The notes below the pieces were generated by a model that saw nothing but the letters and a program-made list of their open reading frames with translations, was not told the origin of the DNA and made no database searches. Of a stretch of 57,758 bases of DNA, positions 1 through 57,758 are shown one piece after another. Source of the DNA: Frankia alni (GTDB lineage Bacteria > Actinomycetota > Actinomycetes > Frankiales > Frankiaceae); NCBI GenBank assembly GCA_026225295.1, contig JAMFSN010000133.1, forward strand, positions 1 to 57,758, in the 5' to 3' direction. The position numbers and the translations under genes were made by a program. The number at the start of each line of letters is the position of its first letter. Position 1 is the stretch's first letter.

Positions 1-118
1 GTAGGCATAGGGCGACCGTACCGCACAGACTGTCATCATTCGTTTCGCAACCACCCACTGAGGGCGGAGTCACTCGCCAGCGGACAGTCAGGCCCGGGGA
101 TCGTGCCATGATCCCGGA

Positions 119-1951
119 GTGACCGCACCCGCGCCGCCGACCGTTCCGCCGCCTTTCCCGTCGCCGGCCGACTGGCGCGACCTGTGGATCTACTTCCTGC
201 TGGTCGACCGGTTCGACAACCCGGCCGCCCCGCCCCGACACGCCTGGGACGAGCCGTACGGCGGCTTCCAGGGCGGAACCCTGGACGGCATCACCGCGCG
301 CCTGGATTTCCTGCGGGACCTGGGGGTCGGCGCACTGTGGCTGTCGCCGATCCTCGCCAACGTCCCGTCCCAGGACGGCACCTACCACGGCTACGGCATC
401 GCCGACTTCACCCGGGTGGAGCCGCGGTTCTGCGCCGATCCGGCCCGGGCGGCGACCGATCCGGCCTACGCCGACACCCAGCTGCGGACCCTGGTCGACG
501 CGGCGCACGCCCGCGGGCTGTACGTCGTGTTCGACATCGTCCTGAACCACGCCGGCGACGTGTTCGCCTACGACGGGCTGGGCGGGCAGGCGCCCTGGCA
601 CCAGGACGGGCCCTACCCGATCCACTGGCGCGACGCGGCCGGCAACCCCGATCCCGACTGGCCGACCGCGCCGGCCGATCCCCCGACCGGCGCCGCCGTC
701 GGGCCGGCCGCGCTGCGCCGCGACGACGCCTTCCGCCGGCAGGGCAACGCGTTCGGAACCGCCGGCCACGACCCGGTCAGCGCCGGCGACTTCTTCACCC
801 TCAAGGAGATGGTGACCGGGCTGACCGACGAGGCCGGTCGGTTCCCGGTCCGGGACGCGCTCATCGCCGCCTACGCCGATCTCATCCGCCGCTTCGACGT
901 CGACGGTTTCCGCATCGACACGCTCATGTACATCGAGCCGGACTTCTCCCAGTCCTTCGGCAACGCGATGCGGGAGTACGCCGAGGCCCTGGGCAAGAAG
1001 AACTTCTTCACGTTCGGGGAGGTCTACGCGGACGAGGCCCGGATCAGCGGGTTCGTCGGGCGGCGGGCCGGCTCCGGCGGCGACCTGGTCGGCGTGGACG
1101 CGGCCCTGGACTTCCCGCTCTTCTACGCCCTGCCCGGGATGGCCAAGGGGAGCACCGTCCCGCGGGCGCTGGTCGACCTGTACGCGCTGCGCCGGTCGCT
1201 GGAGGACGGCGTCATCTCCAGCCACGGGGACGCGAGCCGCTACTTCGTCACGTTTTTGGACAACCACGATCAGGATTCCCGGTTTTCCTACGTCGACCCG
1301 GCCGACCCGGCCCGCTACGCCCCGCAGACCACCCTCGGGCTGGCCGCCCTGATGACCCTGCAGGGGGTGCCGTGCGTCTACTACGGCACCGAAGCGGGCC
1401 TGCACGGCTCGGGATCCGCGCCGGAGGCGGTGCGGGAGGCGTTGTGGGGGGCGCCGGACGCGTTCTCGCTCGACGCGCCGGTCGCGACCGTGCTACGGGC
1501 GTTGACGGCGGTCCGGGCGGCGTCCCCGGAGCTGCGCTACGGGCGGCAGTACTTCCGGCCCGTCTCGGGGGACGGCGTGAGCTTCGGCCACTCGCCGTAC
1601 CCGGGCGGGGTGGCCGCCTGGTCCCGGATCCTCGCCGACCGGGAGGTCGTCGTGGTGGCCAACACCTCCACCACCCAGGCCTGGACGGGCCAGGTCGTCA
1701 TCGACGCGACCTTGTCCGACACCGTCCGGCCGGTCGGTGCCGGCGTCGGGCCGGCGACCGGCCCGGTGCGGTCACCGCGGCTGCTGTGGAGCAACCGGCC
1801 GGCCGGTGCGGTCGGGCCGGGCGCCCCGGTGGACCACCCGAACGGGTCGGTCAACATCGATGACGGCGTGACCCGCACGCTGGGCCCGGCCCGGGCGGTC
1901 CCGGTGACCCTGGCGCCGATGGAGCTGCAGGTCTTCACCACCACACCGTGA
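119..1951 (+). CDS. GH13 alpha-amylase family glycosidase
   Basis: 610 aa; the GTG start gives a proline-rich N-terminus without a signal peptide, so the enzyme is probably cytoplasmic. All four GH13 conserved regions are visible. Region I is DIVLNHAGD near residue 140. Region II is GFRID, with the nucleophile at about Asp267. Region III is GEVY, with the acid/base at about Glu301. Region IV is DNHDQDSRF, with the transition-state Asp at about 384. It is therefore expected to be a retaining alpha-glucan hydrolase or transglycosylase acting on alpha-1,4/1,6 glucans. A beta-sheet C-terminal domain rich in Pro and Gly follows the barrel. The subfamily, and so the choice between amylase, glucosidase and transferase, cannot be read from the motifs. 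The 118 bases upstream hold no other gene, and the next gene starts about 200 bases downstream. Confidence 0.9.
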
Positions 1952-2084
1952 GCCACGGCGGCGGGCCGCCCGACCGCGGCCCGGGCGGGCGCGTACCGCC
2001 CGGCCGACCCGCCACCTTATCGCCTACCATCAAGAGAGCCGTACCCACCGATCCGCCGCGGTTCCCCGCGTCGCGGGCGTGATG

Positions 2085-2126
2085 CCGGATCATTGTCCGG
2101 ATCATTGTGATGTCGGATCACGATGT
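2085..2126 (+). promoter_or_regulatory. Tandem CCGGATCATTGT repeats upstream of ahcY
   Basis: Two perfect, directly adjacent copies of the 12-mer CCGGATCATTGT lie at 2085-2096 and 2097-2108. A degenerate third copy (TCGGATCACGATGT) lies at 2113-2126. The array ends 27 bases before the ahcY start codon, where an operator or a 5'-UTR element would be placed. The regulator is unknown. Confidence 0.45.
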
Positions 2127-2153
2127 GAGAGACACGAGGCGAGGAGCCGCCGC

Positions 2154-3608
<1,455 letters not shown>

Positions 3609-3683
3609 CCGGTCCTGGCCGGTACTGACCGGCCGTTCCCGGTCCTGACCCGGCCGCCGGGGTTACCAGCCGGCCCGGACGGC

Positions 3684-3723
3684 CGCGACGCCGGCCCCGC
3701 CTTCGGGCGGGGCCGGCGTCGCG
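3684..3723 (+). terminator. UUCG-loop terminator of ahcY
   Basis: A perfect 18-bp GC-rich stem (3684-3701 with 3706-3723) is closed by a TTCG tetraloop. There is no long T-tract, as is usual in actinobacteria. The rest of the 3609-3937 gap shows short GGTACTGACCGG repeats just after the ahcY stop and nothing else recognisable. Confidence 0.8.
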
Positions 3724-3937
3724 CTGTTCCCGGGATGGTCAGCGGTCGTGCTGTTCCGAGGGTGACCGGGCGGCGCACCAGCCAGCACCCAGCCATCACC
3801 CAGGTGGCGCGCCACGGGTCGTTCCTGGACGGGCCATCGACCGGAGAAGTACTATTTGTGGTGCAACGGTCTGTCCGCCCTGTGTCTGCGGTCGGGTCGC
3901 GTGATCTCACGCACGCCCAACCACAGAAGGACATTAC

Positions 3938-4150
3938 ATGGATTCAGGACAGTCGGATTCAGACCTGATGGCGGCCCTGCTGAGCGGCCTCGCCGATGAC
4001 GACCGCTCACAGACCGCCGAGCTCATCCGCGTCCGTGGTGACGAGGAGCGCGAGGCCGCGCTCAAGGGTCACCCCGAGCGGAATGTGGATGTCGGTCCCC
4101 GTCAGCGGGCCTCCCGGGCCGCGCCCCAGACCGATCTGGCGGGTGCCTGA
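3938..4150 (+). CDS. Small hypothetical acidic protein
   Basis: 70 aa from an ATG preceded by AGAAGGA at good spacing. The first half (SDLMAALLSGLADDDRSQTAELI) could form an amphipathic helix. The second half is Arg/Lys/Glu rich and looks disordered. I recognise no family. It lies in the same direction as, and just upstream of, the STAS and GAF-ANTAR genes, so it may share their transcript. Third-codon GC is high enough to be coding, but the short length leaves doubt. Confidence 0.45.
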   Translation: MDSGQSDSDLMAALLSGLADDDRSQTAELIRVRGDEEREAALKGHPERNVDVGPRQRASRAAPQTDLAGA

Positions 4151-4221
4151 GCCTCGCGACGCGGCGGGCTCCGGTCGGGATTCCGGCCGGGGCCGCCCCT
4201 CCGTACGCGCGACGCCGACCG

Positions 4222-4662
4222 ATGAATACCCGTGCCGAAGGCAATGACGTCTCAACCGATGGCTGGATGGTCCTCGGGCGCCCCCCGCTCACCTGGCTGC
4301 GCACCTGCCCGGTCGGAAGCGACCTGGTCATCACGCTCGTCGGCGAAGCCGACCTGGCCGTCGAGCAGGACCTGAAACGGGCGCTCGCGGCCGGCGTGGA
4401 CGCCCGGCCCCGCATCCTGGTGCTCGACGTCGGCGAGCTTTTCGTGGATGTGCGGGGCCTGGCCGCCCTCAGCGCGACCTGGCACCACGGTCGCGGCCGC
4501 GGGGTGGAGGTGGTGCTGGCCCGTCCGTCGTCCCTGCTGCGCCGGATGGGCAGGATGATGTTCTCGGACGGTCGATTGACGGCCCATGAGACGGTGGGGG
4601 AAGCCCTCGGCCAGACCCACCGTACGGTGGGGTCGCCCGGGCATCCGCCCCGGTCACAATGA
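4222..4662 (+). CDS. STAS-domain protein (anti-sigma factor antagonist-like)
   Basis: 146 aa. Residues about 30-125 read as a STAS domain: VITLVGEADLAVEQDLKRAL, then the strand ILVLDVGELFVDVRGLAAL, then GVEVVLARPSSLLRRMG. STAS proteins bind anti-sigma factors or act in partner switching. The usual phospho-acceptor segment (DxSxxxFxDSxG) is altered here to DVGELFVDVRG, with no Ser or Thr at the acceptor position, so regulation by phosphorylation is doubtful. It lies immediately upstream of a GAF-ANTAR gene, a common pairing in actinobacterial stress loci. Confidence 0.75.
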   Translation: MNTRAEGNDVSTDGWMVLGRPPLTWLRTCPVGSDLVITLVGEADLAVEQDLKRALAAGVDARPRILVLDVGELFVDVRGLAALSATWHHGRGRGVEVVLARPSSLLRRMGRMMFSDGRLTAHETVGEALGQTHRTVGSPGHPPRSQ

Positions 4663-4675
4663 GCAGCGAGGAACG

Positions 4676-5380
4676 ATGGAGATCGACAGGGACGCCCTCG
4701 ACCAGAGCCTCGACCGGCTGTCGAGGCTCACTCCCGACACGGTCGAACTCGCGGACCTGCTGGAGGAGATCGTCCGGTCGGTGAACCTGGTCTTCGACAT
4801 CACCGGCGCGGGGATCCTCATGGCCGACGGCTCGCGGGTGCTGCGCAGCATCACCTCCGGCGACCAGGCCGGCAAGGTCCTCGAAAGGGTGCAGGAGCAG
4901 CTCGGCGAAGGGCCGTGCATCGACTCCTACTTCTACGACCAGCAGGTGTCGTCCGGCGATGTCCGCACCGATCCGCGGTGGCCGCGGTTCACCGCCGCCG
5001 TCCTGCCGCACGGCATCCACGCCGTGCTGGGGATGCCGGTCCGTATCGGCGGCGGCCCGGTCGGGACGCTCAACGTCTGCTCGGACACGCCGCGGGCCTG
5101 GACCCCGACCGAACTCGACGCGATCACCTCGTACGCCCGGGTCCTGGAAAACATGCTGCTGGCCGGCTCCATCGCCCACCGCAACGACCGGTTGGCCCGG
5201 GACCTCCAGTACGCGTTGGACTACCGGATCCCGATCGAGCGGGCCGTCGGTTACCTGATGGCGGTGCACAAGATCGAACCGGCGGGGGCCTTCGAGCTGC
5301 TTCGCCGGGCCGCGCGCGACAGCCGACGCCGGGTGGCCGACCTGGCCGGTGAGGTGCTGGCCGGCGAACTGCGCCTCTAG
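4676..5380 (+). CDS. GAF-ANTAR transcription antitermination regulator
   Basis: 234 aa from the ATG at 4676 (GCGAGGAACG upstream). An open frame runs back to 4586 but overlaps the STAS gene without a better ribosome site. The GAF sensor domain spans about 15-165 (IVRSVNLVFDITGAGILMAD through TPTELDAITSYARVLENML). The ANTAR domain spans about 170-230: a coiled-coil (NDRLARDLQYALDYR), then PIERAVGYLMAVHKIEPAGAF with the alternating aromatic and Ala residues expected for RNA hairpin binding. Such proteins control transcription antitermination in response to a ligand or stress. Neither the ligand nor a target hairpin is identifiable here. Confidence 0.88.
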   Translation: MEIDRDALDQSLDRLSRLTPDTVELADLLEEIVRSVNLVFDITGAGILMADGSRVLRSITSGDQAGKVLERVQEQLGEGPCIDSYFYDQQVSSGDVRTDPRWPRFTAAVLPHGIHAVLGMPVRIGGGPVGTLNVCSDTPRAWTPTELDAITSYARVLENMLLAGSIAHRNDRLARDLQYALDYRIPIERAVGYLMAVHKIEPAGAFELLRRAARDSRRRVADLAGEVLAGELRL

Positions 5381-5527
5381 TTCTCCCGCGACCCAGCTGA
5401 GACCCCTTGGGGGACCAGCCTCCGAAGCAGGTGGCGGACGCGGGGGGCGGGGCGCCGGCCATCGGTGAAGGGGGCGCCAAAGAGGCGGCCCACCCACTTC
5501 CGAGCGCGCGCCGGAACCCGAGATCCC

Positions 5528-5540
5528 CTTACAGTGTAAG
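5528..5540. promoter_or_regulatory. CTTACA-G-TGTAAG palindromic operator
   Basis: A perfect inverted repeat (CTTACA/TGTAAG around one G) sits 36 bases before the thiolase start codon. TACAxTGTA-type palindromes are typical TetR-family operators, several of which control fatty-acid or acyl-CoA genes. No TetR gene is adjacent, so the regulator is unknown. Confidence 0.55.
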
Positions 5541-5575
5541 GATTCTGGCCTTTCCATACCGCGCGGAGGAACGTT

Positions 5576-6796
5576 ATGCCCGAAGCCGTCATCGTCGCCG
5601 TGGCCCGCACCCCGATCGGCCGCGCGCTCAAGGGCTCGATGGTCGATCTGCGCGCGGACGACCTCGCCACCACGATTGTGGCCACGGCGCTGGCCAAGAT
5701 CCCGGCTCTCGACCCGCACGACATTGACGACCTGATCCTCGGCTGCGGGCTTCCCGGCGGGGAGCAGGGCTACAACATGGGCCGGGTCGTCGCGATCCAG
5801 CTCGGCTACGACTGGGTGCCGGGTACGACCGTGACCCGGTACTGCTCGTCATCGCTGCAGACGATGCGGATGGCGTTCCACGCCATCAAGGCCGGCGAGG
5901 GCGACGTCTTCATCGCGGCCGGGGTGGAAGCGGTGAGCCGCTTCGTCAACGGCAGCAGCGACGGCCTCCCGGGCACCCACAACCCGGTCTTCGGAGAGGC
6001 CGAGCAGCGCACCGGGGAACGGTCGAGCGCCGGGGTCGGCACCTGGACCGACCCCCGGATCTCCGATCGCCTGCCGGACGTCTACATCGCGATGGGTCAG
6101 ACGGCCGAGAACGTCGCCCAGATCAAGGGCGTCTCCCGCTATGACCAGGACTTCTTCGCCGCCCGCTCGCAGAACCGGGCCGAGCAGGCGATCGCGAACG
6201 GTTTCTTCGAGCGCGAGATCACCCCGATCACCCGCCCGGACGGCGTCGTCATCAGCAAGGACGACGGTCCGCGGGCCGGCACGACCGTCGAGACGCTCGG
6301 GAACCTCAAGCCGGTCTTCCGGCCGGACGGGACCGTGACGGCCGGCAATGCCTGTCCGCTCAACGACGGGGCGGCCGCCGTCATCGTGATGAGCGACACG
6401 AAGGCCCGGGAGTTGGGACTGACCCCGCTGGCCCGGATCGTGTCGACCGGCGTCACCGGGTTGTCGCCGGAGATCATGGGCCTCGGCCCGGTCGAGGCGA
6501 GCCGGCAGGCCCTGGCCCGGGCGGGCCTGACCATCGGCGACATCGACCTGGTGGAGATCAACGAGGCGTTCGCGGCGCAGGTCGTGGCGTCCCAGCGCGA
6601 ACTCGGGATCGATCTGGACAAGCTGAACGTGCATGGCGGGGCGATCGCGATCGGGCACCCGTTCGGCATGACCGGCGCCCGGATCATGAACACCCTCCTG
6701 AACGGCCTGGCCGCGACCGACCAGACGATCGGGCTGGAGACGATGTGCGTGGGCGGCGGCCAGGGCATGGCCATGGTTGTGGAACGTCTGAACTGA
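5576..6796 (+). CDS. Acetyl-CoA C-acyltransferase (thiolase)
   Basis: 406 aa, the usual thiolase length, with GCGGAGGA before the ATG. It performs thiolytic cleavage of 3-ketoacyl-CoA or Claisen condensation of acyl-CoA in the cytoplasm. The acyl-accepting Cys is at about residue 90 (TRYCSSSLQ), the catalytic His is in IAIGHPFGMTGAR near 360, and the second Cys is in MCVGGGQGMA near 390. The family signature NEAFAAQVVASQ is present. No beta-oxidation hydratase or dehydrogenase gene is adjacent, so whether it is degradative (FadA) or biosynthetic is open. The palindrome just upstream suggests repression by a TetR-type factor. Confidence 0.93.
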   Translation: MPEAVIVAVARTPIGRALKGSMVDLRADDLATTIVATALAKIPALDPHDIDDLILGCGLPGGEQGYNMGRVVAIQLGYDWVPGTTVTRYCSSSLQTMRMAFHAIKAGEGDVFIAAGVEAVSRFVNGSSDGLPGTHNPVFGEAEQRTGERSSAGVGTWTDPRISDRLPDVYIAMGQTAENVAQIKGVSRYDQDFFAARSQNRAEQAIANGFFEREITPITRPDGVVISKDDGPRAGTTVETLGNLKPVFRPDGTVTAGNACPLNDGAAAVIVMSDTKARELGLTPLARIVSTGVTGLSPEIMGLGPVEASRQALARAGLTIGDIDLVEINEAFAAQVVASQRELGIDLDKLNVHGGAIAIGHPFGMTGARIMNTLLNGLAATDQTIGLETMCVGGGQGMAMVVERLN

Positions 6797-6932
6797 CCGA
6801 CCGGGCGAGGTTTTATCGACCCCGTTCAGGCTGAGCTGGCACGACGCCCTCACCGACGGGCCGCGCGCACGTAGGGGCGGCCCGCCCCGGTGGGGGCGCC
6901 GTTGTTTGTCGGTACGGATCGGAAAAACTGTG

Positions 6933-6959
6933 GTTTAGACGAACATGACGGTGGGGTAT
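6933..6959 (+). promoter_or_regulatory. SigB/SigF-like stress promoter
   Basis: GTTT (6933-6936) and GGGTAT (6954-6959) are separated by 17 bases, matching the GTTT-N15-17-GGGTAT consensus of actinobacterial general-stress sigma factors. It lies about 40 bases before the GTG of the GlsB-like gene. Confidence 0.7.
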
Positions 6960-6997
6960 CTCCACTGCGATCATCCACTATGGGAGGCGGAAACAAA

Positions 6998-7297
6998 GTG
7001 GTTACCTTCATCGTCGTCACACTGCTGCTCGGCCTCGTCGCCGGAGCGGTCGCGCGTCTTCTCGTTCCCGGCCGCGACCCGATGGGCGTCGGCGGGACCA
7101 TCGTTCTGGGAATTGTCGGTTCGTTCATCGGCGGATTCCTCGGCTACGTGCTGTTCGGCAAGGACCTGGGCCAGGGCGCCCTGCAGCCGTCCGGCATCAT
7201 CGGCTCCATCATCGGCGCGGTCGTCGCGCTGCTGGTGTACCGCAACTTCTCGAGCCGGGGTTCGGGCCGGAACAGCCGGCGCTACGCCCGGCGGTAA
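6998..7297 (+). CDS. GlsB/YeaQ/YmgE-family stress membrane protein
   Basis: A 99-aa inner-membrane protein. The frame is open from 6890, but the GTG at 6998, eight or so bases after GGGAGG, gives the family-like start MVTFIVVTLLLGLVAGAVARLL. An ATG at 6980 is the alternative. Three hydrophobic helices follow, with the family pattern GLVAGAVARLLVPGRDPMG, GTIVLGIVGSFIGGFLGYVLF and SIIGAVVALLVY. The family (formerly called transglycosylase-associated) is induced by general stress. The SigB-like promoter directly upstream supports that role. The C-terminus is Arg-rich. Confidence 0.88.
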   Translation: MVTFIVVTLLLGLVAGAVARLLVPGRDPMGVGGTIVLGIVGSFIGGFLGYVLFGKDLGQGALQPSGIIGSIIGAVVALLVYRNFSSRGSGRNSRRYARR

Positions 7298-7371
7298 ACA
7301 CCGGGGTAGCGCCGCGAACCCAGGCCGCCTTCCGGGCCCACCGGTGCCGGGACGGCCCGGGCACCAGGTAT

Positions 7372-7417
7372 CGCGAAGAAAGCTGGGAGCGGATAGTCGC
7401 TCCCAGCTTTCTTCGCG
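7372..7417. terminator. Perfect 20-bp inverted repeat
   Basis: Arms 7372-7391 and 7398-7417 pair perfectly over 20 bp around a 6-base loop (GATAGT). It lies between the GlsB-like gene and the next stress promoter, so it most likely terminates transcription. There is no T-tract. The length and perfection are unusual for a simple terminator. Confidence 0.65.
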
Positions 7418-7472
7418 TTCCGGCCCGGTTTTGCGCCGCCGGCATCCGGGTGACGAAGAGCGAAAAGTCAGA

Positions 7473-7498
7473 GTTTTACCTGACCGACATCCGGGTAG
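7473..7498 (+). promoter_or_regulatory. Second SigB/SigF-like promoter
   Basis: GTTT (7473-7476), a 16-base spacer and GGGTAG (7493-7498, one base from GGGTAT) sit 50 bases before the start codon of the FVDEP protein gene. Together with the 6933 promoter it suggests a stress regulon block. Confidence 0.55.
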
Positions 7499-7548
7499 AT
7501 CGTGAGCAACGGGGAACGTCCGGCGATTAAAAACAGGAGGCCCCACTC

Positions 7549-8238
7549 ATGTCAGCGGTGATATGGATTCTGGTCGTGGTTGTGGTCGCGTTTATCGCCG
7601 CCGCGGCGGCGGTCGCGGCGACGAACGCGCGGCACCGTAAGAAGCTTCAGGAACGCTTCGGACCGGAGTATGACCGGGCCGTCGAGCAGTCCGGTGACCG
7701 GCGGGCGGCCGAGCATCACCTGTCCGACGTCGCCGACAAGCGGGACGCGCTGACCATTCGTGACCTCAGCGCGGACGAGCGGACGGCATTCACCGAGCGC
7801 TGGACCGCCGTGCAGAGCGAATTCGTCGACGAGCCGGCCAGGGCCGCGCGGCATTCCGAGGAGCTGATCGCGGAGGTCATGCAGACCCGCGGTTACCCGA
7901 CCTCCGATGACGACGAGCGGACCGAGCTGCTGACCGCCGACCATCCCGAGGTCGTCGCGAGCTACCGCGAGGCCCAGGCCCTGCGGTCCGGCGACTCCGC
8001 CGACGGCCAGGGTGGCGACACCGAGGCGCTGCGGGGCGCGGTCGTGCGTTACCGGACCCTGTTCGAGCAGCTCGTCGGGGTCGACTCGGCGAAGCCGGAA
8101 GCTCCGTCCGCCGTGGTGGACGACGCCCCGGCCACCGTCGGCGGGCCCGACGGGCCGGTTGACCCCCCGGAGCCGACCGTCCGGGGCGAGGAGGCGGTTC
8201 CCGTGGCCGCCGCCCACCACGGCGCCGACGACCGCTGA
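7549..8238 (+). CDS. Membrane-anchored FVDEP-motif protein
   Basis: 229 aa with an N-terminal membrane helix (residues about 4-26, VIWILVVVVVAFIAAAAAVA), then a basic stretch and a cytoplasmic domain. AGGAGG lies 8 bases before the ATG. The core reads RWTAVQSEFVDEPARAARHSEELIAEVM, and a helix near residues 160-185 (TEALRGAVVRYRTLFEQLV) follows. The same order occurs in the next gene, so the two are paralogues. The tail is acidic and Pro-rich. I know of no function; the association with stress promoters is the only clue. Confidence 0.75.
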   Translation: MSAVIWILVVVVVAFIAAAAAVAATNARHRKKLQERFGPEYDRAVEQSGDRRAAEHHLSDVADKRDALTIRDLSADERTAFTERWTAVQSEFVDEPARAARHSEELIAEVMQTRGYPTSDDDERTELLTADHPEVVASYREAQALRSGDSADGQGGDTEALRGAVVRYRTLFEQLVGVDSAKPEAPSAVVDDAPATVGGPDGPVDPPEPTVRGEEAVPVAAAHHGADDR

Positions 8239-8367
8239 CCCCACCTTTCGCCGGCCGCGCCCCCGGCGCGGGCCGGAACGCCCGCCCCCGACGGCGCGGA
8301 TCATCCCCGCGCCGGTGACCAGCAGACCATCCCCGGATCACCCCGAAGCTCCACCAGGAGGCCCCTC

Positions 8368-9027
8368 ATGTCCTCGTTCCTCGGACACACGACCACCGAC
8401 CACTCCACCGACGAGCCGACGACCCTCGAGCCCACCGAGCACGGCGTCTCCGACGAGCACGGCGTCTCCGACGAGCACGGCGTCCCTGACGAGACCGGAG
8501 ACGGATTCGACCGCCCGGCCGACACCGGGAAGTTCGGCGCCCCGGCCGCCGACCTGGTCGACGCGGACGCGACGGTCCACCCGGCCGACGAGCTGCCGGC
8601 CGTCCCGGTGGCGGTCGCCCCCAGCGACGGCTTCAGCAGCGACAACTTCAGCACCGACAGCCCCACCACCGGCGACGTGACCACGGCGGGTGCGCTCACC
8701 CCCGACCCGGCCACGACGGACGAGGCCGCGACCGACGCCGTCCCGACGGCCACCGACGTCCCCGTGACGGGCGGCCCGCTGCTGGACGGCGCGGATCTCG
8801 AGCGCCGCTGGCAGCAGGTCCAGGCGTCGTTCGTCGACGAGCCGCGGCAGGCCGTCGTCGAGGCGGACGCCCTCATCTCCGAGACCGTCACCCAGCTCAC
8901 GAGCGCCCTGGCGGCCCGCCGGCCGGGGCTCGGCGCGACCGGCGCGAAGGACGGCTCCGACACCGAGAGCCTGCGCATCGCGCTGCGCGGCTACCGGGAT
9001 GTGTTCCACAAGCTTCTGGAGGTATGA
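8368..9027 (+). CDS. Soluble FVDEP-motif paralogue
   Basis: 219 aa. The N-terminal 140 residues are acidic and low complexity, including three in-frame EHGVSD repeats. The C-terminal domain (DLERRWQQVQASFVDEPRQA, then TESLRIALRGYRDVFHKLLEV) matches the domain of the preceding gene. It lacks the membrane helix. The translation start context (CAGGAGGCCCCTCATGTC) is nearly the same as that of its neighbour, which suggests tandem duplication that included the leader. Function unknown. Confidence 0.72.
   Translation: MSSFLGHTTTDHSTDEPTTLEPTEHGVSDEHGVSDEHGVPDETGDGFDRPADTGKFGAPAADLVDADATVHPADELPAVPVAVAPSDGFSSDNFSTDSPTTGDVTTAGALTPDPATTDEAATDAVPTATDVPVTGGPLLDGADLERRWQQVQASFVDEPRQAVVEADALISETVTQLTSALAARRPGLGATGAKDGSDTESLRIALRGYRDVFHKLLEV
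8437..8490 (+). repeat. Three 18-bp tandem repeats inside the FVDEP gene
   Basis: GAGCACGGCGTCTCCGAC at 8437-8454 and 8455-8472, with a third copy carrying two substitutions at 8473-8490. Each copy encodes EHGVSD/EHGVPD. The repeat preserves the reading frame. Confidence 0.9.
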
Positions 9028-9084
9028 CCCAGCCGTCGGCTGGGCGGCCGGGACCTCCGGGGGGGTACGGCCGCGACCAGCCAG

Positions 9085-9123
9085 CGAGCCGCCCGGTCCA
9101 CCCTGGGTGGGCCGGGCGGCTCG
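9085..9123 (+). terminator. GC-rich hairpin terminator
   Basis: Arms 9085-9103 and 9105-9123 pair over 19 positions with a single G-U wobble, ending the FVDEP gene unit before the nitroreductase. Confidence 0.7.
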
Positions 9124-9213
9124 TTGCTGTCCGGCCCCGGGTCGCCGCCCGGGGCGGGCGGCGACCCGGGCGGAACGGTTCCGAGGTCGCGCCGGACGGG
9201 TAGTTTGCGCGAT

Positions 9214-9900
9214 GTGGAGCTAGCTGAGGTCATGCGGACATCGGGCGCGGCCCGGGCCTTCACCGACGAGCCGGTCGGCCACGAGACGCTCTACCGGATC
9301 CTGGACAACGCCCGCTTCGCCCCGAGCGGCGGCAACCAGCAGCCGTGGGTGGTCCTGGTCGTCGAGGACCCGGCCCGGCGCCGGAAGATCCGCGACCTCG
9401 CCCAGCTCGGCTGGCGGGAGTACAAGGCGCAGGTGGACGCGGGACTCCGCCCGTTCGCGCCCGGCCCGGACGGCCGCTGGCCCGGCCCGGGCGTGGATCT
9501 GGCGCAGGCCCGGGCCACCCCGGCCCCGATGAGCTTCATCGACGGCCTGGACGAGGTTCCGGCGCTGCTGGTCGTGGCCGTGCGCCTGACCGCGCTGGCC
9601 GTGATGGACGCCGATCTCGACCGGCAGAGCATCGTCGGCGGAGGTTCGATCTATCCGTTCGTCCACAACATCCTGCTGGCCGCGCGGGCCGAGGGCCTGG
9701 GCGGCACGATGACCACCTTCATCGCCCGGAGCGACGCCGAGGCGACCGCTCTCCTGGGCGTCCCGCCCGACCACGCCATCGCCGCGACGGTGGCGCTCGG
9801 CCGGCCGGTCAGGCAGGTGACCCGGTTGCGCCGCCACCCGGTCGAACAGTTCACCCACATCGACAGCTGGACCGGCCCGCCGCTGCGGCCCACCCCGTAG
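9214..9900 (+). CDS. Nitroreductase-family oxidoreductase
   Basis: 228 aa from GTG 9214 (MELAEVMRTSGAARAFTDEPV), the position where family members normally begin. The frame is open further upstream to 9124, but through a terminator hairpin. The FMN-binding signature is present: RTSGAARAF at the N-terminus, ARFAPSGGNQQPW near residue 45, and a GGGSIYPFVHNILLAARAEGLGG helix near 140-160. It is predicted to be a flavin-dependent NAD(P)H oxidoreductase. The substrate is not predictable. It is convergent with the Crp-family gene across a shared hairpin. Confidence 0.88.
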   Translation: MELAEVMRTSGAARAFTDEPVGHETLYRILDNARFAPSGGNQQPWVVLVVEDPARRRKIRDLAQLGWREYKAQVDAGLRPFAPGPDGRWPGPGVDLAQARATPAPMSFIDGLDEVPALLVVAVRLTALAVMDADLDRQSIVGGGSIYPFVHNILLAARAEGLGGTMTTFIARSDAEATALLGVPPDHAIAATVALGRPVRQVTRLRRHPVEQFTHIDSWTGPPLRPTP

Positions 9901-9937
9901 CCGGCCCCGACCCGGCCGGCCCCGACCCACGATCCCA

Positions 9938-9969
9938 GGCGCCCCCGCCGGACGATCGGCGGAGGCGCC
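9938..9969. terminator. Bidirectional hairpin between convergent genes
   Basis: Arms 9938-9950 and 9957-9969 (one mismatch) around a 6-base loop lie between the nitroreductase stop and the stop of the opposing Crp-family gene. Confidence 0.65.
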
Positions 9970-9995
9970 CGGTGGTGGCCCGGTCGGGCCATCGG

Positions 9996-10721
9996 TCAGA
10001 GGCCGGCCCGTCGGGCCAGCCGGGCGGTATCGAGCAGCGTCACGGTGCCGGTCGCGTGGGTGATCCAACCGCGGACGGTGAAGTCGGCCAGCGCCTTGTT
10101 CACCGTCTCCCGGGACGCCCCGACCAGGTGGGCCAGCTCGGACTGGGTCAGCTCGTGGTCGACCCGGACCCCCTGCGGGGTGGTCACACCGAACCGCTCG
10201 GCCAGGTCGAGCAGCGCCTTGGCCACCCGGCCGGGCACGTCGACAAAGACGAGATCGCCGATGACCGCGTTGGTCCGGCGCAGCCGCCGGCCCAGCACCT
10301 GCAGCAGCCGGCGGGCGATCACCGGCCGGGTCTCGGCCCAGCCCAGCAGGGCTTCGCCGGGCAGTTCAGCGAGCCGCGCGTCGGTCAGGGCGACCGCGGT
10401 CGAGGTCCGGGGACCCGGGTCGAACACGCTCAACTCGCCGAACATGTCCGGCGGACCGAGCACCGCGATGGTGGCCGTCTGGCTGCCCGGGCCGGACCGG
10501 GACAGCGCGACCCGGCCGTCGATCACGACATAGAGCGACCCACCCGGGTCGTCCCCCTGCCGGAAGATCTCCGTGTGCGGTCGGGCTGTGACGACCCGGA
10601 ACTTGCCCAGCAGTGCGCCCACGTCGCCATCGTCGACGCCCCGGAAAATCTGGGCCCGACGGACGGTTTTGATGTCGACGTCGCCCAGCGCGAAAGTCGG
10701 CGTGGTCTCTCCCTGTCTCAC
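9996..10721 (-). CDS. Crp/Fnr-family regulator, GlxR-like
   Basis: 241 aa with a GTG start and AGGAG six bases before it. The N-terminal cyclic-nucleotide-binding domain runs to about residue 130 and contains FGELSVFDPGPRTSTAVALT. Here the Gly-Glu-Leu and Arg-Thr pair correspond to the cAMP phosphate-binding residues. A long dimer helix follows, then a winged helix-turn-helix (TQSELAHLVGASRETVNKALADF) carrying the Crp recognition pattern R-E-x-x-x-K. It resembles actinobacterial GlxR/Crp, a cAMP-dependent global regulator. A near-consensus Crp operator lies about 250 bases upstream, consistent with autoregulation. Confidence 0.9.
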   Translation of the reverse strand: MRQGETTPTFALGDVDIKTVRRAQIFRGVDDGDVGALLGKFRVVTARPHTEIFRQGDDPGGSLYVVIDGRVALSRSGPGSQTATIAVLGPPDMFGELSVFDPGPRTSTAVALTDARLAELPGEALLGWAETRPVIARRLLQVLGRRLRRTNAVIGDLVFVDVPGRVAKALLDLAERFGVTTPQGVRVDHELTQSELAHLVGASRETVNKALADFTVRGWITHATGTVTLLDTARLARRAGL

Positions 10722-11122
10722 CTGTACTCCTAGAGGGCCGGCCGCGACGCGATCGACGCGGACCCACCCGATCGCGTCGGCGACCTGGTGGGCTGTTCGT
10801 CAATCGCACCGCCGGAGGCCCATATCCCCGGTTGTTCGTGGGACGCCCCAGGCCTCCCGAACGCCGAGTCTTTCACCGCATGGAGAGCTGGGCCACTGGC
10901 AGGCCCGCCCGACCCGACCCTCGCAACCCGCTTCATTCGTATCATTCAGGATAAATATTGCTCGAAAACGTGACCTAGGTCACATTATGTGGAGCCTGAA
11001 AGGCGCCTTCCGGAGTCGTTCCGCGCCCGCTGAGGCACCGACGGCCGACCCGGAGGCCACCGATCGAGGCCGTCCGGCGGCTACCCGGCGGCCGCGATCG
11101 CCCGGGCCGGCCCGGCGCGGCC
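10722..11122. other. Upstream region of the Crp-family gene
   Basis: About 400 bases without a convincing gene. It holds the Crp-type operator at 10969 and a short AT-rich stretch (TTCATTCGTATCATTCAGG, about 10931-10949), the only such stretch nearby and a plausible promoter region. The part near 11000-11120 is the 3' flank of the mutase gene. Confidence 0.5.
10969..10984. promoter_or_regulatory. Crp/GlxR operator
   Basis: CGTGACCTAGGTCACA matches TGTGAnnTAnnTCACA at all but the first specified base, and its inner 14 bases are a perfect palindrome. The nearest downstream start on the minus strand is the Crp-family gene itself. No plus-strand gene begins nearby. Confidence 0.7.
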
Positions 11123-12853
11123 TCAGAACCGCGGCACCTCCTGGTACGAGCCCCAGACGTCCTTGAGCGCCCCGCAGATCTCGCCCAACGTGGCCTCGGC
11201 CCGGCAGGCGGCCAGGATCGGCGGCACCAGGTTCCCGGTCCCCCTCGCCGTGGCGACCACTGCCTCCAGCGTCGCGGCGACGGTCGCGGCGTCCCGGTCC
11301 CGCCGCCGACGTTCGAGGACGGCGCGCTGGTCCCGTTCGACCTCGTGGCTGACCCGCATGATCTCCAGCGCGTCGCCCCGCCCGTCGTCGGCGTGGACGT
11401 TGACCCCCACCACCTGCTTCTCGCCCTTCTCGAGGGCCTGCTGGTAGGTGAACGCGGCCTCGGCGGTCTCGCTCTGGAACCAGCCCGCCTCGATCCCGGC
11501 CAACAGCCCGGACGTCATCGAACCGTCCGAACCCCGATCGCGGATCCGGGCGAAGACCGCCTCCGCCTCCGCCTCCAGCCGGTCGGTGAGCGCTTCGAGA
11601 TACCAGGAGCCGCCGAGGGGATCGGCGACGTTCGTGACGCCGGTCTCGGCCATGATCACCTGCTGGGTCCGCAGCGCGATCTGGGCCGCCCGCTCCGAGG
11701 GCAGCGCCAACACCTCGTCCAACGCGTTGGTGTGCAACGAGTTCGTCCCGCCCAGGACCGCGGCGAGCGCCTCGATGGCGGTGCGGACCACGTTGTTGTC
11801 GGGCTGCTGGGCGGTCAGGCTGACCCCGGCCGTCTGGGTGTGGAACCGCAGCCCCTGGGCCCGGTCGGTCGTCGCGCCGTAGACGTCGCGCAGCCACCGG
11901 GCCCAGATCCGCCGGGCCGCCCGGAACTTGGCGATCTCCTCGAAGAAGTCGATCTGGGCATCGAAGAAGAACGACAGTCCCGGGGCGAAAACGTCCACGT
12001 CCAGCCCCCGGGACAGCCCCAGCTCGACGTAGCCGAAGCCGTCGGCGAGGGTGAAGGCCAGCTCCTGCGCGGCCGTCGAACCGGCCTCGCGGATGTGGTA
12101 GCCGGAGACCGACAGCGGCTTGTACCGGGGAATCTCGGCGACGCAGTACTCCATCAGGTCGCCGATCAGCCGGAGGTGCGGCTCGGGGCCGAACAGCCAC
12201 TCCTTCTGGGCGATGTACTCCTTGAAGATGTCGGTCTGGAGCGTGCCGTCCAGGACGCCGAGGTCGGCCCCCTGCCGCTCGGCGGCGACCAGGTACATGC
12301 AGAAGATCGGGATCGCCGGCCCGCTGATCGTCATCGAGGTGGTGATCCCGGCCAGTGGAATGCCGGCGAACAGCAGCTCCAGGTCGGCGGCCGAGTCGAT
12401 GGCCACGCCGCAGTGCCCGACCTCGCCCTCGCTGCGCGGGTCGTCGGAATCGCGCCCCATCAGGGTCGGCATGTCGAACGCGACCGACAGCCCGTTCCCC
12501 CCGGCGGCCAGGATCGCGCGGTAGCGCTCGTTGGTCTGGTCGGCGTTGCCGAACCCGGCGAACTGGCGGATGGTCCACGGCTTGCCGCGGTAGCCGGTGG
12601 CGTGCCGGCCCCGGGTGAAGGGGAACTCCCCCGGCCAGCCGATCCGCTCGAAGTCAGCCACCGTGTCGCCGGGCGCCGGGCCGTAGGCGGCCTGGACCTC
12701 ATCGCCGGACAACGTGGTGAAATCCGCGTCGCGGACCCGGCCGGCGGCCTGGGCCTCGTCGTACCGGGCCTGCCAGCGGGCCCGGGCGCCCGGCCCGGGG
12801 TCGTCCGGCCCGGGGTCGCCGGAGGGCGGTTCCGTCATCGAGCGTTCCGTCAT
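11123..12853 (-). CDS. icmA: Isobutyryl-CoA mutase-type large subunit (acyl-CoA mutase)
   Basis: 576 aa from ATG 12853 (GGAGG eight bases upstream), close to known IcmA length. It has the TIM-barrel acyl-CoA mutase domain only; the C-terminal B12-binding domain is absent, so a separate small subunit is required. Landmarks are KPWTIRQFAGFG, GTLQTDIFKEYIAQ and the catalytic His in SGYHIREAG. In methylmalonyl-CoA mutase the substrate-specificity positions are Tyr (TIRQY) and Arg (MVR). Here they are Phe and Gln, the pair known for isobutyryl-CoA mutase. It should therefore interconvert isobutyryl- and n-butyryl-CoA with adenosylcobalamin. No small subunit or MeaB-type chaperone gene lies in the window. 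It follows the helicase gene by 59 bases and may share its transcript. Confidence 0.83.
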   Translation of the reverse strand: MTERSMTEPPSGDPGPDDPGPGARARWQARYDEAQAAGRVRDADFTTLSGDEVQAAYGPAPGDTVADFERIGWPGEFPFTRGRHATGYRGKPWTIRQFAGFGNADQTNERYRAILAAGGNGLSVAFDMPTLMGRDSDDPRSEGEVGHCGVAIDSAADLELLFAGIPLAGITTSMTISGPAIPIFCMYLVAAERQGADLGVLDGTLQTDIFKEYIAQKEWLFGPEPHLRLIGDLMEYCVAEIPRYKPLSVSGYHIREAGSTAAQELAFTLADGFGYVELGLSRGLDVDVFAPGLSFFFDAQIDFFEEIAKFRAARRIWARWLRDVYGATTDRAQGLRFHTQTAGVSLTAQQPDNNVVRTAIEALAAVLGGTNSLHTNALDEVLALPSERAAQIALRTQQVIMAETGVTNVADPLGGSWYLEALTDRLEAEAEAVFARIRDRGSDGSMTSGLLAGIEAGWFQSETAEAAFTYQQALEKGEKQVVGVNVHADDGRGDALEIMRVSHEVERDQRAVLERRRRDRDAATVAATLEAVVATARGTGNLVPPILAACRAEATLGEICGALKDVWGSYQEVPRF

Positions 12854-12912
12854 CGAGCGCACCTCCGGTCCGACCCGGGCACCGGCCCCAACGGTACGTC
12901 CAGCGGCGGCGG

Positions 12913-15327
12913 TCAGCCCGGGGTGAGGCGGGCCAGCGCGCCCGGGACCGGCCCCGGGCACAGGACCAGGAGGCGGTTGGTGGTCCGGGTCAGGGCGACG
13001 TAGAGGTCGTTGCCGCCGCGCGGGCCGGAGGCCAGCACCGCCGCCGGGTCGACCAGGACGACGGCGTCGAACTCCAACCCCTTGCCGGCGGCCACGGGTA
13101 GGACAACCACCTCGGCGCCCGGTTCGGGGGCGGCCGCGGGGGCCACCCGGCCCGGCAGGGCACCGGCCAGCGCGGCGCGCAGGGCGTCGGCGGACCGCCC
13201 GTCGGGGGCGAGCACCGCGATCTGCCCGTCGCCGAGCGCCGCCCGTTCGTCCCGCACCGCCGTCAGCACGGCCGGCGCCACCGGGCGGTCGGCCGGCACC
13301 GGGCGCACCCGGGCCGGCACCCCGGCCGTCCGGATCGCGCGCGGGGGCACCAACGACGGGTCGACGCGCTCGAGCACGTCCCCCGCGATCGTCATCACCT
13401 CGGCCGGCGTCCGGTAGCCGATGGTCAGTTCCTCGACCCGCCACCGGCCGGGCGCAGTGTCCTCCAGGACCTCTTTCCAGGTCGACGGCGACCAGGCCCG
13501 CCCGGCCTGGGCCAGGTCGCCCACCACCGTCATCGACCGGCCCGGGCAGCGCCGGACCAGGCAGCGCCAGGCCATCGGGGACAGGTCCTGGGCCTCATCG
13601 ACCACCACGTGACCGAAGGCCCACTTCCGGTCCCCGGCCGCGTGATCGACGGCGTTCCCGACCCCGGACCGGTCGGCGCCGCCGTACCGGGCGGCCAGGG
13701 TGCCGGCGTCGACGAACCCGCCGCCGGCCGCGCCGACCCCGCCGAGCACCTCGGCGGCGTACCCCTCCTCGGCCCGTTCGCGGGCCGCCGCCCGGTCGGC
13801 GGCCCGCCGACCCCACGGATCGGTCTCCCCCAGCAGTTCGGCCGCCTCGTCCAGCAGCGGCACGTCAGCCGGGGTCCAGGGCGAGCCGGCCGGCCGGGCC
13901 AGCAGGTGCCGCTCCCGCGGGGAGAGGCCCCCGCCGCCGTCCGCGTACAGCTGGGTGAGCAGTGCCTCGGCCGTCAGGTGCGGCCACAACCGGTTCACGG
14001 CCCAGCGGATGTCGGGGGTCCGGATGAGGTCGCGCAGCAGGCCGTCCCGTTCGCCGCGGTCGAGCTCCGACCACAGCCCGACCTCGATGACCTGCTGGGA
14101 CAGGTGGGTCAGGACGGTCCGGACGAAGATGTTGCGGGCCTGGTTGTGGGGCCGGCGGGACGCGCGGGCCCGGCGTCGGGCGTCGTGGCAGACCCCGCGC
14201 GGCAGGCGCAGCGGCTGACCCTCGTACGGAAGGGTCAGATCCCGGCGCGGGACCCGCTGGCGCTCGGTGACGGCCGCCGCGATCACGCCGGCCATCCGCC
14301 GGCCGCCCTTGACCGCCGCGACCTCCTCGGCCTCGGTCCCGGTCGCCTCGATGCCCGGGACCAGCTCGGCCACCGTGCGCAGGACGACCGAGGTCTCCCC
14401 CAGCGACGGGAGGACCTGCTCGACGTAGCGCAGGAACGCGTTCGACGGCCCGACCAGGAGCACGCCCGACGATGCGAGCCGTTCAGCGTGCGTGTAGAGC
14501 AGGTAGGCGGCCCGGTGCAGGGCCACCGCGGTCTTGCCGGTACCCGGGCCACCCGCGACCACCAGGACGCCCCGGGCGTCGGCCCGCACGATGCGGTCCT
14601 GCTCGGCCTGCAAGGTCGCGACGACGTCGCGCATCCGGCCGGTCCGGGCCTCGGCCAGCGCCGCCAGCAGGGCGGCTTCGCCGGTCAGTTCCTCCCGCTC
14701 GCCGACGGCGAGGGTGGTCAGATCGAAGATCTCATCGTCGAACCCGGTGAGCCGGCGGCCCCGGGTCCGCAGGTGCCGGCGCCGGCGGACCCCCATCGGG
14801 CTGGCCGCGGTGGCCCGGTAGAACGGTTCGGCGGCCGGCGCCCGCCAGTCGACCAGCAGGATGCGCTGGTCGGTGCCGGACACCCCGATCCGGCCGATGT
14901 GGACCGGCTCGGAGCGGGCCCCGCCCGGGCGGTCAGTCCCCTCGGGTGGCCGGTCGGGGTGACTCTCGGAGTGACCGTCGGGGTCGGCCTCGGCGCCGGG
15001 GGCGAGGTCGAGCCGACCGAAGCACAACCCCTCCTCGACGGCATCCAGCCGGGCCAGGCGCTGGGCGAACGTGGCGGCGAAGACATCGCGTTCGGTGCGG
15101 GCCTGCGGCGATCCACCGGCCCGGCCGAGCAAGGTCGCGTCGAGCTGGGCCCGCGCGTCCGACCGCAGGCCGTCCAACCGGCGGTAGAGCGCGTCCAGGT
15201 ACGCCTGCTCGTCCCGGTTGCGGTCGGCGCTGTCCGCGCCGCCCGGGGCCGACGACCCGGGGTCGGCCGGGACGATCAGGTCGCTGGCGCCGCCGTCGCG
15301 GCCGGACGTCGACACCGGAAGGGTCAT
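12913..15327 (-). CDS. HelD/HelR-type UvrD-like helicase
   Basis: 804 aa. It is a superfamily-1 ATPase with an N-terminal helical arm (residues about 35-120), Walker A GGPGTGKTAVALHR near 255, Walker B/motif II VVVDEAQDLSPMAW near 590, and C-terminal motifs GKGLEFDAVVLVDP and LYVALTRTTNRLLVL. The layout (VDWRAPAAEPFYRA before the P-loop, and a large insertion between motifs) matches HelD/HelR proteins, which remove RNA polymerase from DNA and in actinobacteria can protect it from rifamycins. Whether this copy confers resistance cannot be told. Its ATG overlaps the stop of the upstream hydrolase gene by 4 bases, implying translational coupling. Confidence 0.85.
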   Translation of the reverse strand: MTLPVSTSGRDGGASDLIVPADPGSSAPGGADSADRNRDEQAYLDALYRRLDGLRSDARAQLDATLLGRAGGSPQARTERDVFAATFAQRLARLDAVEEGLCFGRLDLAPGAEADPDGHSESHPDRPPEGTDRPGGARSEPVHIGRIGVSGTDQRILLVDWRAPAAEPFYRATAASPMGVRRRRHLRTRGRRLTGFDDEIFDLTTLAVGEREELTGEAALLAALAEARTGRMRDVVATLQAEQDRIVRADARGVLVVAGGPGTGKTAVALHRAAYLLYTHAERLASSGVLLVGPSNAFLRYVEQVLPSLGETSVVLRTVAELVPGIEATGTEAEEVAAVKGGRRMAGVIAAAVTERQRVPRRDLTLPYEGQPLRLPRGVCHDARRRARASRRPHNQARNIFVRTVLTHLSQQVIEVGLWSELDRGERDGLLRDLIRTPDIRWAVNRLWPHLTAEALLTQLYADGGGGLSPRERHLLARPAGSPWTPADVPLLDEAAELLGETDPWGRRAADRAAARERAEEGYAAEVLGGVGAAGGGFVDAGTLAARYGGADRSGVGNAVDHAAGDRKWAFGHVVVDEAQDLSPMAWRCLVRRCPGRSMTVVGDLAQAGRAWSPSTWKEVLEDTAPGRWRVEELTIGYRTPAEVMTIAGDVLERVDPSLVPPRAIRTAGVPARVRPVPADRPVAPAVLTAVRDERAALGDGQIAVLAPDGRSADALRAALAGALPGRVAPAAAPEPGAEVVVLPVAAGKGLEFDAVVLVDPAAVLASGPRGGNDLYVALTRTTNRLLVLCPGPVPGALARLTPG

Positions 15328-16127
15328 GCCGATGACGCCTGGTCGGCCGGTCGCTCATCGAGCGCGGTCAGAAAGCGGGTCAGCTGCGCGACCAGACCGG
15401 CCGCGTGGACCCGCGGAATGTGGTGACCGGTCCCGGACACCTCGATCAGTTCGCTGTCGGCCAACGCGGCCCGCAGGGCGTGGGAGGTCCGCATCGGCAC
15501 CACGGCGTCGGCCGGGTCGGCGATGATCAGAGCCGGGGCGCTGACCGCGCCCAACTGCCCGACCAGCGCCGGCAGTTCGGCGACCAGGGCCCGCTGCTCG
15601 ACCAGGAAGCTGCGCCAGACGTGCCCGTGGTCGGCCCGGGTGCGGCCCCAGATCTGCAGGCTCACGTGTTCGTCGGGCGGGACCGGCCGGGCGGCCCGTC
15701 GCTCGACCCGGGCCAGCCGGGCCCGGGCGTACGGGGCCGTGGCCGCGAAGGCGACGACCGCCGCGATCTCCCCCGCCACCGGGGCGGCCAGGAGGTGATC
15801 GACCGGGGTCAGGCACTCCGGCCCGACGCTGGCCGCCAGGACCAGCGCCTCGACCCGCTCCGGGGCGAGCGCCGCGGTGGCCAGCGCCACCCCGCCGCCG
15901 AACGAATGGCCGACCAGCACCGCCCGCTTCGTGCCGCGGGCGTCCATCCCGGCCAGGACGGTCCGGGCGTTGGCCTCAAGACCGCCGGCCGGCTCACCGC
16001 TGCCGCCGTAGCCGGGGCGGTCGGCCGCGACCGCGCGGATCCCGCCCGGGAGCTGCTCCAGTACGCCCGACCAGTCGGCCCGGGAGCCCGGTTGGCCGTG
16101 CAGGAGGACTAGTTCGCGATCACGCAT
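15324..16127 (-). CDS. Alpha/beta hydrolase
   Basis: 267 aa from ATG 16127 (MRDRELVLLHGQPG). A frame extends to 16202, but the family fold begins at this Met. The oxyanion HGQPGS, the nucleophile elbow VLVGHSFGGG (Ser near 74), the acid IADPADAVVP and the His in GTGHHIPR complete a canonical triad. The substrate is not predictable. It overlaps the helicase start (ATGA). Confidence 0.88.
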   Translation of the reverse strand: MRDRELVLLHGQPGSRADWSGVLEQLPGGIRAVAADRPGYGGSGEPAGGLEANARTVLAGMDARGTKRAVLVGHSFGGGVALATAALAPERVEALVLAASVGPECLTPVDHLLAAPVAGEIAAVVAFAATAPYARARLARVERRAARPVPPDEHVSLQIWGRTRADHGHVWRSFLVEQRALVAELPALVGQLGAVSAPALIIADPADAVVPMRTSHALRAALADSELIEVSGTGHHIPRVHAAGLVAQLTRFLTALDERPADQASSA

Positions 16128-16237
16128 GGGGATACGAAAATACGCCTTCGGTGGGCCGGCAATTTTCGGCCCGGGTTCGCGGGCCGCATCGAAAGGCAAC
16201 ACGCCGGCCCGGCCGTCGGATTCCCCACCCCGGCCGG

Positions 16238-16309
16238 GCCGGGGACGCGGGCCGTCCCCGGGCGGGGACGCGGGCCGTCCCGGACCGGGCGGGGACGCGG
16301 GCGGTCAGG
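16238..16309. repeat. Three GC-rich repeats, each a short hairpin
   Basis: GCGGGGACGCGGGCCGTCCC-type units begin near 16238, 16262 and 16289; the first two contain pairing GGGAC/GTCCC arms. They lie just after the histidine phosphatase stop and could act as stacked terminators. Confidence 0.55.
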
Positions 16310-16937
16310 CCGGGACGTGGTTCCAGAGCGCCAGCGCCGGAATGGCGTGCTCGGCGCCCAGGATGCTGACCGAACCGGCCGACAGGATCAGGTGCGCCCC
16401 GACCGACGGAGAGAGCTCGAGCCACCCGGCCGCGAGGACCCTCAGCAGGTGGCCGTGGGCAACCATCACGACGTCCCCGCCGGCGGCCAGCACCGGGCGG
16501 GCCCGGTCGATCGCCGCGCCGGCCCGCCGGGCGACCTGTTCGATCGTCTCGCCCGGGGTCGCCCCGGGCACCACCCCGTCGGCCCAGACCGTCCACGGCT
16601 TGCCGAGGTCGGCGCTGATCTCGGCGGTCGTCCGACCTTCGTAGCCGCCGTAGTCCCACTCGGTGAGATCGCCGACGACCTGCGGGTCGTCGACCAGGCC
16701 GGCCAGCTGGGCGGTCCGCCGGGCCCGCTGCCGGGGACTGACCATCACCAGGGCCGGCCGCCGCCGGGTCCCCAGGAAGGCGCCGACCCGGCGGGCCTGC
16801 GCCTCGCCCTCGGCCGTCAACGGGACGTCGGTCACTCCGGTGTGCCGTCCGGAGACGCTCCACTCGGTCTGGCCGTGCCGCAGCAGGATCAGTTCGCCGG
16901 CCCGCACCTCATCGGCCACCCGCACCTCATCGGCCAT
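16305..16937 (-). CDS. Histidine phosphatase (phosphoglycerate mutase-like)
   Basis: 210 aa from ATG 16937 (GGAGGGCAGG upstream). The catalytic motif is LLRHGQTEWS near residues 17-26. The second active-site His is in MVAHGHLLR near 155, with conserved Arg (SPRQRARRTAQL) and Glu (LTEWDYGGYEG) between them. This is a branch-1 phosphatase rather than a glycolytic mutase. The start lies inside the 3' end of the PAP2 gene, so the two are coupled. The first 13 codons contain a near-perfect tandem duplication (MADEVR VADEVR). Confidence 0.85.
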   Translation of the reverse strand: MADEVRVADEVRAGELILLRHGQTEWSVSGRHTGVTDVPLTAEGEAQARRVGAFLGTRRRPALVMVSPRQRARRTAQLAGLVDDPQVVGDLTEWDYGGYEGRTTAEISADLGKPWTVWADGVVPGATPGETIEQVARRAGAAIDRARPVLAAGGDVVMVAHGHLLRVLAAGWLELSPSVGAHLILSAGSVSILGAEHAIPALALWNHVPA

Positions 16938-17625
16938 GGGATTCCACCTGCCCTCCGGTCTGGTTCGGGGTCGCGGGCCCGGTCCCGGTCGGTCCGGTAG
17001 TCGGTCCGGGACGGATCGCGGTCCCGGTCCGGACCACGGCCGCGACGAGCCCGCCGAGGACCACAATGCCGTACGCCCAGCCGGCGGCCACGTCACTGGG
17101 CCAGTGCACGCCCAGCGCGACCCGGCTGGCCCCGACCGCCACCGCGATCAGGCCCCACCCGACCGCCGCGCCGACCAGCACCCCGCGACGGCCCGGCCGC
17201 CCCGCCGCGACCACGACGAGCAGGGCCAGCAGCCCGTAGGCGACGGTCGCGTTCGCGGTGTGGCCGGACGGGAACGAGTCCCCGCCGGCGGCGGTCAGCC
17301 AGTCGGCCCGGGGCGGTCGGGGCCGGCCGATCGCCGCGCACAGCAGCGTCCGGGCGTACGCGCTGAGGGCCACGACAACCGGCAGGACCGCCACCACCAC
17401 CGGCCGCACCCGGCGGACCACCGCCAGCCCGCCCGCGGCGACGGTCACGACGACCGCCGCCACCCCGACCGAGCCGAACGTGGTCACCAGCCGGGCGGCG
17501 CCGGACCAGCTCCCGGACCGGTGGCGCGCGAGCCACCCGTGCGGGGCGCCGTCCCCCGGCAGCGGACCGCCGCCGTTGACGAAAACGGCGCCCGTCACGG
17601 CCATGAAGACCGCCGCCGCGACCAC
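16927..17625 (-). CDS. PAP2-family membrane phosphatase
   Basis: About 230 aa with several membrane helices. The PAP2 motifs are all present: IGRPRP (C1), SFPSGHTANA (C2) and SRVALGVHWPSDVAAG (C3, with catalytic His and supporting Asp). Substrates of such enzymes include undecaprenyl pyrophosphate and phosphatidic acid. The 5' end is uncertain: the coding pattern continues to about 17670, but no ATG or GTG is found there. The GTG at 17625 truncates the first helix, and ATG 17604 truncates it further. It is divergent from uppP with about 100 bases between them and coupled to the downstream phosphatase. Confidence 0.78.
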   Translation of the reverse strand: MVAAAVFMAVTGAVFVNGGGPLPGDGAPHGWLARHRSGSWSGAARLVTTFGSVGVAAVVVTVAAGGLAVVRRVRPVVVAVLPVVVALSAYARTLLCAAIGRPRPPRADWLTAAGGDSFPSGHTANATVAYGLLALLVVVAAGRPGRRGVLVGAAVGWGLIAVAVGASRVALGVHWPSDVAAGWAYGIVVLGGLVAAVVRTGTAIRPGPTTGPTGTGPATPNQTGGQVESHGR

Positions 17626-17730
17626 CGCGACGACGAGCCCGCGGCGAAGCGCGGATCTCGATCCATATACCGTTGGCGGCGCGCCCCGGGGCTTCCTGCG
17701 GCCGAAGGTGGGGACTTCTCGGGGGTTAGG

Positions 17731-18555
17731 GTGAACATTGCTCAATCGGTGATCCTCGGCGTCGTCGAAGGCTTGACGGAGTTCCTGCCCGTTTCCTCGA
17801 CCGGCCACCTCACCATTGCCGAAGGGATCCTCGGCCTCAAGGTCGACGACAAGGCGGTCACCGCGTTCACCGCGGTGATCCAGTTCGGGGCGATCGTCGC
17901 CGTGCTGATCTATTTCCGGTCCGACATCATCCGGCTGCTCACCGCCCTCGGCCGGGGGCTGGTCAATCCCGAGGCCCGCAAGGATCCGAACTGGCACTTC
18001 GTGCTGTGCGTGCTGGCCGGTTCGGTCCCGATCGGGATCGTGGGGCTGGCCACCAAGAGCTTCGTCGAAGGCCCGCTGCGCAGTCTGTGGGTGGTCGGAG
18101 CGGCGCTGATCGCCTGGTCGGGGGTCATGGTCTTCGCCGAGCGGCACGCCCCGCAGGACCGCGGTGAATCCGAGACCACCCTGCGGGACGCGCTCACGAT
18201 CGGCGTGGTGCAGTGCGCCGCGCTGGTGCCGGGCGTGTCCCGGTCGGGGGCGACGATCAGCACCGGGCTGCTGCGCGGCCTCGACCGGGTGGCGGCCACC
18301 CGGCTGTCGTTCTTCCTGTCGATTCCCGCGCTGACCGCGGCCGGACTCATCGAGTTGCCCGACGCGACCGGCAAAGGCGTCGGGGTCACCCCCACCGTGG
18401 TCGGAACGCTGGTTTCCTTCGTGGTCGCCTACGCCACGATCGCCTGGCTGCTGCGTTTCGTGGCCGGGCACAGCATCGCCAAGTTCGTCCCGTACCGGGT
18501 CGTGCTGGGCGCGCTGGTGCTGTTCTCGATGACCGTCATCGCGGTGACGAACTGA
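17731..18555 (+). CDS. uppP: Undecaprenyl-diphosphatase
   Basis: 274 aa from a GTG preceded by GGGGGTTAGG. A polytopic membrane enzyme of the BacA/UppP family that recycles undecaprenyl pyrophosphate to the monophosphate for peptidoglycan synthesis; its gene also confers bacitracin resistance. Both family motifs are clear: GVVEGLTEFLPVSSTGHL at the N-terminus and VPGVSRSGATI near residue 170. Eight or so hydrophobic segments are seen. Its divergent neighbour is another possible lipid-pyrophosphate phosphatase. The stop overlaps the likely start of the MFS gene. Confidence 0.95.
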   Translation: MNIAQSVILGVVEGLTEFLPVSSTGHLTIAEGILGLKVDDKAVTAFTAVIQFGAIVAVLIYFRSDIIRLLTALGRGLVNPEARKDPNWHFVLCVLAGSVPIGIVGLATKSFVEGPLRSLWVVGAALIAWSGVMVFAERHAPQDRGESETTLRDALTIGVVQCAALVPGVSRSGATISTGLLRGLDRVAATRLSFFLSIPALTAAGLIELPDATGKGVGVTPTVVGTLVSFVVAYATIAWLLRFVAGHSIAKFVPYRVVLGALVLFSMTVIAVTN

Positions 18556-19745
18556 GCCCGACCCGCCTCGGGCGCCGGACCGGCTTCCTGATCGCGGCGT
18601 ACGCCTTCGCGGTCACGATGCTGGGCACCACCCTCCCGACCCCGCTCTACCCGCTCTACCGGCAGCAGTTCGGCTTCTCCGAGCTGACCGTCACGATCGT
18701 CTACGCGACCTACGCCGTCGGCGTGCTCGCGTCCCTGTTGCTGTTCGGGCGGCTGTCGGACCAGATCGGCCGCCGCCCGGTGATGCTGCCCGGGCTGCTC
18801 CTGTCGGCGGCCAGCGCGGCCGTGTTCCTGAGTGCCCACCGCTTGGACCTGCTGTTCGTCGGCCGGGTGCTGTCCGGACTGTCGGCCGGGATCTTCACCG
18901 GGACCGCCACCGCCACCCTGCTCGATCTGGCCCCGCCCGGCCCGACCGGCCGCGGCCACGCGACGACGGCCGCCACCGTCGTGAACCTGGGCGGGCTGGG
19001 CTGCGGCCCGCTACTGGCCGGGATCCTCGCCCAGTACGCCGGGCCGCCGCTGCGCCTGCCGTTCATCGTCGATCTCGCGTTGCTGGTGCCGGCGGTGGTC
19101 GGGATCGTCCTGCTGGACGAGACCGTCGAACGTCCCCCGCGGCCGGTGTGGCGCCCCCGCCGCCCGCAGGTCCCGGCGTCGGTCCGGGCCGTGTTCATCC
19201 GGGCCGCGCTGGCCGGGTTCGCCGGCTTCGCGGTGCTCGGAATCTTCACCGCGGTGGCCCCCGCGTTCCTGGGCGAGGTGCTGGGCGTGCACAACCGGGC
19301 CGCCGTCGGGCTGGTGGTCTTCGCCGTGTTCGCGTCGTCGACCGTCGGGCAGGCCGCGCTCGGCCGGCTGCGGGGCCGGACCGGACTGCTCGTCGGCTGC
19401 GTCGGGCTCATCGCCGCGATGGGGCTGCTCGCGCTCAGCCTGGCCGCCCGGTCGCTGACCCTGCTGGTGGTGGCCGGGGTCGTCGCCGGTCTGGGTCAGG
19501 GGGTGAGCTTCCGGTCGGGGCTGAGCGCCGTCGGCGAAGGCGCGCCGCCGGCCGCCCGGGCCGAGGTCGCGTCGGCCTTTTTCGTCGTCGCGTACATCGC
19601 GATCTCGCTGCCGGTCGTCGGGGTCGGACTGGTCGCCCGGGCGACCAGCCTGACCACCGCTGGTGAGACGTTCGCGGCGATCATCGCGGCGCTGTGCGGC
19701 GGGGCGGTCGCGCTGCTCGCCCGACAACGAGACCGGCCAGCCTGA
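18552..19745 (+). CDS. Major facilitator superfamily transporter
   Basis: About 397 aa, 11-12 hydrophobic helices, with the MFS loop motif GRLSDQIGRRPVM between helices 2 and 3 and LGRLRGRTGLLVG in the second half. This fits a drug:H+ antiporter-type exporter. No ATG or GTG is available before the first helix. The best start is a CTG overlapping the uppP stop (CTGA, 18552), which would couple translation. The internal ATG at 18618 would remove half of helix 1. Substrate unknown. Confidence 0.82.
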   Translation: MSPTRLGRRTGFLIAAYAFAVTMLGTTLPTPLYPLYRQQFGFSELTVTIVYATYAVGVLASLLLFGRLSDQIGRRPVMLPGLLLSAASAAVFLSAHRLDLLFVGRVLSGLSAGIFTGTATATLLDLAPPGPTGRGHATTAATVVNLGGLGCGPLLAGILAQYAGPPLRLPFIVDLALLVPAVVGIVLLDETVERPPRPVWRPRRPQVPASVRAVFIRAALAGFAGFAVLGIFTAVAPAFLGEVLGVHNRAAVGLVVFAVFASSTVGQAALGRLRGRTGLLVGCVGLIAAMGLLALSLAARSLTLLVVAGVVAGLGQGVSFRSGLSAVGEGAPPAARAEVASAFFVVAYIAISLPVVGVGLVARATSLTTAGETFAAIIAALCGGAVALLARQRDRPA

Positions 19746-19839
19746 CGGCTACCGCCCAGGTTGTCAGCGTCCACGCAGCTCTCAACGTGCGCTGCCCCCG
19801 CCAGAACGACCAATACGACCACCCTGGAGGCGGTGCTGG

Positions 19840-20415
19840 TCAGGACGTGCGGGTCCGGGCGCGGACGAACTCGCCCCGCACCCGCACGCGGACCGTCCGG
19901 CCGGTCCGGCGGGACAGACCGACCACGCCGAACATCCGGCGGTCGAACGAGGCCTCGGCGGTGAACACGAGCCGCTCCGTCCCGTCCGCGCCGATCGACA
20001 GGACGTGGCGACTGACCGTCGCGCACAGCCGGTCGGTGACGTCGCCGATCGTCAGCATCCCGTCCACGCGCAGTTCCCCGCTCGGGGTGATCACGAGCCG
20101 GCGACCCTGGAAGACGGCCAGCGGACCGTCCGCGCGACGGAGGGCGGCCCGCAGCGGTCGCTCCCGCCGTTTGGCCGAACCACCCACCACGCCGTCGATC
20201 ACGAGAACACAGGTACTGGCCCGGCCGGGAACCGTCATGACCGACGAGCCGGCCAGCTGCCGGACCACCACCGTGACCGGGCGGCCGAACCGGCCCCGGA
20301 AGCGGAGCGCGAGGCTGGTGCGGGCCGGGACCAGATCCCAATGCCCGGGGGTGGGTCGAGGCGGGTCGGGACGAGCGAACTCAACCTCGGGCCACCAGTT
20401 GCTGTTGGATGTCAT
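19840..20415 (-). CDS. YceI-like lipid-binding family protein
   Basis: 191 aa from ATG 20415 with GGGAGG six bases before it. The order HWDLVPARTSLALRFRGRFG, VVGGSAKRRERPL, VDGMLTIGDV and ASFDRRMFGVVG follows the YceI beta-barrel pattern. No signal peptide is visible, so it is probably cytoplasmic. YceI proteins bind polyisoprenoid-like lipids. The family is divergent here, so ligand assignment is weak. It lies 104 bases downstream of the hemerythrin-like gene on the same strand. Confidence 0.65.
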   Translation of the reverse strand: MTSNSNWWPEVEFARPDPPRPTPGHWDLVPARTSLALRFRGRFGRPVTVVVRQLAGSSVMTVPGRASTCVLVIDGVVGGSAKRRERPLRAALRRADGPLAVFQGRRLVITPSGELRVDGMLTIGDVTDRLCATVSRHVLSIGADGTERLVFTAEASFDRRMFGVVGLSRRTGRTVRVRVRGEFVRARTRTS

Positions 20416-20518
20416 CGCAGCCTCCCGACACCCATCAGTATCCCTCGCCGGGAGCGGTGGTACACCACGTTTCACCGGGACGGTGGGGGCCGGTCCGAGG
20501 CTCGTAAGCGCGCCCCGG

Positions 20519-21271
20519 TCAGGGGCGTCGGGGCCGACCCGGCCCCGGATTCGCGACCGGGCCGGCGGGCGGCGCGGGTTGACGGACCGGCCGGCCGGCG
20601 ACCGACCGGGCCTCCAACGTGTCGAGGACGTGGTCCCAGCGGGCCGTCGCGCCGACCGCCGGGCGCAGCAACCATCGGGATCGGGGCAGGTGGGGATGGG
20701 GTCTGGTCGGGGCGTGCCGCATGGAAGCGTCGGTCTTGCGCGCGAAACGTCGACCCTCCTCGAGCGACCAGGTCGCCTCGAGCCGACCGACCAGGGCTGT
20801 CTCGGTCTCCTCGTGCACCTCGAACAGCGCCTTGAGGCCGGCGTGCAGTTCGCCCATCGACTCCCCCGGCCGATGGACGTCCCCGCGCAGGTGCTGCTCC
20901 ATGGCCCGCATCACCGAGGCCATCTCGCGGGCTCCCCGTTCAAGGTCACGCACCTGATCCCGGGCCCCGGGCAGCGCCCGGCGGATCCGCGGGTACAACG
21001 CCAGCCGCATCGAGGAGAGGTGGGCGCTGATCGCCGCGACCAGCGCATCGAAGGCCCGGCCGCCGCGGCGCGGGTCGCTCACGTCGGCGCCCGGGTTCTC
21101 CAGCGCCCGGAACAGGTTGTGGACGTCGTCGTGGACGGCGGCGACCCGCTCACCGACGGGGGCGACCCGCTCGCCGACGGGGGCGGGTCGCGGCCCGCGC
21201 TCGCCGGTCGTCGGACCGGCCGGGCCGGGCCTGTCGCCGGCCAGCGGTGCTCCGTCCGTGGCTCGATCCAT
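20519..21271 (-). CDS. Hemerythrin-like (HHE) domain protein
   Basis: 250 aa from ATG 21271 (GGAGG upstream). A four-helix region at about 45-165 holds metal-ligand-like residues: VHDDVHNLFRAL, AISAHLSSMRLALYPRI, MRAMEQHLRGDVHR and LFEVHEETE. This resembles hemerythrin-type iron-binding domains used for oxygen, NO or redox sensing. The canonical HxxxE pairs are only partly kept (HLSSM where HExxE is usual), so metal binding is uncertain. The N-terminus repeats APVGERV twice through an 18-bp DNA duplication. It is divergent from the kinase gene with about 220 bases between. Confidence 0.6.
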   Translation of the reverse strand: MDRATDGAPLAGDRPGPAGPTTGERGPRPAPVGERVAPVGERVAAVHDDVHNLFRALENPGADVSDPRRGGRAFDALVAAISAHLSSMRLALYPRIRRALPGARDQVRDLERGAREMASVMRAMEQHLRGDVHRPGESMGELHAGLKALFEVHEETETALVGRLEATWSLEEGRRFARKTDASMRHAPTRPHPHLPRSRWLLRPAVGATARWDHVLDTLEARSVAGRPVRQPAPPAGPVANPGPGRPRRP

Positions 21272-21491
21272 GGTCAACCTCCACCATCGATGGGCAGACA
21301 CCCCTTCGGCCCGTTTGTCAGACAACGGTAACTCAGCGTTACGGACATCGCGACCCGACGGCGACCGTAATCGGGTGTTCGCGCTGCGCATAGGCACGTA
21401 TTACCGGCATGGTCAACCGGGTACCCGGTGGCGTAGCGTTCCCGCTGCCGGGGGGTCCGGTTTCTGGGGGTGGGAACGTGGGCGACGCGGT

Positions 21492-24083
21492 ATGACGACG
21501 TCCCGGGGTGGGCCGGTGGACGGCGACACGCCGGTGCACGGGGTGGGGCGGACGACCGGCGCACCCCCGATGCCGGCCCGGGTCCTGCCGCTGCGGGCCG
21601 CCGACCCCCGTCGACTGGGTCCGTACCTGCTCCAGGGGCGCCTGGGCCAGGGCGGGATGGGCACCGTGTACCTCGGCCGGACCGGGAACGGGCCGTGGCT
21701 CGCGATCAAGGTGATCCGCGATGAATACGCGAGCGACGACGAGTTCCGCAACCGGTTCCGCCGCGAGGCCGAGAACGCCCGCCGGGTGGCACGCTTCTGC
21801 ACCGCCTCGGTCGTCGACGCCGATCCCGACGGCGACCCGCCCTACCTGGTCACCGAGTACGTCGAAGGTCCGACCCTCTCCCGGGCGGTCGCGACCAACG
21901 GCCCCCTGCGCTCGGCCGACCTCGAACAGCTGGCCGTCAACGTCGCGACCGCGCTGACCGCCATTCACAACGCCGGCATCGTCCACCGTGACCTGACGCC
22001 GGCCAACGTCCTGCTGTCGCCGGTCGGACCGAAGGTGATCGACTTCGGGGTCGCCCGCGCCACCGATCTGGTGACCGTCGCGCGCGAGGCGCAACGGATC
22101 GGCACCCCCGGGTTCATGGCCCCCGAGCAGGCGTCCGGGGCACCCGTGGGGGCCGCGGCGGACGTCTTCGCCTGGGGCGGGATCGTCATCTACGCCGGTA
22201 GCGGCCGACTTCCGTTCGGCGAAGGCGCCACCGACGCGGTGCTCTACCGGGTCATCCACGAACAGCCCCGGCTCGAAGGGCTCGACGGAACGTTGCGGAC
22301 GCTCGTCCAGCAGGCCATGCGCAAGGATCCGGCCACCCGGCCGACCGCCCAGGAGCTCCTGATGCGGTTGGTCGGCGAACCGATGGCGGCCACGGTGCTG
22401 GGCGTCCCCGCCCCGACCCCGCCGCCCACGCCGGGTGCCCCGGCGGCCGCCGCAACCTCGACGCCGCCGGCCGTCGGTTCGGCACCGCCGAAGGCGAACC
22501 GGACCAGCCGGGCCGAGCGGAAGGCCGCCCGGGCGGCGGCGGCCGGACCCGCGTCCACCCCGGCCCCCGTACCCCCGAGCCCGGCCCGGCCGAATCCCGT
22601 GCCCCCGAGCCCGGCCCGGCCGACGCCGGTCGCGGCCCGGCGGCCGGCCCCGACCGACCCCGCCGACCCGACCACCCGCATCGCCCGGTCGCCGGTTCCG
22701 GCCCCCCGGCCGGAGTCGGGCGCCCGATCCGTTCCACCGGTGGCGACCCGGCCCGGGGCCGACCGGTCCGACGAAGGCGAGGGCGGCCACCGCAAGCGGG
22801 GCGTCGTGCTGGCCGGCGTCCTGGCGCTGGTGCTCACCGGAGCCGCCGTGGGGATCGTCGTGACCCGCGGATCCAGTGGGGGCGGCAGCACCACCCCGCC
22901 CCCCGACCTGGTCGCGGTGTCGAGGCGGTTGGCCGCCGACGCCACCGCCGTCCGGGGGACCAACCCGGCGCTGGCCCGACGACTGAGCCTGGCGGCGTAC
23001 CGCGCGCACGACACCGCCGAGGCCGACCGGGCCCTGCTCGCGTCGATCCTCCCCGTCACGGGAACCACGGTGGCCATGCCGACCACCCGCACCTTGTCGG
23101 TCGCCCTGCGGCCCGACGGGGGGCTGCTGGCCAGCGCGGGCTCGGACCGCACCGTCCGGCTGACCACACTCAGCGCCTCCGGCCAGTCGGCGACCGCCGC
23201 GACGGTCGGCGGCTTCGGGGCGGCGGTGACCGCGGTGGCCTTCAGCTCCGACGGCCGGACCCTGGCCGCGGCCGACAAGGACACCACCCGGCTCATCGAC
23301 GTGTCCGACCTGAAGCACCCGCGGATCGTCGCCACCCTGATCGGTCACGTCTCACCGGTCGAGGCGGTCGCCTTCAGCCCGGACGGCACGATGGTGGCCA
23401 CCGGCTCCGACGACCGGACGGCCCGGCTGTGGAACATCCGCGACCGCGCCCACCCGGCCTTCATCGAGAGCCTGACCGGCCACTACGGACCGGTGACGGC
23501 GGTGGCGTTCGCCTCGACCCGACACCTGGCCGCGACGGCCGGTATCGACGGGCAGACCCGGATCTGGAACGTCACCAACCCCAAGTCACCGGTCGAGGTG
23601 TCGTCCGTGATGGGTGACTCCGGGGCGATCAACAGCGTGGCGTTCTCCCCGGGCGGCCAGTTGCTGGCCACCGGGGTCGACGACGGGACGACCCGGTTGC
23701 TCGACCTCACCGATCCGGCCAACCCGCGCCAGGTGGCCTCGGTGGCCGCCCACGATATGCGGGTCACCAGCGTCGCGTTCGCCGGCCGGTTGCTGCTGAC
23801 CGGCAGCCTGGACGGCACCGTCACCGTGCACGACACCGCCGACGAACAGGCTCCCGTGCTGGTCGCCACGCTGCCGGCCGTGCCGGGCAGCGTCGCGGCG
23901 GTCGCGGTCAGCGGCGACCGCTCGACCGTGGCTACCGGGGACGGCAACCGGACGGCGATCGTCCGGTCGCTGTCCCCGGCCCGGCTGGCCACCGCGGCCT
24001 GCGCCGATCCGGCCAACCGGCCCGACGCCGCGCTGTGGACCGACTACGCGCCCCAGGTCACCCACCCGCCCGCGGCCTGCTGA
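21492..24083 (+). CDS. Membrane Ser/Thr protein kinase with WD40 propeller
   Basis: 863 aa from ATG 21492. The kinase domain spans about 43-300: Gly loop GRLGQGGMGTVYLG, Lys73 in AIKVI, catalytic loop IVHRDLTPANVLL (Asp167, with Thr where Lys is usual), DFG at 184-186, and APEQ. A Pro/Ala-rich linker (about 300-430) contains two PNPVPPSPARP-type repeats. A single membrane helix lies near 436-458. Outside the membrane, residues about 530-835 contain at least six WD40-like blades such as VEAVAFSPDGTMVATGSDDRTARLWN. The propeller probably senses an external ligand or protein and the kinase signals inside. It is convergent with the Hsp70-PBP fusion gene. Confidence 0.9.
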   Translation: MTTSRGGPVDGDTPVHGVGRTTGAPPMPARVLPLRAADPRRLGPYLLQGRLGQGGMGTVYLGRTGNGPWLAIKVIRDEYASDDEFRNRFRREAENARRVARFCTASVVDADPDGDPPYLVTEYVEGPTLSRAVATNGPLRSADLEQLAVNVATALTAIHNAGIVHRDLTPANVLLSPVGPKVIDFGVARATDLVTVAREAQRIGTPGFMAPEQASGAPVGAAADVFAWGGIVIYAGSGRLPFGEGATDAVLYRVIHEQPRLEGLDGTLRTLVQQAMRKDPATRPTAQELLMRLVGEPMAATVLGVPAPTPPPTPGAPAAAATSTPPAVGSAPPKANRTSRAERKAARAAAAGPASTPAPVPPSPARPNPVPPSPARPTPVAARRPAPTDPADPTTRIARSPVPAPRPESGARSVPPVATRPGADRSDEGEGGHRKRGVVLAGVLALVLTGAAVGIVVTRGSSGGGSTTPPPDLVAVSRRLAADATAVRGTNPALARRLSLAAYRAHDTAEADRALLASILPVTGTTVAMPTTRTLSVALRPDGGLLASAGSDRTVRLTTLSASGQSATAATVGGFGAAVTAVAFSSDGRTLAAADKDTTRLIDVSDLKHPRIVATLIGHVSPVEAVAFSPDGTMVATGSDDRTARLWNIRDRAHPAFIESLTGHYGPVTAVAFASTRHLAATAGIDGQTRIWNVTNPKSPVEVSSVMGDSGAINSVAFSPGGQLLATGVDDGTTRLLDLTDPANPRQVASVAAHDMRVTSVAFAGRLLLTGSLDGTVTVHDTADEQAPVLVATLPAVPGSVAAVAVSGDRSTVATGDGNRTAIVRSLSPARLATAACADPANRPDAALWTDYAPQVTHPPAAC

Positions 24084-24202
24084 GCGGGCCGGCGGGGCGG
24101 GCCGCCGGACGGGCCGCGAAGCGGCCTCGTCAGCGACCGCCATAAAGCGCGCCGACCCTGACGCACAACTCCCGACCGACTCCCGGCCGCGGAACCACCT
24201 GA

Positions 24203-26716
24203 TCAGCTCTGGGCGACTGGTTTGACGCCCTTGGTCAGTTCCTTGATCTTCCCGGTCGCATCGGCGATCTCGGCGTCGTCGCGGGGGACGTAGTGCGCGT
24301 CCTCGGCGATGGTCTCCCCGTTCGCCAGGTAGAAGTTCAGGAAGGCGGCGACCGCCGGCTTCTTCAGCGAGGCCCGGTTGACGTAGATGAACAGCGGCTT
24401 GCACAGCGGCAGGTACTTGCCGTTCTGCGCGGCCGTCAGCGTCGGGTAGACGCAGCCGGAGCCGCTGTTGATCTCGACCCCGCGCAGCCGGTCGGTGTTG
24501 GCCGCGAGCGACGGGAAGTCCAGGTAGCCGACCGCGCCCTTGGCCGACGCGACCCCCCGGGCGGTCGCCGCTCCGTCACCGTGGCCCGCGTAGTCGTTGC
24601 GACCGCCGTCGCGGCTGCCGTTCACCGAGGCGTTGAAGAACGCGTACGGCACGGACGACTGGTCCGGGCCGTACACCGACAGGGGGACGTCCGGGAAGGA
24701 CGGGTCGACCTGGTTCCAGCTCGTCGCCGGTGACTCGTTGCCGAAGATCTTGTGCAGCTGACCGAGGGTCAGGCACTTGGCCCAGGTGTTGGAGGTGTCC
24801 ACGACGACCGGCAGCGTCTCGTGGGCGACCTCGAAGCCGACCACCTGCTGCTCACCGCAGCCCGGGGTGGGGTCCAGAGCGTAGGACGCCCCGCTGAGGT
24901 CGACCTGTCCCTTGCACAGCCGCGCGTAGCCGTCATCGGTGTTGACCGCGTCGACCGACACCGAGACGTCGTCGGACTTCTGCCGGTAGAGGGCGTAGGC
25001 GGTCTCCGTGATCGGCGCGACCTCGACGGACCCGCCGGCCAGCACCCGGTTGGCCACCGGCACCGCGCTCGGCGCCGCCGTGGTGGCGCTGGGCGTCGGG
25101 GTGGCGGCCGCCGCGGCCGGCAACGCCTCGGCCGCTTCGATCTGCCGCTGGTCGGCGGCCTCTTTAGCCGACTGGAGGGTCTGGCCGGTGCTGGCCCCGC
25201 CGCCACCCCCGCCACCCGAGGACGGCAGAAGGATCCCGAGGACGACGGCCGGAATCAGCACCGCGGCCGCGGCGACCGGCACCCACGGCCGGCGCCGGAC
25301 GAACCCGCCCACGCCGCCGCCGGCCCGGTGGGACCGGTTGCCACCGCCACCGCCCGCGCCGCCCGCGCTGGCGCCGACCGCGGCCGGGACGGGGTTGTAC
25401 TCGGTGTCGGGGTCCAGGTCGGCCTTGGAGCCGACGCCGGCCCCCAGCGCCGTGGCGTCCTCGAACGCCGCCACATCGGAGGATCCGCCGACGGCCCCCG
25501 GCACCGGCGTGACCGGCGGGTAGGAGCGCATCCCGGGCTGGGACAGGTGCGGGTCGGACGGCGGCAGCGACGTCGCGAGCGGCGCCCCGATCACGACCGT
25601 CTGCATCGGAACGACGTCGTCGGCGTCCACCCCGAGCGCCGGGAAACCGGCCGCCAGCAACGCCGCGCCCAGCGCGATCTCCTCGGGCGGGCGGAGATCG
25701 AACGACACGTTCGGACCGAGTTCCTCGGCGAGCAGCTGCTGGACGAGGGGGATGCGCGCGCACCCGCCGTGCAGCAGCACGCCGTCCAGCTCGGACGCCT
25801 CGACCGGGACCGAGCGCAGCGCCCGCCGCAGCCCCTTCACCGTCGCGACCAGGGCCGGGCGGATGATGCGCTCGAACTGCTCGCGGGTCACCGTGACGAC
25901 CTGCTCGCTGCCGCCGCCGGTGTCGACCGAGACCTCGGTCTCGCTGTCCTCGCTGAGCAGTTCCTTGGCCTCGGCGCATTCGGCCCGCAACCGGGACCGC
26001 CAGGCCAGCCGGCCCGGGTCGGTGATCCCGGTCGCCGACCCGGTTCCGTCCGGAACGCCGGCCGCCGCCAGGACGTGCGCGAGCAGCGCCTCGTCCAGGT
26101 CGAACCCGCCGAACTGCTCCATCCCGGTGGCCGTGCCGAGCAGCGTCGGGCCGCGCCCGCCGACCACCGCCGCGTCGAACGACCCCGCGCCCAGGTCGTA
26201 GACGGCCACCAGATCCTCGGCCGACGCGCCGGTCCGGTGGGCGTGCTGGGCCGCGACCGCGACCGGCGCCGATATCACCTCGAGGTCCGGCGCACCGTCG
26301 AAGTCGGCCTGGCGCAACGCGCCGAGCAGCAGGTCCGCCTTGTAAGGCGACCAGCACGCCGGATAGGTGAGGGTGACGGCCTCGGGCGGCCCACCGAACC
26401 GGCGGGCCGCGGTCTCGGCCACCAGCCCGAGCAGATGGGCGATCAGCGCCTGAGGCGGGTAGGGCACGCCCGCGATCAGCAGCGGCGTCGGGTCACCGAG
26501 CCGCCGGACGAAATCCCGCGCGGCCCGGGCCGGCTCGGCCAGCGACCGGCGCTGCGCCGCGCGGCCCGCGAGGAACTCGCCGTCCGGGCGGACGAACAGC
26601 ACGGCCGGCATCCGCGCGTCCTGACCGCCGAGCGGCAGGACCTCCAGCCGTCCGTCCCGCATGACCGCCGCCGACACATAGGCCGATCCGACATCGATAC
26701 CCAGCCGATACACCAC
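24203..26716 (-). CDS. Hsp70-type ATPase / PstS-like binding domain membrane fusion
   Basis: About 837 aa from the GTG at 26716 (a second GTG follows at once). Residues 1-370 are an actin/Hsp70 nucleotide-binding domain: YRLGIDVGSAYVSAAV (phosphate 1), VYDLGAGSFDAAVV (phosphate 2), ISAPVAVAAQHA (connect 1) and GVLLHGGCARIPLVQQLL (adenosine loop). The Hsp70 peptide-binding domain is missing. After a Gly/Pro-rich linker, one membrane helix (about 476-497, VPVAAAAVLIPAVVLGILL) leads to an extracytoplasmic PstS-type periplasmic-binding domain (about 555-830; AGGSVEVAPITETAYALY, KGQVDLSGASYALD, LHKIFGNES, NFYLANGETIAED). The Thr usually after DLG in phosphate 1 is replaced, so ATPase rate is uncertain. 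Predicted role: coupling an external anion or ligand signal to a cytoplasmic ATPase. No pst genes are nearby. Confidence 0.85.
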   Translation of the reverse strand: MVYRLGIDVGSAYVSAAVMRDGRLEVLPLGGQDARMPAVLFVRPDGEFLAGRAAQRRSLAEPARAARDFVRRLGDPTPLLIAGVPYPPQALIAHLLGLVAETAARRFGGPPEAVTLTYPACWSPYKADLLLGALRQADFDGAPDLEVISAPVAVAAQHAHRTGASAEDLVAVYDLGAGSFDAAVVGGRGPTLLGTATGMEQFGGFDLDEALLAHVLAAAGVPDGTGSATGITDPGRLAWRSRLRAECAEAKELLSEDSETEVSVDTGGGSEQVVTVTREQFERIIRPALVATVKGLRRALRSVPVEASELDGVLLHGGCARIPLVQQLLAEELGPNVSFDLRPPEEIALGAALLAAGFPALGVDADDVVPMQTVVIGAPLATSLPPSDPHLSQPGMRSYPPVTPVPGAVGGSSDVAAFEDATALGAGVGSKADLDPDTEYNPVPAAVGASAGGAGGGGGNRSHRAGGGVGGFVRRRPWVPVAAAAVLIPAVVLGILLPSSGGGGGGGASTGQTLQSAKEAADQRQIEAAEALPAAAAATPTPSATTAAPSAVPVANRVLAGGSVEVAPITETAYALYRQKSDDVSVSVDAVNTDDGYARLCKGQVDLSGASYALDPTPGCGEQQVVGFEVAHETLPVVVDTSNTWAKCLTLGQLHKIFGNESPATSWNQVDPSFPDVPLSVYGPDQSSVPYAFFNASVNGSRDGGRNDYAGHGDGAATARGVASAKGAVGYLDFPSLAANTDRLRGVEINSGSGCVYPTLTAAQNGKYLPLCKPLFIYVNRASLKKPAVAAFLNFYLANGETIAEDAHYVPRDDAEIADATGKIKELTKGVKPVAQS

Positions 26717-26876
26717 GCCCGCCCCCGAAACCGCCCACCCATACCGGCAGTGAGCGTAACCGGGCGGGCAGTCGGTCACCAGCCACGGTCGTGTTTGTGA
26801 CGGCGCCGTTAAGATTTCGTCTACCGGGGGCCATACGTCCCTCACCAAGAGAGACGGCCGGCCGGAAAAATCGGTG

Positions 26877-27569
26877 CTACGGGCCGATCTGGGCGGCGGT
26901 CAGGGCGGCGATCGCGCCGGCGTCCCCGCGCAGTTCGACGGCGGCCGCTTCCCGGCGGCCGAAGGCGAACATCAGCAGCTCGAGGGGCGCGCCATACAAG
27001 GTCACGACCGGGGAGCCCCGGCGCAGTCGCAGCACCTGAGGTTCCGGCTCCGGGCCATCGCCGTCCCCGGAGCCGTCCCCGGCGCTCTTCTCGGCGACGT
27101 CGCTGCGTTCCGCCCGCGCGCCGACCTTGAGTCGACGGAAACCGAGCTTGCCCATCATCCTGACGCGCCGCCACAAAGCGTCGGCCTCGTCGGCCGGCAG
27201 CTCCCGGGGGGTGTCCATCCCGACCGCCCGCCGCACGTCCTCGTGGTGGATCGCGAACTCCACGAGGTTGAGGTTCTCGTCCACGGCCGCGAAACGGGCC
27301 GGGTGCCGGCGCGACGGCCCCTCGCGCACCATCTCGACCAGGCGCGGGTAGGAGTGCGCGTCCCGCTGGGCCCGCTCGGCCCGTTCGGTCCGGCCGTGGA
27401 GGGCCGGGATGATGAGCCCGGGACCGGCCGTGGGCACCCGGTCGCGGGTGACGATGTGAGCGGCCAGGTCATAGGTGGTCCAGCCGGCGCACAAGGTGGG
27501 GGCGTCCGGACCGACCTGCGCGAGCAGATCGCTCAGGGCCTGCCGCTCGGCGCGGGCGTATCCAGCCAT
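26877..27569 (-). CDS. TIGR03085-type DinB/mycothiol isomerase-fold protein
   Basis: 230 aa. The pattern ERQALSDLLAQVGPDAPTLCAGWTTYDLAAHIVTRDR near the N-terminus and NLVEFAIHHEDVRRAVG in the middle are those of mycothiol-dependent maleylpyruvate isomerase N-terminal/DinB-fold proteins of the TIGR03085 group. His residues in AAHI and IHHEDV are the likely metal ligands. An acidic insert (SAGDGSGDGDGPEPEP) breaks the C-terminal half. Its function in thiol chemistry is inferred from the fold only. It is divergent from the CorA gene. Confidence 0.8.
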   Translation of the reverse strand: MAGYARAERQALSDLLAQVGPDAPTLCAGWTTYDLAAHIVTRDRVPTAGPGLIIPALHGRTERAERAQRDAHSYPRLVEMVREGPSRRHPARFAAVDENLNLVEFAIHHEDVRRAVGMDTPRELPADEADALWRRVRMMGKLGFRRLKVGARAERSDVAEKSAGDGSGDGDGPEPEPQVLRLRRGSPVVTLYGAPLELLMFAFGRREAAAVELRGDAGAIAALTAAQIGP

Positions 27570-27700
27570 GTCGATGACCCTAGCCCGCTACCGGCGTCCC
27601 CGTCGTAGCCTGCGGGCGGGCCTGCGACGATGAGCCGGCGGGGCACAGTGGGGCGGACCGGTCGCCGGGGCGCGCAAGGACGCACGGGAGCGCGGAGGGG

Positions 27701-28921
27701 ATGGCGATGCGGGGACGGAACGGACGGTCCGAGGACGGTGGAGCGGTTCCCGCCCCGCCCCCGGCCGCCGACCTCGACGGCGGCCGGGCACTGCTGCACG
27801 ACGTCGCGGCCGGGACGGCCGCCGGGGCCGCCCGGCTGACGTCGGCGTTCAGCACCCGGGTGTCGCTGGTCCGGACCAGCCGGCGCCGCCGTGCGGACCC
27901 GGTGGACCGGTCCGCGCGGCGGCCGAACAGCGTGGTGGCCTGCGCGGTCTATGCCGACGGGCGACGGCTCCCGGAGCCGGTCCCCTATCCCGACGCCCTG
28001 CGCCGCGCCCACGAATCGGGCGACGGATTCGCGTGGCTCGGCCTGTACGAGCCGCACGCCGATGAGCTGACCGACCTGGCCCGCGCCTACGAGCTGCATC
28101 CGCTGGCCGTCGAGGACGCCGTCGACGCCCACCAGCGGCCGAAACTCGAGCGCTACGGCGACACCTTGTTCATGGTGTTCAAGACGGCCAGCTATGTGGA
28201 CCACGAAAAGCTGACCGCCACCTCCGAGGTGGTCGACACCGGCGAAGTGATGGTGTTTCTCGGCCACGATTTCGTCGTCACCGTGCGGCACGGCCGGCAC
28301 GGAGGGCTGCAGGCGCTACGAGCCGAGCTGGAGGCATCCCCGGGGCAGCTCCGGAAGGGACCGGCCGCCGTCCTGCACGCCATTGCCGACCGGGTCGTCG
28401 ACGACTTCCTGTTGGTCACCGAGCGGATGCAGGACGACATCGACGAAATTGAGCGCTCGGTGTTCGACCGGTCGGTCCAACCGGATGCCGGACGGGTCTA
28501 TCAACTCAAGCGCGAACTGCTGGAACTGAAGCACGCGGCGCAGCCGTTGGCGGTACCGCTGCGCACGCTCGCGGACGGAACGGCCACGATGATCCCGCCG
28601 GCCGTCCGGGAGTATTTCCGCGATGTCGCGGACCATCTCGAGCGGGTCACGATGCGGATCAGCGGTTTTGACGAGCTGCTGGACTCGATTCTCACCGCCA
28701 CCCTCACCCAGGTGACGATCTCGCAGAACGAGGACATGCGGAAAATCAGCGCCTGGGTGGCGATCGCGGCCGTCCCGACGATGCTGGCCGGCATCTACGG
28801 GATGAATTTCCAGCACATGCCGGAACTACGCTGGACCTACAGCTATCCGGTGGTGCTGGCCGGCATGGCCACGATTTGCCTGCTGCTCTACCGGGCTTTC
28901 AAGCGCAACGGGTGGCTGTGA
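27701..28921 (+). CDS. corA: CorA-family magnesium/cobalt channel
   Basis: 406 aa (an alternative ATG at 27707 fits the GGAGG site better). A large cytoplasmic N-terminal domain, with a disordered first 80 residues, is followed by a long stalk helix and two membrane helices. The first ends in the selectivity signature IYGMNFQHMPE (GMN), and the second is SYPVVLAGMATICLLLYRAF, with the basic C-terminus KRNGWL. The pentameric channel imports Mg2+ and possibly Co2+ or Ni2+. No M-box riboswitch is visible upstream. Confidence 0.93.
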   Translation: MAMRGRNGRSEDGGAVPAPPPAADLDGGRALLHDVAAGTAAGAARLTSAFSTRVSLVRTSRRRRADPVDRSARRPNSVVACAVYADGRRLPEPVPYPDALRRAHESGDGFAWLGLYEPHADELTDLARAYELHPLAVEDAVDAHQRPKLERYGDTLFMVFKTASYVDHEKLTATSEVVDTGEVMVFLGHDFVVTVRHGRHGGLQALRAELEASPGQLRKGPAAVLHAIADRVVDDFLLVTERMQDDIDEIERSVFDRSVQPDAGRVYQLKRELLELKHAAQPLAVPLRTLADGTATMIPPAVREYFRDVADHLERVTMRISGFDELLDSILTATLTQVTISQNEDMRKISAWVAIAAVPTMLAGIYGMNFQHMPELRWTYSYPVVLAGMATICLLLYRAFKRNGWL

Positions 28922-29331
28922 GCGGACCGGCTCCCGCGGTGTTGTCTGCACCACAAAGCAGTAGCCAGGTTTCCCCACAACGGGTCATTGCGAATTTCAC
29001 TTCCGACCCCGACCGCCGCGCTATGACCAGGCGGCCGCGTTGTGTTGAACCTGCGCGCCATGCCTTCCCGGTGGGCCGGGGCATCACCCGAGCGCGCGAT
29101 CCCCGCCTTCCACCGGTCGTAAGGGTGACTCTTCGGTGACTGTTGTCAAACGGCGACCGGGCCCGGCCGGAGCGAAGAACCATTCACCGCTCCCGGTCGG
29201 TCGGCTACCGTACGAATCGTGAAAAGGTTCGGATCCGGGGGTTCGGCGGACGCGCCCGCGCGACCCGGCGCGAGCCCGGCCGCGCGCGATGATCGTCGCC
29301 CGGCGCGGGTTTCCGGGCCGCGGTGGTCCGG
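28922..29331. other. Gene-free spacer after corA
   Basis: About 400 bases with no supported gene. Two GGTGACT copies 12 bases apart (near 29125) and a TTGTCA/TACCGT pair (about 29144 and 29209) could be promoter elements for the next gene, but spacing and identity are weak. Confidence 0.3.
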
Positions 29332-29706
29332 ATGAGTTCGCTCGTACCCGAACCGGAACGTCGCGACCTGATCGCCGAACTCGCCTCCCGCCTGGCCGAC
29401 CTCGACCAGCTGCTCGGCCGCCTCGAGAACGCCGAACGCCAGGCGGCGGCGGCCAGCGACGCCCTCCTGCACACCAAGGCCTGGCAGGAGGAGACCCGGC
29501 GGACCCTGCAGGAAGAACGGGCCCGGATGCAACGCCAGCAACGGGCTATCGACGATCTTTCCCGGCGGGCCCGGGCCGCGGTCGACGCCTTGTCGTCCTA
29601 CCGGTTCCTGCCCGCCGAGGTTCACGAGCTCGCCGTCGAACTGCACGTGCTGGAGACGGCCGGGCTCATCCCGCGGACCGCGCCGCGGCGGCTGCCCCCG
29701 TCATAG
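29332..29706 (+). CDS. Coiled-coil hypothetical protein
   Basis: About 124 aa (frame open from GTG 29323). Residues 10-85 form a long heptad-patterned helix (RRDLIAELASRLADLDQLLGRL through RTLQEERARMQRQQRAIDDLSRR). A short hydrophobic C-terminal segment (EVHELAVELHVLETAGLIP) follows. No signal or membrane helix. It is probably an oligomeric cytoplasmic protein of unknown role. It is convergent with the next gene, 28 bases apart. No strong ribosome site decides the start. Confidence 0.6.
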   Translation: MSSLVPEPERRDLIAELASRLADLDQLLGRLENAERQAAAASDALLHTKAWQEETRRTLQEERARMQRQQRAIDDLSRRARAAVDALSSYRFLPAEVHELAVELHVLETAGLIPRTAPRRLPPS

Positions 29707-29734
29707 GGCGTAAGACGCGCCGGGCGCGGCCCCC

Positions 29735-30655
29735 TCAGCCGCGGCCATAGCCCGGGTCGTGCAGATAACCCCGGATGTCGATCGCCATCGTCTGCTCGAT
29801 GAGGTCGTTCTCCTCGAGCAGCGGCCGCATGTCGATCGCCATCGTCTGCTCGGGATCGCCCCGGGCGGCATCGGACGGGTCGAGCACCCGCACCAGCGGT
29901 CGGTCGCCGGTTGCCGACCAGGGCCGGCGACCCCGGCGACGGGGACGCTCCTCGTCCGCCTCCGGTCGTTCGTCGAAACCCGGATCGCCCGGACCTTCGT
30001 CGCCGCCCCACTGACCCACCGCCAGCGGCTCGCCGTCCGGTTCGAAACGGTCCGGATCCGGGTCGTGACCTTCGGCGCCGTAGGGGTCCGGTGCGCGTGG
30101 GTCGGCGCGGCCAGGCTCGGTCGGGCGATGCTCGGTGAAATGACCGTCGGTCGGGCCGTTGGCGGTCGGGCCGTAGGCGGTGGGAACCCAGCCGGCGTCG
30201 TCATGGTCGCCCCGGGTGCGGTCGGCGTCGTAGTAGTCGACCCGGCCGCCTTCGTCCGGGCCGGCGCGGTAGCCGGATCCGGAGTAGGACGGGTCCGGCC
30301 GTCCAACCGGAAGCGTCGGCGGGCCCCCGTCCGGGGAAATCTCGGCCTCCGGCATCTGGGCCAGCGACTCGCGGGCCGCGTCCCACTGACGCACAGAAGA
30401 GTAAGGAACGCCGGACCGGGCCGCCCGGGCCCGGCGAGCGGCCCGTCGACGGCGTCGCGGCGGGCTGAGGGTGGCCGCGACCGTGGCCAGCAGCACCACG
30501 CTCGGGCCACCCAGCAGGAACGGATGCCAACGGGTCAGCACCACCAGCGCGAAGACGCACAGCACGATGGCCGCACTGGCCGAGCCGCGCCGCGCCGGGG
30601 GGACGGGCCCGTCCCGACCGCCCGTCCGCGGCACCGGGGTCGACGTACCACTCAT
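29735..30655 (-). CDS. Hypothetical membrane protein with C-terminal 18-residue repeats
   Basis: 306 aa. Two hydrophobic segments (about 28-45 and 48-65) form a hairpin, followed by a very basic stretch (PPRRRRRAARRARAARSG) on the cytoplasmic side and a long acidic, Gly/Asp/Pro-rich disordered tail. The tail ends in two copies of an 18-residue unit, EQTMAIDMRPLLEENDLI and EQTMAIDIRGYLHDPGYG. The encoding DNA carries a perfect 24-bp direct repeat (29775-29798 and 29829-29852). The repeats look like short linear binding motifs. I recognise no family. Confidence 0.65.
   Translation of the reverse strand: MSGTSTPVPRTGGRDGPVPPARRGSASAAIVLCVFALVVLTRWHPFLLGGPSVVLLATVAATLSPPRRRRRAARRARAARSGVPYSSVRQWDAARESLAQMPEAEISPDGGPPTLPVGRPDPSYSGSGYRAGPDEGGRVDYYDADRTRGDHDDAGWVPTAYGPTANGPTDGHFTEHRPTEPGRADPRAPDPYGAEGHDPDPDRFEPDGEPLAVGQWGGDEGPGDPGFDERPEADEERPRRRGRRPWSATGDRPLVRVLDPSDAARGDPEQTMAIDMRPLLEENDLIEQTMAIDIRGYLHDPGYGRG
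29775..29852 (-). repeat. 24-bp perfect direct repeat in coding sequence
   Basis: The same 24 bases occur at 29775-29798 and 29829-29852, offset by 54 bases (18 codons). They encode EQTMAID twice. The exact DNA identity suggests either a recent duplication or gene conversion. Confidence 0.9.
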
Positions 30656-30735
30656 TACTGAGAAGTATCGGCCCTTGGGAGCTCTGCCTCAATCGTCCGG
30701 ACGGGCGGCGCGCGGTCCGGCGGGGTGATGCCTTT

Positions 30736-30796
30736 CACCTTGCGCCGCTCCGGGTCACCTTTGCGGTGCTCCGGGCCACCTTGCGCTGCTCCGGGC
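30736..30796. repeat. Three 20-21-bp tandem repeats
   Basis: Units like CACCTTGCGCCGCTCCGGGT at 30736-30755, 30756-30776 and 30777-30796 differ at a few bases. They lie in a gene-free stretch of about 530 bases (30656-31190) between the membrane protein start and the riboswitch. Nothing else is recognised there; a small open frame across it lacks coding character. Confidence 0.6.
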
Positions 30797-31189
30797 CCAC
30801 TCCGAGACCGTTGCGTGCCTCACCACCCGGCCGGACGGGTTCCGGGAAATGGTCCGATGGTGCGTCCGGGTGAGTGGCCAACCCTTTCGAACCACTCACT
30901 CAAGCCTGAAGCGACGACCCTGTGACGCAGGGTGGCCAATCATGGCGTAGGGTCCCTCCACATCTCTCGGAAGGTAGTCGATCCGTTTCGCTTGGTAGTT
31001 TTCGAGCCCAGGTGGCCAGGCCGCTCGCTGGTCGGGCAGCACCCCGGGAGACGATGGTAAAGCGGGCGAAAGTGCCCGGACGCCGACACGAGGAGGGTGC
31101 CGAAATGCGGTACTTTGCGGGATCTCGCCGCGCTTGGTCGGGGATTGGGTTTACCCCCACCACCCAGATGGACTAGTCTTCGCGCCGAC

Positions 31190-31400
31190 GTCACGAACAG
31201 CACCGGACCGAACGCCGAGTTCTGCCCACGGTCCGGTGTCCCCTCCAAGTCGTCATCTGGGCAGAAGCGGGGGAACCATCCTCCACCGGTCACCGCCGAA
31301 CGCGACGGCGACCTAGGGGTGAAGCCGCCACAGCGTGAAAGTCACGCGCGGCGGCCGGGCAGCCCAGCCCGAACCCGACAGCTCACCTCGTAGGCGTACG
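31190..31400 (+). promoter_or_regulatory. Cyclic di-AMP riboswitch (ydaO/yuaA class)
   Basis: The conserved blocks of the class occur in order: a CGCCGAGTTCTGCCC-type start (31213-31227), GGGGGAACCA (31269-31278), AGGGGTGAA (31315-31323), and CCCGACAGCTCACCTCGTAGGC ending near 31395, immediately before the ribosome site of the NlpC/P60 gene. In actinobacteria this riboswitch commonly controls cell-wall hydrolases and resuscitation factors, usually as an OFF switch when c-di-AMP is high. Boundaries are approximate. A promoter around 31160-31185 (GACTAGTCT) is possible. Confidence 0.88.
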
Positions 31401-31413
31401 GGAAGGAACATCG

Positions 31414-32517
31414 TTGTCTGCGCAAGATGTGCAGCTAGACACCTCCACCCTGGACAAACCGTCGCGCGGCCGGCACCGTGCGGTCGCCACGCCTTCGACG
31501 ATGAGTCGGATGTCCACCCGGGCCGCGGTCGCCGCGGTGACCACCGGGACGGTGGCGGTCTCCGGAATGGCTCTGGCCGGATGCGCCACCGGCTCGCCGC
31601 ACAACGGCGCGGGTCTCGACGAGGCGTCCGTGACGTCCCCGATCCGGCTCGGTGCGGTGGCCGCGTTGACGAACAGCGGCACCCAGGGCACCACCGTGCG
31701 CGTCCAGCCGGTGCAGCAGACGATTCTCAAGGCCAAGGACTCGGCGGCGCTGGCGTTCACGCGGCCCACCATCACCGTCCCGGCCGGCCAGGGCGTTGAC
31801 GTCGGCGTACGCCTCACCGACGCGACGACCCACCAGCCGCTCGCGAACCAGAAGGTTCGCATGGTCGTGAAGCTCAAGAGCAACCGCTGGCAGACCTTCC
31901 GGGTCCTGCGTACCGACCAGACGGGCCTCGCGCACTACACGGCGAACGTGCTGGCCACCACCAACCTGACGGCGGTCTTCGACGGTGGCGACACCGTGCG
32001 CGGCGCCCAGGCCAAGGTCGCGACGCTGACCGTTCCGGTCGCCCAGCCGGCGCCGAGCGTGGCCACCCAGGCCTCCCGCACGACGACCCGTGTGGCACTC
32101 ACGACCCAGACCGTGGCCAGCACCGCTTCGACGACCGCCAGCACGGCGGGCGCCGCGGTCGGCAGCTCGCTCGGCGACCGGGCGGTGTACGTCGCGTCAC
32201 TTCAGCAGGGCAAGCCCTACGTCTACGGCGGCGCCGGACCGTACAACTTCGACTGCTCGGGTCTGGTCCAGTACGTCTTCAAGCAGCTCGGCCGGAGCCT
32301 GCCGCGCACCGCTGAGGAGCAGTACGAAGCCACCACGCACGTCTCGCAGTACAACAAGCAGGTCGGCGACCTGATCTTCTTCGGCACCCCGGGCGACATC
32401 TACCATGTGGGCATCTACGCCGGTAACGGCAACATGTGGGACGCGCCGCACTCCGGTACGACGGTCCAGCTGCAGGCCATCTGGTCGTCGTCCTACTCGG
32501 TGGGTCGCGTCTACTAG
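31414..32517 (+). CDS. NlpC/P60 cell-wall endopeptidase, riboswitch-controlled
   Basis: 367 aa from a TTG start with GGAAGGA seven bases before it. The N-terminus has a long hydrophilic lead, a hydrophobic stretch (RAAVAAVTTGTVAVSGMA) and then LAGC, which fits a lipobox, so the protein may be a lipoprotein. Residues about 100-215 form a beta-sandwich-like linker with Ser/Thr-rich spacer. The C-terminal NlpC/P60 domain (about 245-367) has catalytic Cys in FDCSGLVQYVF, His in DIYHVGIYAG and a third polar residue in WDAPHSG. It cleaves peptide bonds in peptidoglycan stems outside the membrane. Expression should follow c-di-AMP through the upstream riboswitch. Confidence 0.92.
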   Translation: MSAQDVQLDTSTLDKPSRGRHRAVATPSTMSRMSTRAAVAAVTTGTVAVSGMALAGCATGSPHNGAGLDEASVTSPIRLGAVAALTNSGTQGTTVRVQPVQQTILKAKDSAALAFTRPTITVPAGQGVDVGVRLTDATTHQPLANQKVRMVVKLKSNRWQTFRVLRTDQTGLAHYTANVLATTNLTAVFDGGDTVRGAQAKVATLTVPVAQPAPSVATQASRTTTRVALTTQTVASTASTTASTAGAAVGSSLGDRAVYVASLQQGKPYVYGGAGPYNFDCSGLVQYVFKQLGRSLPRTAEEQYEATTHVSQYNKQVGDLIFFGTPGDIYHVGIYAGNGNMWDAPHSGTTVQLQAIWSSSYSVGRVY

Positions 32518-32586
32518 ACGAACGTCCGCCGATCCGTGATCGGGTCGAGACGCGACTCCCCCCTCCGGTCGTGGATCGACCCAGGC

Positions 32587-32627
32587 CCACCGGACCGGTG
32601 CTGTTGGGATCAGCACCGGTCCGGTGG
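32587..32627. terminator. 17-bp perfect terminator between convergent genes
   Basis: Arms 32587-32603 and 32611-32627 pair perfectly around a 7-base loop (TTGGGAT), downstream of the NlpC/P60 gene and facing the esterase-like gene. Confidence 0.85.
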
Positions 32628-32732
32628 CGCATTCGGGTTACGGCCTGTTTACTCCCCAGACCTACGTCACATCGGGCGACGTCGTCAATCGAAGCCTCAG
32701 CGGGCCGTTGGTCCTGGCTTCGGGCCGGAGCG

Positions 32733-33365
32733 CTACTTCCGGAGCGGCTTGGAGAAACTCCAGAACGTCTTGTTGATCGATGACGACCAGGACGAACCCG
32801 GCTGGTGGTTCACGTTCCCGGCGTTGACGCAGCGCGCCGGGGTGACCCCGATCGAACCGGTGGTGGCGACGGCGGCAAAGACGCCGACCTTGGCCGCGCA
32901 GGCGGTCCGCAGTGCTTCCGCCCCGCCTTCCGACAGACCCCACAGGTAGATCCGGCGGGGATCCACCTTGGTCCGGGTCTCCGCGTAGTGCGCGACGTCC
33001 ACCAGGTACTGCGGATCGGGCGAACCAGCCGACGGGTCCCAGTGCTCAGCGACGCCGTCGACGTAGGCGACCGTGAAGCCGTGAGCGTCCGCGTAGGACG
33101 ACGCACCACTGGTCTTCTCGATCTGGCTGTCGGACATCAGTTCGTCAGCCAGCACGATGACGAGCGGCCGCGGCGAATCCACCTTGGGCTTGATCCGGAG
33201 CAGCAGCTCCCGACCGTGCGAGGGGTAGTTGGAGGGGATCGTCTCGCGCTTCGTGGACGCGGAACCGCGCGACACCCACAGGGCGATGACCACGACGACC
33301 ACGACGACGGCGATGACCCGGACGCGGTACTTCTTCCAGACGGCGGGGATCGGGTTGGAGACCAC
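32733..33365 (-). CDS. Membrane-anchored esterase-like protein, short
   Basis: 210 aa from a GTG. One N-terminal membrane helix (VRVIAVVVVVVVIALWV) is followed by an exported alpha/beta-hydrolase-like domain: RPLVIVLADELMSD, VAYVDGVAEHWD and the nucleophile elbow LWGLSEGGAEAL. The sequence resembles the N-terminal two thirds of PHB-depolymerase/LpqC-type esterases. It ends soon after the elbow, before the usual Asp and His of the triad. It may be a truncated or non-catalytic variant. It follows gatD on the same strand after about 90 bases. Confidence 0.65.
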   Translation of the reverse strand: MVSNPIPAVWKKYRVRVIAVVVVVVVIALWVSRGSASTKRETIPSNYPSHGRELLLRIKPKVDSPRPLVIVLADELMSDSQIEKTSGASSYADAHGFTVAYVDGVAEHWDPSAGSPDPQYLVDVAHYAETRTKVDPRRIYLWGLSEGGAEALRTACAAKVGVFAAVATTGSIGVTPARCVNAGNVNHQPGSSWSSSINKTFWSFSKPLRK

Positions 33366-33458
33366 AGATCAGACCGAACCACATGTCCGGGCCGCGCCGT
33401 GCGCAGCGCGGCGCAACCGGCCCTTCGGCGCGTCAGAATTCACCGGGCGACGCCAGCG

Positions 33459-34211
33459 TCAAGCGACCTCGAGCGCGCGGGCCCGGGCCGCCCGCAGGAG
33501 CTCGATCTCCGGCGGTTCGGCCAGGGCCGGCAGCCCGCCGTGCACCCAGGTCAGGAGCAGATCGGCGAGCGCCGGATTCTGGGCCAGCACCGGGCCGTGC
33601 AGGTAGGTCCCGACGACCCGACCGGACACGCGCCCGTCGGTCCCGGCCGCCGTGCCGTCGCCGACCCCGCGGCGCACCCGGCCGAGGGCCTCGCCGCCGG
33701 CGCCCGCCACCGGTCGGGTCCGCCCGCCATGGTTCTCGTAGCCGAACAGCGGCGGCAGGCCGAGCGCGGGACCCGGCTCGACGACAATGTCGCCCACCGC
33801 ACGCGGGGGCACGGGCTCGCCGGCCGGACCGAACGACCGTCGGGTCTCGATTTCCAGGAGTCCGAGACCGTCGTGCAGCAGACCGTCCGAGCCGGGGAAA
33901 CTTTCGCCGACGACCTGGTATCCCGCGCAGACGGCCAGCACCACCGCGCCGCGTTGGACCGCCGCCGTCACGCCGCCGGTGCGCCGCATCCCCTCGGCCG
34001 CGAGCACCTGCGGTTCGTCCTCGCCCCCACCCAGTAGATAGATGTCACAGTCGGCCGGGACCGGATCACCGGCCCGCACCGGGACGATCTCGGCCGGCAG
34101 CCCGCGCCAGGCCAGCCGTCGCTCGAGCACCAAGGCGTTACCCCCGTCCCCGTAGGTGCCGAGCAGCTCCGGGTAGATGAGCGCGATCCGCGTCGCCGAC
34201 AGCCCGCTCAT
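33459..34211 (-). CDS. gatD: Lipid II isoglutaminyl synthase, glutaminase subunit GatD
   Basis: 250 aa, class-I (CobB/CobQ-type) glutamine amidotransferase. The nucleophile is Cys95 in VLAVCAGYQVVG and the catalytic His is in GTYLHGPVLAQNP. With MurT it amidates the D-glutamate of lipid II in the cytoplasm, which is needed for proper peptidoglycan cross-linking in these bacteria. The ATG overlaps the murT stop (ATGA), so the subunits are translationally coupled. The N-terminal YPELLGTYGDGGNAL is the family signature. Confidence 0.95.
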   Translation of the reverse strand: MSGLSATRIALIYPELLGTYGDGGNALVLERRLAWRGLPAEIVPVRAGDPVPADCDIYLLGGGEDEPQVLAAEGMRRTGGVTAAVQRGAVVLAVCAGYQVVGESFPGSDGLLHDGLGLLEIETRRSFGPAGEPVPPRAVGDIVVEPGPALGLPPLFGYENHGGRTRPVAGAGGEALGRVRRGVGDGTAAGTDGRVSGRVVGTYLHGPVLAQNPALADLLLTWVHGGLPALAEPPEIELLRAARARALEVA

Positions 34212-35701
34212 GGCCTGCTCCCCGCCTCGTCCGCGCCGCCGGACCGGCCCGGATACCCCTCGTCACCGCGGTATCCGCCCTCGCTCCGATACCCGCCGCG
34301 GCTGTCGTACCCGTCGTGATTTTCGTATTTATCGGGACTGGCGTACCCGGTGCGATCGTCGTACCGGCGGTAGCCGTCCGCCGGCGCGGTCTCGTCCAAG
34401 GTCGCGACCGCGTCGGCCACCCCCGCCGGGCCGAACGCCGCGGTCGGCGGCCCGGGCTCGCCCCGGGCCCGGGCCGCCGAACGGACCAGCAGGTCCCGGA
34501 AGGCCGTGTAGTTGGCGACGACGTCCACCAGGGCCGCGCCGGCCCCGGCCGCGGCCTGCTCAGCGGTGGGGTGCACGTCGTGCGGCACCTGCGCGTAGGC
34601 CAGCCGCACGCTCATGTCGTGCCGCCGCTCCCCGGCCACGTGCACCTCGCGGCCGATCAGGCGCTCGAACGGCACGTCCCAGATCCAGGACGGGTCCCGG
34701 CCGTCGGCCGTCTGGGAGTTGAAGTCGACCACCACCGGACGGGGCGGCGACGAGCCGAGCAGTTCCATCATCTCGACCCAACCGGCCGGGTTCTTGGCCA
34801 GCAGCATGCGACCGCGCCGGCCGGGCCCCAGCGGGACCTCCTTGTAGCGGCCCTCGACGTCACCGAGGCCGGTCATCGCGGCCAGCGCGTCGTCGACCTC
34901 GACACCGAACAGCTTGGCGGCGGCGGCCGCCATCGCGGCGTTGCCGAGGTTGACGCGACCGGGCAGATCGAGCTTCGCGTGCACGTGACGGCCGAACCAG
35001 ACCAGTTCGTCCGACCCACTGACCAGCACACTCGGCTCCGGACGGGCCAGCCCGCAGTCACACCACCAGCCGAAGTCGTTGCGGTGCAGAAGCTGGGCGC
35101 ACGACGGGCACACCATCCCGTCGGCCGTCCAGTTCTGGCCGGCCGACACCCACAGTTGACGGGACCAGCCCTCGGCGGCCCAGGCCACGAGCGGGTCGTC
35201 GCAGTTGGCGACGGCGGTCGCGCCGGGCAGTTCCGCCCCCAGCTGGCGCCACAGGGCAGCGATCCGGCGCGTCTCGTTCGATCGGTCGAGCTGGTCGCGG
35301 CTGATGTTGAGCAGGACCACCGCGCGCGGCCTGACCTCCCGGGCCACCTTGGGCAGCCAGATCTCGTCCACCTCGAGGGCGGCCGGCGCGTCGAACGGCG
35401 GCCGGGCCAGCGCGGTCAACACCCCGGCGGCCATGTTGGCGCCGCCGGAGTTGCTGACCACCGGGCCGAGGGTGCCCAGCGCCCGGGCCAGCAGGCGGGT
35501 GGTGGTCGTCTTGCCGTTGGTCGCGCTGACGCAGACGCAGGGGCGTTGCGCGGCCAGCTCCCCGAGGGCGCCCGCGGACACCCGCAGGGCCAGCTTGCCG
35601 CCGATCATTTCGCCGGAGCCGCGGCCGAACCGGCGGGAGGCGTCGGCCGCGAGACGACCGACCGTGATGGCGGCGCGGGTGCGGGGCGTGAGGCTCGTCA
35701 T
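34208..35701 (-). CDS. murT: Lipid II isoglutaminyl synthase, ligase subunit MurT
   Basis: 497 aa from ATG 35701. A Mur-ligase fold with the P-loop SATNGKTTTTRLL at 59-71, the central domain with NSGGANMAAG and LNISRDQLDR, and a zinc ribbon with Cys198, 201, 214 and 216 (CPSC...CDC) that is typical of MurT. The C-terminal DUF1727 region includes VVVDFNSQTADGRDPSW. It activates the lipid II glutamate for amidation by GatD. Unusually, the last 50 residues are a low-complexity Gly/Tyr/Asp/Arg tail (GYDSRGGYRSEGGYRGDEG). The order dedA-murT-gatD on the minus strand suggests one operon. Confidence 0.95.
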   Translation of the reverse strand: MTSLTPRTRAAITVGRLAADASRRFGRGSGEMIGGKLALRVSAGALGELAAQRPCVCVSATNGKTTTTRLLARALGTLGPVVSNSGGANMAAGVLTALARPPFDAPAALEVDEIWLPKVAREVRPRAVVLLNISRDQLDRSNETRRIAALWRQLGAELPGATAVANCDDPLVAWAAEGWSRQLWVSAGQNWTADGMVCPSCAQLLHRNDFGWWCDCGLARPEPSVLVSGSDELVWFGRHVHAKLDLPGRVNLGNAAMAAAAAKLFGVEVDDALAAMTGLGDVEGRYKEVPLGPGRRGRMLLAKNPAGWVEMMELLGSSPPRPVVVDFNSQTADGRDPSWIWDVPFERLIGREVHVAGERRHDMSVRLAYAQVPHDVHPTAEQAAAGAGAALVDVVANYTAFRDLLVRSAARARGEPGPPTAAFGPAGVADAVATLDETAPADGYRRYDDRTGYASPDKYENHDGYDSRGGYRSEGGYRGDEGYPGRSGGADEAGSRP

Positions 35702-35803
35702 AGCTCCTACAGCGTCCCATGCCCGGCCCGGGAACATCAGCGCACCCGGGCGATCGGGTGGCATTCCCGGTCCCGGGCGGTGGGCCAGCCGTGGGTCGCG
35801 GGG

Positions 35804-36787
35804 TCAGCCGTGGGCGGTGGGGTCCGGCTGGTCGGCGGCCGGGTCGGCGGCCGGGTCGGCGTCACGTTCGAGCCGGCGTTCGAGCGCCGACACCGTCGAC
35901 GGGCCGCCGCCCCGGCGACGCTGGACGAGATGCCGGGCCACCAGACCGACGACGATGACGGCCAGCAGGACGGTGCTGACGTTGCTGGTCGCCTTCTCGA
36001 CGGTGTGGAAATGGGCGCCGGCGACGTAGCCGAGCACCACGCAGGTCGTGGCCCAGCCGACCCCGCCGATCACGTTCGCGATGAGGAAACGCAGATAGTG
36101 CATCCGGGCCATGCCGGCCAGACCAGGGATGAAGGCCCGCAGGGCCGCCGTCCAGCGCCCGATGACCACGCCCTTGGCGCCCGCTCGCCGGACGAACCGC
36201 TGGGTGCGTTCGATCCGGTCGGCGTCGAGCAACCGGTCCGGCAGCCGGCCGAGGATCTGTACGCCCCACTCCCGGCCCACGATGTAGCCGAGCTGGTCGC
36301 CGAGGACCGCGCCCAGGCCCGCGGCGACGATGACCGCGGCCAGCGGCACCTTCCCGTTGGAGGCGGCGACGCCCCCGACCAGCACCGCGACCTCGCCCGG
36401 GAAGATCACTCCGATGAACGCCGAGGCTTCCAGGGCCGGAACCAGGAAAACGAGGGTGACCACCAGCGGAGTCGGCAGGTTCTGGATCTTTTCGACGATC
36501 GTGTCGATCCCGATGCCGTAAATGACCCAGAGCGCCACGGCGATGACCGCCGCGCCGATGATGATGGCGGCGGCATTGCGCAGGAGCCGGCGGCGGCGCT
36601 CGGCCCGCGGGGCGCCGTCACTCGCCGGGGCGCCGTCGCTCGCCGGGGCGGCAGTGGGCGGCCGGGCATCGGTGGGGCCCGCGCCGCCGTCGTCCGGCGA
36701 ACTGGTGGCCGGGCCGACGGCGACGCTGCCGGGCACCGCGGGGGTACCGGTCGGGCCGGCGCCCGCGTCCCTGCTGTCGCTGCGCAC
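35804..36787 (-). CDS. DedA-family membrane protein
   Basis: 327 aa from GTG 36787. The first 75 residues are a disordered Pro/Ala/Ser-rich cytoplasmic region with two ASDGAP repeats. Five or six hydrophobic helices follow, with the DedA signatures FPGEVAVLVGGV, LGDQLGYIVGREWG and VIGRWTAALRAFIPGLAG (the conserved Arg that follows GR). DedA proteins move undecaprenyl phosphate or phospholipids across the membrane. Placement before murT/gatD supports a cell-envelope role. A TATACC box on the minus strand 8-9 bases before the GTG, with no ribosome site, suggests a leaderless transcript. Confidence 0.9.
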   Translation of the reverse strand: MRSDSRDAGAGPTGTPAVPGSVAVGPATSSPDDGGAGPTDARPPTAAPASDGAPASDGAPRAERRRRLLRNAAAIIIGAAVIAVALWVIYGIGIDTIVEKIQNLPTPLVVTLVFLVPALEASAFIGVIFPGEVAVLVGGVAASNGKVPLAAVIVAAGLGAVLGDQLGYIVGREWGVQILGRLPDRLLDADRIERTQRFVRRAGAKGVVIGRWTAALRAFIPGLAGMARMHYLRFLIANVIGGVGWATTCVVLGYVAGAHFHTVEKATSNVSTVLLAVIVVGLVARHLVQRRRGGGPSTVSALERRLERDADPAADPAADQPDPTAHG

Positions 36788-37034
36788 CGCCCAACGGTAT
36801 AGGCAGCTGTCGATGACCTCGACGCCCCGGGCACCGGTCCGCCCCACCGGCCCGGTGCCCGCGGAGACCCGAAGCCGGCTTTTCCGCCCCGGAGCGGGGG
36901 TGTGGTGGCAATGGTGGCGGTCGGCGGTGACAATCGGACGCGGAGGCCCCGCCCAGCCGCGGTCAGCGCAACGATGACCACGGTGGCGGAGCCGGACATC
37001 CGTGACCGACGTGCAACCGAGGTGAGGACGACCG

Positions 37035-37520
37035 GTGTCGCAGACCGCCATCGCGATCGCCCGCAAGGGCGGCAGCTGGAGCGCGCAGGAGCTGGACCCG
37101 GCCGCGGCCGAGGATCTCGACGCTCTCGCCGACCTCCTACGTGACCTGTCCGAGGAGGTTGTCCTCGGCTTTGTCGAAGAGGACGATGAGTATCTCGGCA
37201 TCATCCGGGTGGACGGAGACAGCGATCCCCGCGTCTTCCTGTCCGATCGGCGGGTCCTGACGTCCACGGAACTCGCGGCGCGCCTGTTCGCGGACGCGCT
37301 GCCGGCCGCAGCCCCCGCGGAGGACGACGACGAGGCGCCGACCCGGATGTCGATGCCGGCCGGCGACAGTGACCTGCTGGCCGATCTCGGCACGCCGGCC
37401 GACGTTCTGATCGAGCTGATCGGCGAGGAAGGCATGCTGCCGGCCGACGTCATTGCCGCGCTCGGCGAACGGGCCGGGGTCGGCGACGCGCTCGACGTCC
37501 TGGAATCCGTCGGTGGCTGA
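37035..37520 (+). CDS. tRNA adenosine deaminase-associated protein
   Basis: 161 aa with a GTG start. The family pattern is clear: WSAQELDPAAAEDLDALADLLR at the N-terminus and the acidic strand VVLGFVEEDDEYLGIIRVDGD. This protein is regularly encoded next to tadA in actinobacteria; its exact role is not established. The C-terminal part (SDLLADLGTPADVLIELI) is helical. The tadA start follows 6 bases downstream, so they form an operon. Confidence 0.9.
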   Translation: MSQTAIAIARKGGSWSAQELDPAAAEDLDALADLLRDLSEEVVLGFVEEDDEYLGIIRVDGDSDPRVFLSDRRVLTSTELAARLFADALPAAAPAEDDDEAPTRMSMPAGDSDLLADLGTPADVLIELIGEEGMLPADVIAALGERAGVGDALDVLESVGG

Positions 37521-37526
37521 CCGGAC

Positions 37527-38120
37527 GTGACGCCGGGGCCGGAATCCGGGGCCCGGTTCGGATTCCCGGCCGGGTTCGATGCCTCAGCCGGGTTCGATGC
37601 GCCGATGGGGCTGGCCCTCGACGAAGCCCGGGGCGCCCTGGCCACCGGCGACGTGCCGGTCGGAGCGGTGGTCATCGGCGCCGACGGAACGGTACTGGGG
37701 CGGGGACACAATGCCCGCGAGGCGGACGGCGATCCGACCGCCCACGCCGAGGTGGTGGCGATCCGGGCCGCCGCCACGCGGGTCGGATCGTGGCGGCTGT
37801 CGGGAGCCACGCTGGTCGTCACCCTCGAGCCGTGCACGATGTGCGCGGGCGCGATCGTGCTCGCGCGGCTCGACCGGGTCGTGTTCGGCGCGGACGATCC
37901 GAAGGCCGGTGCGGTCGGGTCGCTGTGGGACGCCGTGCGCGACCGGCGACTCAACCACCGGCCCGAGGTCATGCGGGGCGTGCGGGCGGACGAATGCGGC
38001 GCGCTGCTGGCCGACTTCTTCGCCGATCGTCGGACCGCCGCCCGCCGGCCGCGCGGCGGGCCACCCTCGGTCAGAGCGGCTGGGCCGTCTAGTAAGCTGG
38101 ATGACGGTGGAGTCGCCTAG
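37527..38120 (+). CDS. tadA: tRNA-specific adenosine deaminase
   Basis: 197 aa. Converts A34 to inosine in tRNA-Arg(ACG), allowing reading of CGU, CGC and CGA. The zinc/catalytic motif HAEV (PTAHAEVVAI) and the Cys pair PCTMCAGAI are present, as is FGADDPKAGAVGS. GTG start. The N-terminal 26 residues (including the repeat GFPAGFDASAGFDAP) are extra to the catalytic fold, so MGLALDEAR may be the true start. The C-terminal 30 residues look unstructured, and the stop codon lies inside the downstream tRNA-Ser gene. Confidence 0.93.
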   Translation: MTPGPESGARFGFPAGFDASAGFDAPMGLALDEARGALATGDVPVGAVVIGADGTVLGRGHNAREADGDPTAHAEVVAIRAAATRVGSWRLSGATLVVTLEPCTMCAGAIVLARLDRVVFGADDPKAGAVGSLWDAVRDRRLNHRPEVMRGVRADECGALLADFFADRRTAARRPRGGPPSVRAAGPSSKLDDGGVA

Positions 38121-38192
38121 TGGCCGAGGGCGCACGCCTCGAAAGCGTGTGAGGGAGCAATCCCTCCGTGGGTTCAAATCCCACCTCCACCG
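38106..38192 (+). tRNA. serU: tRNA-Ser(CGA)
   Basis: 87 nt with a long variable arm, typical of serine tRNAs. Acceptor GGTGGAG pairs with CTCCACC, discriminator G. The anticodon stem CACGC/GCGTG closes the loop CTCGAAA, giving anticodon CGA for UCG. The T-arm is GTGGGTTCAAATCCCAC. The CCA end is not encoded (CGCTCC follows). The first 15 bases overlap the tadA coding sequence. Confidence 0.93.
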
Positions 38193-38473
38193 CTCCTCAC
38201 CACGGCGGCCCGAACCTCGGACGTTTGCTGTCCGGTAGCGGCTTCACACTGGCTGACCAGCTCTGGGATCACCCGGCCACCCAGCGGTGATGGGTGGCTG
38301 TTGAGTATCGAATGGTCCTTCGAGGGGCATTTCTTCGACTTGTAATCTTTGGACGCACGCACCTGTGGGCGCCGCGGTTGCGGGGCCCGGGCCGAGGTCG
38401 GATCGCGACGGAACAGGTCACGACGAGCGGGCCGATGAGGAACAGAACGCCGACAGTGGAGGGGATCCAGCGC

Positions 38474-39547
38474 GTGCCGGTTTGGGGGCCGCAGGGCCAG
38501 GGTGGTCGACGGCCCGATGGCGTAGCCTCGTCGTACCGGGGCGGCGCCGCCGCCGGGGAGCCGTCCGGCGGGCCGGAGCCCGCGACCGCCCCGAGTCCCG
38601 TACCGACGGGAAGCGCGGGGCCGACGGGAAGCGCGGGGCCGGCCGGAGGGGTCGGGCCCACCCGGGGCGTCGGGCCGATCCACCTGGCCGTTCCTGGACC
38701 ACCGCCGCTCGGCGCTACTTCCTTCGCGGCCGCCGGTTCGTCGCCGAACAGTGGCTCGTCGCCGGCCGGACCGCTCGGTCCGTTCGGCCCGTTTCCCGCG
38801 GGCCGGGTGGGCGGCGCCGGGGCCTCGGTCCCGGTCGGCGATCACAAGACGCCCAGCGATGCGGTCGCGGCGGCGGGAGGCGTGCATCCCGAGGCGCCCG
38901 TCTACCCAGACGGCCCCGACTACGACGATGGCCCGCTCGACCCGCCGACCGACCCGGCCGGTAAAGGGATCTTCATCGACCTGGCCCCCACCCGCCCCGG
39001 ACCGACGTCCATCCCGCGCAGCGTCGACGCGGAAACCGGGCCGATGGCCTATCCGGCCGGCGACGAACTGCCGATCTTCGCCCACCTGGCCGCTCTCGAG
39101 GGCGCGTCAGCGGCCGACGGCCGGCCGAACCCGGCCCGCCATCGGGGCAGTCATCGCGGTCCGAGCCAAGGCGTCGCCGTCAGCCTCGGGCTGCTGGCTC
39201 TACTGATCATCATCGTGGCGGCGGTGACGCTGGTGGGCGCGAGCCAGGGTTCGGGGCAGGACACCGCCACCGGCGAGACGGAAACCTCCGCCGTCCAGCC
39301 GGCGACCTCCGGGCCGCTGACCAGCACGCCGATCCCGACGTTCACTCCGCCGCCGGCCGTCGTCGCGCCGCCCACCCACCTGGTGACGTCGGTCGCGCCG
39401 GTCCGGTCCGCGCCCGCGACCCAGTCCCACAAGACGCCGAAGGCCACCGCTACCTGCCACGTGCTGAGCGGCGACCCCTCGGCCAGCGAGCGCCGCCGCT
39501 ACGAGAAGAAGCACGGCATCCCGGTGTGCCGCCACCACGGCAACTGA
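38474..39547 (+). CDS. Hypothetical single-pass membrane protein
   Basis: 357 aa from GTG 38474, nine bases after GGAGGGG. The frame is open from 38294, but codons before about 38450 have low third-position GC and look non-coding. Residues 1-270 are Gly/Pro/Ala-rich and disordered with a few acidic patches (GPDYDDGPLDPPTDP). One membrane helix lies near 235-260 (VAVSLGLLALLIIIVAAVTLV). The external tail is Thr/Pro-rich and ends in a small basic region with two Cys (TCHVLSGDPSASERR...GIPVC) that could form a disulfide. No family recognised. Confidence 0.62.
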   Translation: MPVWGPQGQGGRRPDGVASSYRGGAAAGEPSGGPEPATAPSPVPTGSAGPTGSAGPAGGVGPTRGVGPIHLAVPGPPPLGATSFAAAGSSPNSGSSPAGPLGPFGPFPAGRVGGAGASVPVGDHKTPSDAVAAAGGVHPEAPVYPDGPDYDDGPLDPPTDPAGKGIFIDLAPTRPGPTSIPRSVDAETGPMAYPAGDELPIFAHLAALEGASAADGRPNPARHRGSHRGPSQGVAVSLGLLALLIIIVAAVTLVGASQGSGQDTATGETETSAVQPATSGPLTSTPIPTFTPPPAVVAPPTHLVTSVAPVRSAPATQSHKTPKATATCHVLSGDPSASERRRYEKKHGIPVCRHHGN

Positions 39548-39683
39548 GCGGGACGGACCGGCCGGGGCGAACCCGGCCCACGACCATTGCCGGGGATCGG
39601 CGGCGGCCGCGAGAAGAACGACGACCCGGGCGGGTCACGACCTCCCGGCCGTGACCCGCCCGTGCTCTATCTGATCGCGGGGC

Positions 39684-39770
39684 TCAGGCCTCGCTGCCGC
39701 CCCGACGACGCAACAGCAGTCCGCCACCCACGAGCGCGGCGACCAGGGCAACCATGATGAAGCGCTTCAC
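39684..39770 (-). CDS. Small membrane peptide
   Basis: 28 aa, too short for normal gene calling. The GTG at 39770 has a perfect GGAGG six bases upstream. The product is Lys-Arg, then a hydrophobic helix (FIMVALVAALVGGGLLL), then RRRGGSEA: a small single-span membrane peptide with positive ends. Similar tiny membrane proteins are common in actinobacteria, but I cannot name the family. Confidence 0.5.
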   Translation of the reverse strand: MKRFIMVALVAALVGGGLLLRRRGGSEA

Positions 39771-40280
39771 TGCGCACCTCCGAGACGAAGTCAACATGAA
39801 CGACCCGCGAGCCCGGCGACCGGATGTCCCGGACCCCGTGCCAACGGATGCCCAGAAGCATGCCACGCCAACGGCTGGTTGCCCCTGTGGCTGAGCAGGT
39901 TTCGAGATCGAACCGCCACCCTCGTGGCAAATAGGCGCGTCAGGCGAAGATTTTTCCGCACCATCGGCCGCGCCCCGGATCATCAGCGGGGCCGGGGCCC
40001 GGACACCGCCCCGGCCGGGCGCCGAAGGCGGGCCGACGCGCCCGCGTTCCGCGCCACCTCGCGAGCATCCCATCGAACGCCCGTGACCATCAGCGGTGTA
40101 ATTACGCTGAGTAACATGGTCGGTAGAACTGCGCACTCGGCATCGCCCGCGCCGAGGTGGGTAGACCCTGACCGTTGGGCGGCTGTGGTTCGGAAGCCGG
40201 TACGGGGCAATCGCGACATCCGCGCCCCAGTGTCCGGGCACCCGGTCGGAGTCCTCCGAATTCGATGAGGCGGGGTCGAG
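39771..40280. other. Intergenic region before the GAF-EAL gene
   Basis: About 500 bases without a supported gene. It holds a 9-bp perfect hairpin (GGCCGGGGC at 39991 with GCCCCGGCC at 40009). Open frames across it on both strands lack coding character. Confidence 0.4.
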
Positions 40281-41516
40281 GTGGTGAGCGCGCTATCAGT
40301 ACCAGCTCCACCGCTCGCACTCCCGGAGCCGGACATGGCGGTGGTGGCGTTGCTGGGTGTTCTGCGCCAGCAGCTGTCGATGGACCTGGGCTGGTTGTCC
40401 CGGTTTGACGGGGATCGGGTGATCTTCCAAGCCACGCACGGAGATGCCGAGTCCTTCGGCCTGGGTACCCACACGACCATCCGAATCGACGAGCACCGGG
40501 CCGACCGGTTGGACCTGAAGGTGCTCACCGGAGAACTGCCACCGATCATTCCCGACACCCGCGCGGACGTTCGCACGGCGCGCATGCTCGCCGTCACGCG
40601 CGCCGGAATCGGCGCCTTCGCGGCGATGCCGATCCACGACGACGACGGCCTCTACGGCATGGTCGGCTGCCTCGGCCACGCTGCCCGGCCGGAACTCGGA
40701 GACCGCCATCGCGAGACACTGAGCCTGGTAGCCCGTCTCCTGAGCGTTTCCGTCCGGGATCTGGACGGAATGTGGCAACGCGGCAGCCAGGTCTGGCATG
40801 CCATCCGGCGGATCCTTGACGCCGGCGGCCCCCGCGTCGTCTACCAGCCGATCGTGGACCTTCACAGCGGCGACACGGTCGGGGCCGAGACGCTGGCCCG
40901 CTTTCCCGCCCCGGCCGACCCCGAATGGTGGTTCACGCACGCGTACACCGTCGGGCTCGGGGTCGAGCTGGAGCTCTCCGTCGTTCGGAAGGCTCTGAAG
41001 GTGCTGCCCACCCTGCCGGCCGGTGCCCGCCTGGGGGTCAATGCATCGCCGTCCGCTCTGACCGGCGGTCTGCTCGACGTCCTCACGAACGCCGGAGTCG
41101 ACCTCACCCGGCTCGTCGTGGAACTGACCGAGCAGGAACGCAGCCTGGACGACCCCGCCGTCCTGAGCGCGGCGGACGACCTGCGCTCCCGGGGGATCCT
41201 GATCGCCGCCGATGACGTCGGCTCCGGCTATGCGGGCCTGAAGCGGCTCACCCACCTCCGACCGGAGGTGATCAAGCTGGACCAGGGCCTGGTCCAGGGG
41301 ATCGATGTCGACCCCGTTCGCCGCGCCGTGGCGACCGCGGTCGTCGACATCGCCGAAGCGATCGGCAGCCTGGTCGTCGCCGAGGGCATCGAAACCGCCG
41401 CCGGACTTGCCGCCGTCCGCGACACCGGGATCAGGTACGGACAGGGGTTCCTTCTCGCCCGGCCCCAGGTCACCGTGCCGACCCTCGTCGCCGCGCCAAC
41501 CCGCGTCCGACCGTGA
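40281..41516 (+). CDS. GAF-EAL protein, probable c-di-GMP phosphodiesterase
   Basis: 411 aa (GTG GTG start). A GAF sensor occupies about 15-150 (LSRFDGDRVIFQATHGD, GAFAAMPIHDDDGLYGMVGCLG). The EAL domain occupies about 170-400. The signature is ETL rather than EAL (VGAETLARF), but the metal-binding Glu is kept. LGVNASPSAL, VVELTEQE, AADDVGSGYAGL (the DDFGTG loop with Val/Ser), VIKLDQ and VVAEGIET are present, so catalysis is likely. It would degrade c-di-GMP in response to the GAF ligand. It stands alone, followed by the methyltransferase gene after about 125 bases. Confidence 0.9.
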   Translation: MVSALSVPAPPLALPEPDMAVVALLGVLRQQLSMDLGWLSRFDGDRVIFQATHGDAESFGLGTHTTIRIDEHRADRLDLKVLTGELPPIIPDTRADVRTARMLAVTRAGIGAFAAMPIHDDDGLYGMVGCLGHAARPELGDRHRETLSLVARLLSVSVRDLDGMWQRGSQVWHAIRRILDAGGPRVVYQPIVDLHSGDTVGAETLARFPAPADPEWWFTHAYTVGLGVELELSVVRKALKVLPTLPAGARLGVNASPSALTGGLLDVLTNAGVDLTRLVVELTEQERSLDDPAVLSAADDLRSRGILIAADDVGSGYAGLKRLTHLRPEVIKLDQGLVQGIDVDPVRRAVATAVVDIAEAIGSLVVAEGIETAAGLAAVRDTGIRYGQGFLLARPQVTVPTLVAAPTRVRP

Positions 41517-41631
41517 CCCGGCGACCGGCCGGATCAGGACGCCCGGCCGGCCGTCGCGGGCACACCGCGGAGTTCCGAGGACCCCGACGTTCCGGGCCGG
41601 GACAGTTCCACCCGGGCGTACCCGGTACCTT

Positions 41632-41644
41632 TAGGATAATCAGA
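41632..41644 (+). promoter_or_regulatory. Leaderless-type promoter before the methyltransferase
   Basis: TAGGAT at 41632-41637 is a good -10 element with the A of the ATG six bases after it (41644). No ribosome site is present, so transcription probably starts at the start codon. Confidence 0.5.
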
Positions 41645-42804
41645 TGGAATATATCCAACTGCTGCGGCGGCTCGAGCGGGTCATAGAGGAAACCGATTTC
41701 GCGTGGTCGCTGTGCCTGGTGGGCGAGGACCAGTCCCGTAAATTGGCCGACCTGACCAACGCGCTCAAACGCCCGGCGTCGGCGAGCGGCGACGAGAAGC
41801 AGATCGCTTCGGGATATTCCTACTGGGGCACCGAGCCGGCAATCAGCTGGGAACAGGCCTGTCGGGACCGCTACTATCCGGTGATGAAGGAGGGGATCGA
41901 TACCTTCGGGCGCCGTTGGCGTAGCCTGTGGTCCACCTTCGGTGGGGACAAGAAATTCCACTACGTAAGCCTTGGGCCCGGCACCGGAGAGAAAGATCGG
42001 GCAATCCTCGCGCTCCTTCATTCCGAGAATCCCACAATGTTCTACGCGCCGGTGGACATGAGCGCCGAAATGCTGCGGATCTGCCTTCAGCCGATGAACA
42101 CGCTGCCATTTATTCGTAGGTTTCGCAGCCAGATCCTTCCGATTCAGCTCGACTTCTCGTTCGAGGAGAACGTCGATGAACTGAATGAGCTGCGCGAGCG
42201 ACTGGTCGCCGATGAGCCGGTCCTTTTCTCACTGCTGGGCAACACGATGGCGAATTTCGAAGATGACATCGCTCTGGTGGAACGACTCAGTCGGCACCTG
42301 CTCCGTCCCCAGGACCGGCTTTTGATAGAAGTGGCGACCGCGTCCCAACTCGACGACGTCACGGCCGAGGCGGCCGGCCGGGAGTACCAGGAGAGCAACG
42401 CTTTCTGTACCTTCGTCACCAGCGCGCTCCATCAATGCACCGATCTCTCGATCGACATGGAAAATCTCCAGTTCGAAACGGAGATAGCCGGCGACCGGTC
42501 GATTCTGATCAAGATGCTCTACCGTAACCGCTCCGGAATCACCACGACGATGACGCTGCCGGACCGACAGGTGGTGCCGTTTCCCGCTGACGACACCATA
42601 AAGCTCTACATCAGCCGGAAGTACCGCCGGGATGCGCTGGAGGTGGACCTTCGCAACCTCGGCCTGAGCGTCGAAAGCAATCTGCACCACAGCCAGACCG
42701 GCCGTGGGCGGGCCCAGTTCGGACTGGATCTGCTGCTGCTGTCAAAGCAACCGTCCACGCAGCCCTCGACCCCGGCCCAGGACGTGTTCCGGCGGCCCCG
42801 GTGA
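41644..42804 (+). CDS. EgtD-like SAM-dependent methyltransferase
   Basis: 386 aa. A Rossmann-type methyltransferase of the histidine N-alpha-methyltransferase (EgtD, Methyltransf_33) superfamily. The SAM loop is YVSLGPGTGEKDRAIL near residues 101-116, the acidic ribose-binding strand YAPVDMSAEML near 139, and SLLGNTMANFEDD near 199 corresponds to the EgtD GSTIGN segment. The first 90 residues differ from EgtD, and no ergothioneine gene is near, so histidine as substrate is doubtful. Third-codon GC is lower than in the core genes. The stop overlaps the start of the next gene (GTGA), so the two proteins probably work together. Confidence 0.72.
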   Translation: MEYIQLLRRLERVIEETDFAWSLCLVGEDQSRKLADLTNALKRPASASGDEKQIASGYSYWGTEPAISWEQACRDRYYPVMKEGIDTFGRRWRSLWSTFGGDKKFHYVSLGPGTGEKDRAILALLHSENPTMFYAPVDMSAEMLRICLQPMNTLPFIRRFRSQILPIQLDFSFEENVDELNELRERLVADEPVLFSLLGNTMANFEDDIALVERLSRHLLRPQDRLLIEVATASQLDDVTAEAAGREYQESNAFCTFVTSALHQCTDLSIDMENLQFETEIAGDRSILIKMLYRNRSGITTTMTLPDRQVVPFPADDTIKLYISRKYRRDALEVDLRNLGLSVESNLHHSQTGRGRAQFGLDLLLLSKQPSTQPSTPAQDVFRRPR

Positions 42805-43412
42805 CGGTTCTGTCCGGCGCCCGCCAATGGTTGGGCCGGCGGCCCGCCGTCACGCCTCAGCTGCTCATCATCGGGGTCACGGTCAGCAGCCTGATTCTGT
42901 CCTTCGCGATCAGCGCCATCTGGTTCAGCGAGACCAACGGAACCAACCGCTTCGAGCCGACGGTCGAGAGTTTGGGCCTGCTGGCGGGTATCGCCGGGGT
43001 GGTTCTGGAGCGTCGAGCGGCGGCCCGGGAAAGCCGGGACCAGTCACTCGATGCGGTGCGTCACGAGCTACTCGACAATAAGACGATTCTCAACTCGAGC
43101 GCCTTTATGGATCAGGCAGAATCGGCGCCGATCCGGCGAATATTTCCGACCTTGCATCTGTCCGCGGTGGATTCCATTCTGACGGCCGGGGGACTTTCCT
43201 CAGCACCGGACGCCGAACTGGCGATGCTGTTACACCGATGGCGCGACGAGGTCGGCGTCTTCAACCATCAGCTGCTGCTCGCCGAGATCTTGGCGTTCAC
43301 GGCCGACTCGCACGACGTCCTGCGGGATCTCCACAGCGGTCTGCACAGCCCGGACGGGCAACTCGCGGAGATCCGCACCCGCCTCGACGCACTACTCGCC
43401 CGACTTCCCTGA
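42801..43412 (+). CDS. Hypothetical membrane partner of the methyltransferase
   Basis: 203 aa. The GTG overlaps the upstream stop (GTGA). Two N-terminal hydrophobic segments (about 18-40, LLIIGVTVSSLILSFAISAIWF, and 55-70, LGLLAGIAGVVLERR) anchor a cytoplasmic helical domain with a heptad-like C-terminus (DVLRDLHSGLHSPDGQLAEIRTR). No family recognised. Tight coupling suggests it places the methyltransferase at the membrane or is its substrate. Confidence 0.65.
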   Translation: MTVLSGARQWLGRRPAVTPQLLIIGVTVSSLILSFAISAIWFSETNGTNRFEPTVESLGLLAGIAGVVLERRAAARESRDQSLDAVRHELLDNKTILNSSAFMDQAESAPIRRIFPTLHLSAVDSILTAGGLSSAPDAELAMLLHRWRDEVGVFNHQLLLAEILAFTADSHDVLRDLHSGLHSPDGQLAEIRTRLDALLARLP

Positions 43413-43599
43413 CCCGGACGTCGCCACCCGCGCATCACGCCCGGTGATGCCAGACGGTGCCGGACAAGACAAGGCGGGATGAGGGGCACCTTCCGTGCCC
43501 ACATCATGCCCACAACGATCATGCGATGATCAGCCCCGGCCACTGTTACAGCGGTCCGAGTCGCTCGTGCCGTCCCCGGAAAGAACCAGCTCTGGCGCT

Positions 43600-44040
43600 C
43601 TAGCGCCGGCCCGGCCGATTCTCGACCCATCCGTACTTCTCCGCGATCCCGGTCAGCTGACGTCGAATCTGTATGATCTGCGCCCCGGTCAGCGTCGGCT
43701 CGGTCTCCAAAAGAAGCTCCGTGATCTCCTCCACGAAATCAGCTGTTGCGAGCAGATCGCAGAAACCGTCGCTGTCCTTGGCGCCAGACGAGCCGGGGGC
43801 GGGCGGCGTATAGCCCCCCGAATCCCGTCCTGCCTGAGGAGCAGCCACGATACGCGCGGACGACGCCTTGAGACCACGATCGCCCATCTCGACCTCGAAC
43901 TCCATCGTCGTTCCGGGCACGACGGCGCTCTTGTCAGCCAGCAGATCGTTGACATGGAGAAATATGTCATCTCCACCGTCGTCGGGTGCCACAAATCCGT
44001 AGCCCCGCACCTGATCGAATCGCACGACCTTACCTATCAT
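43600..44040 (-). CDS. Cold-shock domain protein with C-terminal extension
   Basis: 146 aa. The N-terminal 65 residues are a cold-shock domain with RNP1 RGYGFVAP and RNP2 DIFLHVNDL, which binds single-stranded RNA or DNA. The rest is a Gly/Pro linker and a helical domain (DFVEEITELLLETEPTLTGAQIIQIRRQLTGIAEKYGW), found in a subset of actinobacterial cold-shock proteins. It marks the start of the accessory region and has no obvious operon partner. Confidence 0.85.
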   Translation of the reverse strand: MIGKVVRFDQVRGYGFVAPDDGGDDIFLHVNDLLADKSAVVPGTTMEFEVEMGDRGLKASSARIVAAPQAGRDSGGYTPPAPGSSGAKDSDGFCDLLATADFVEEITELLLETEPTLTGAQIIQIRRQLTGIAEKYGWVENRPGRR

Positions 44041-44348
44041 TCAACACACCCACACCACTCGCCGCAACAACCGCACCGGAGATCTCGTGACGATCCTACC
44101 GGACCGCCACCCGCGGCCAAGAGCAGAAGTCGTCGTCCCTTCGACGGTGGGGAGCGCCTGCCGCCTCGAACCGGGCCCGAGCGACCCGCCGGTTCCCACC
44201 GCCGGGCGCCTGAATGTCCCGGGCGGGGGCCCGTCCGGGCGACAACGAACCCGCCGGCCGGATCACGTCCACCAACACCCGGCCCGGTCACCCTCCCTCA
44301 ACGGTGCTCGGCGTCACCGGCCCTGTCCGCGGCGGACAACGCCGGCAC

Positions 44349-44615
44349 CTACCTCGCGGTGAAGTACTCGCGATCGCGTCCCGACGCGGACCGGCCACAG
44401 CGATCGTCGCGGTCGGACACGCCATGCTCGTCGCCAGCTGGAACATCGTCAAGACGCCCGCTGTCCCTTGGTTCTTCCGCAAGCGAGTGCCAGAGGTCGG
44501 CGTAGCCGAAGAGGACATCAACGAGGGCCTCCCGACAGTGTGGGGGGACGTTTTCGATGACTTTTTCCCTCTCACGCGTTACGGCGACGCAGTGGTTCAG
44601 CGCGTGAAGCAACAT
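44349..44615 (-). other. Ambiguous coding region, both strands protein-like
   Basis: The minus strand from ATG 44615 gives an 88-codon product whose first 50 residues look protein-like (MLLHALNHCVAVTREREKV, ALVDVLFGYADLWHSLAEE). The plus strand from ATG 44424 to the stop at 44681 also gives a plausible product (MLVASWNIVKTPAVPWFF). Third-position GC is similar (near 65%) for both. I cannot decide between them. A perfect inverted repeat lies at the edge. Confidence 0.3.
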
Positions 44616-44656
44616 TCTTCCGATCTCGTTGTACGTGATGGATCCTGTCGCAGCTT

Positions 44657-44690
44657 TGTGAACGATCGGGCAATTACCTGATCGTTCACA
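44657..44690. repeat. 11-bp perfect inverted repeat TGTGAACGATC
   Basis: TGTGAACGATC (44657-44667) and GATCGTTCACA (44680-44690) around 12 bases. It could be an operator for the minus-strand frame or a terminator for the plus-strand frame. Confidence 0.6.
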
Positions 44691-44857
44691 CCTGGCACGG
44701 CATTCGACAGAGCTGGAGCCGCCGGTGATTCGATCGGCCAGCGCGGTAGAACGCCGGATCCTCCGCCGCGCCGACCGCGCGGGCGGCCAGGGTGGCGACA
44801 CCGACGAACACGACGGCCACGACCCGGACCGCGAAGTTCGCCACCCGCAGCATGACC

Positions 44858-45454
44858 TCATTGTCTCGCGACCTTCGGCAACGGGCTCCGCGAAGACCGC
44901 GAGAGGCGCTGGTCATCGGATGGGCCCTCGCGGCGGGCCGGATGGACCGTCGCTCTTCGGGATACGCAATACACGGGTGGCCAAGAAGAGGCGCTGGATA
45001 CTGAGAGAGAGACACCGAAATACAGCACGGCAGTGGCGGCACCCAGGCCGCGAAGCGTCGCCTTGCGGGCGATGAGGGCGTCATAGAGCAGGTGGACGCC
45101 GAGGGACACGATCCACAGCACGACCGTCACCGCACTGCTCTGGCGCCAGCACTCGCCGTCCTGCCGCCAGAGCCGGAAGGTCGGGGCCCGTATCGCGCCG
45201 GAGGCCAAGGCGATAACGAGACTGCCCAGCAACGCCACGATCACGGTCTCACTGACGGGGACCGTGAGCGCGAACGGCCGCTGACCCTTCACGACCTCCG
45301 CGAACTCCGGTCCGCCGCCCACGAAGAACGCGCAGACCTCCAACACGCCGATGACCAAGAGCACGAGCGGCAGCGTGTAGCCCGACAGCGGCTTGGGCCT
45401 CACCTGCGAGCGCATCAGCAGGAACAGCACGAGGATATCGATGACGATGCTCAC
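44858..45454 (-). CDS. CcdC/DUF1453-like membrane protein, apparent frameshift
   Basis: 198 aa as read. Residues 1-145 have four or five membrane helices in a DUF1453/CcdC-like arrangement (MSIVIDILVLFLLMRSQVRPKPLSGYTLPLVLLV...ALASGAIRAPTFRLW). After LYFGVSLSV the frame turns into a Ser/Arg-rich tail unlike any membrane protein. Shifting by two bases at the CT run gives IQRLFLATRVLRIPKS and a stop at 44913, which fits the expected basic C-terminus. Loss of one CT unit would restore it. A further frame downstream (44686-44853, ATG, 55 aa, one hydrophobic helix) may be an extra small gene. Confidence 0.65.
   Translation of the reverse strand: MSIVIDILVLFLLMRSQVRPKPLSGYTLPLVLLVIGVLEVCAFFVGGGPEFAEVVKGQRPFALTVPVSETVIVALLGSLVIALASGAIRAPTFRLWRQDGECWRQSSAVTVVLWIVSLGVHLLYDALIARKATLRGLGAATAVLYFGVSLSVSSASSWPPVYCVSRRATVHPARREGPSDDQRLSRSSRSPLPKVARQ
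45003..45012. repeat. (GA)5 microsatellite in the membrane protein gene
   Basis: Five GA units on the plus strand (CT on the coding strand) lie exactly where the reading frame of the membrane protein departs from its expected C-terminus. Confidence 0.8.
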
Positions 45455-46428
45455 CGGCCGCCTCCCTACGTCCCCCGCCGCCGTTCGGGGGCGTGACCGA
45501 CGGTAGGGCCGGTTCCAACGCGCTCCATCAGCCCAGCGGGTTGATCTCCGGTATGAAACCCGGCCCGCAACTCATACCGAGACTCATGCCGGCTCTTACC
45601 GAGATCAGCCTGCTGCTTCGACCACCCAGCCCTACGCGCCAGCCGCCGACCGGCCCGAGCTCTACCGTGAAGCGTTTGTGACCTCCCGTCCGCACGCGGT
45701 CGCGGGATCGGTCGGCCGGCGCTACGAGCCGACTGCTGGGCGGGTGGCGAGCGGAGACTCGTGCGCTACGACGACCAGCAAGGCTTCACACCCAGCCAAA
45801 CTTTGCACAGCGGCGCCTGGGCCGGACGGCTCCTCGTCGGTGGGCCACCTGGGACTCGAACCCAGAACGCTCCCGACCCCCTGGTCGCCACGCTCCCCCC
45901 GCAGTTTGCCGTGCTCGATCGGACCGGTGTACCAGGTCACCGGAGGTTTCATCCGGCCGGTGTGCGGCCCACGGGGCCGCGAGATTTCGCAGCCAGCGGC
46001 GTCGCAACCGCTTGCCCTGGCAAGCCGGCAGACGTGATCATCGTGAACGGTCTGGCGAATACCCGACCCTCTCCGGACGTCCCTCGTCCGTGGATGCCGC
46101 CGCCACCCCGTGGACACGCGCTCCGAACTGGGCATTTGCAGCGCGCGCGCCGGCCGGGCCCGTCGCTGTCGAGGCAGCCGGCGAAACAGCGGGCGTTCCC
46201 GCAGGTGCTACGTGAACGCGCCTGAACGCTGGCGAACGAGACTGAGACTTGCGGTATGGCAGGCAACGCAAGATCGTCAAGGTGACGGTGACCAGGTGTC
46301 CTTGCGGTCAGCGGCCCGCCGTCCTTGAAACAGATCCGGGGGGCGGTGTCGGATCGGGGCGGAGGCGTTCGTAGCAGGGGTGCGCGGCCGCCCACGAAGG
46401 GCGCCCAAACCACAGGAGATGATCCAGG
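45455..46428. other. Gene-poor stretch with a tRNA fragment
   Basis: About 970 bases in which several overlapping frames exist on both strands but none has a ribosome site or protein-like composition. The only recognisable element is the tRNA 3'-end fragment at 45838-45868. The promoter of the DGPF/ECF operon should lie near its right end. Confidence 0.5.
45838..45868 (-). other. tRNA 3'-end fragment (Lys-like)
   Basis: On the minus strand a complete T-arm (CTGGG TTCGAGT CCCAG, 45865-45849) is followed by an acceptor 3' strand GTGGCCC and ACCG where ACCA is expected. No D-arm, anticodon arm or pairing 5' acceptor strand (GGGCCAC) precedes it. It resembles the 3' end of an actinobacterial tRNA-Lys and is a likely relic attachment site. 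Confidence 0.6.
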
Positions 46429-46752
46429 ATGCAGTATCTGGTTTCCGTGATCCACGACTCAGCCAGCCTCGCCACCCCGGACGAGATGGCGGCCATCGAC
46501 GTGTTCAACGACCGCCTCCAGGCGGAGGGTCACTGGGTCTTCGCCGCCGGCCTCGCGGCGCCCAGCTCGGCCACCGTCATCGACAACCGGGACGGGGAGG
46601 CGATGGTCACCGACGGGCCTTTCCTGGAGTCGAAGGAGTATCTCGCCGGCTTCTGGATCATGGAGGCCCCCGACCTCGACGTGGCGCTCAAGCTCGCCAC
46701 CGAAGGGTCGAAAGCCTGCAACCGGAAGATCGAGGTGCGGCCGATCCTGTGA
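46429..46752 (+). CDS. DGPF/YCII-domain protein
   Basis: 107 aa with AGGAGA before the ATG. A YCII-related alpha/beta barrel: MQYLVSVIHD, the family motif VTDGPFLESKEYLAGFWIM, and DVALKLATEGSKACNRKIEVRP. These proteins are encoded next to ECF42 sigma factors in many actinobacteria. Here the stop overlaps the start of the sigma factor gene. Enzyme activity has been suggested for some YCII proteins, but none is assignable. Confidence 0.9.
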   Translation: MQYLVSVIHDSASLATPDEMAAIDVFNDRLQAEGHWVFAAGLAAPSSATVIDNRDGEAMVTDGPFLESKEYLAGFWIMEAPDLDVALKLATEGSKACNRKIEVRPIL

Positions 46753-48002
46753 TCATGATCGACGTCCGGGCGGCGATCACCCAGGCCCATCGTGAGGAGT
46801 GGGCTCGGGTGGTCGCCGCCCTGACCAGGCGTTTCGGCGACCTCGACATCGCCGAGGAGGCGTCGGCCGAGGCGTTCGCGACCGCGGTCGCACGGTGGCC
46901 GGCCGACGGCGTACCCCCCAACCCCGGCGCCTGGCTGACGACCACCGCCAACCGCAAGGCCATCGACCGGATCCGGCGCGAGAACAAACGGGACGGCAAG
47001 CAGAAGGAGGCTCAGCTGCTGTCCGACGACGACCCACCCGAGCCTCCCGGCGGCATCGAGGACGAGCGGCTCCGGCTGCTCTTCACCTGCTGTCACCCGG
47101 CGCTCGCGGTGGAGGCCCGCGTGGCCCTGACGCTGCGCCTGATCGGCGGTCTGACGATGCCGGAGATCGCCCGGGCGTTTCTGGTCCCGGAGAGCACCAT
47201 GGGGCAGCGGATCACCCGCGCGAAGGCCAAGATCAAGGCGGCTCGCATCCCTTACCGGGTGCCGGCCGCGGCGGATCTCCCGGCCCGCGTCTCCGGCGTG
47301 CTCGCTGTCCTGTTCCTCGTCTTCAACGAGGGCTACCTCGCGACCAGCCCCGACACCGATCCCGTACGTCACGACCTGACCGGCGAGGCGATCCGGCTCG
47401 CCCGCCTGGTCCGGACCCTCCGGCCGGCGGACGGTGAGGTGGCCGGGCTGCTGGCGCTGATGCTGCTGACCGAGGCCCGCCGCCCGGCCCGGGTCTCGGC
47501 GAGCGGCGAACTGGTCACCCTCGACGAGCAGGACCGTGGTGCCTGGGACGCGGCGCTGGTTGCCGAGGGGCACCGGCTGGTCCGCGAGCGGCTGGCCACC
47601 CGGGTGGCTCCGGGCCGCTACCAGCTGCTCGCCGCGATCAACGCCGTGCACACCTCCGCCCGCGACGTCCGCGCCACCGACTGGTCGCAGGTCGTCGCCC
47701 TCTACGACCAGCTCGTCCGCCTCGACCCCTCGCCGATCATTGCCCTCAACCGGGCCATCGCGGTCGCCGAGCTGGACGGCCCGGAAGTGGCGCTGGCGGC
47801 CGTCGACCGTCTCGAGCACCCGTTGGCCGGTTATCACGCCTACCACGCGACCCGCGCCGACCTGCTGCGCCGGCTGGGCCGCGCTCAGAAGGCCCGCGCA
47901 GCGTACGACCGAGCCATCGAGCTGGCCGGCAACTCCGCCGAGACCGCCTACCTGACCCGCCGCCGCGACCAGCTGAACCTCGATCCACCCCAGAGGTCGT
48001 GA
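46749..48002 (+). CDS. ECF42-type RNA polymerase sigma factor
   Basis: 417 aa from GTG 46749 overlapping the DGPF stop (GTGA); ATG 46755 is an alternative. Sigma region 2 is DIAEEASAEAFATAVARWP to GAWLTTTANRKAIDRIRRENK, and region 4 is LTLRLIGGLTMPEIARAFLVPESTMGQRITRAKAKIKAA. A long C-terminal domain (about 190-417) with tetratricopeptide-like helices (SPIIALNRAIAVAELDGPEVALAAVD) replaces an anti-sigma factor, as is known for ECF42. No anti-sigma gene is adjacent. It should activate its own operon under an unknown stress. Confidence 0.92.
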   Translation: MIMIDVRAAITQAHREEWARVVAALTRRFGDLDIAEEASAEAFATAVARWPADGVPPNPGAWLTTTANRKAIDRIRRENKRDGKQKEAQLLSDDDPPEPPGGIEDERLRLLFTCCHPALAVEARVALTLRLIGGLTMPEIARAFLVPESTMGQRITRAKAKIKAARIPYRVPAAADLPARVSGVLAVLFLVFNEGYLATSPDTDPVRHDLTGEAIRLARLVRTLRPADGEVAGLLALMLLTEARRPARVSASGELVTLDEQDRGAWDAALVAEGHRLVRERLATRVAPGRYQLLAAINAVHTSARDVRATDWSQVVALYDQLVRLDPSPIIALNRAIAVAELDGPEVALAAVDRLEHPLAGYHAYHATRADLLRRLGRAQKARAAYDRAIELAGNSAETAYLTRRRDQLNLDPPQRS

Positions 48003-48314
48003 CGCTCGCCGGTGGGGTTTCGTGGTGAACGGCCCGGCTGACGCCGTCGCGGGCCGGTTACCCCGTTCGGCGCTCGTCGATCCGGGCGGCGCCCAGTACA
48101 AGAAATTGCTGGGTCCTCGCTACGAGATTGGCCGGAGGATCCGGCCCCCGCGTGGGGCCACACCCGCGTTCGAACACACGTTTGAGGCAAGTCGCGGTTT
48201 TCGGCAACAAAGCTTCCGTTTCCTACCTCGACAGACTCCGTCGAACTCAAACAGTGGCAAACGCTGGCTGATCGACCTATTCTGGGACGTGACGCGAAGT
48301 GATGGAGTTGTGAC
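48003..48314. other. Spacer between ECF42 and the NERD-helicase gene
   Basis: About 310 bases with no gene supported. Its GC content falls towards the right (48170-48310), as in other accessory spacers here. Confidence 0.35.
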
Positions 48315-50573
48315 GTGCCTGACCGTGGATCGCCGGTGCACCGCCCCGGCACGTCCCTTCCGCCGCTCGGGACATCGACAGCACCCCCGTCGCCGGCCCC
48401 GGAGCCAGCGACGGGCACCCGCCCCCGGCCGGAGCCGTCCGCTCTCGGTCAGGCCGTGCTGCTCGGCATGGAGATGGCCGGAGTCGAGCGACAAATCCAA
48501 CATCTGAACAACACGCAGCGGCAATTGAGCCGTCACTACCGGCGGTGGGAGGCCGGCGGCCGGGCTGAACAGAGCGTGGCCCGATCGCTGGTCGCCATGG
48601 AGAGCGCCGGGTGGCACGTGCTGCCGGACCGGCGGTGGCCAGGCACCCGCCGCGCCAATATTGACGTCATCCTGGTGGGCCCAGGCGGCGTCCTCGTGGT
48701 GGACGTAAAAAACTGGCGAGAGGTCACCGTCGAACGTGACCGGCTGTGGCGCGGCGGCGTCGACGCGGACGACGACCTCCGCAAGCTCGTCGACCAGACC
48801 GTCGCCGTGGAGGAGGTTCTCGCGGAGGCGGGCCTGCCTCCGACAGAGGTGGTCGCGCTGCTGGTCCTTTTCGGACGCGCGAACATCCGGGCACCACAGG
48901 GCCGCGTGACCGTGCTGGGAGAACACGATCTTGCCCAGGAGCTGGCCCGGCGGGGCGCCCGTCTGCCATCCGACCTCGTCGAACTGCTGCTGGAGCGCCT
49001 GGAACGCGCCTGCCCTCCGATGGCCCGAAGGCAGGCCGGGCCGGCACCGGCACCGGCGACGCGGCCCTCGTCCCGGATCGAGGCCGTCGGCGACGGCCTG
49101 CCACGTCAAGCCGCGCTGCTGAGCCGCGACGACGTGTGGCGGGAACTCCTCGACGCCGCCGCCCGTGAGCCCATCGAGACCTGGATGACCTGGCTACATC
49201 CGGCGCAGGCGCGACTCACCGGCCGTCGGTGGTCCGGTCCGGCCCGCGTCCGGGGTGCCGCGGGTACCGGCAAGACGGTCGTCGCACTGCACCGCGCCAA
49301 GTACCTCGCCACCGATGGTCGACGGGTGTTGTTCACCTCGCTGGTGCGGACCCTGGGGCCGGTCCACCGCGCTCTGCTGGCCAGGATGGCGCCGGACCAC
49401 GTCGACCGGGTCGAGTTCGCCACCGTCCACGGCGTCGCCGCGCGTTGCCTTCGCGAGAACGGCCTGGCGGGCCGGCACCAGCAGGACGCCGCCGACACCT
49501 GCTTCTGGCGGGCCTGGGCGCAGGTCGGGCAACTCTCGGGCCTGTCCGGCCTCGGCGTCACCCCGCAGTACTGGAAGGACGAGATCGCGACCGTCATCAA
49601 GGGTCGGGGCCTGATCTCGTACGCGCAGTACGCCGGCCTGGCCCGAGTCGGGCGGAGCATCCCGTTGCTGCCGGCCCACCGGCGCGCCGTGTGGGAACTG
49701 TACGAACGGTACGAACAGCTCCGGACGGCCCGCGGCGTCCTCGATCGCGACGACGTGCTGCTCCTGGCCCGCGACCTGGTGCGCGCATCGTCCGACTCCC
49801 GCTACGACTCGGTGATCGTTGACGAGGTCCAGGATCTGACCTGCGTCGGTCTGCAACTGCTGCACGCCTTCGTCGGCGACACACCCGACGGCCTGTTCAT
49901 CGTCGGCGACGGCCAGCAGTCGATCTATCCCGGCGGATTCACTCTCGCCGAGGCGGGGGTAGCCGTCGTCGGACGCTCCACCGTGCTGACGAAGAACTAC
50001 CGCAACCGGGCGGATATCCTGCGCTACGCCCAGGCCGTGGTCGCCGACGACAGTTTCGACGATCTCGACGGCGTCCCGGAACGCGGGCGGCGCGAGGTCG
50101 ATGTGGCCCGTTCCGGAGGCGAAATACACGAAGTCTCCGTGCCGGACGCCACCGCGCAGGAGCTGGCGCTGCGCGAACACCTCGTGGACTGCCACGACCG
50201 ACGGGATGTCCGGTACGGCGACATGGCCCTGCTGGTGCCGACGAATTTCGCGGTGTCGCACTGGCTACAGATCCTCGCGGAACGCGGTATTCCGACGGTC
50301 TCCCTGCGGGACTACGACGGAACCAACGGTGAGGCCGTCAAGGTCGGGACGTACCACCGAGCCAAGAGCCTCGACTTCGCCCACGTCTGTCTCCCCGACC
50401 GCAACCTCTTTCCGAATCCACGAAGACAGTCTGAATCGGCCGACGCGTTCAGCGAACGCGCCCAACTTGAGCGTCGACAGCTGTACGTAGCCATCACCCG
50501 GGCGCGCGACACCGTGTGGGCCGGCATTCGCCGGCCCACCGAACCCAGCGGCGTACCCACATCGCGCCCGTAA
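48315..50573 (+). CDS. NERD nuclease-domain / UvrD-type helicase protein
   Basis: 752 aa (GTG start; the first 40 residues are Pro-rich and the start is uncertain). A NERD nuclease-related domain lies at about 78-190 (GGRAEQSVARSLVAM, PGTRRANIDVILVGPGGVLVVDVKNW; Asp and Asp-x-Lys are the restriction-fold residues). The superfamily-1 helicase follows: Walker A RGAAGTGKTVVALHRAKYL near 320, Walker B VIVDEVQDLT near 500, VVGRSTVLTKNYRNR, and LYVAITRARDTVW at the end. The combination predicts a DNA-processing or DNA-degrading ATPase, often found in mobile and defence loci. It lies between the Lys-like and Ser-like tRNA fragments. Confidence 0.85.
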   Translation: MPDRGSPVHRPGTSLPPLGTSTAPPSPAPEPATGTRPRPEPSALGQAVLLGMEMAGVERQIQHLNNTQRQLSRHYRRWEAGGRAEQSVARSLVAMESAGWHVLPDRRWPGTRRANIDVILVGPGGVLVVDVKNWREVTVERDRLWRGGVDADDDLRKLVDQTVAVEEVLAEAGLPPTEVVALLVLFGRANIRAPQGRVTVLGEHDLAQELARRGARLPSDLVELLLERLERACPPMARRQAGPAPAPATRPSSRIEAVGDGLPRQAALLSRDDVWRELLDAAAREPIETWMTWLHPAQARLTGRRWSGPARVRGAAGTGKTVVALHRAKYLATDGRRVLFTSLVRTLGPVHRALLARMAPDHVDRVEFATVHGVAARCLRENGLAGRHQQDAADTCFWRAWAQVGQLSGLSGLGVTPQYWKDEIATVIKGRGLISYAQYAGLARVGRSIPLLPAHRRAVWELYERYEQLRTARGVLDRDDVLLLARDLVRASSDSRYDSVIVDEVQDLTCVGLQLLHAFVGDTPDGLFIVGDGQQSIYPGGFTLAEAGVAVVGRSTVLTKNYRNRADILRYAQAVVADDSFDDLDGVPERGRREVDVARSGGEIHEVSVPDATAQELALREHLVDCHDRRDVRYGDMALLVPTNFAVSHWLQILAERGIPTVSLRDYDGTNGEAVKVGTYHRAKSLDFAHVCLPDRNLFPNPRRQSESADAFSERAQLERRQLYVAITRARDTVWAGIRRPTEPSGVPTSRP

Positions 50574-50653
50574 CGATCAAGGACGGATCGTTACCAAGGT
50601 CGACGTTCCGCCGGATCAACCGGGTGATCAAACGCTTGTTCAAGATCACTCAA

Positions 50654-50685
50654 GGGCGGAGGATGAGAGATTCGAACTCGACAAC
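50654..50685 (-). other. tRNA 3'-end fragment (Ser-like)
   Basis: On the minus strand a T-loop (GAGTTCGAATCTC) is followed by ATCCTCC-G-CCC, the acceptor 3' strand and discriminator typical of tRNA-Ser (whose 5' end would be GGAGGAT), with CCC in place of CCA. The T-stem has mismatches. No 5' half is present. Confidence 0.5.
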
Positions 50686-50750
50686 GACCCTGACGGCCGC
50701 TGATACGAGGTGACGCCCGAGACCGCCCACCTGCGCCGATTACGTTCTGT

Positions 50751-50780
50751 CGTGCCGTGTCGTGCCGTGTCGTGCCGCAC
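50751..50780. repeat. Three 10-bp tandem repeats
   Basis: CGTGCCGTGT at 50751-50760 and 50761-50770, with CGTGCCGCAC at 50771-50780. No associated gene. Confidence 0.8.
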
Positions 50781-51068
50781 GATGACGGGTCTTTACGTCC
50801 CCTCTGCGGGCACGGTGTGGGCAGCCGGGTTAGCGAAGACGACAGGGTCGGGAGGCTGACCTCCGCTGAATGCGCGGTGCTGGCGGCGTCGGCTCGGTCA
50901 AGGTCGTTTTTTGTCGATCGTTAACAGACGGCCTCACAGCACGCGGCCCCGGGCGTGTCTATCTGCTTGACAGAGGAGCCGGAAAGTCATTCAGCCTGGG
51001 CGGCTGGCTCGCTCAGCCACCCTTGGTCGTGAAGACCACCTTGGATCCCTCCGCGCGCCGATCCGTCA

Positions 51069-51116
51069 ACGTTCGGGACGAAGTGGCCGCAGGTTCAAAT
51101 CCAGTCACCCCGACCA
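51069..51116 (+). other. tRNA-Pro(CGG)-like 3' half, probable att site
   Basis: The sequence from an anticodon-type loop (TTCGGGA, anticodon CGG) through CGAAG, a variable loop, a T-arm (GCAGGTTCAAATCCAGT, one stem mismatch) and the acceptor CACCCCG-ACCA with CCA encoded. The 5' half is missing. A duplication from the anticodon loop to the 3' end is what many integrative elements leave at one end. The intact gene is not in the window. Confidence 0.6.
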
Positions 51117-51462
51117 TAAATGCCAGGTGAGAGTCCCGGTCACTGTGACGGATGACCGAGACTTGATCGTTTGACCTCGTTCGACCCTCCGACGTGACGT
51201 CACTCATCGACTCCATGTCAGTGGGAGGCCAGAGGGGTCCCTGCCTTGAGCCCCGCTCGTGGACTCTCGCGCGCACCGGGGGATAAACGCCCGCATCGGC
51301 GCCGTCCCAGGGTCGCCTTCGCTTCAGCGGCTACGGTGCGTAGTCGCGGTCGATTTGGCGCAGCCTCGACTCGCGGCGTTGCATAGGTCGTGGTCGAGCT
51401 ATAGGAAGCCGAGTGGCTCGACCACACTGCCGGCGCGACGGCGCCGATGGGATCATGGGGCT

Positions 51463-51759
51463 ATGTCGAACGCGGGAGCCGGCGGTACGACCGCAGGGTG
51501 GGACTTCTTCATCACCAACACCCAGACGCATCGCCTTTGTGCGGAGTGGGTGGCCTGGCAGTTTGAGAGGGGAGAACTCCCGTGTTCTGATCTGATCCAG
51601 GCTTGGGACTCCGTTCCGGGATCAGACTGGAACATTGGGATGCCGCCAGCCGCATCACGCATCGGTCAGCTATGCGTACGACCGGCCACGTCAACCTGCG
51701 TGGAGATTTGCCCGAGACGGCGGGCGACGTTGAAACGAGCGCGACGTCGACGAACGTGA
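51463..51759 (+). pseudogene. Truncated TIR-domain gene remnant
   Basis: The first 55 codons after ATG 51463 align by eye with the intact TIR protein at 55574: WDFFITNTQTHRLCAEWVAW against PDFFVSYTQSDRRWAEWIAW, then LIQAWDSVPGSDWNIGM against IIQAWDFVPGSNWVVGM. After that the sequence becomes unrelated Arg-rich text (RRRATLKRARRRR), and the rest of the TIR fold, including the region of the catalytic Glu, is missing. It is a decayed copy, best explained by an internal deletion or frameshift. Confidence 0.7.
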
Positions 51760-51835
51760 CGCACGAGATCAACCTGATTTGGCCATTTAGTGCGTGCCGT
51801 GGATGGTATCAATTGTTTTGTTGCAGGGGGCTGTT

Positions 51836-52540
51836 ATGATGACGAGTAATAGACATGAGCAAATTCGAGCGATATGGCACGACCTTACCGATGATGACCG
51901 CGAATGCCTCGGAGTGATCTGTCAGGCGGACGAAATCGAGAGCCACTGGGCAGCGAGGCGTCGGCACGCATGGCTCGAGTCTACGGAAAATACGCCGCCG
52001 GAAGGCGGCTGGCGGTGGATTACGTATTCAATTCACACCTCGAACGAATCACCTATAGACGGTCTACCCGGTGCTTATCGGATTCGCAACGACCTCGTCG
52101 TCCACTCCAGGCTCGCTAAATTACGGCGGCTTGGTTTGGTGGACCTTCGCGAGGAACTAGTTGATACGCCAAGCGGTATGGCTACTAGTATATGTTTCAA
52201 GGTAAAGCTGCGCCCTGCGGGAAAGATCGCAGTGAGGGGGCCCGAAAGGCCTCTCGCTAACCATTCTTCGAACGAGGCACATAATCTGATGTCGCGCCAA
52301 CTTTGGCGGGCTCTTATCCGGGTTGCAAAGGCCGAGCCGCGGGGTCTTCCCACAGGGCTACTGAGGCCCAAGGTCTACCTCGAGCTGAATGGCAGGCGGC
52401 GCTACCATTTCATTGATACAAATTCGGTTATACCTCGGCAGCGCTCGAAGGCAGCTTGCTTCTTTCTGACGGCCCATGGGCGCGATCACATCTCTACGTG
52501 TCACGAGAGTTATCAGCTCATGTACCCGGAGGTGTCTTAG
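51836..52540 (+). CDS. Hypothetical protein, possible winged-helix
   Basis: About 234 aa from ATG 51836 (AGGGGG upstream). GC content is visibly lower than in the core, and codons such as ATA, AGA and TTA occur, pointing to transfer. The central part AYRIRNDLVVHSRLAKLRRLGLVDLREE, followed by a strand-like SICFKVKL and later CFFLTAHGRDHI, resembles a winged-helix DNA-binding pattern. The N-terminus (EQIRAIWHDLTDDDRECL) is helical. No family recognised. It sits between the TIR remnant and the small structured gene. Confidence 0.6.
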   Translation: MMTSNRHEQIRAIWHDLTDDDRECLGVICQADEIESHWAARRRHAWLESTENTPPEGGWRWITYSIHTSNESPIDGLPGAYRIRNDLVVHSRLAKLRRLGLVDLREELVDTPSGMATSICFKVKLRPAGKIAVRGPERPLANHSSNEAHNLMSRQLWRALIRVAKAEPRGLPTGLLRPKVYLELNGRRRYHFIDTNSVIPRQRSKAACFFLTAHGRDHISTCHESYQLMYPEVS

Positions 52541-52627
52541 GTGGCGGTGTTCTCCCAGGAGTAGATGACCTACAAGTGTCGTTCCTGGCCGGCTCGTCGG
52601 CACCTGGCCGCTCTGCTACGCTTGTGA

Positions 52628-52737
52628 TGTAGGGGATTCCGATCTCCTCCCCGCCGAACGCCCTACCGGCGGCGCTGCCCTAGCAGCGACCTGAGTCTCT
52701 TCCCGAGAGGGGAGGGGCGGGTTGGGAGGATGTAGTG
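52628..52737 (+). ncRNA. Structured leader RNA before the 38-codon gene
   Basis: The roughly 110 bases before the small ORF contain several pairings: GTAGGG with CCCTAC, CGCTGC with GCAGCG around CCTA, and TCCTCC-CCGCC (52645-52655) with GGCGG...GGAGGA (52716-52730). The last pairing covers the ribosome site of the small ORF. A possible -10 (TACGCT, near 52617) lies just upstream. This is an inferred regulatory leader, not a known RNA class. Confidence 0.4.
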
Positions 52738-52854
52738 ATGGAGGACATCTGGACGTGGCTGTGGCCTTTCTTTGAAGCTCTGCTCGGGCGCTTGGCGGGG
52801 GACCGCATCTCTAGGTACCTCGCCGACCGAGAGGGTAAGAAGATCGGGCGTTAG
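52738..52854 (+). CDS. 38-aa hydrophobic-then-basic peptide
   Basis: Too short for ordinary gene calling. The ATG has GGAGG eight bases upstream. The N-terminal half is Trp/Phe/Leu-rich (MEDIWTWLWPFFEALLGRL) and would insert in or lie on a membrane. The second half is charged (GDRISRYLADREGKKIGR). Size and layout are like small membrane-active toxins or phage-type peptides, but no family is recognised. A perfect terminator follows 10 bases after the stop, so this is a compact single-gene unit. Confidence 0.6.
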   Translation: MEDIWTWLWPFFEALLGRLAGDRISRYLADREGKKIGR

Positions 52855-52863
52855 CCCCGGATG

Positions 52864-52905
52864 GTTTAGGCCCACCCCCGAAGGGGGTGGGCCTAAACGT
52901 TTTCT
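52864..52905 (+). terminator. Strong intrinsic terminator of the small gene
   Basis: Arms 52864-52879 and 52883-52898 pair perfectly over 16 bp (GTTTAGGCCCACCCCC) around GAA and are followed by GTTTTCT. It is one of the few terminators with a T-tract in this window. Confidence 0.92.
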
Positions 52906-53023
52906 GCTGGTGGGTGCCGCCATCAGTTCGTCGTTGATCGGCGCCCTTGGGCAGGTGTAGACGGTGGCGAGGTCGAGCGCGTCGAATCGCTGCATCTGTA
53001 TCCGTATCAGAGATGCTATCGAT

Positions 53024-54112
53024 CTAGTGTCCTGAGTCGTTGATTCGCTGGCAGTAGGCGGCGAGGGTCTCAAGGATGTCGTCGGCGGTCTTGGTCCAGA
53101 CGAACGGTTTGGGTTCCTTGTTCCAGGCGTTGATCCACATGCGGATGTCCTTCTCCAGCGCGACGACGGACCGGTGGGCCGAGCGGCGCAGTTTGCGGTT
53201 GGTCAGTTCGGCGAACCAGCGCTCGACCAGGTTCATCCAGGACGCGGACGTCGGGGTGAAGTGCAGGTGGAACCGGGGATGGCGCAGCAACCAGTTCTTG
53301 ATCGCCGGGGTCTTGTGGGTGGCGTAGTTATCCAGGACCAGGTGCAGGTCGTAGCCGGCGGGAACCGACGCGTCGATCAGTTTCAGGAACCGCAGGAACT
53401 CCTGGTGGCGGTGCCGCCGGTAGTGCTGGGCGATCACCGACCCGGACGTCGGGTCCAACGCGGCGAACAGGCTGGTGGTGCCGTGGCGGACGTAGTCGTG
53501 CGTCATCCGCTCGGGCGTGCCGGGCATCATCGGCAGCACCGGAGCGGTCCGGTCCAACGCCTGGATCTGCGACTTCTCATCGACGCAGAGAACGATCGCC
53601 TTCTCCGGCGGGTCGAGGTAGACCCCGACCACGTCACGAACCTTGTCCACGAACAACGGATCCGTAGACAGCTTCCACGTCTCGGCCAGATGCGGCTTGA
53701 GCCCGAACGCCCGCCACATCCGCGACACCGTCGACTGCGACAACCCCGACGCCTTCGCCATCGACCGGGTCGACCAGTGCGTGTCACCGTTCGGCGGCGT
53801 GGTCTCCAACGTGCGTGCGATCACCGCCTCGACCTGGGCATCGGTGACTGTGCGCGGCCGACCCGGCCGCGGCTCGTCCGACAGCCCGTCCAGCCGATCA
53901 GCCGCGAACCGGTTCCGCCACTTCGCGACCATGTCCCGACTGACACCCAGCTCCAACGCGACCTGCGCGTTCGTGCCGCCTTTCGCGCAGGCCAACACGA
54001 TCCGCGACCGCTGCGCGAGCGCCTGCGCCGCCTTCCGGCGCCGCGCCCACCCCCTCAACACCTCGCGTTCGGAAGGAGACAACTCGATCGACACCCCGCG
54101 TGGACCAGGCAC
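53024..54112 (-). CDS. IS630-family transposase
   Basis: 362 aa, full length. An N-terminal helix-turn-helix (GGTNAQVALELGVSRDMVAKWRNRF) and a second one (KASGLSQSTVSRMWRAFGL) bind the ends. The DDE catalytic domain has Asp in VLCVDEKSQIQALDR, Asp in LVLDNYATHKTP and Glu in SWMNLVERWFAELTN. The frame is intact, so the element may be active. The stop overlaps the left inverted repeat. Confidence 0.95.
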   Translation of the reverse strand: MPGPRGVSIELSPSEREVLRGWARRRKAAQALAQRSRIVLACAKGGTNAQVALELGVSRDMVAKWRNRFAADRLDGLSDEPRPGRPRTVTDAQVEAVIARTLETTPPNGDTHWSTRSMAKASGLSQSTVSRMWRAFGLKPHLAETWKLSTDPLFVDKVRDVVGVYLDPPEKAIVLCVDEKSQIQALDRTAPVLPMMPGTPERMTHDYVRHGTTSLFAALDPTSGSVIAQHYRRHRHQEFLRFLKLIDASVPAGYDLHLVLDNYATHKTPAIKNWLLRHPRFHLHFTPTSASWMNLVERWFAELTNRKLRRSAHRSVVALEKDIRMWINAWNKEPKPFVWTKTADDILETLAAYCQRINDSGH

Positions 54113-54158
54113 CCACCAAGCCTACGATCAGACGCCGAACTTCGGACTCAGGACACTA
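53025..54158 (-). mobile_element. IS630-family insertion sequence
   Basis: About 1.13 kb bounded by inverted repeats GTGTCCTGAGTC (from 53027) and GACTCAGGACAC (to 54156), each flanked by TA, the target duplicated by IS630/Tc1-mariner elements. It carries one intact transposase gene. It landed a few bases from the decayed IS701-like element. Confidence 0.9.
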
Positions 54159-54283
54159 GTACTACAGCCGCAGTGAGCTCTTCGTAGTCTTGATCGGCCG
54201 ACGCCGCGTGGCTAGGCGCGCATAACGGCCACCGCGTGATTCTTCGGGCGTGTGAAGGACCTCGAGAAAGACGCGGTGGCCGC

Positions 54284-55480
54284 GTGGCCAGGGTAGACGA
54301 CGTCGATCCGCCCGGGTGGGACAGCGGGTTCGATGTCATGTTCGGCCAGGTCGCGGGCCGTTTCGTTACCCAGGCGTGCCGGGATCAGGCCCGGTTGTTC
54401 CTGGCTGGGTTGATCTCGGCAACCGAACGGAAGAACGGCTGGCAACTCGCCGAGCACGCCGGTGACACCCGTCCCGACAAGATGCAGCGGCTGTTGAATG
54501 CCTACGCGTGGAACGCCGACGAGGTCCGGGATGACCTGCGTGCCTATGTGACCGGGCACCTGGGTGAGGCCGGCGGGGTCCTGGTCGTGGACGAGACCGG
54601 GTTCCTGAAGGGCACCAAGTCCGTCGGGGTGCAACGGCAGTACTCCGGGACCGCCGGGCGGATCGAGACTGTCAGCTCGGGGTGTTCCTAGTCTACGCCT
54701 CGACCAAGGGCCGGGCGGCGATCGACCGACGGCTGTATCTCCCCGATGAGGCGTGGATCCGTGACCAGGTTCGGCGGTCGGAGGCGAAAGTCCCCGATGC
54801 CGTGGTGTTCGCGACGAAACCCGCCCTGACCCGGGCGATGATCGCCGATGCGGTTGCGGCGGGTGTCCCGTTCGGCTGGGTCACCGGCGACGAGGTCTAC
54901 GGCGCCGACCCGGACCTGGCCGACTGGGTCGAGCAGCACGACAAGGGCTACGTGCTCGCCGTCGCGTCGAACCGGCGGATCACGACCGCCGCCGGCCGGT
55001 TCACCGTCGCCGACCTCGCCCGACTGATCCCGGCCGCCGGCTGGCAGACCTTCTCCGCCGCCGACGGGGCGAAAGGACCCCGCCTTTACGACTGGGCGCT
55101 CGTGGCGACCACCGGTACCCCCGACCGGTCCGACCAGCCCCGCATGGTGCTGATCCGCCCGTCCCGCGACCACGGCGAACTGGCCTACTACCTGTGCCAT
55201 GCCCCTCATCCGGTGCCCCTGGCCACGTTCGTGACCGTCGCGGGTCGCCCGCTGGGCGATCGAGGAAGTCTTCCAAGCCGGGAAGAACGAAACCGGACTC
55301 GATCACTACCAGGTCCCACACGAGATCGTCACGCCGCCACAGGTCGGTGTCTTGCACCATCAGCGCCCCGACCCGGCCGCAACCGCGCACCTCAACACAA
55401 CTGCAGCGGATCAGGCGTGCCTACACCTCCGCTATCGCGCGATCCTCCCCCTCCTCCTCCTGGTCCAGTTCCACCACTTG
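54284..55480 (+). pseudogene. IS701-like transposase, frameshifted
   Basis: A DDE transposase of the IS701 type broken at least twice. Frame 1 (54284-54675) carries VLVVDETGFLKGTKSVGVQRQYSGTAGRIE (first Asp). One base is missing at about 54670 (GAGACTG for expected GAGAACTG), and the sequence continues in another frame with FLVYASTKGRAAIDRRLYLPDEAW and WVTGDEVYGADPDL (second Asp). A second shift near 55245 moves to RWAIEEVFQAGKNETGLDHYQV (catalytic Glu region), after which the C-terminus is unrecognisable. Inactive. No clear inverted repeats found. Confidence 0.85.
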
Positions 55481-55573
55481 GCCAGTCCCTTCCGTATATC
55501 AGCTACCCTTTCTCAACGTTGCCGTGTCTGTGGTCTACACAGCACCAAACGTGGTTCTGGAACGGGGGTAGAC

Positions 55574-56884
55574 ATGGAGGAACAATCACCCGACTTTTTT
55601 GTCTCTTACACCCAGTCCGACCGTAGGTGGGCGGAATGGATCGCATGGCAATTGGAGAGTGCCGGATACGGCGTCATTATACAAGCATGGGATTTCGTGC
55701 CCGGCTCTAACTGGGTCGTAGGCATGGAAATCGGTATGACGCGAGCGGCGCGCACCATAGCAATTCTGTCGCCGTCCTATCTCGAGTCGGTCTTTGGAAA
55801 GACCGAGTGGCGCGGCGCTTTTATATCGGACCCCGATGGTTTTAGGCGAAAACTTGTCCCGATTAGGGTTCTCGAATGTGAAAGGCCGGGCCTGCTCGGC
55901 CAGGTAGTCTCATTCGACCTCATCAACCTTTCGCAGGCCGAGGCGCGTGAGTTACTAATAAGCATGATTCAGGCCGTCCTTGACGGTCGCGCGAAGCCGA
56001 GCACGGAACCGGCGTTTCCAGGCGCACGTGGGGACATTCCCGAGCGGGCAGAACACCACATATCACCGGAAGTGCCGAAATTCCCCGGCCGGGGGGTAGG
56101 TGATTCCTCGCCGGAAGAAAATCCACGGAGGTCGAACGACGACCATATCCCGACGGAATCCGGAACGCGAACAAATGTGGAGGATCTACAGCCGTCCGTT
56201 CGGTCGTATACGAGTCCTTCTGGTCGCCCGCATGAGCGGCCAGCCGCCCATCGGCAGCCAAGATCGACCGTAAGTACGTTCTACCCGGAGCAGGATTGGC
56301 GGTATGGAAATCTGCTAATCATGTTGGGAATACTTTTCGCCATCGAGACGCCGATATTCTTATTTTCTCTTCGTCTCTTTGATTATTCACACGTATACCC
56401 ATTTCTCGGGCTTTCTGCCGTGATAGTCGCCACCTTGGCCTGGAGTACGATAGATTTTCGCCGAGACCCAACATCGCGGTCAATGGACGATATCCATAAT
56501 CGTCGTCCAAATCTACGTTTGACGCGAGAGAATCTCCAGGTTCATTACAATAATCATCTTGCGAAGATCTCGTGGGAGAATATCAAGTCCGCACGCGTCG
56601 AGCGGGCGGTGCTCAATTTAGAAGTGACCGGCCTGGACTGGTACAACTCGCAGGGACTGGAGAAGCGAACGAAAATGCCACGAATGGTCAAAGGTGGGGC
56701 CGAGATAAAGGTATGTCCCGTGCGCCCACTCAGAACTCGGGAGGGAGATCGACCAACTCGCGGCCGTACAACGGAAGCTCTCTCCGAGCTTGAGAAGGCG
56801 TTTGGGGAATTTGCGCCTCTCAGTATCGTCTCTACTAGAAAATATAGCTGCATACCGACGAAAGTATGGCGACGATCAAAGTGA
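55574..56884 (+). CDS. TIR-domain membrane protein
   Basis: 436 aa from ATG 55574 (GGGGGT upstream; the longer frame from 55352 is transposase debris). Residues 3-140 are a TIR domain of the type found at the N-terminus of actinobacterial NB-ARC/TPR proteins: DFFVSYTQSDRRWAEWIAW, IIQAWDFVPGSNWVVGMEIG, IAILSPSYLESVFGKTEWRGAF (Glu of the NADase-type site in KTEW). A disordered linker (about 145-240) leads to two membrane helices (about 253-275 and 283-300). A C-terminal cytosolic domain follows (RLTRENLQVHYNNHLAKISWENIKSARVERA), PH-like in pattern. GC is low for the window. It may be a membrane-linked NAD-consuming defence or signalling protein. Confidence 0.82.
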   Translation: MEEQSPDFFVSYTQSDRRWAEWIAWQLESAGYGVIIQAWDFVPGSNWVVGMEIGMTRAARTIAILSPSYLESVFGKTEWRGAFISDPDGFRRKLVPIRVLECERPGLLGQVVSFDLINLSQAEARELLISMIQAVLDGRAKPSTEPAFPGARGDIPERAEHHISPEVPKFPGRGVGDSSPEENPRRSNDDHIPTESGTRTNVEDLQPSVRSYTSPSGRPHERPAAHRQPRSTVSTFYPEQDWRYGNLLIMLGILFAIETPIFLFSLRLFDYSHVYPFLGLSAVIVATLAWSTIDFRRDPTSRSMDDIHNRRPNLRLTRENLQVHYNNHLAKISWENIKSARVERAVLNLEVTGLDWYNSQGLEKRTKMPRMVKGGAEIKVCPVRPLRTREGDRPTRGRTTEALSELEKAFGEFAPLSIVSTRKYSCIPTKVWRRSK

Positions 56885-57252
56885 GATTCGGATGGCGGAG
56901 TGTCTGGCCCGGTTGTGCGCGCCGAGTCAGAACCTGCCGACTTTGGGGTAGCGAGTTTCGTCGGTGATCTAACTTCGCCATTGGCAGGAGCCCTGCTTGG
57001 GCTAAATCGCGCGGTGTCGTGATCTTCGCGGAAGTGCCTGCCAAGCAGGCCGAACCCGGCGGGGTTCGGGGAGAGGGGCGAACAGGCTGCATCGATCGCA
57101 CTCCACACCCGACTGCCAGCTGGACGGTGACGCCCCGCACCCGAGAACCTGAGGTAGGAAGTGAATGGGCACGGGCTTCGGAAATTATTCCCATGCCCTA
57201 TTGGGGGTGTGCAGTCTCGTGGCATGGCCGGTCGCGTAGAGGTTCATGTCGT
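56885..57252. other. Gene-free spacer after the TIR gene
   Basis: About 370 bases with only overlapping short frames of non-coding composition. No repeat, terminator or RNA is recognised. Confidence 0.4.
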
Positions 57253-57471
57253 CTACGGCATGGATAGCGGGCAGGGGATCGACCGGCAGTCGAGGTCGGG
57301 GCCGCCGTCGGAATACCAGGTTGTGGGATGGTCGGGATCGAGGGTGCGGTGCGGGGGCCAGTCAGCGCGGGTACGGAATGCGCCGGTGTCGATCCATGTC
57401 CGGTCGGCGTGTGCGGTGATGAAGGCGTCTTCGAGGGCGACGAATGTTCGGCCAGCTCCGGGTGTGTTCAT
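57253..57471 (-). CDS. Small hypothetical protein or fragment
   Basis: 72 aa from ATG 57471 (frame open to 57579). The sequence looks like real protein (RTFVALEDAFITAHADRTWIDTGAFRTRADWPPHRTL, DHPTTWYSDGGPDL), rich in Trp, Asp and His. I do not recognise the family. It could be an intact small protein or the remainder of a larger mobile-element gene. The last 180 bases of the window show nothing else. Confidence 0.45.
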   Translation of the reverse strand: MNTPGAGRTFVALEDAFITAHADRTWIDTGAFRTRADWPPHRTLDPDHPTTWYSDGGPDLDCRSIPCPLSMP

Positions 57472-57758
57472 GAGGTCGTCCCGGTGAAGGGACGCCCTCG
57501 TCGGCAACCCGTCGTAGTCGCGGGCACCGATAAAAGGAATCGGGCGTGTCCGTGGGTCAGTCCGTTGAGGAACATCCATAGTCGCGGGGGATCGGTGCGC
57601 TGTGGTTTTTCAGCGCCTCGATCGTGTCGCCGGCGAGCACGGTTTCAAGCGCGAGAAGAACATTCGCGTCGGCTGGGGCGGGCGATTTCAGGGAGTCAGT
57701 GCATCACTAATGAGATAGTATCACTTTGTTGAGTCGTTCTGCGGGAGTGTCGTATTCA

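Follow-up and report, generated by a model that had tools for sequence, protein, structure and literature searches.

A Frankiaceae membrane protein joining an Hsp70-type domain without its hydrolysis residues to a remodelled PstS-fold ectodomain, encoded beside a WD40 kinase gene

Hsp70 domains are familiar as the motors of chaperones. From computational analysis we describe a gene of Frankia alni whose product joins an Hsp70-type nucleotide-binding domain (NBD), through a disordered linker and one membrane helix, to a periplasmic-binding-protein (PBP) domain of the PstS fold. The fusion is real, conserved and unusual. It lies in a window of 57,758 nucleotides, the whole stretch of DNA analysed (GenBank assembly GCA_026225295.1, contig JAMFSN010000133.1, positions 1 to 57,758), next to a convergent gene for a WD40 membrane kinase. 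The best explanation, to which we give an even chance, is that the fusion is a pseudo-ATPase, PstS-derived single-pass membrane receptor or adaptor of Frankiaceae working with this kinase. The features of the two genes are listed below, with residue numbers of the window's protein and with Hsp70 catalytic positions in DnaK numbering.

24203..26716, minus strand: fusion gene, 837 amino acids plus stop, GTG start; Hsp70-type NBD, linker, membrane helix, PstS-fold domain
25649..26716, minus strand: Hsp70-type NBD, residues 1-356, predicted cytoplasmic; hydrolysis residues lost (K70Q, E171A, T199S)
25286..25648, minus strand: linker, residues 357-477, Gly/Pro/Ala-rich, disordered (pLDDT <50), fast-evolving, predicted cytoplasmic
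25598..25600, minus strand: codon of Thr373 in the linker motif QTVVIG, invariant in fusions, candidate phosphosite
25226..25282, minus strand: membrane helix, residues 479-497, hydropathy 2.66, RRR just before it
25055..25225, minus strand: low-complexity spacer, residues 498-554, predicted extracytoplasmic
24206..25054, minus strand: PstS-fold domain, residues 555-837, predicted extracytoplasmic; phosphate contacts replaced; invariant E565, H632, V689, C772, K773
21570..24083, plus strand: Ser/Thr kinase, Pro-rich linker, membrane helix, WD40 ectodomain, convergent with the fusion; start codon uncertain, open reading frame opens at 21117
21597..22376, plus strand: kinase domain, HRDLTPAN and DFG motifs intact
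22803..22859, plus strand: kinase membrane helix
23085..23942, plus strand: WD40 repeats, predicted outside the cell (Pfam WD40 4e-43, 6 repeats)

Sequence families, PDB searches and AlphaFold/Foldseek agreed on both folds of the fusion. Pfam assigned HSP70 (E=6e-32) and PBP_like_2 (E=5e-18). The HSP70 match stops at profile position 373 of 599, and neither an Hsp70 peptide-binding domain (SBD) nor the hydrophobic interdomain linker was found, as judged from the Pfam extent and the disorder of the linker in the AlphaFold model. A PDB search by sequence returned DnaK 2v7y for residues 5-369 (E=6e-29) and, as the closest entry for residues 531-811, 4jwo (E=3e-47). In the full-length AlphaFold model, built with 21 sequences, pLDDT lay mostly at 80-94 for residues 1-356 and at 75-94 for residues 551-837, with a low-confidence loop region at about 687-713; the linker and membrane helix stayed below 50. 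Foldseek matched the Hsp70-type domain to DnaK/Hsp70 NBDs with E down to 1.6e-26, and the PBP domain modelled alone (pLDDT 84.8) to 4jwo (best, 1.4e-29) and many PstS proteins. There is a single strong hydrophobic helix in the window's protein, and every fusion has one helix at the same place. As RRR precedes this helix, the positive-inside rule would put the NBD inside the cell and the PBP domain outside (N-in/C-out). The start codon agrees with the conserved N terminus MGYQLGID of the relatives. A sequence-only reading of this DNA had proposed a gene at 24203..26716 with an SBD-less Hsp70-type NBD, one membrane helix and a PstS-type ectodomain, and had called for structure prediction with structural search and for a survey of the architecture; on all these points of gene, helix and fold the present results agree with it.

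Full-length homologues rule out an assembly error joining two genes, a risk the same reading had raised. The survey gave fusion-type matches in 30 of the 35 genomes of the order, here the single family Frankiaceae, and named records with the fusion include Frankia, Parafrankia, Pseudofrankia and Candidatus Frankia. The family includes nitrogen-fixing plant symbionts. A few of the 30 genomes have a fusion gene broken by a contig end or interrupted by a stop, and completeness in the five genomes lacking a match is 63-94%. Two family-specific peptide patterns scanned over 84,980 species, which would miss distant variants, placed the relatives in Frankiaceae only, and in a 40-genome class sample searched by PBP alignment (E<=1e-20) the matches outside the family were no fusions, only stand-alone proteins of 336-378 amino acids. 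The fusion was found nowhere outside Frankiaceae, in a sampling that is thin beyond the family. A viral origin was rejected, as a scan of viral contigs returned no relative, and so was a plasmid-borne fusion, as none of the 258 matching plasmid records spanned 80% of the query in a single stretch.

The fusions form one clade in the NBD tree (99) and in the PBP tree (100), with the same main subgroups in both, and this is most simply explained by a single fusion event, after which the two domains would have passed down together. Both trees, which are quick ones, place the window's protein deepest as drawn, on a long terminal branch. Omega was 0.09-0.30 for the NBD, 0.08-0.23 for the PBP domain and 0.22-0.50 for the linker; both domains are under purifying selection.

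We examined the catalytic residues of the Hsp70-type domain in 31 fusions. K70, E171 and T12 are retained in 0/31 and T199 in 2/31; position T199 is F, W or H in 21/31, and T11/T12 are replaced. Since a K70A or T199A change alone blocks ATP hydrolysis by DnaK, but not ATP binding (PMC5561102; PMC9691929), hydrolysis by the fusion NBD appears very unlikely. Nucleotide binding by some members may persist, because D8 and D194 survive in 27/31. G196, G341 and P143 are present in 31/31. Most fusions retain the GG-x-x-R loop together with D8, D194, G196 and G341, and in the window's member the majority of the contacts survive; one paralogue group lacks D8 and D194. The residues were lost stepwise, since the membrane relatives without a PBP domain lack K70 (11/11) yet keep E171 and T199 (11/11, as also D8, T11, D194 and D201).

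The ectodomain was checked for the PstS phosphate motifs GSST, GTGGG, ASR and SGT. In all 31 fusions Thr is replaced by Glu (E565, where five of the six stand-alone proteins have Thr), Gly-Thr by Val and Gln, His or Pro (V689, Q/H/P690), Arg by Phe or Tyr (F/Y612), and Asn by His (H632). S563, T593, S611 and R706 remain, and C772 and K773 are invariant residues new to the fusions. The motifs are retained in 5/5 close stand-alone relatives, of which three (L074, L075 and L077) have two downstream gene clusters in common, resembling a pst operon. The source genome's own PstS, the sixth of the stand-alone proteins, is more distant and keeps SGT. It adjoins a permease gene, and the fusion as the genome's own PstS was rejected on this ground. 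Against TIGR02136 the fusion scored 157.6 bits, below the curated cut-off of 206.6. From these replacements the ectodomain has probably lost phosphate binding. The invariant new residues E565, H632, V689, C772 and K773 suggest retooling, not decay.

The WD40 kinase gene lies less than 3 kb (51-2790 bp) from 27 of the 31 fusions and is directly adjacent, with no gene between, in 22 (51-492 bp), which upholds the earlier proposal of a convergent WD40 membrane kinase and makes the signalling locus suggested there likely. Because the pairing is kept in 17 convergent and 10 same-strand arrangements, the pair outlives rearrangement. Two of the four remaining fusions are second paralogues whose genomes hold a kinase-linked copy. 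For the other two (G008, G013) a full-length match to the WD40 part of the kinase, the query in our genome searches, is on another contig. The five Frankiaceae genomes without the fusion also gave no full-length match to this part, a co-absence that is soft at 63-94% completeness. In L047:5566-10960 and L050:2692-8710 the two genes share a strand at a spacing of 125-164 bp and occur in either order; these may be operons. L050, L053 and L056 have a second fusion-family protein on the kinase's other side, and in L056 one of the flanking proteins was called as the PBP part only (L056:10422-11519); an NBD match lies immediately upstream of it, and a gap in gene calling or in the sequence is the probable cause.

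Other genes recur at these loci. In L050, L053, L055, L057, L058, L060 and L067 genes recognised by eye in the sequence as methylmalonyl-CoA mutase subunits and MeaB adjoin the fusion, and a CNNM/CorC-like pair, identified likewise, stands on the kinase's other side; near the window's copy the methylmalonyl-CoA mutase/MeaB and CNNM genes are absent. As the relatives' locus also touches these genes, adjacency alone proves little, and we infer the partnership of fusion and kinase. Elsewhere in the window, an open reading frame at 53024-54112 (minus strand) resembles by eye an IS630-type transposase and is a candidate for one.

All 31 linkers carry Thr373 a short way past the Hsp70 domain, within a T-x-hydrophobic-hydrophobic motif. 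We counted 40 such motifs in the linkers against 5.7 expected in shuffles, a number to be read as one conserved site and not as 31 independent ones, the linkers being related. The motif resembles a Ser/Thr-kinase site, and phosphorylation of Thr373 is speculative. A similar motif (MAATVLG) comes after the window's kinase domain, and some other kinases have one too; it is absent from others, so a phosphosite common to kinase and fusion was set aside as a lead only.

The NBD is not confined to this architecture. NBD-only relatives group with the fusions, apart from cytosolic Hsp70 (NBD tree, 100); their linker is rich in Pro and Ala, and as a rule they have a single helix. The ectodomains of relatives are a ricin-type lectin (L078:6881-9175, L080:9230-11497), a Vgb/YncE-type propeller (L069:10433-12892) or unassigned; with the same NBD and membrane helix, the sensors look interchangeable. 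Some relatives are encoded beside two dynamin-like GTPases: Dynamin_N was found in L070, whose gene clusters recur in L072 and L069. These neighbourhoods (L069:7688-12892, L070:5446-11769, L072:6027-13612), from other actinobacterial families, may be a conserved membrane module.

In the explanation we prefer, the PstS-fold domain outside, without its phosphate site, would bind a ligand or partner through a new conserved pocket or surface, and the Hsp70-fold domain inside would be a binding module that may hold nucleotide in some members and should not hydrolyse it. Either both ectodomains would sense together and the pseudo-Hsp70 would control kinase activity or location, or the invariant Thr373, next to the NBD, would be the site at which the kinase phosphorylates the fusion; the direction of signalling is speculative. 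A nucleotide-gated receptor, in which the NBD binds ATP/ADP without hydrolysis, ectodomain occupancy sets an open or closed state and exchange acts as a clock, would fit the contacts kept in most fusions, the window's among them, and the ATP binding of DnaK K70A and T199A (PMC5561102). We consider it unlikely in view of the replaced T11/T12 and T199 (the last being F, W or H in most fusions), the paralogue group without D8 and D194, and a long disordered linker that makes a poor lever for direct coupling. The fusion could also be a cell-envelope scaffold whose domains bind no small ligand and act as protein-interaction platforms placing the kinase or other envelope proteins. Altered active sites in folds under purifying selection, and ectodomains swapped for lectin or propeller domains in relatives, speak for this; we hold it improbable, as the new polar invariant residues E565, H632 and K773, which occupy or adjoin former ligand positions, resemble a new site and not an abandoned one.

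Two further readings have very little probability in our judgement. The sequence-only reading had suggested a ligand-sensing ATPase with a phosphate or anion receptor. Both folds are real, as it requires, but K70 and E171 are absent in 31/31 and T199 in 29/31, with all three changed in the window's own protein, the PstS motifs are replaced in every fusion, and a separate PstS, next to a permease gene, is encoded in the genome; neither the ATPase nor the receptor part of that suggestion is supported. A membrane chaperone or membrane-remodelling factor would be an analogy with the NBD-only relatives next to Dynamin_N proteins, and is likewise hard to credit: no gene of the dynamin clusters stands beside any fusion locus, an SBD is missing, and even the dynamin-linked relatives have lost K70.

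If the preferred explanation holds, an Hsp70 domain has been turned into the inside half of a transmembrane receptor, its motor residues lost in the Frankiaceae branch, and a nutrient-binding protein has become its external half and carries a new conserved site. Because the kinase pair is widely kept in Frankiaceae, this would be a testable, uncharacterised envelope-sensing system with a rare bacterial pseudo-Hsp70. More tentatively, and with somewhat greater doubt than belief, we propose an unrecognised actinobacterial class of transmembrane receptors, in which an Hsp70-type NBD without the catalytic lysine is combined with interchangeable PstS-fold, ricin-type lectin or beta-propeller ectodomains, and of which one Frankiaceae branch would be a full pseudo-ATPase in a dedicated two-receptor signalling pair with the WD40 kinase. 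Our literature search, which had little reach into subscription journals, found no paper describing an Hsp70-PstS fusion and no description of the modular membrane family.

Compared with known systems, the fusion shares fold and sequence with the DnaK/Hsp70 NBD and differs by the missing SBD, the loss of K70, E171 and T199, the membrane anchor and the attached ectodomain. Hspa13/STCH (PMC9691929) is likewise an Hsp70 NBD without an SBD; unlike the fusion it is eukaryotic, resides in the ER, keeps the catalytic K and T and has no receptor domain. With PstS (TIGR02136, PDB 4jwo) the fusion has its ectodomain fold in common, at about 30-39% identity to the closest members, whereas its phosphate contacts are replaced, the domain is tethered at the C terminus, no PstCAB stands beside it and its score is below the TIGR02136 cut-off. 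By the tests applied it is a member of neither the DnaK chaperones nor PstS, though derived from both folds. The partner has the kinase, membrane-helix and propeller layout of AfsK-like WD40 Ser/Thr kinases, with AfsK as its best NCBIfam match, but is not AfsK itself (NF053615 equivalog, 223.4 bits against a cut-off of 1300). The GTPase-centric conflict systems of Actinobacteria (PMC7159879) have, as the fusion does, an HSP70 domain without the peptide-binding domain; membership was rejected, since no GAP1-N2 or DO-GTPase, tubulin, GrpE or effector was recognised in these loci, judging from sequence, and MeaB is the sole neighbouring GTPase recognised in the fusion loci. The actinobacterial membrane Hsp70-domain proteins (L069-L073, L078-L080) have the same order of NBD, Pro/Ala-rich linker, membrane helix and ectodomain, and share with the fusion the missing K70 and a Trp where DnaK has F146. 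They differ in their lectin, propeller or unassigned ectodomains and in keeping E171 and T199, and the fusion is one branch of this modular family.
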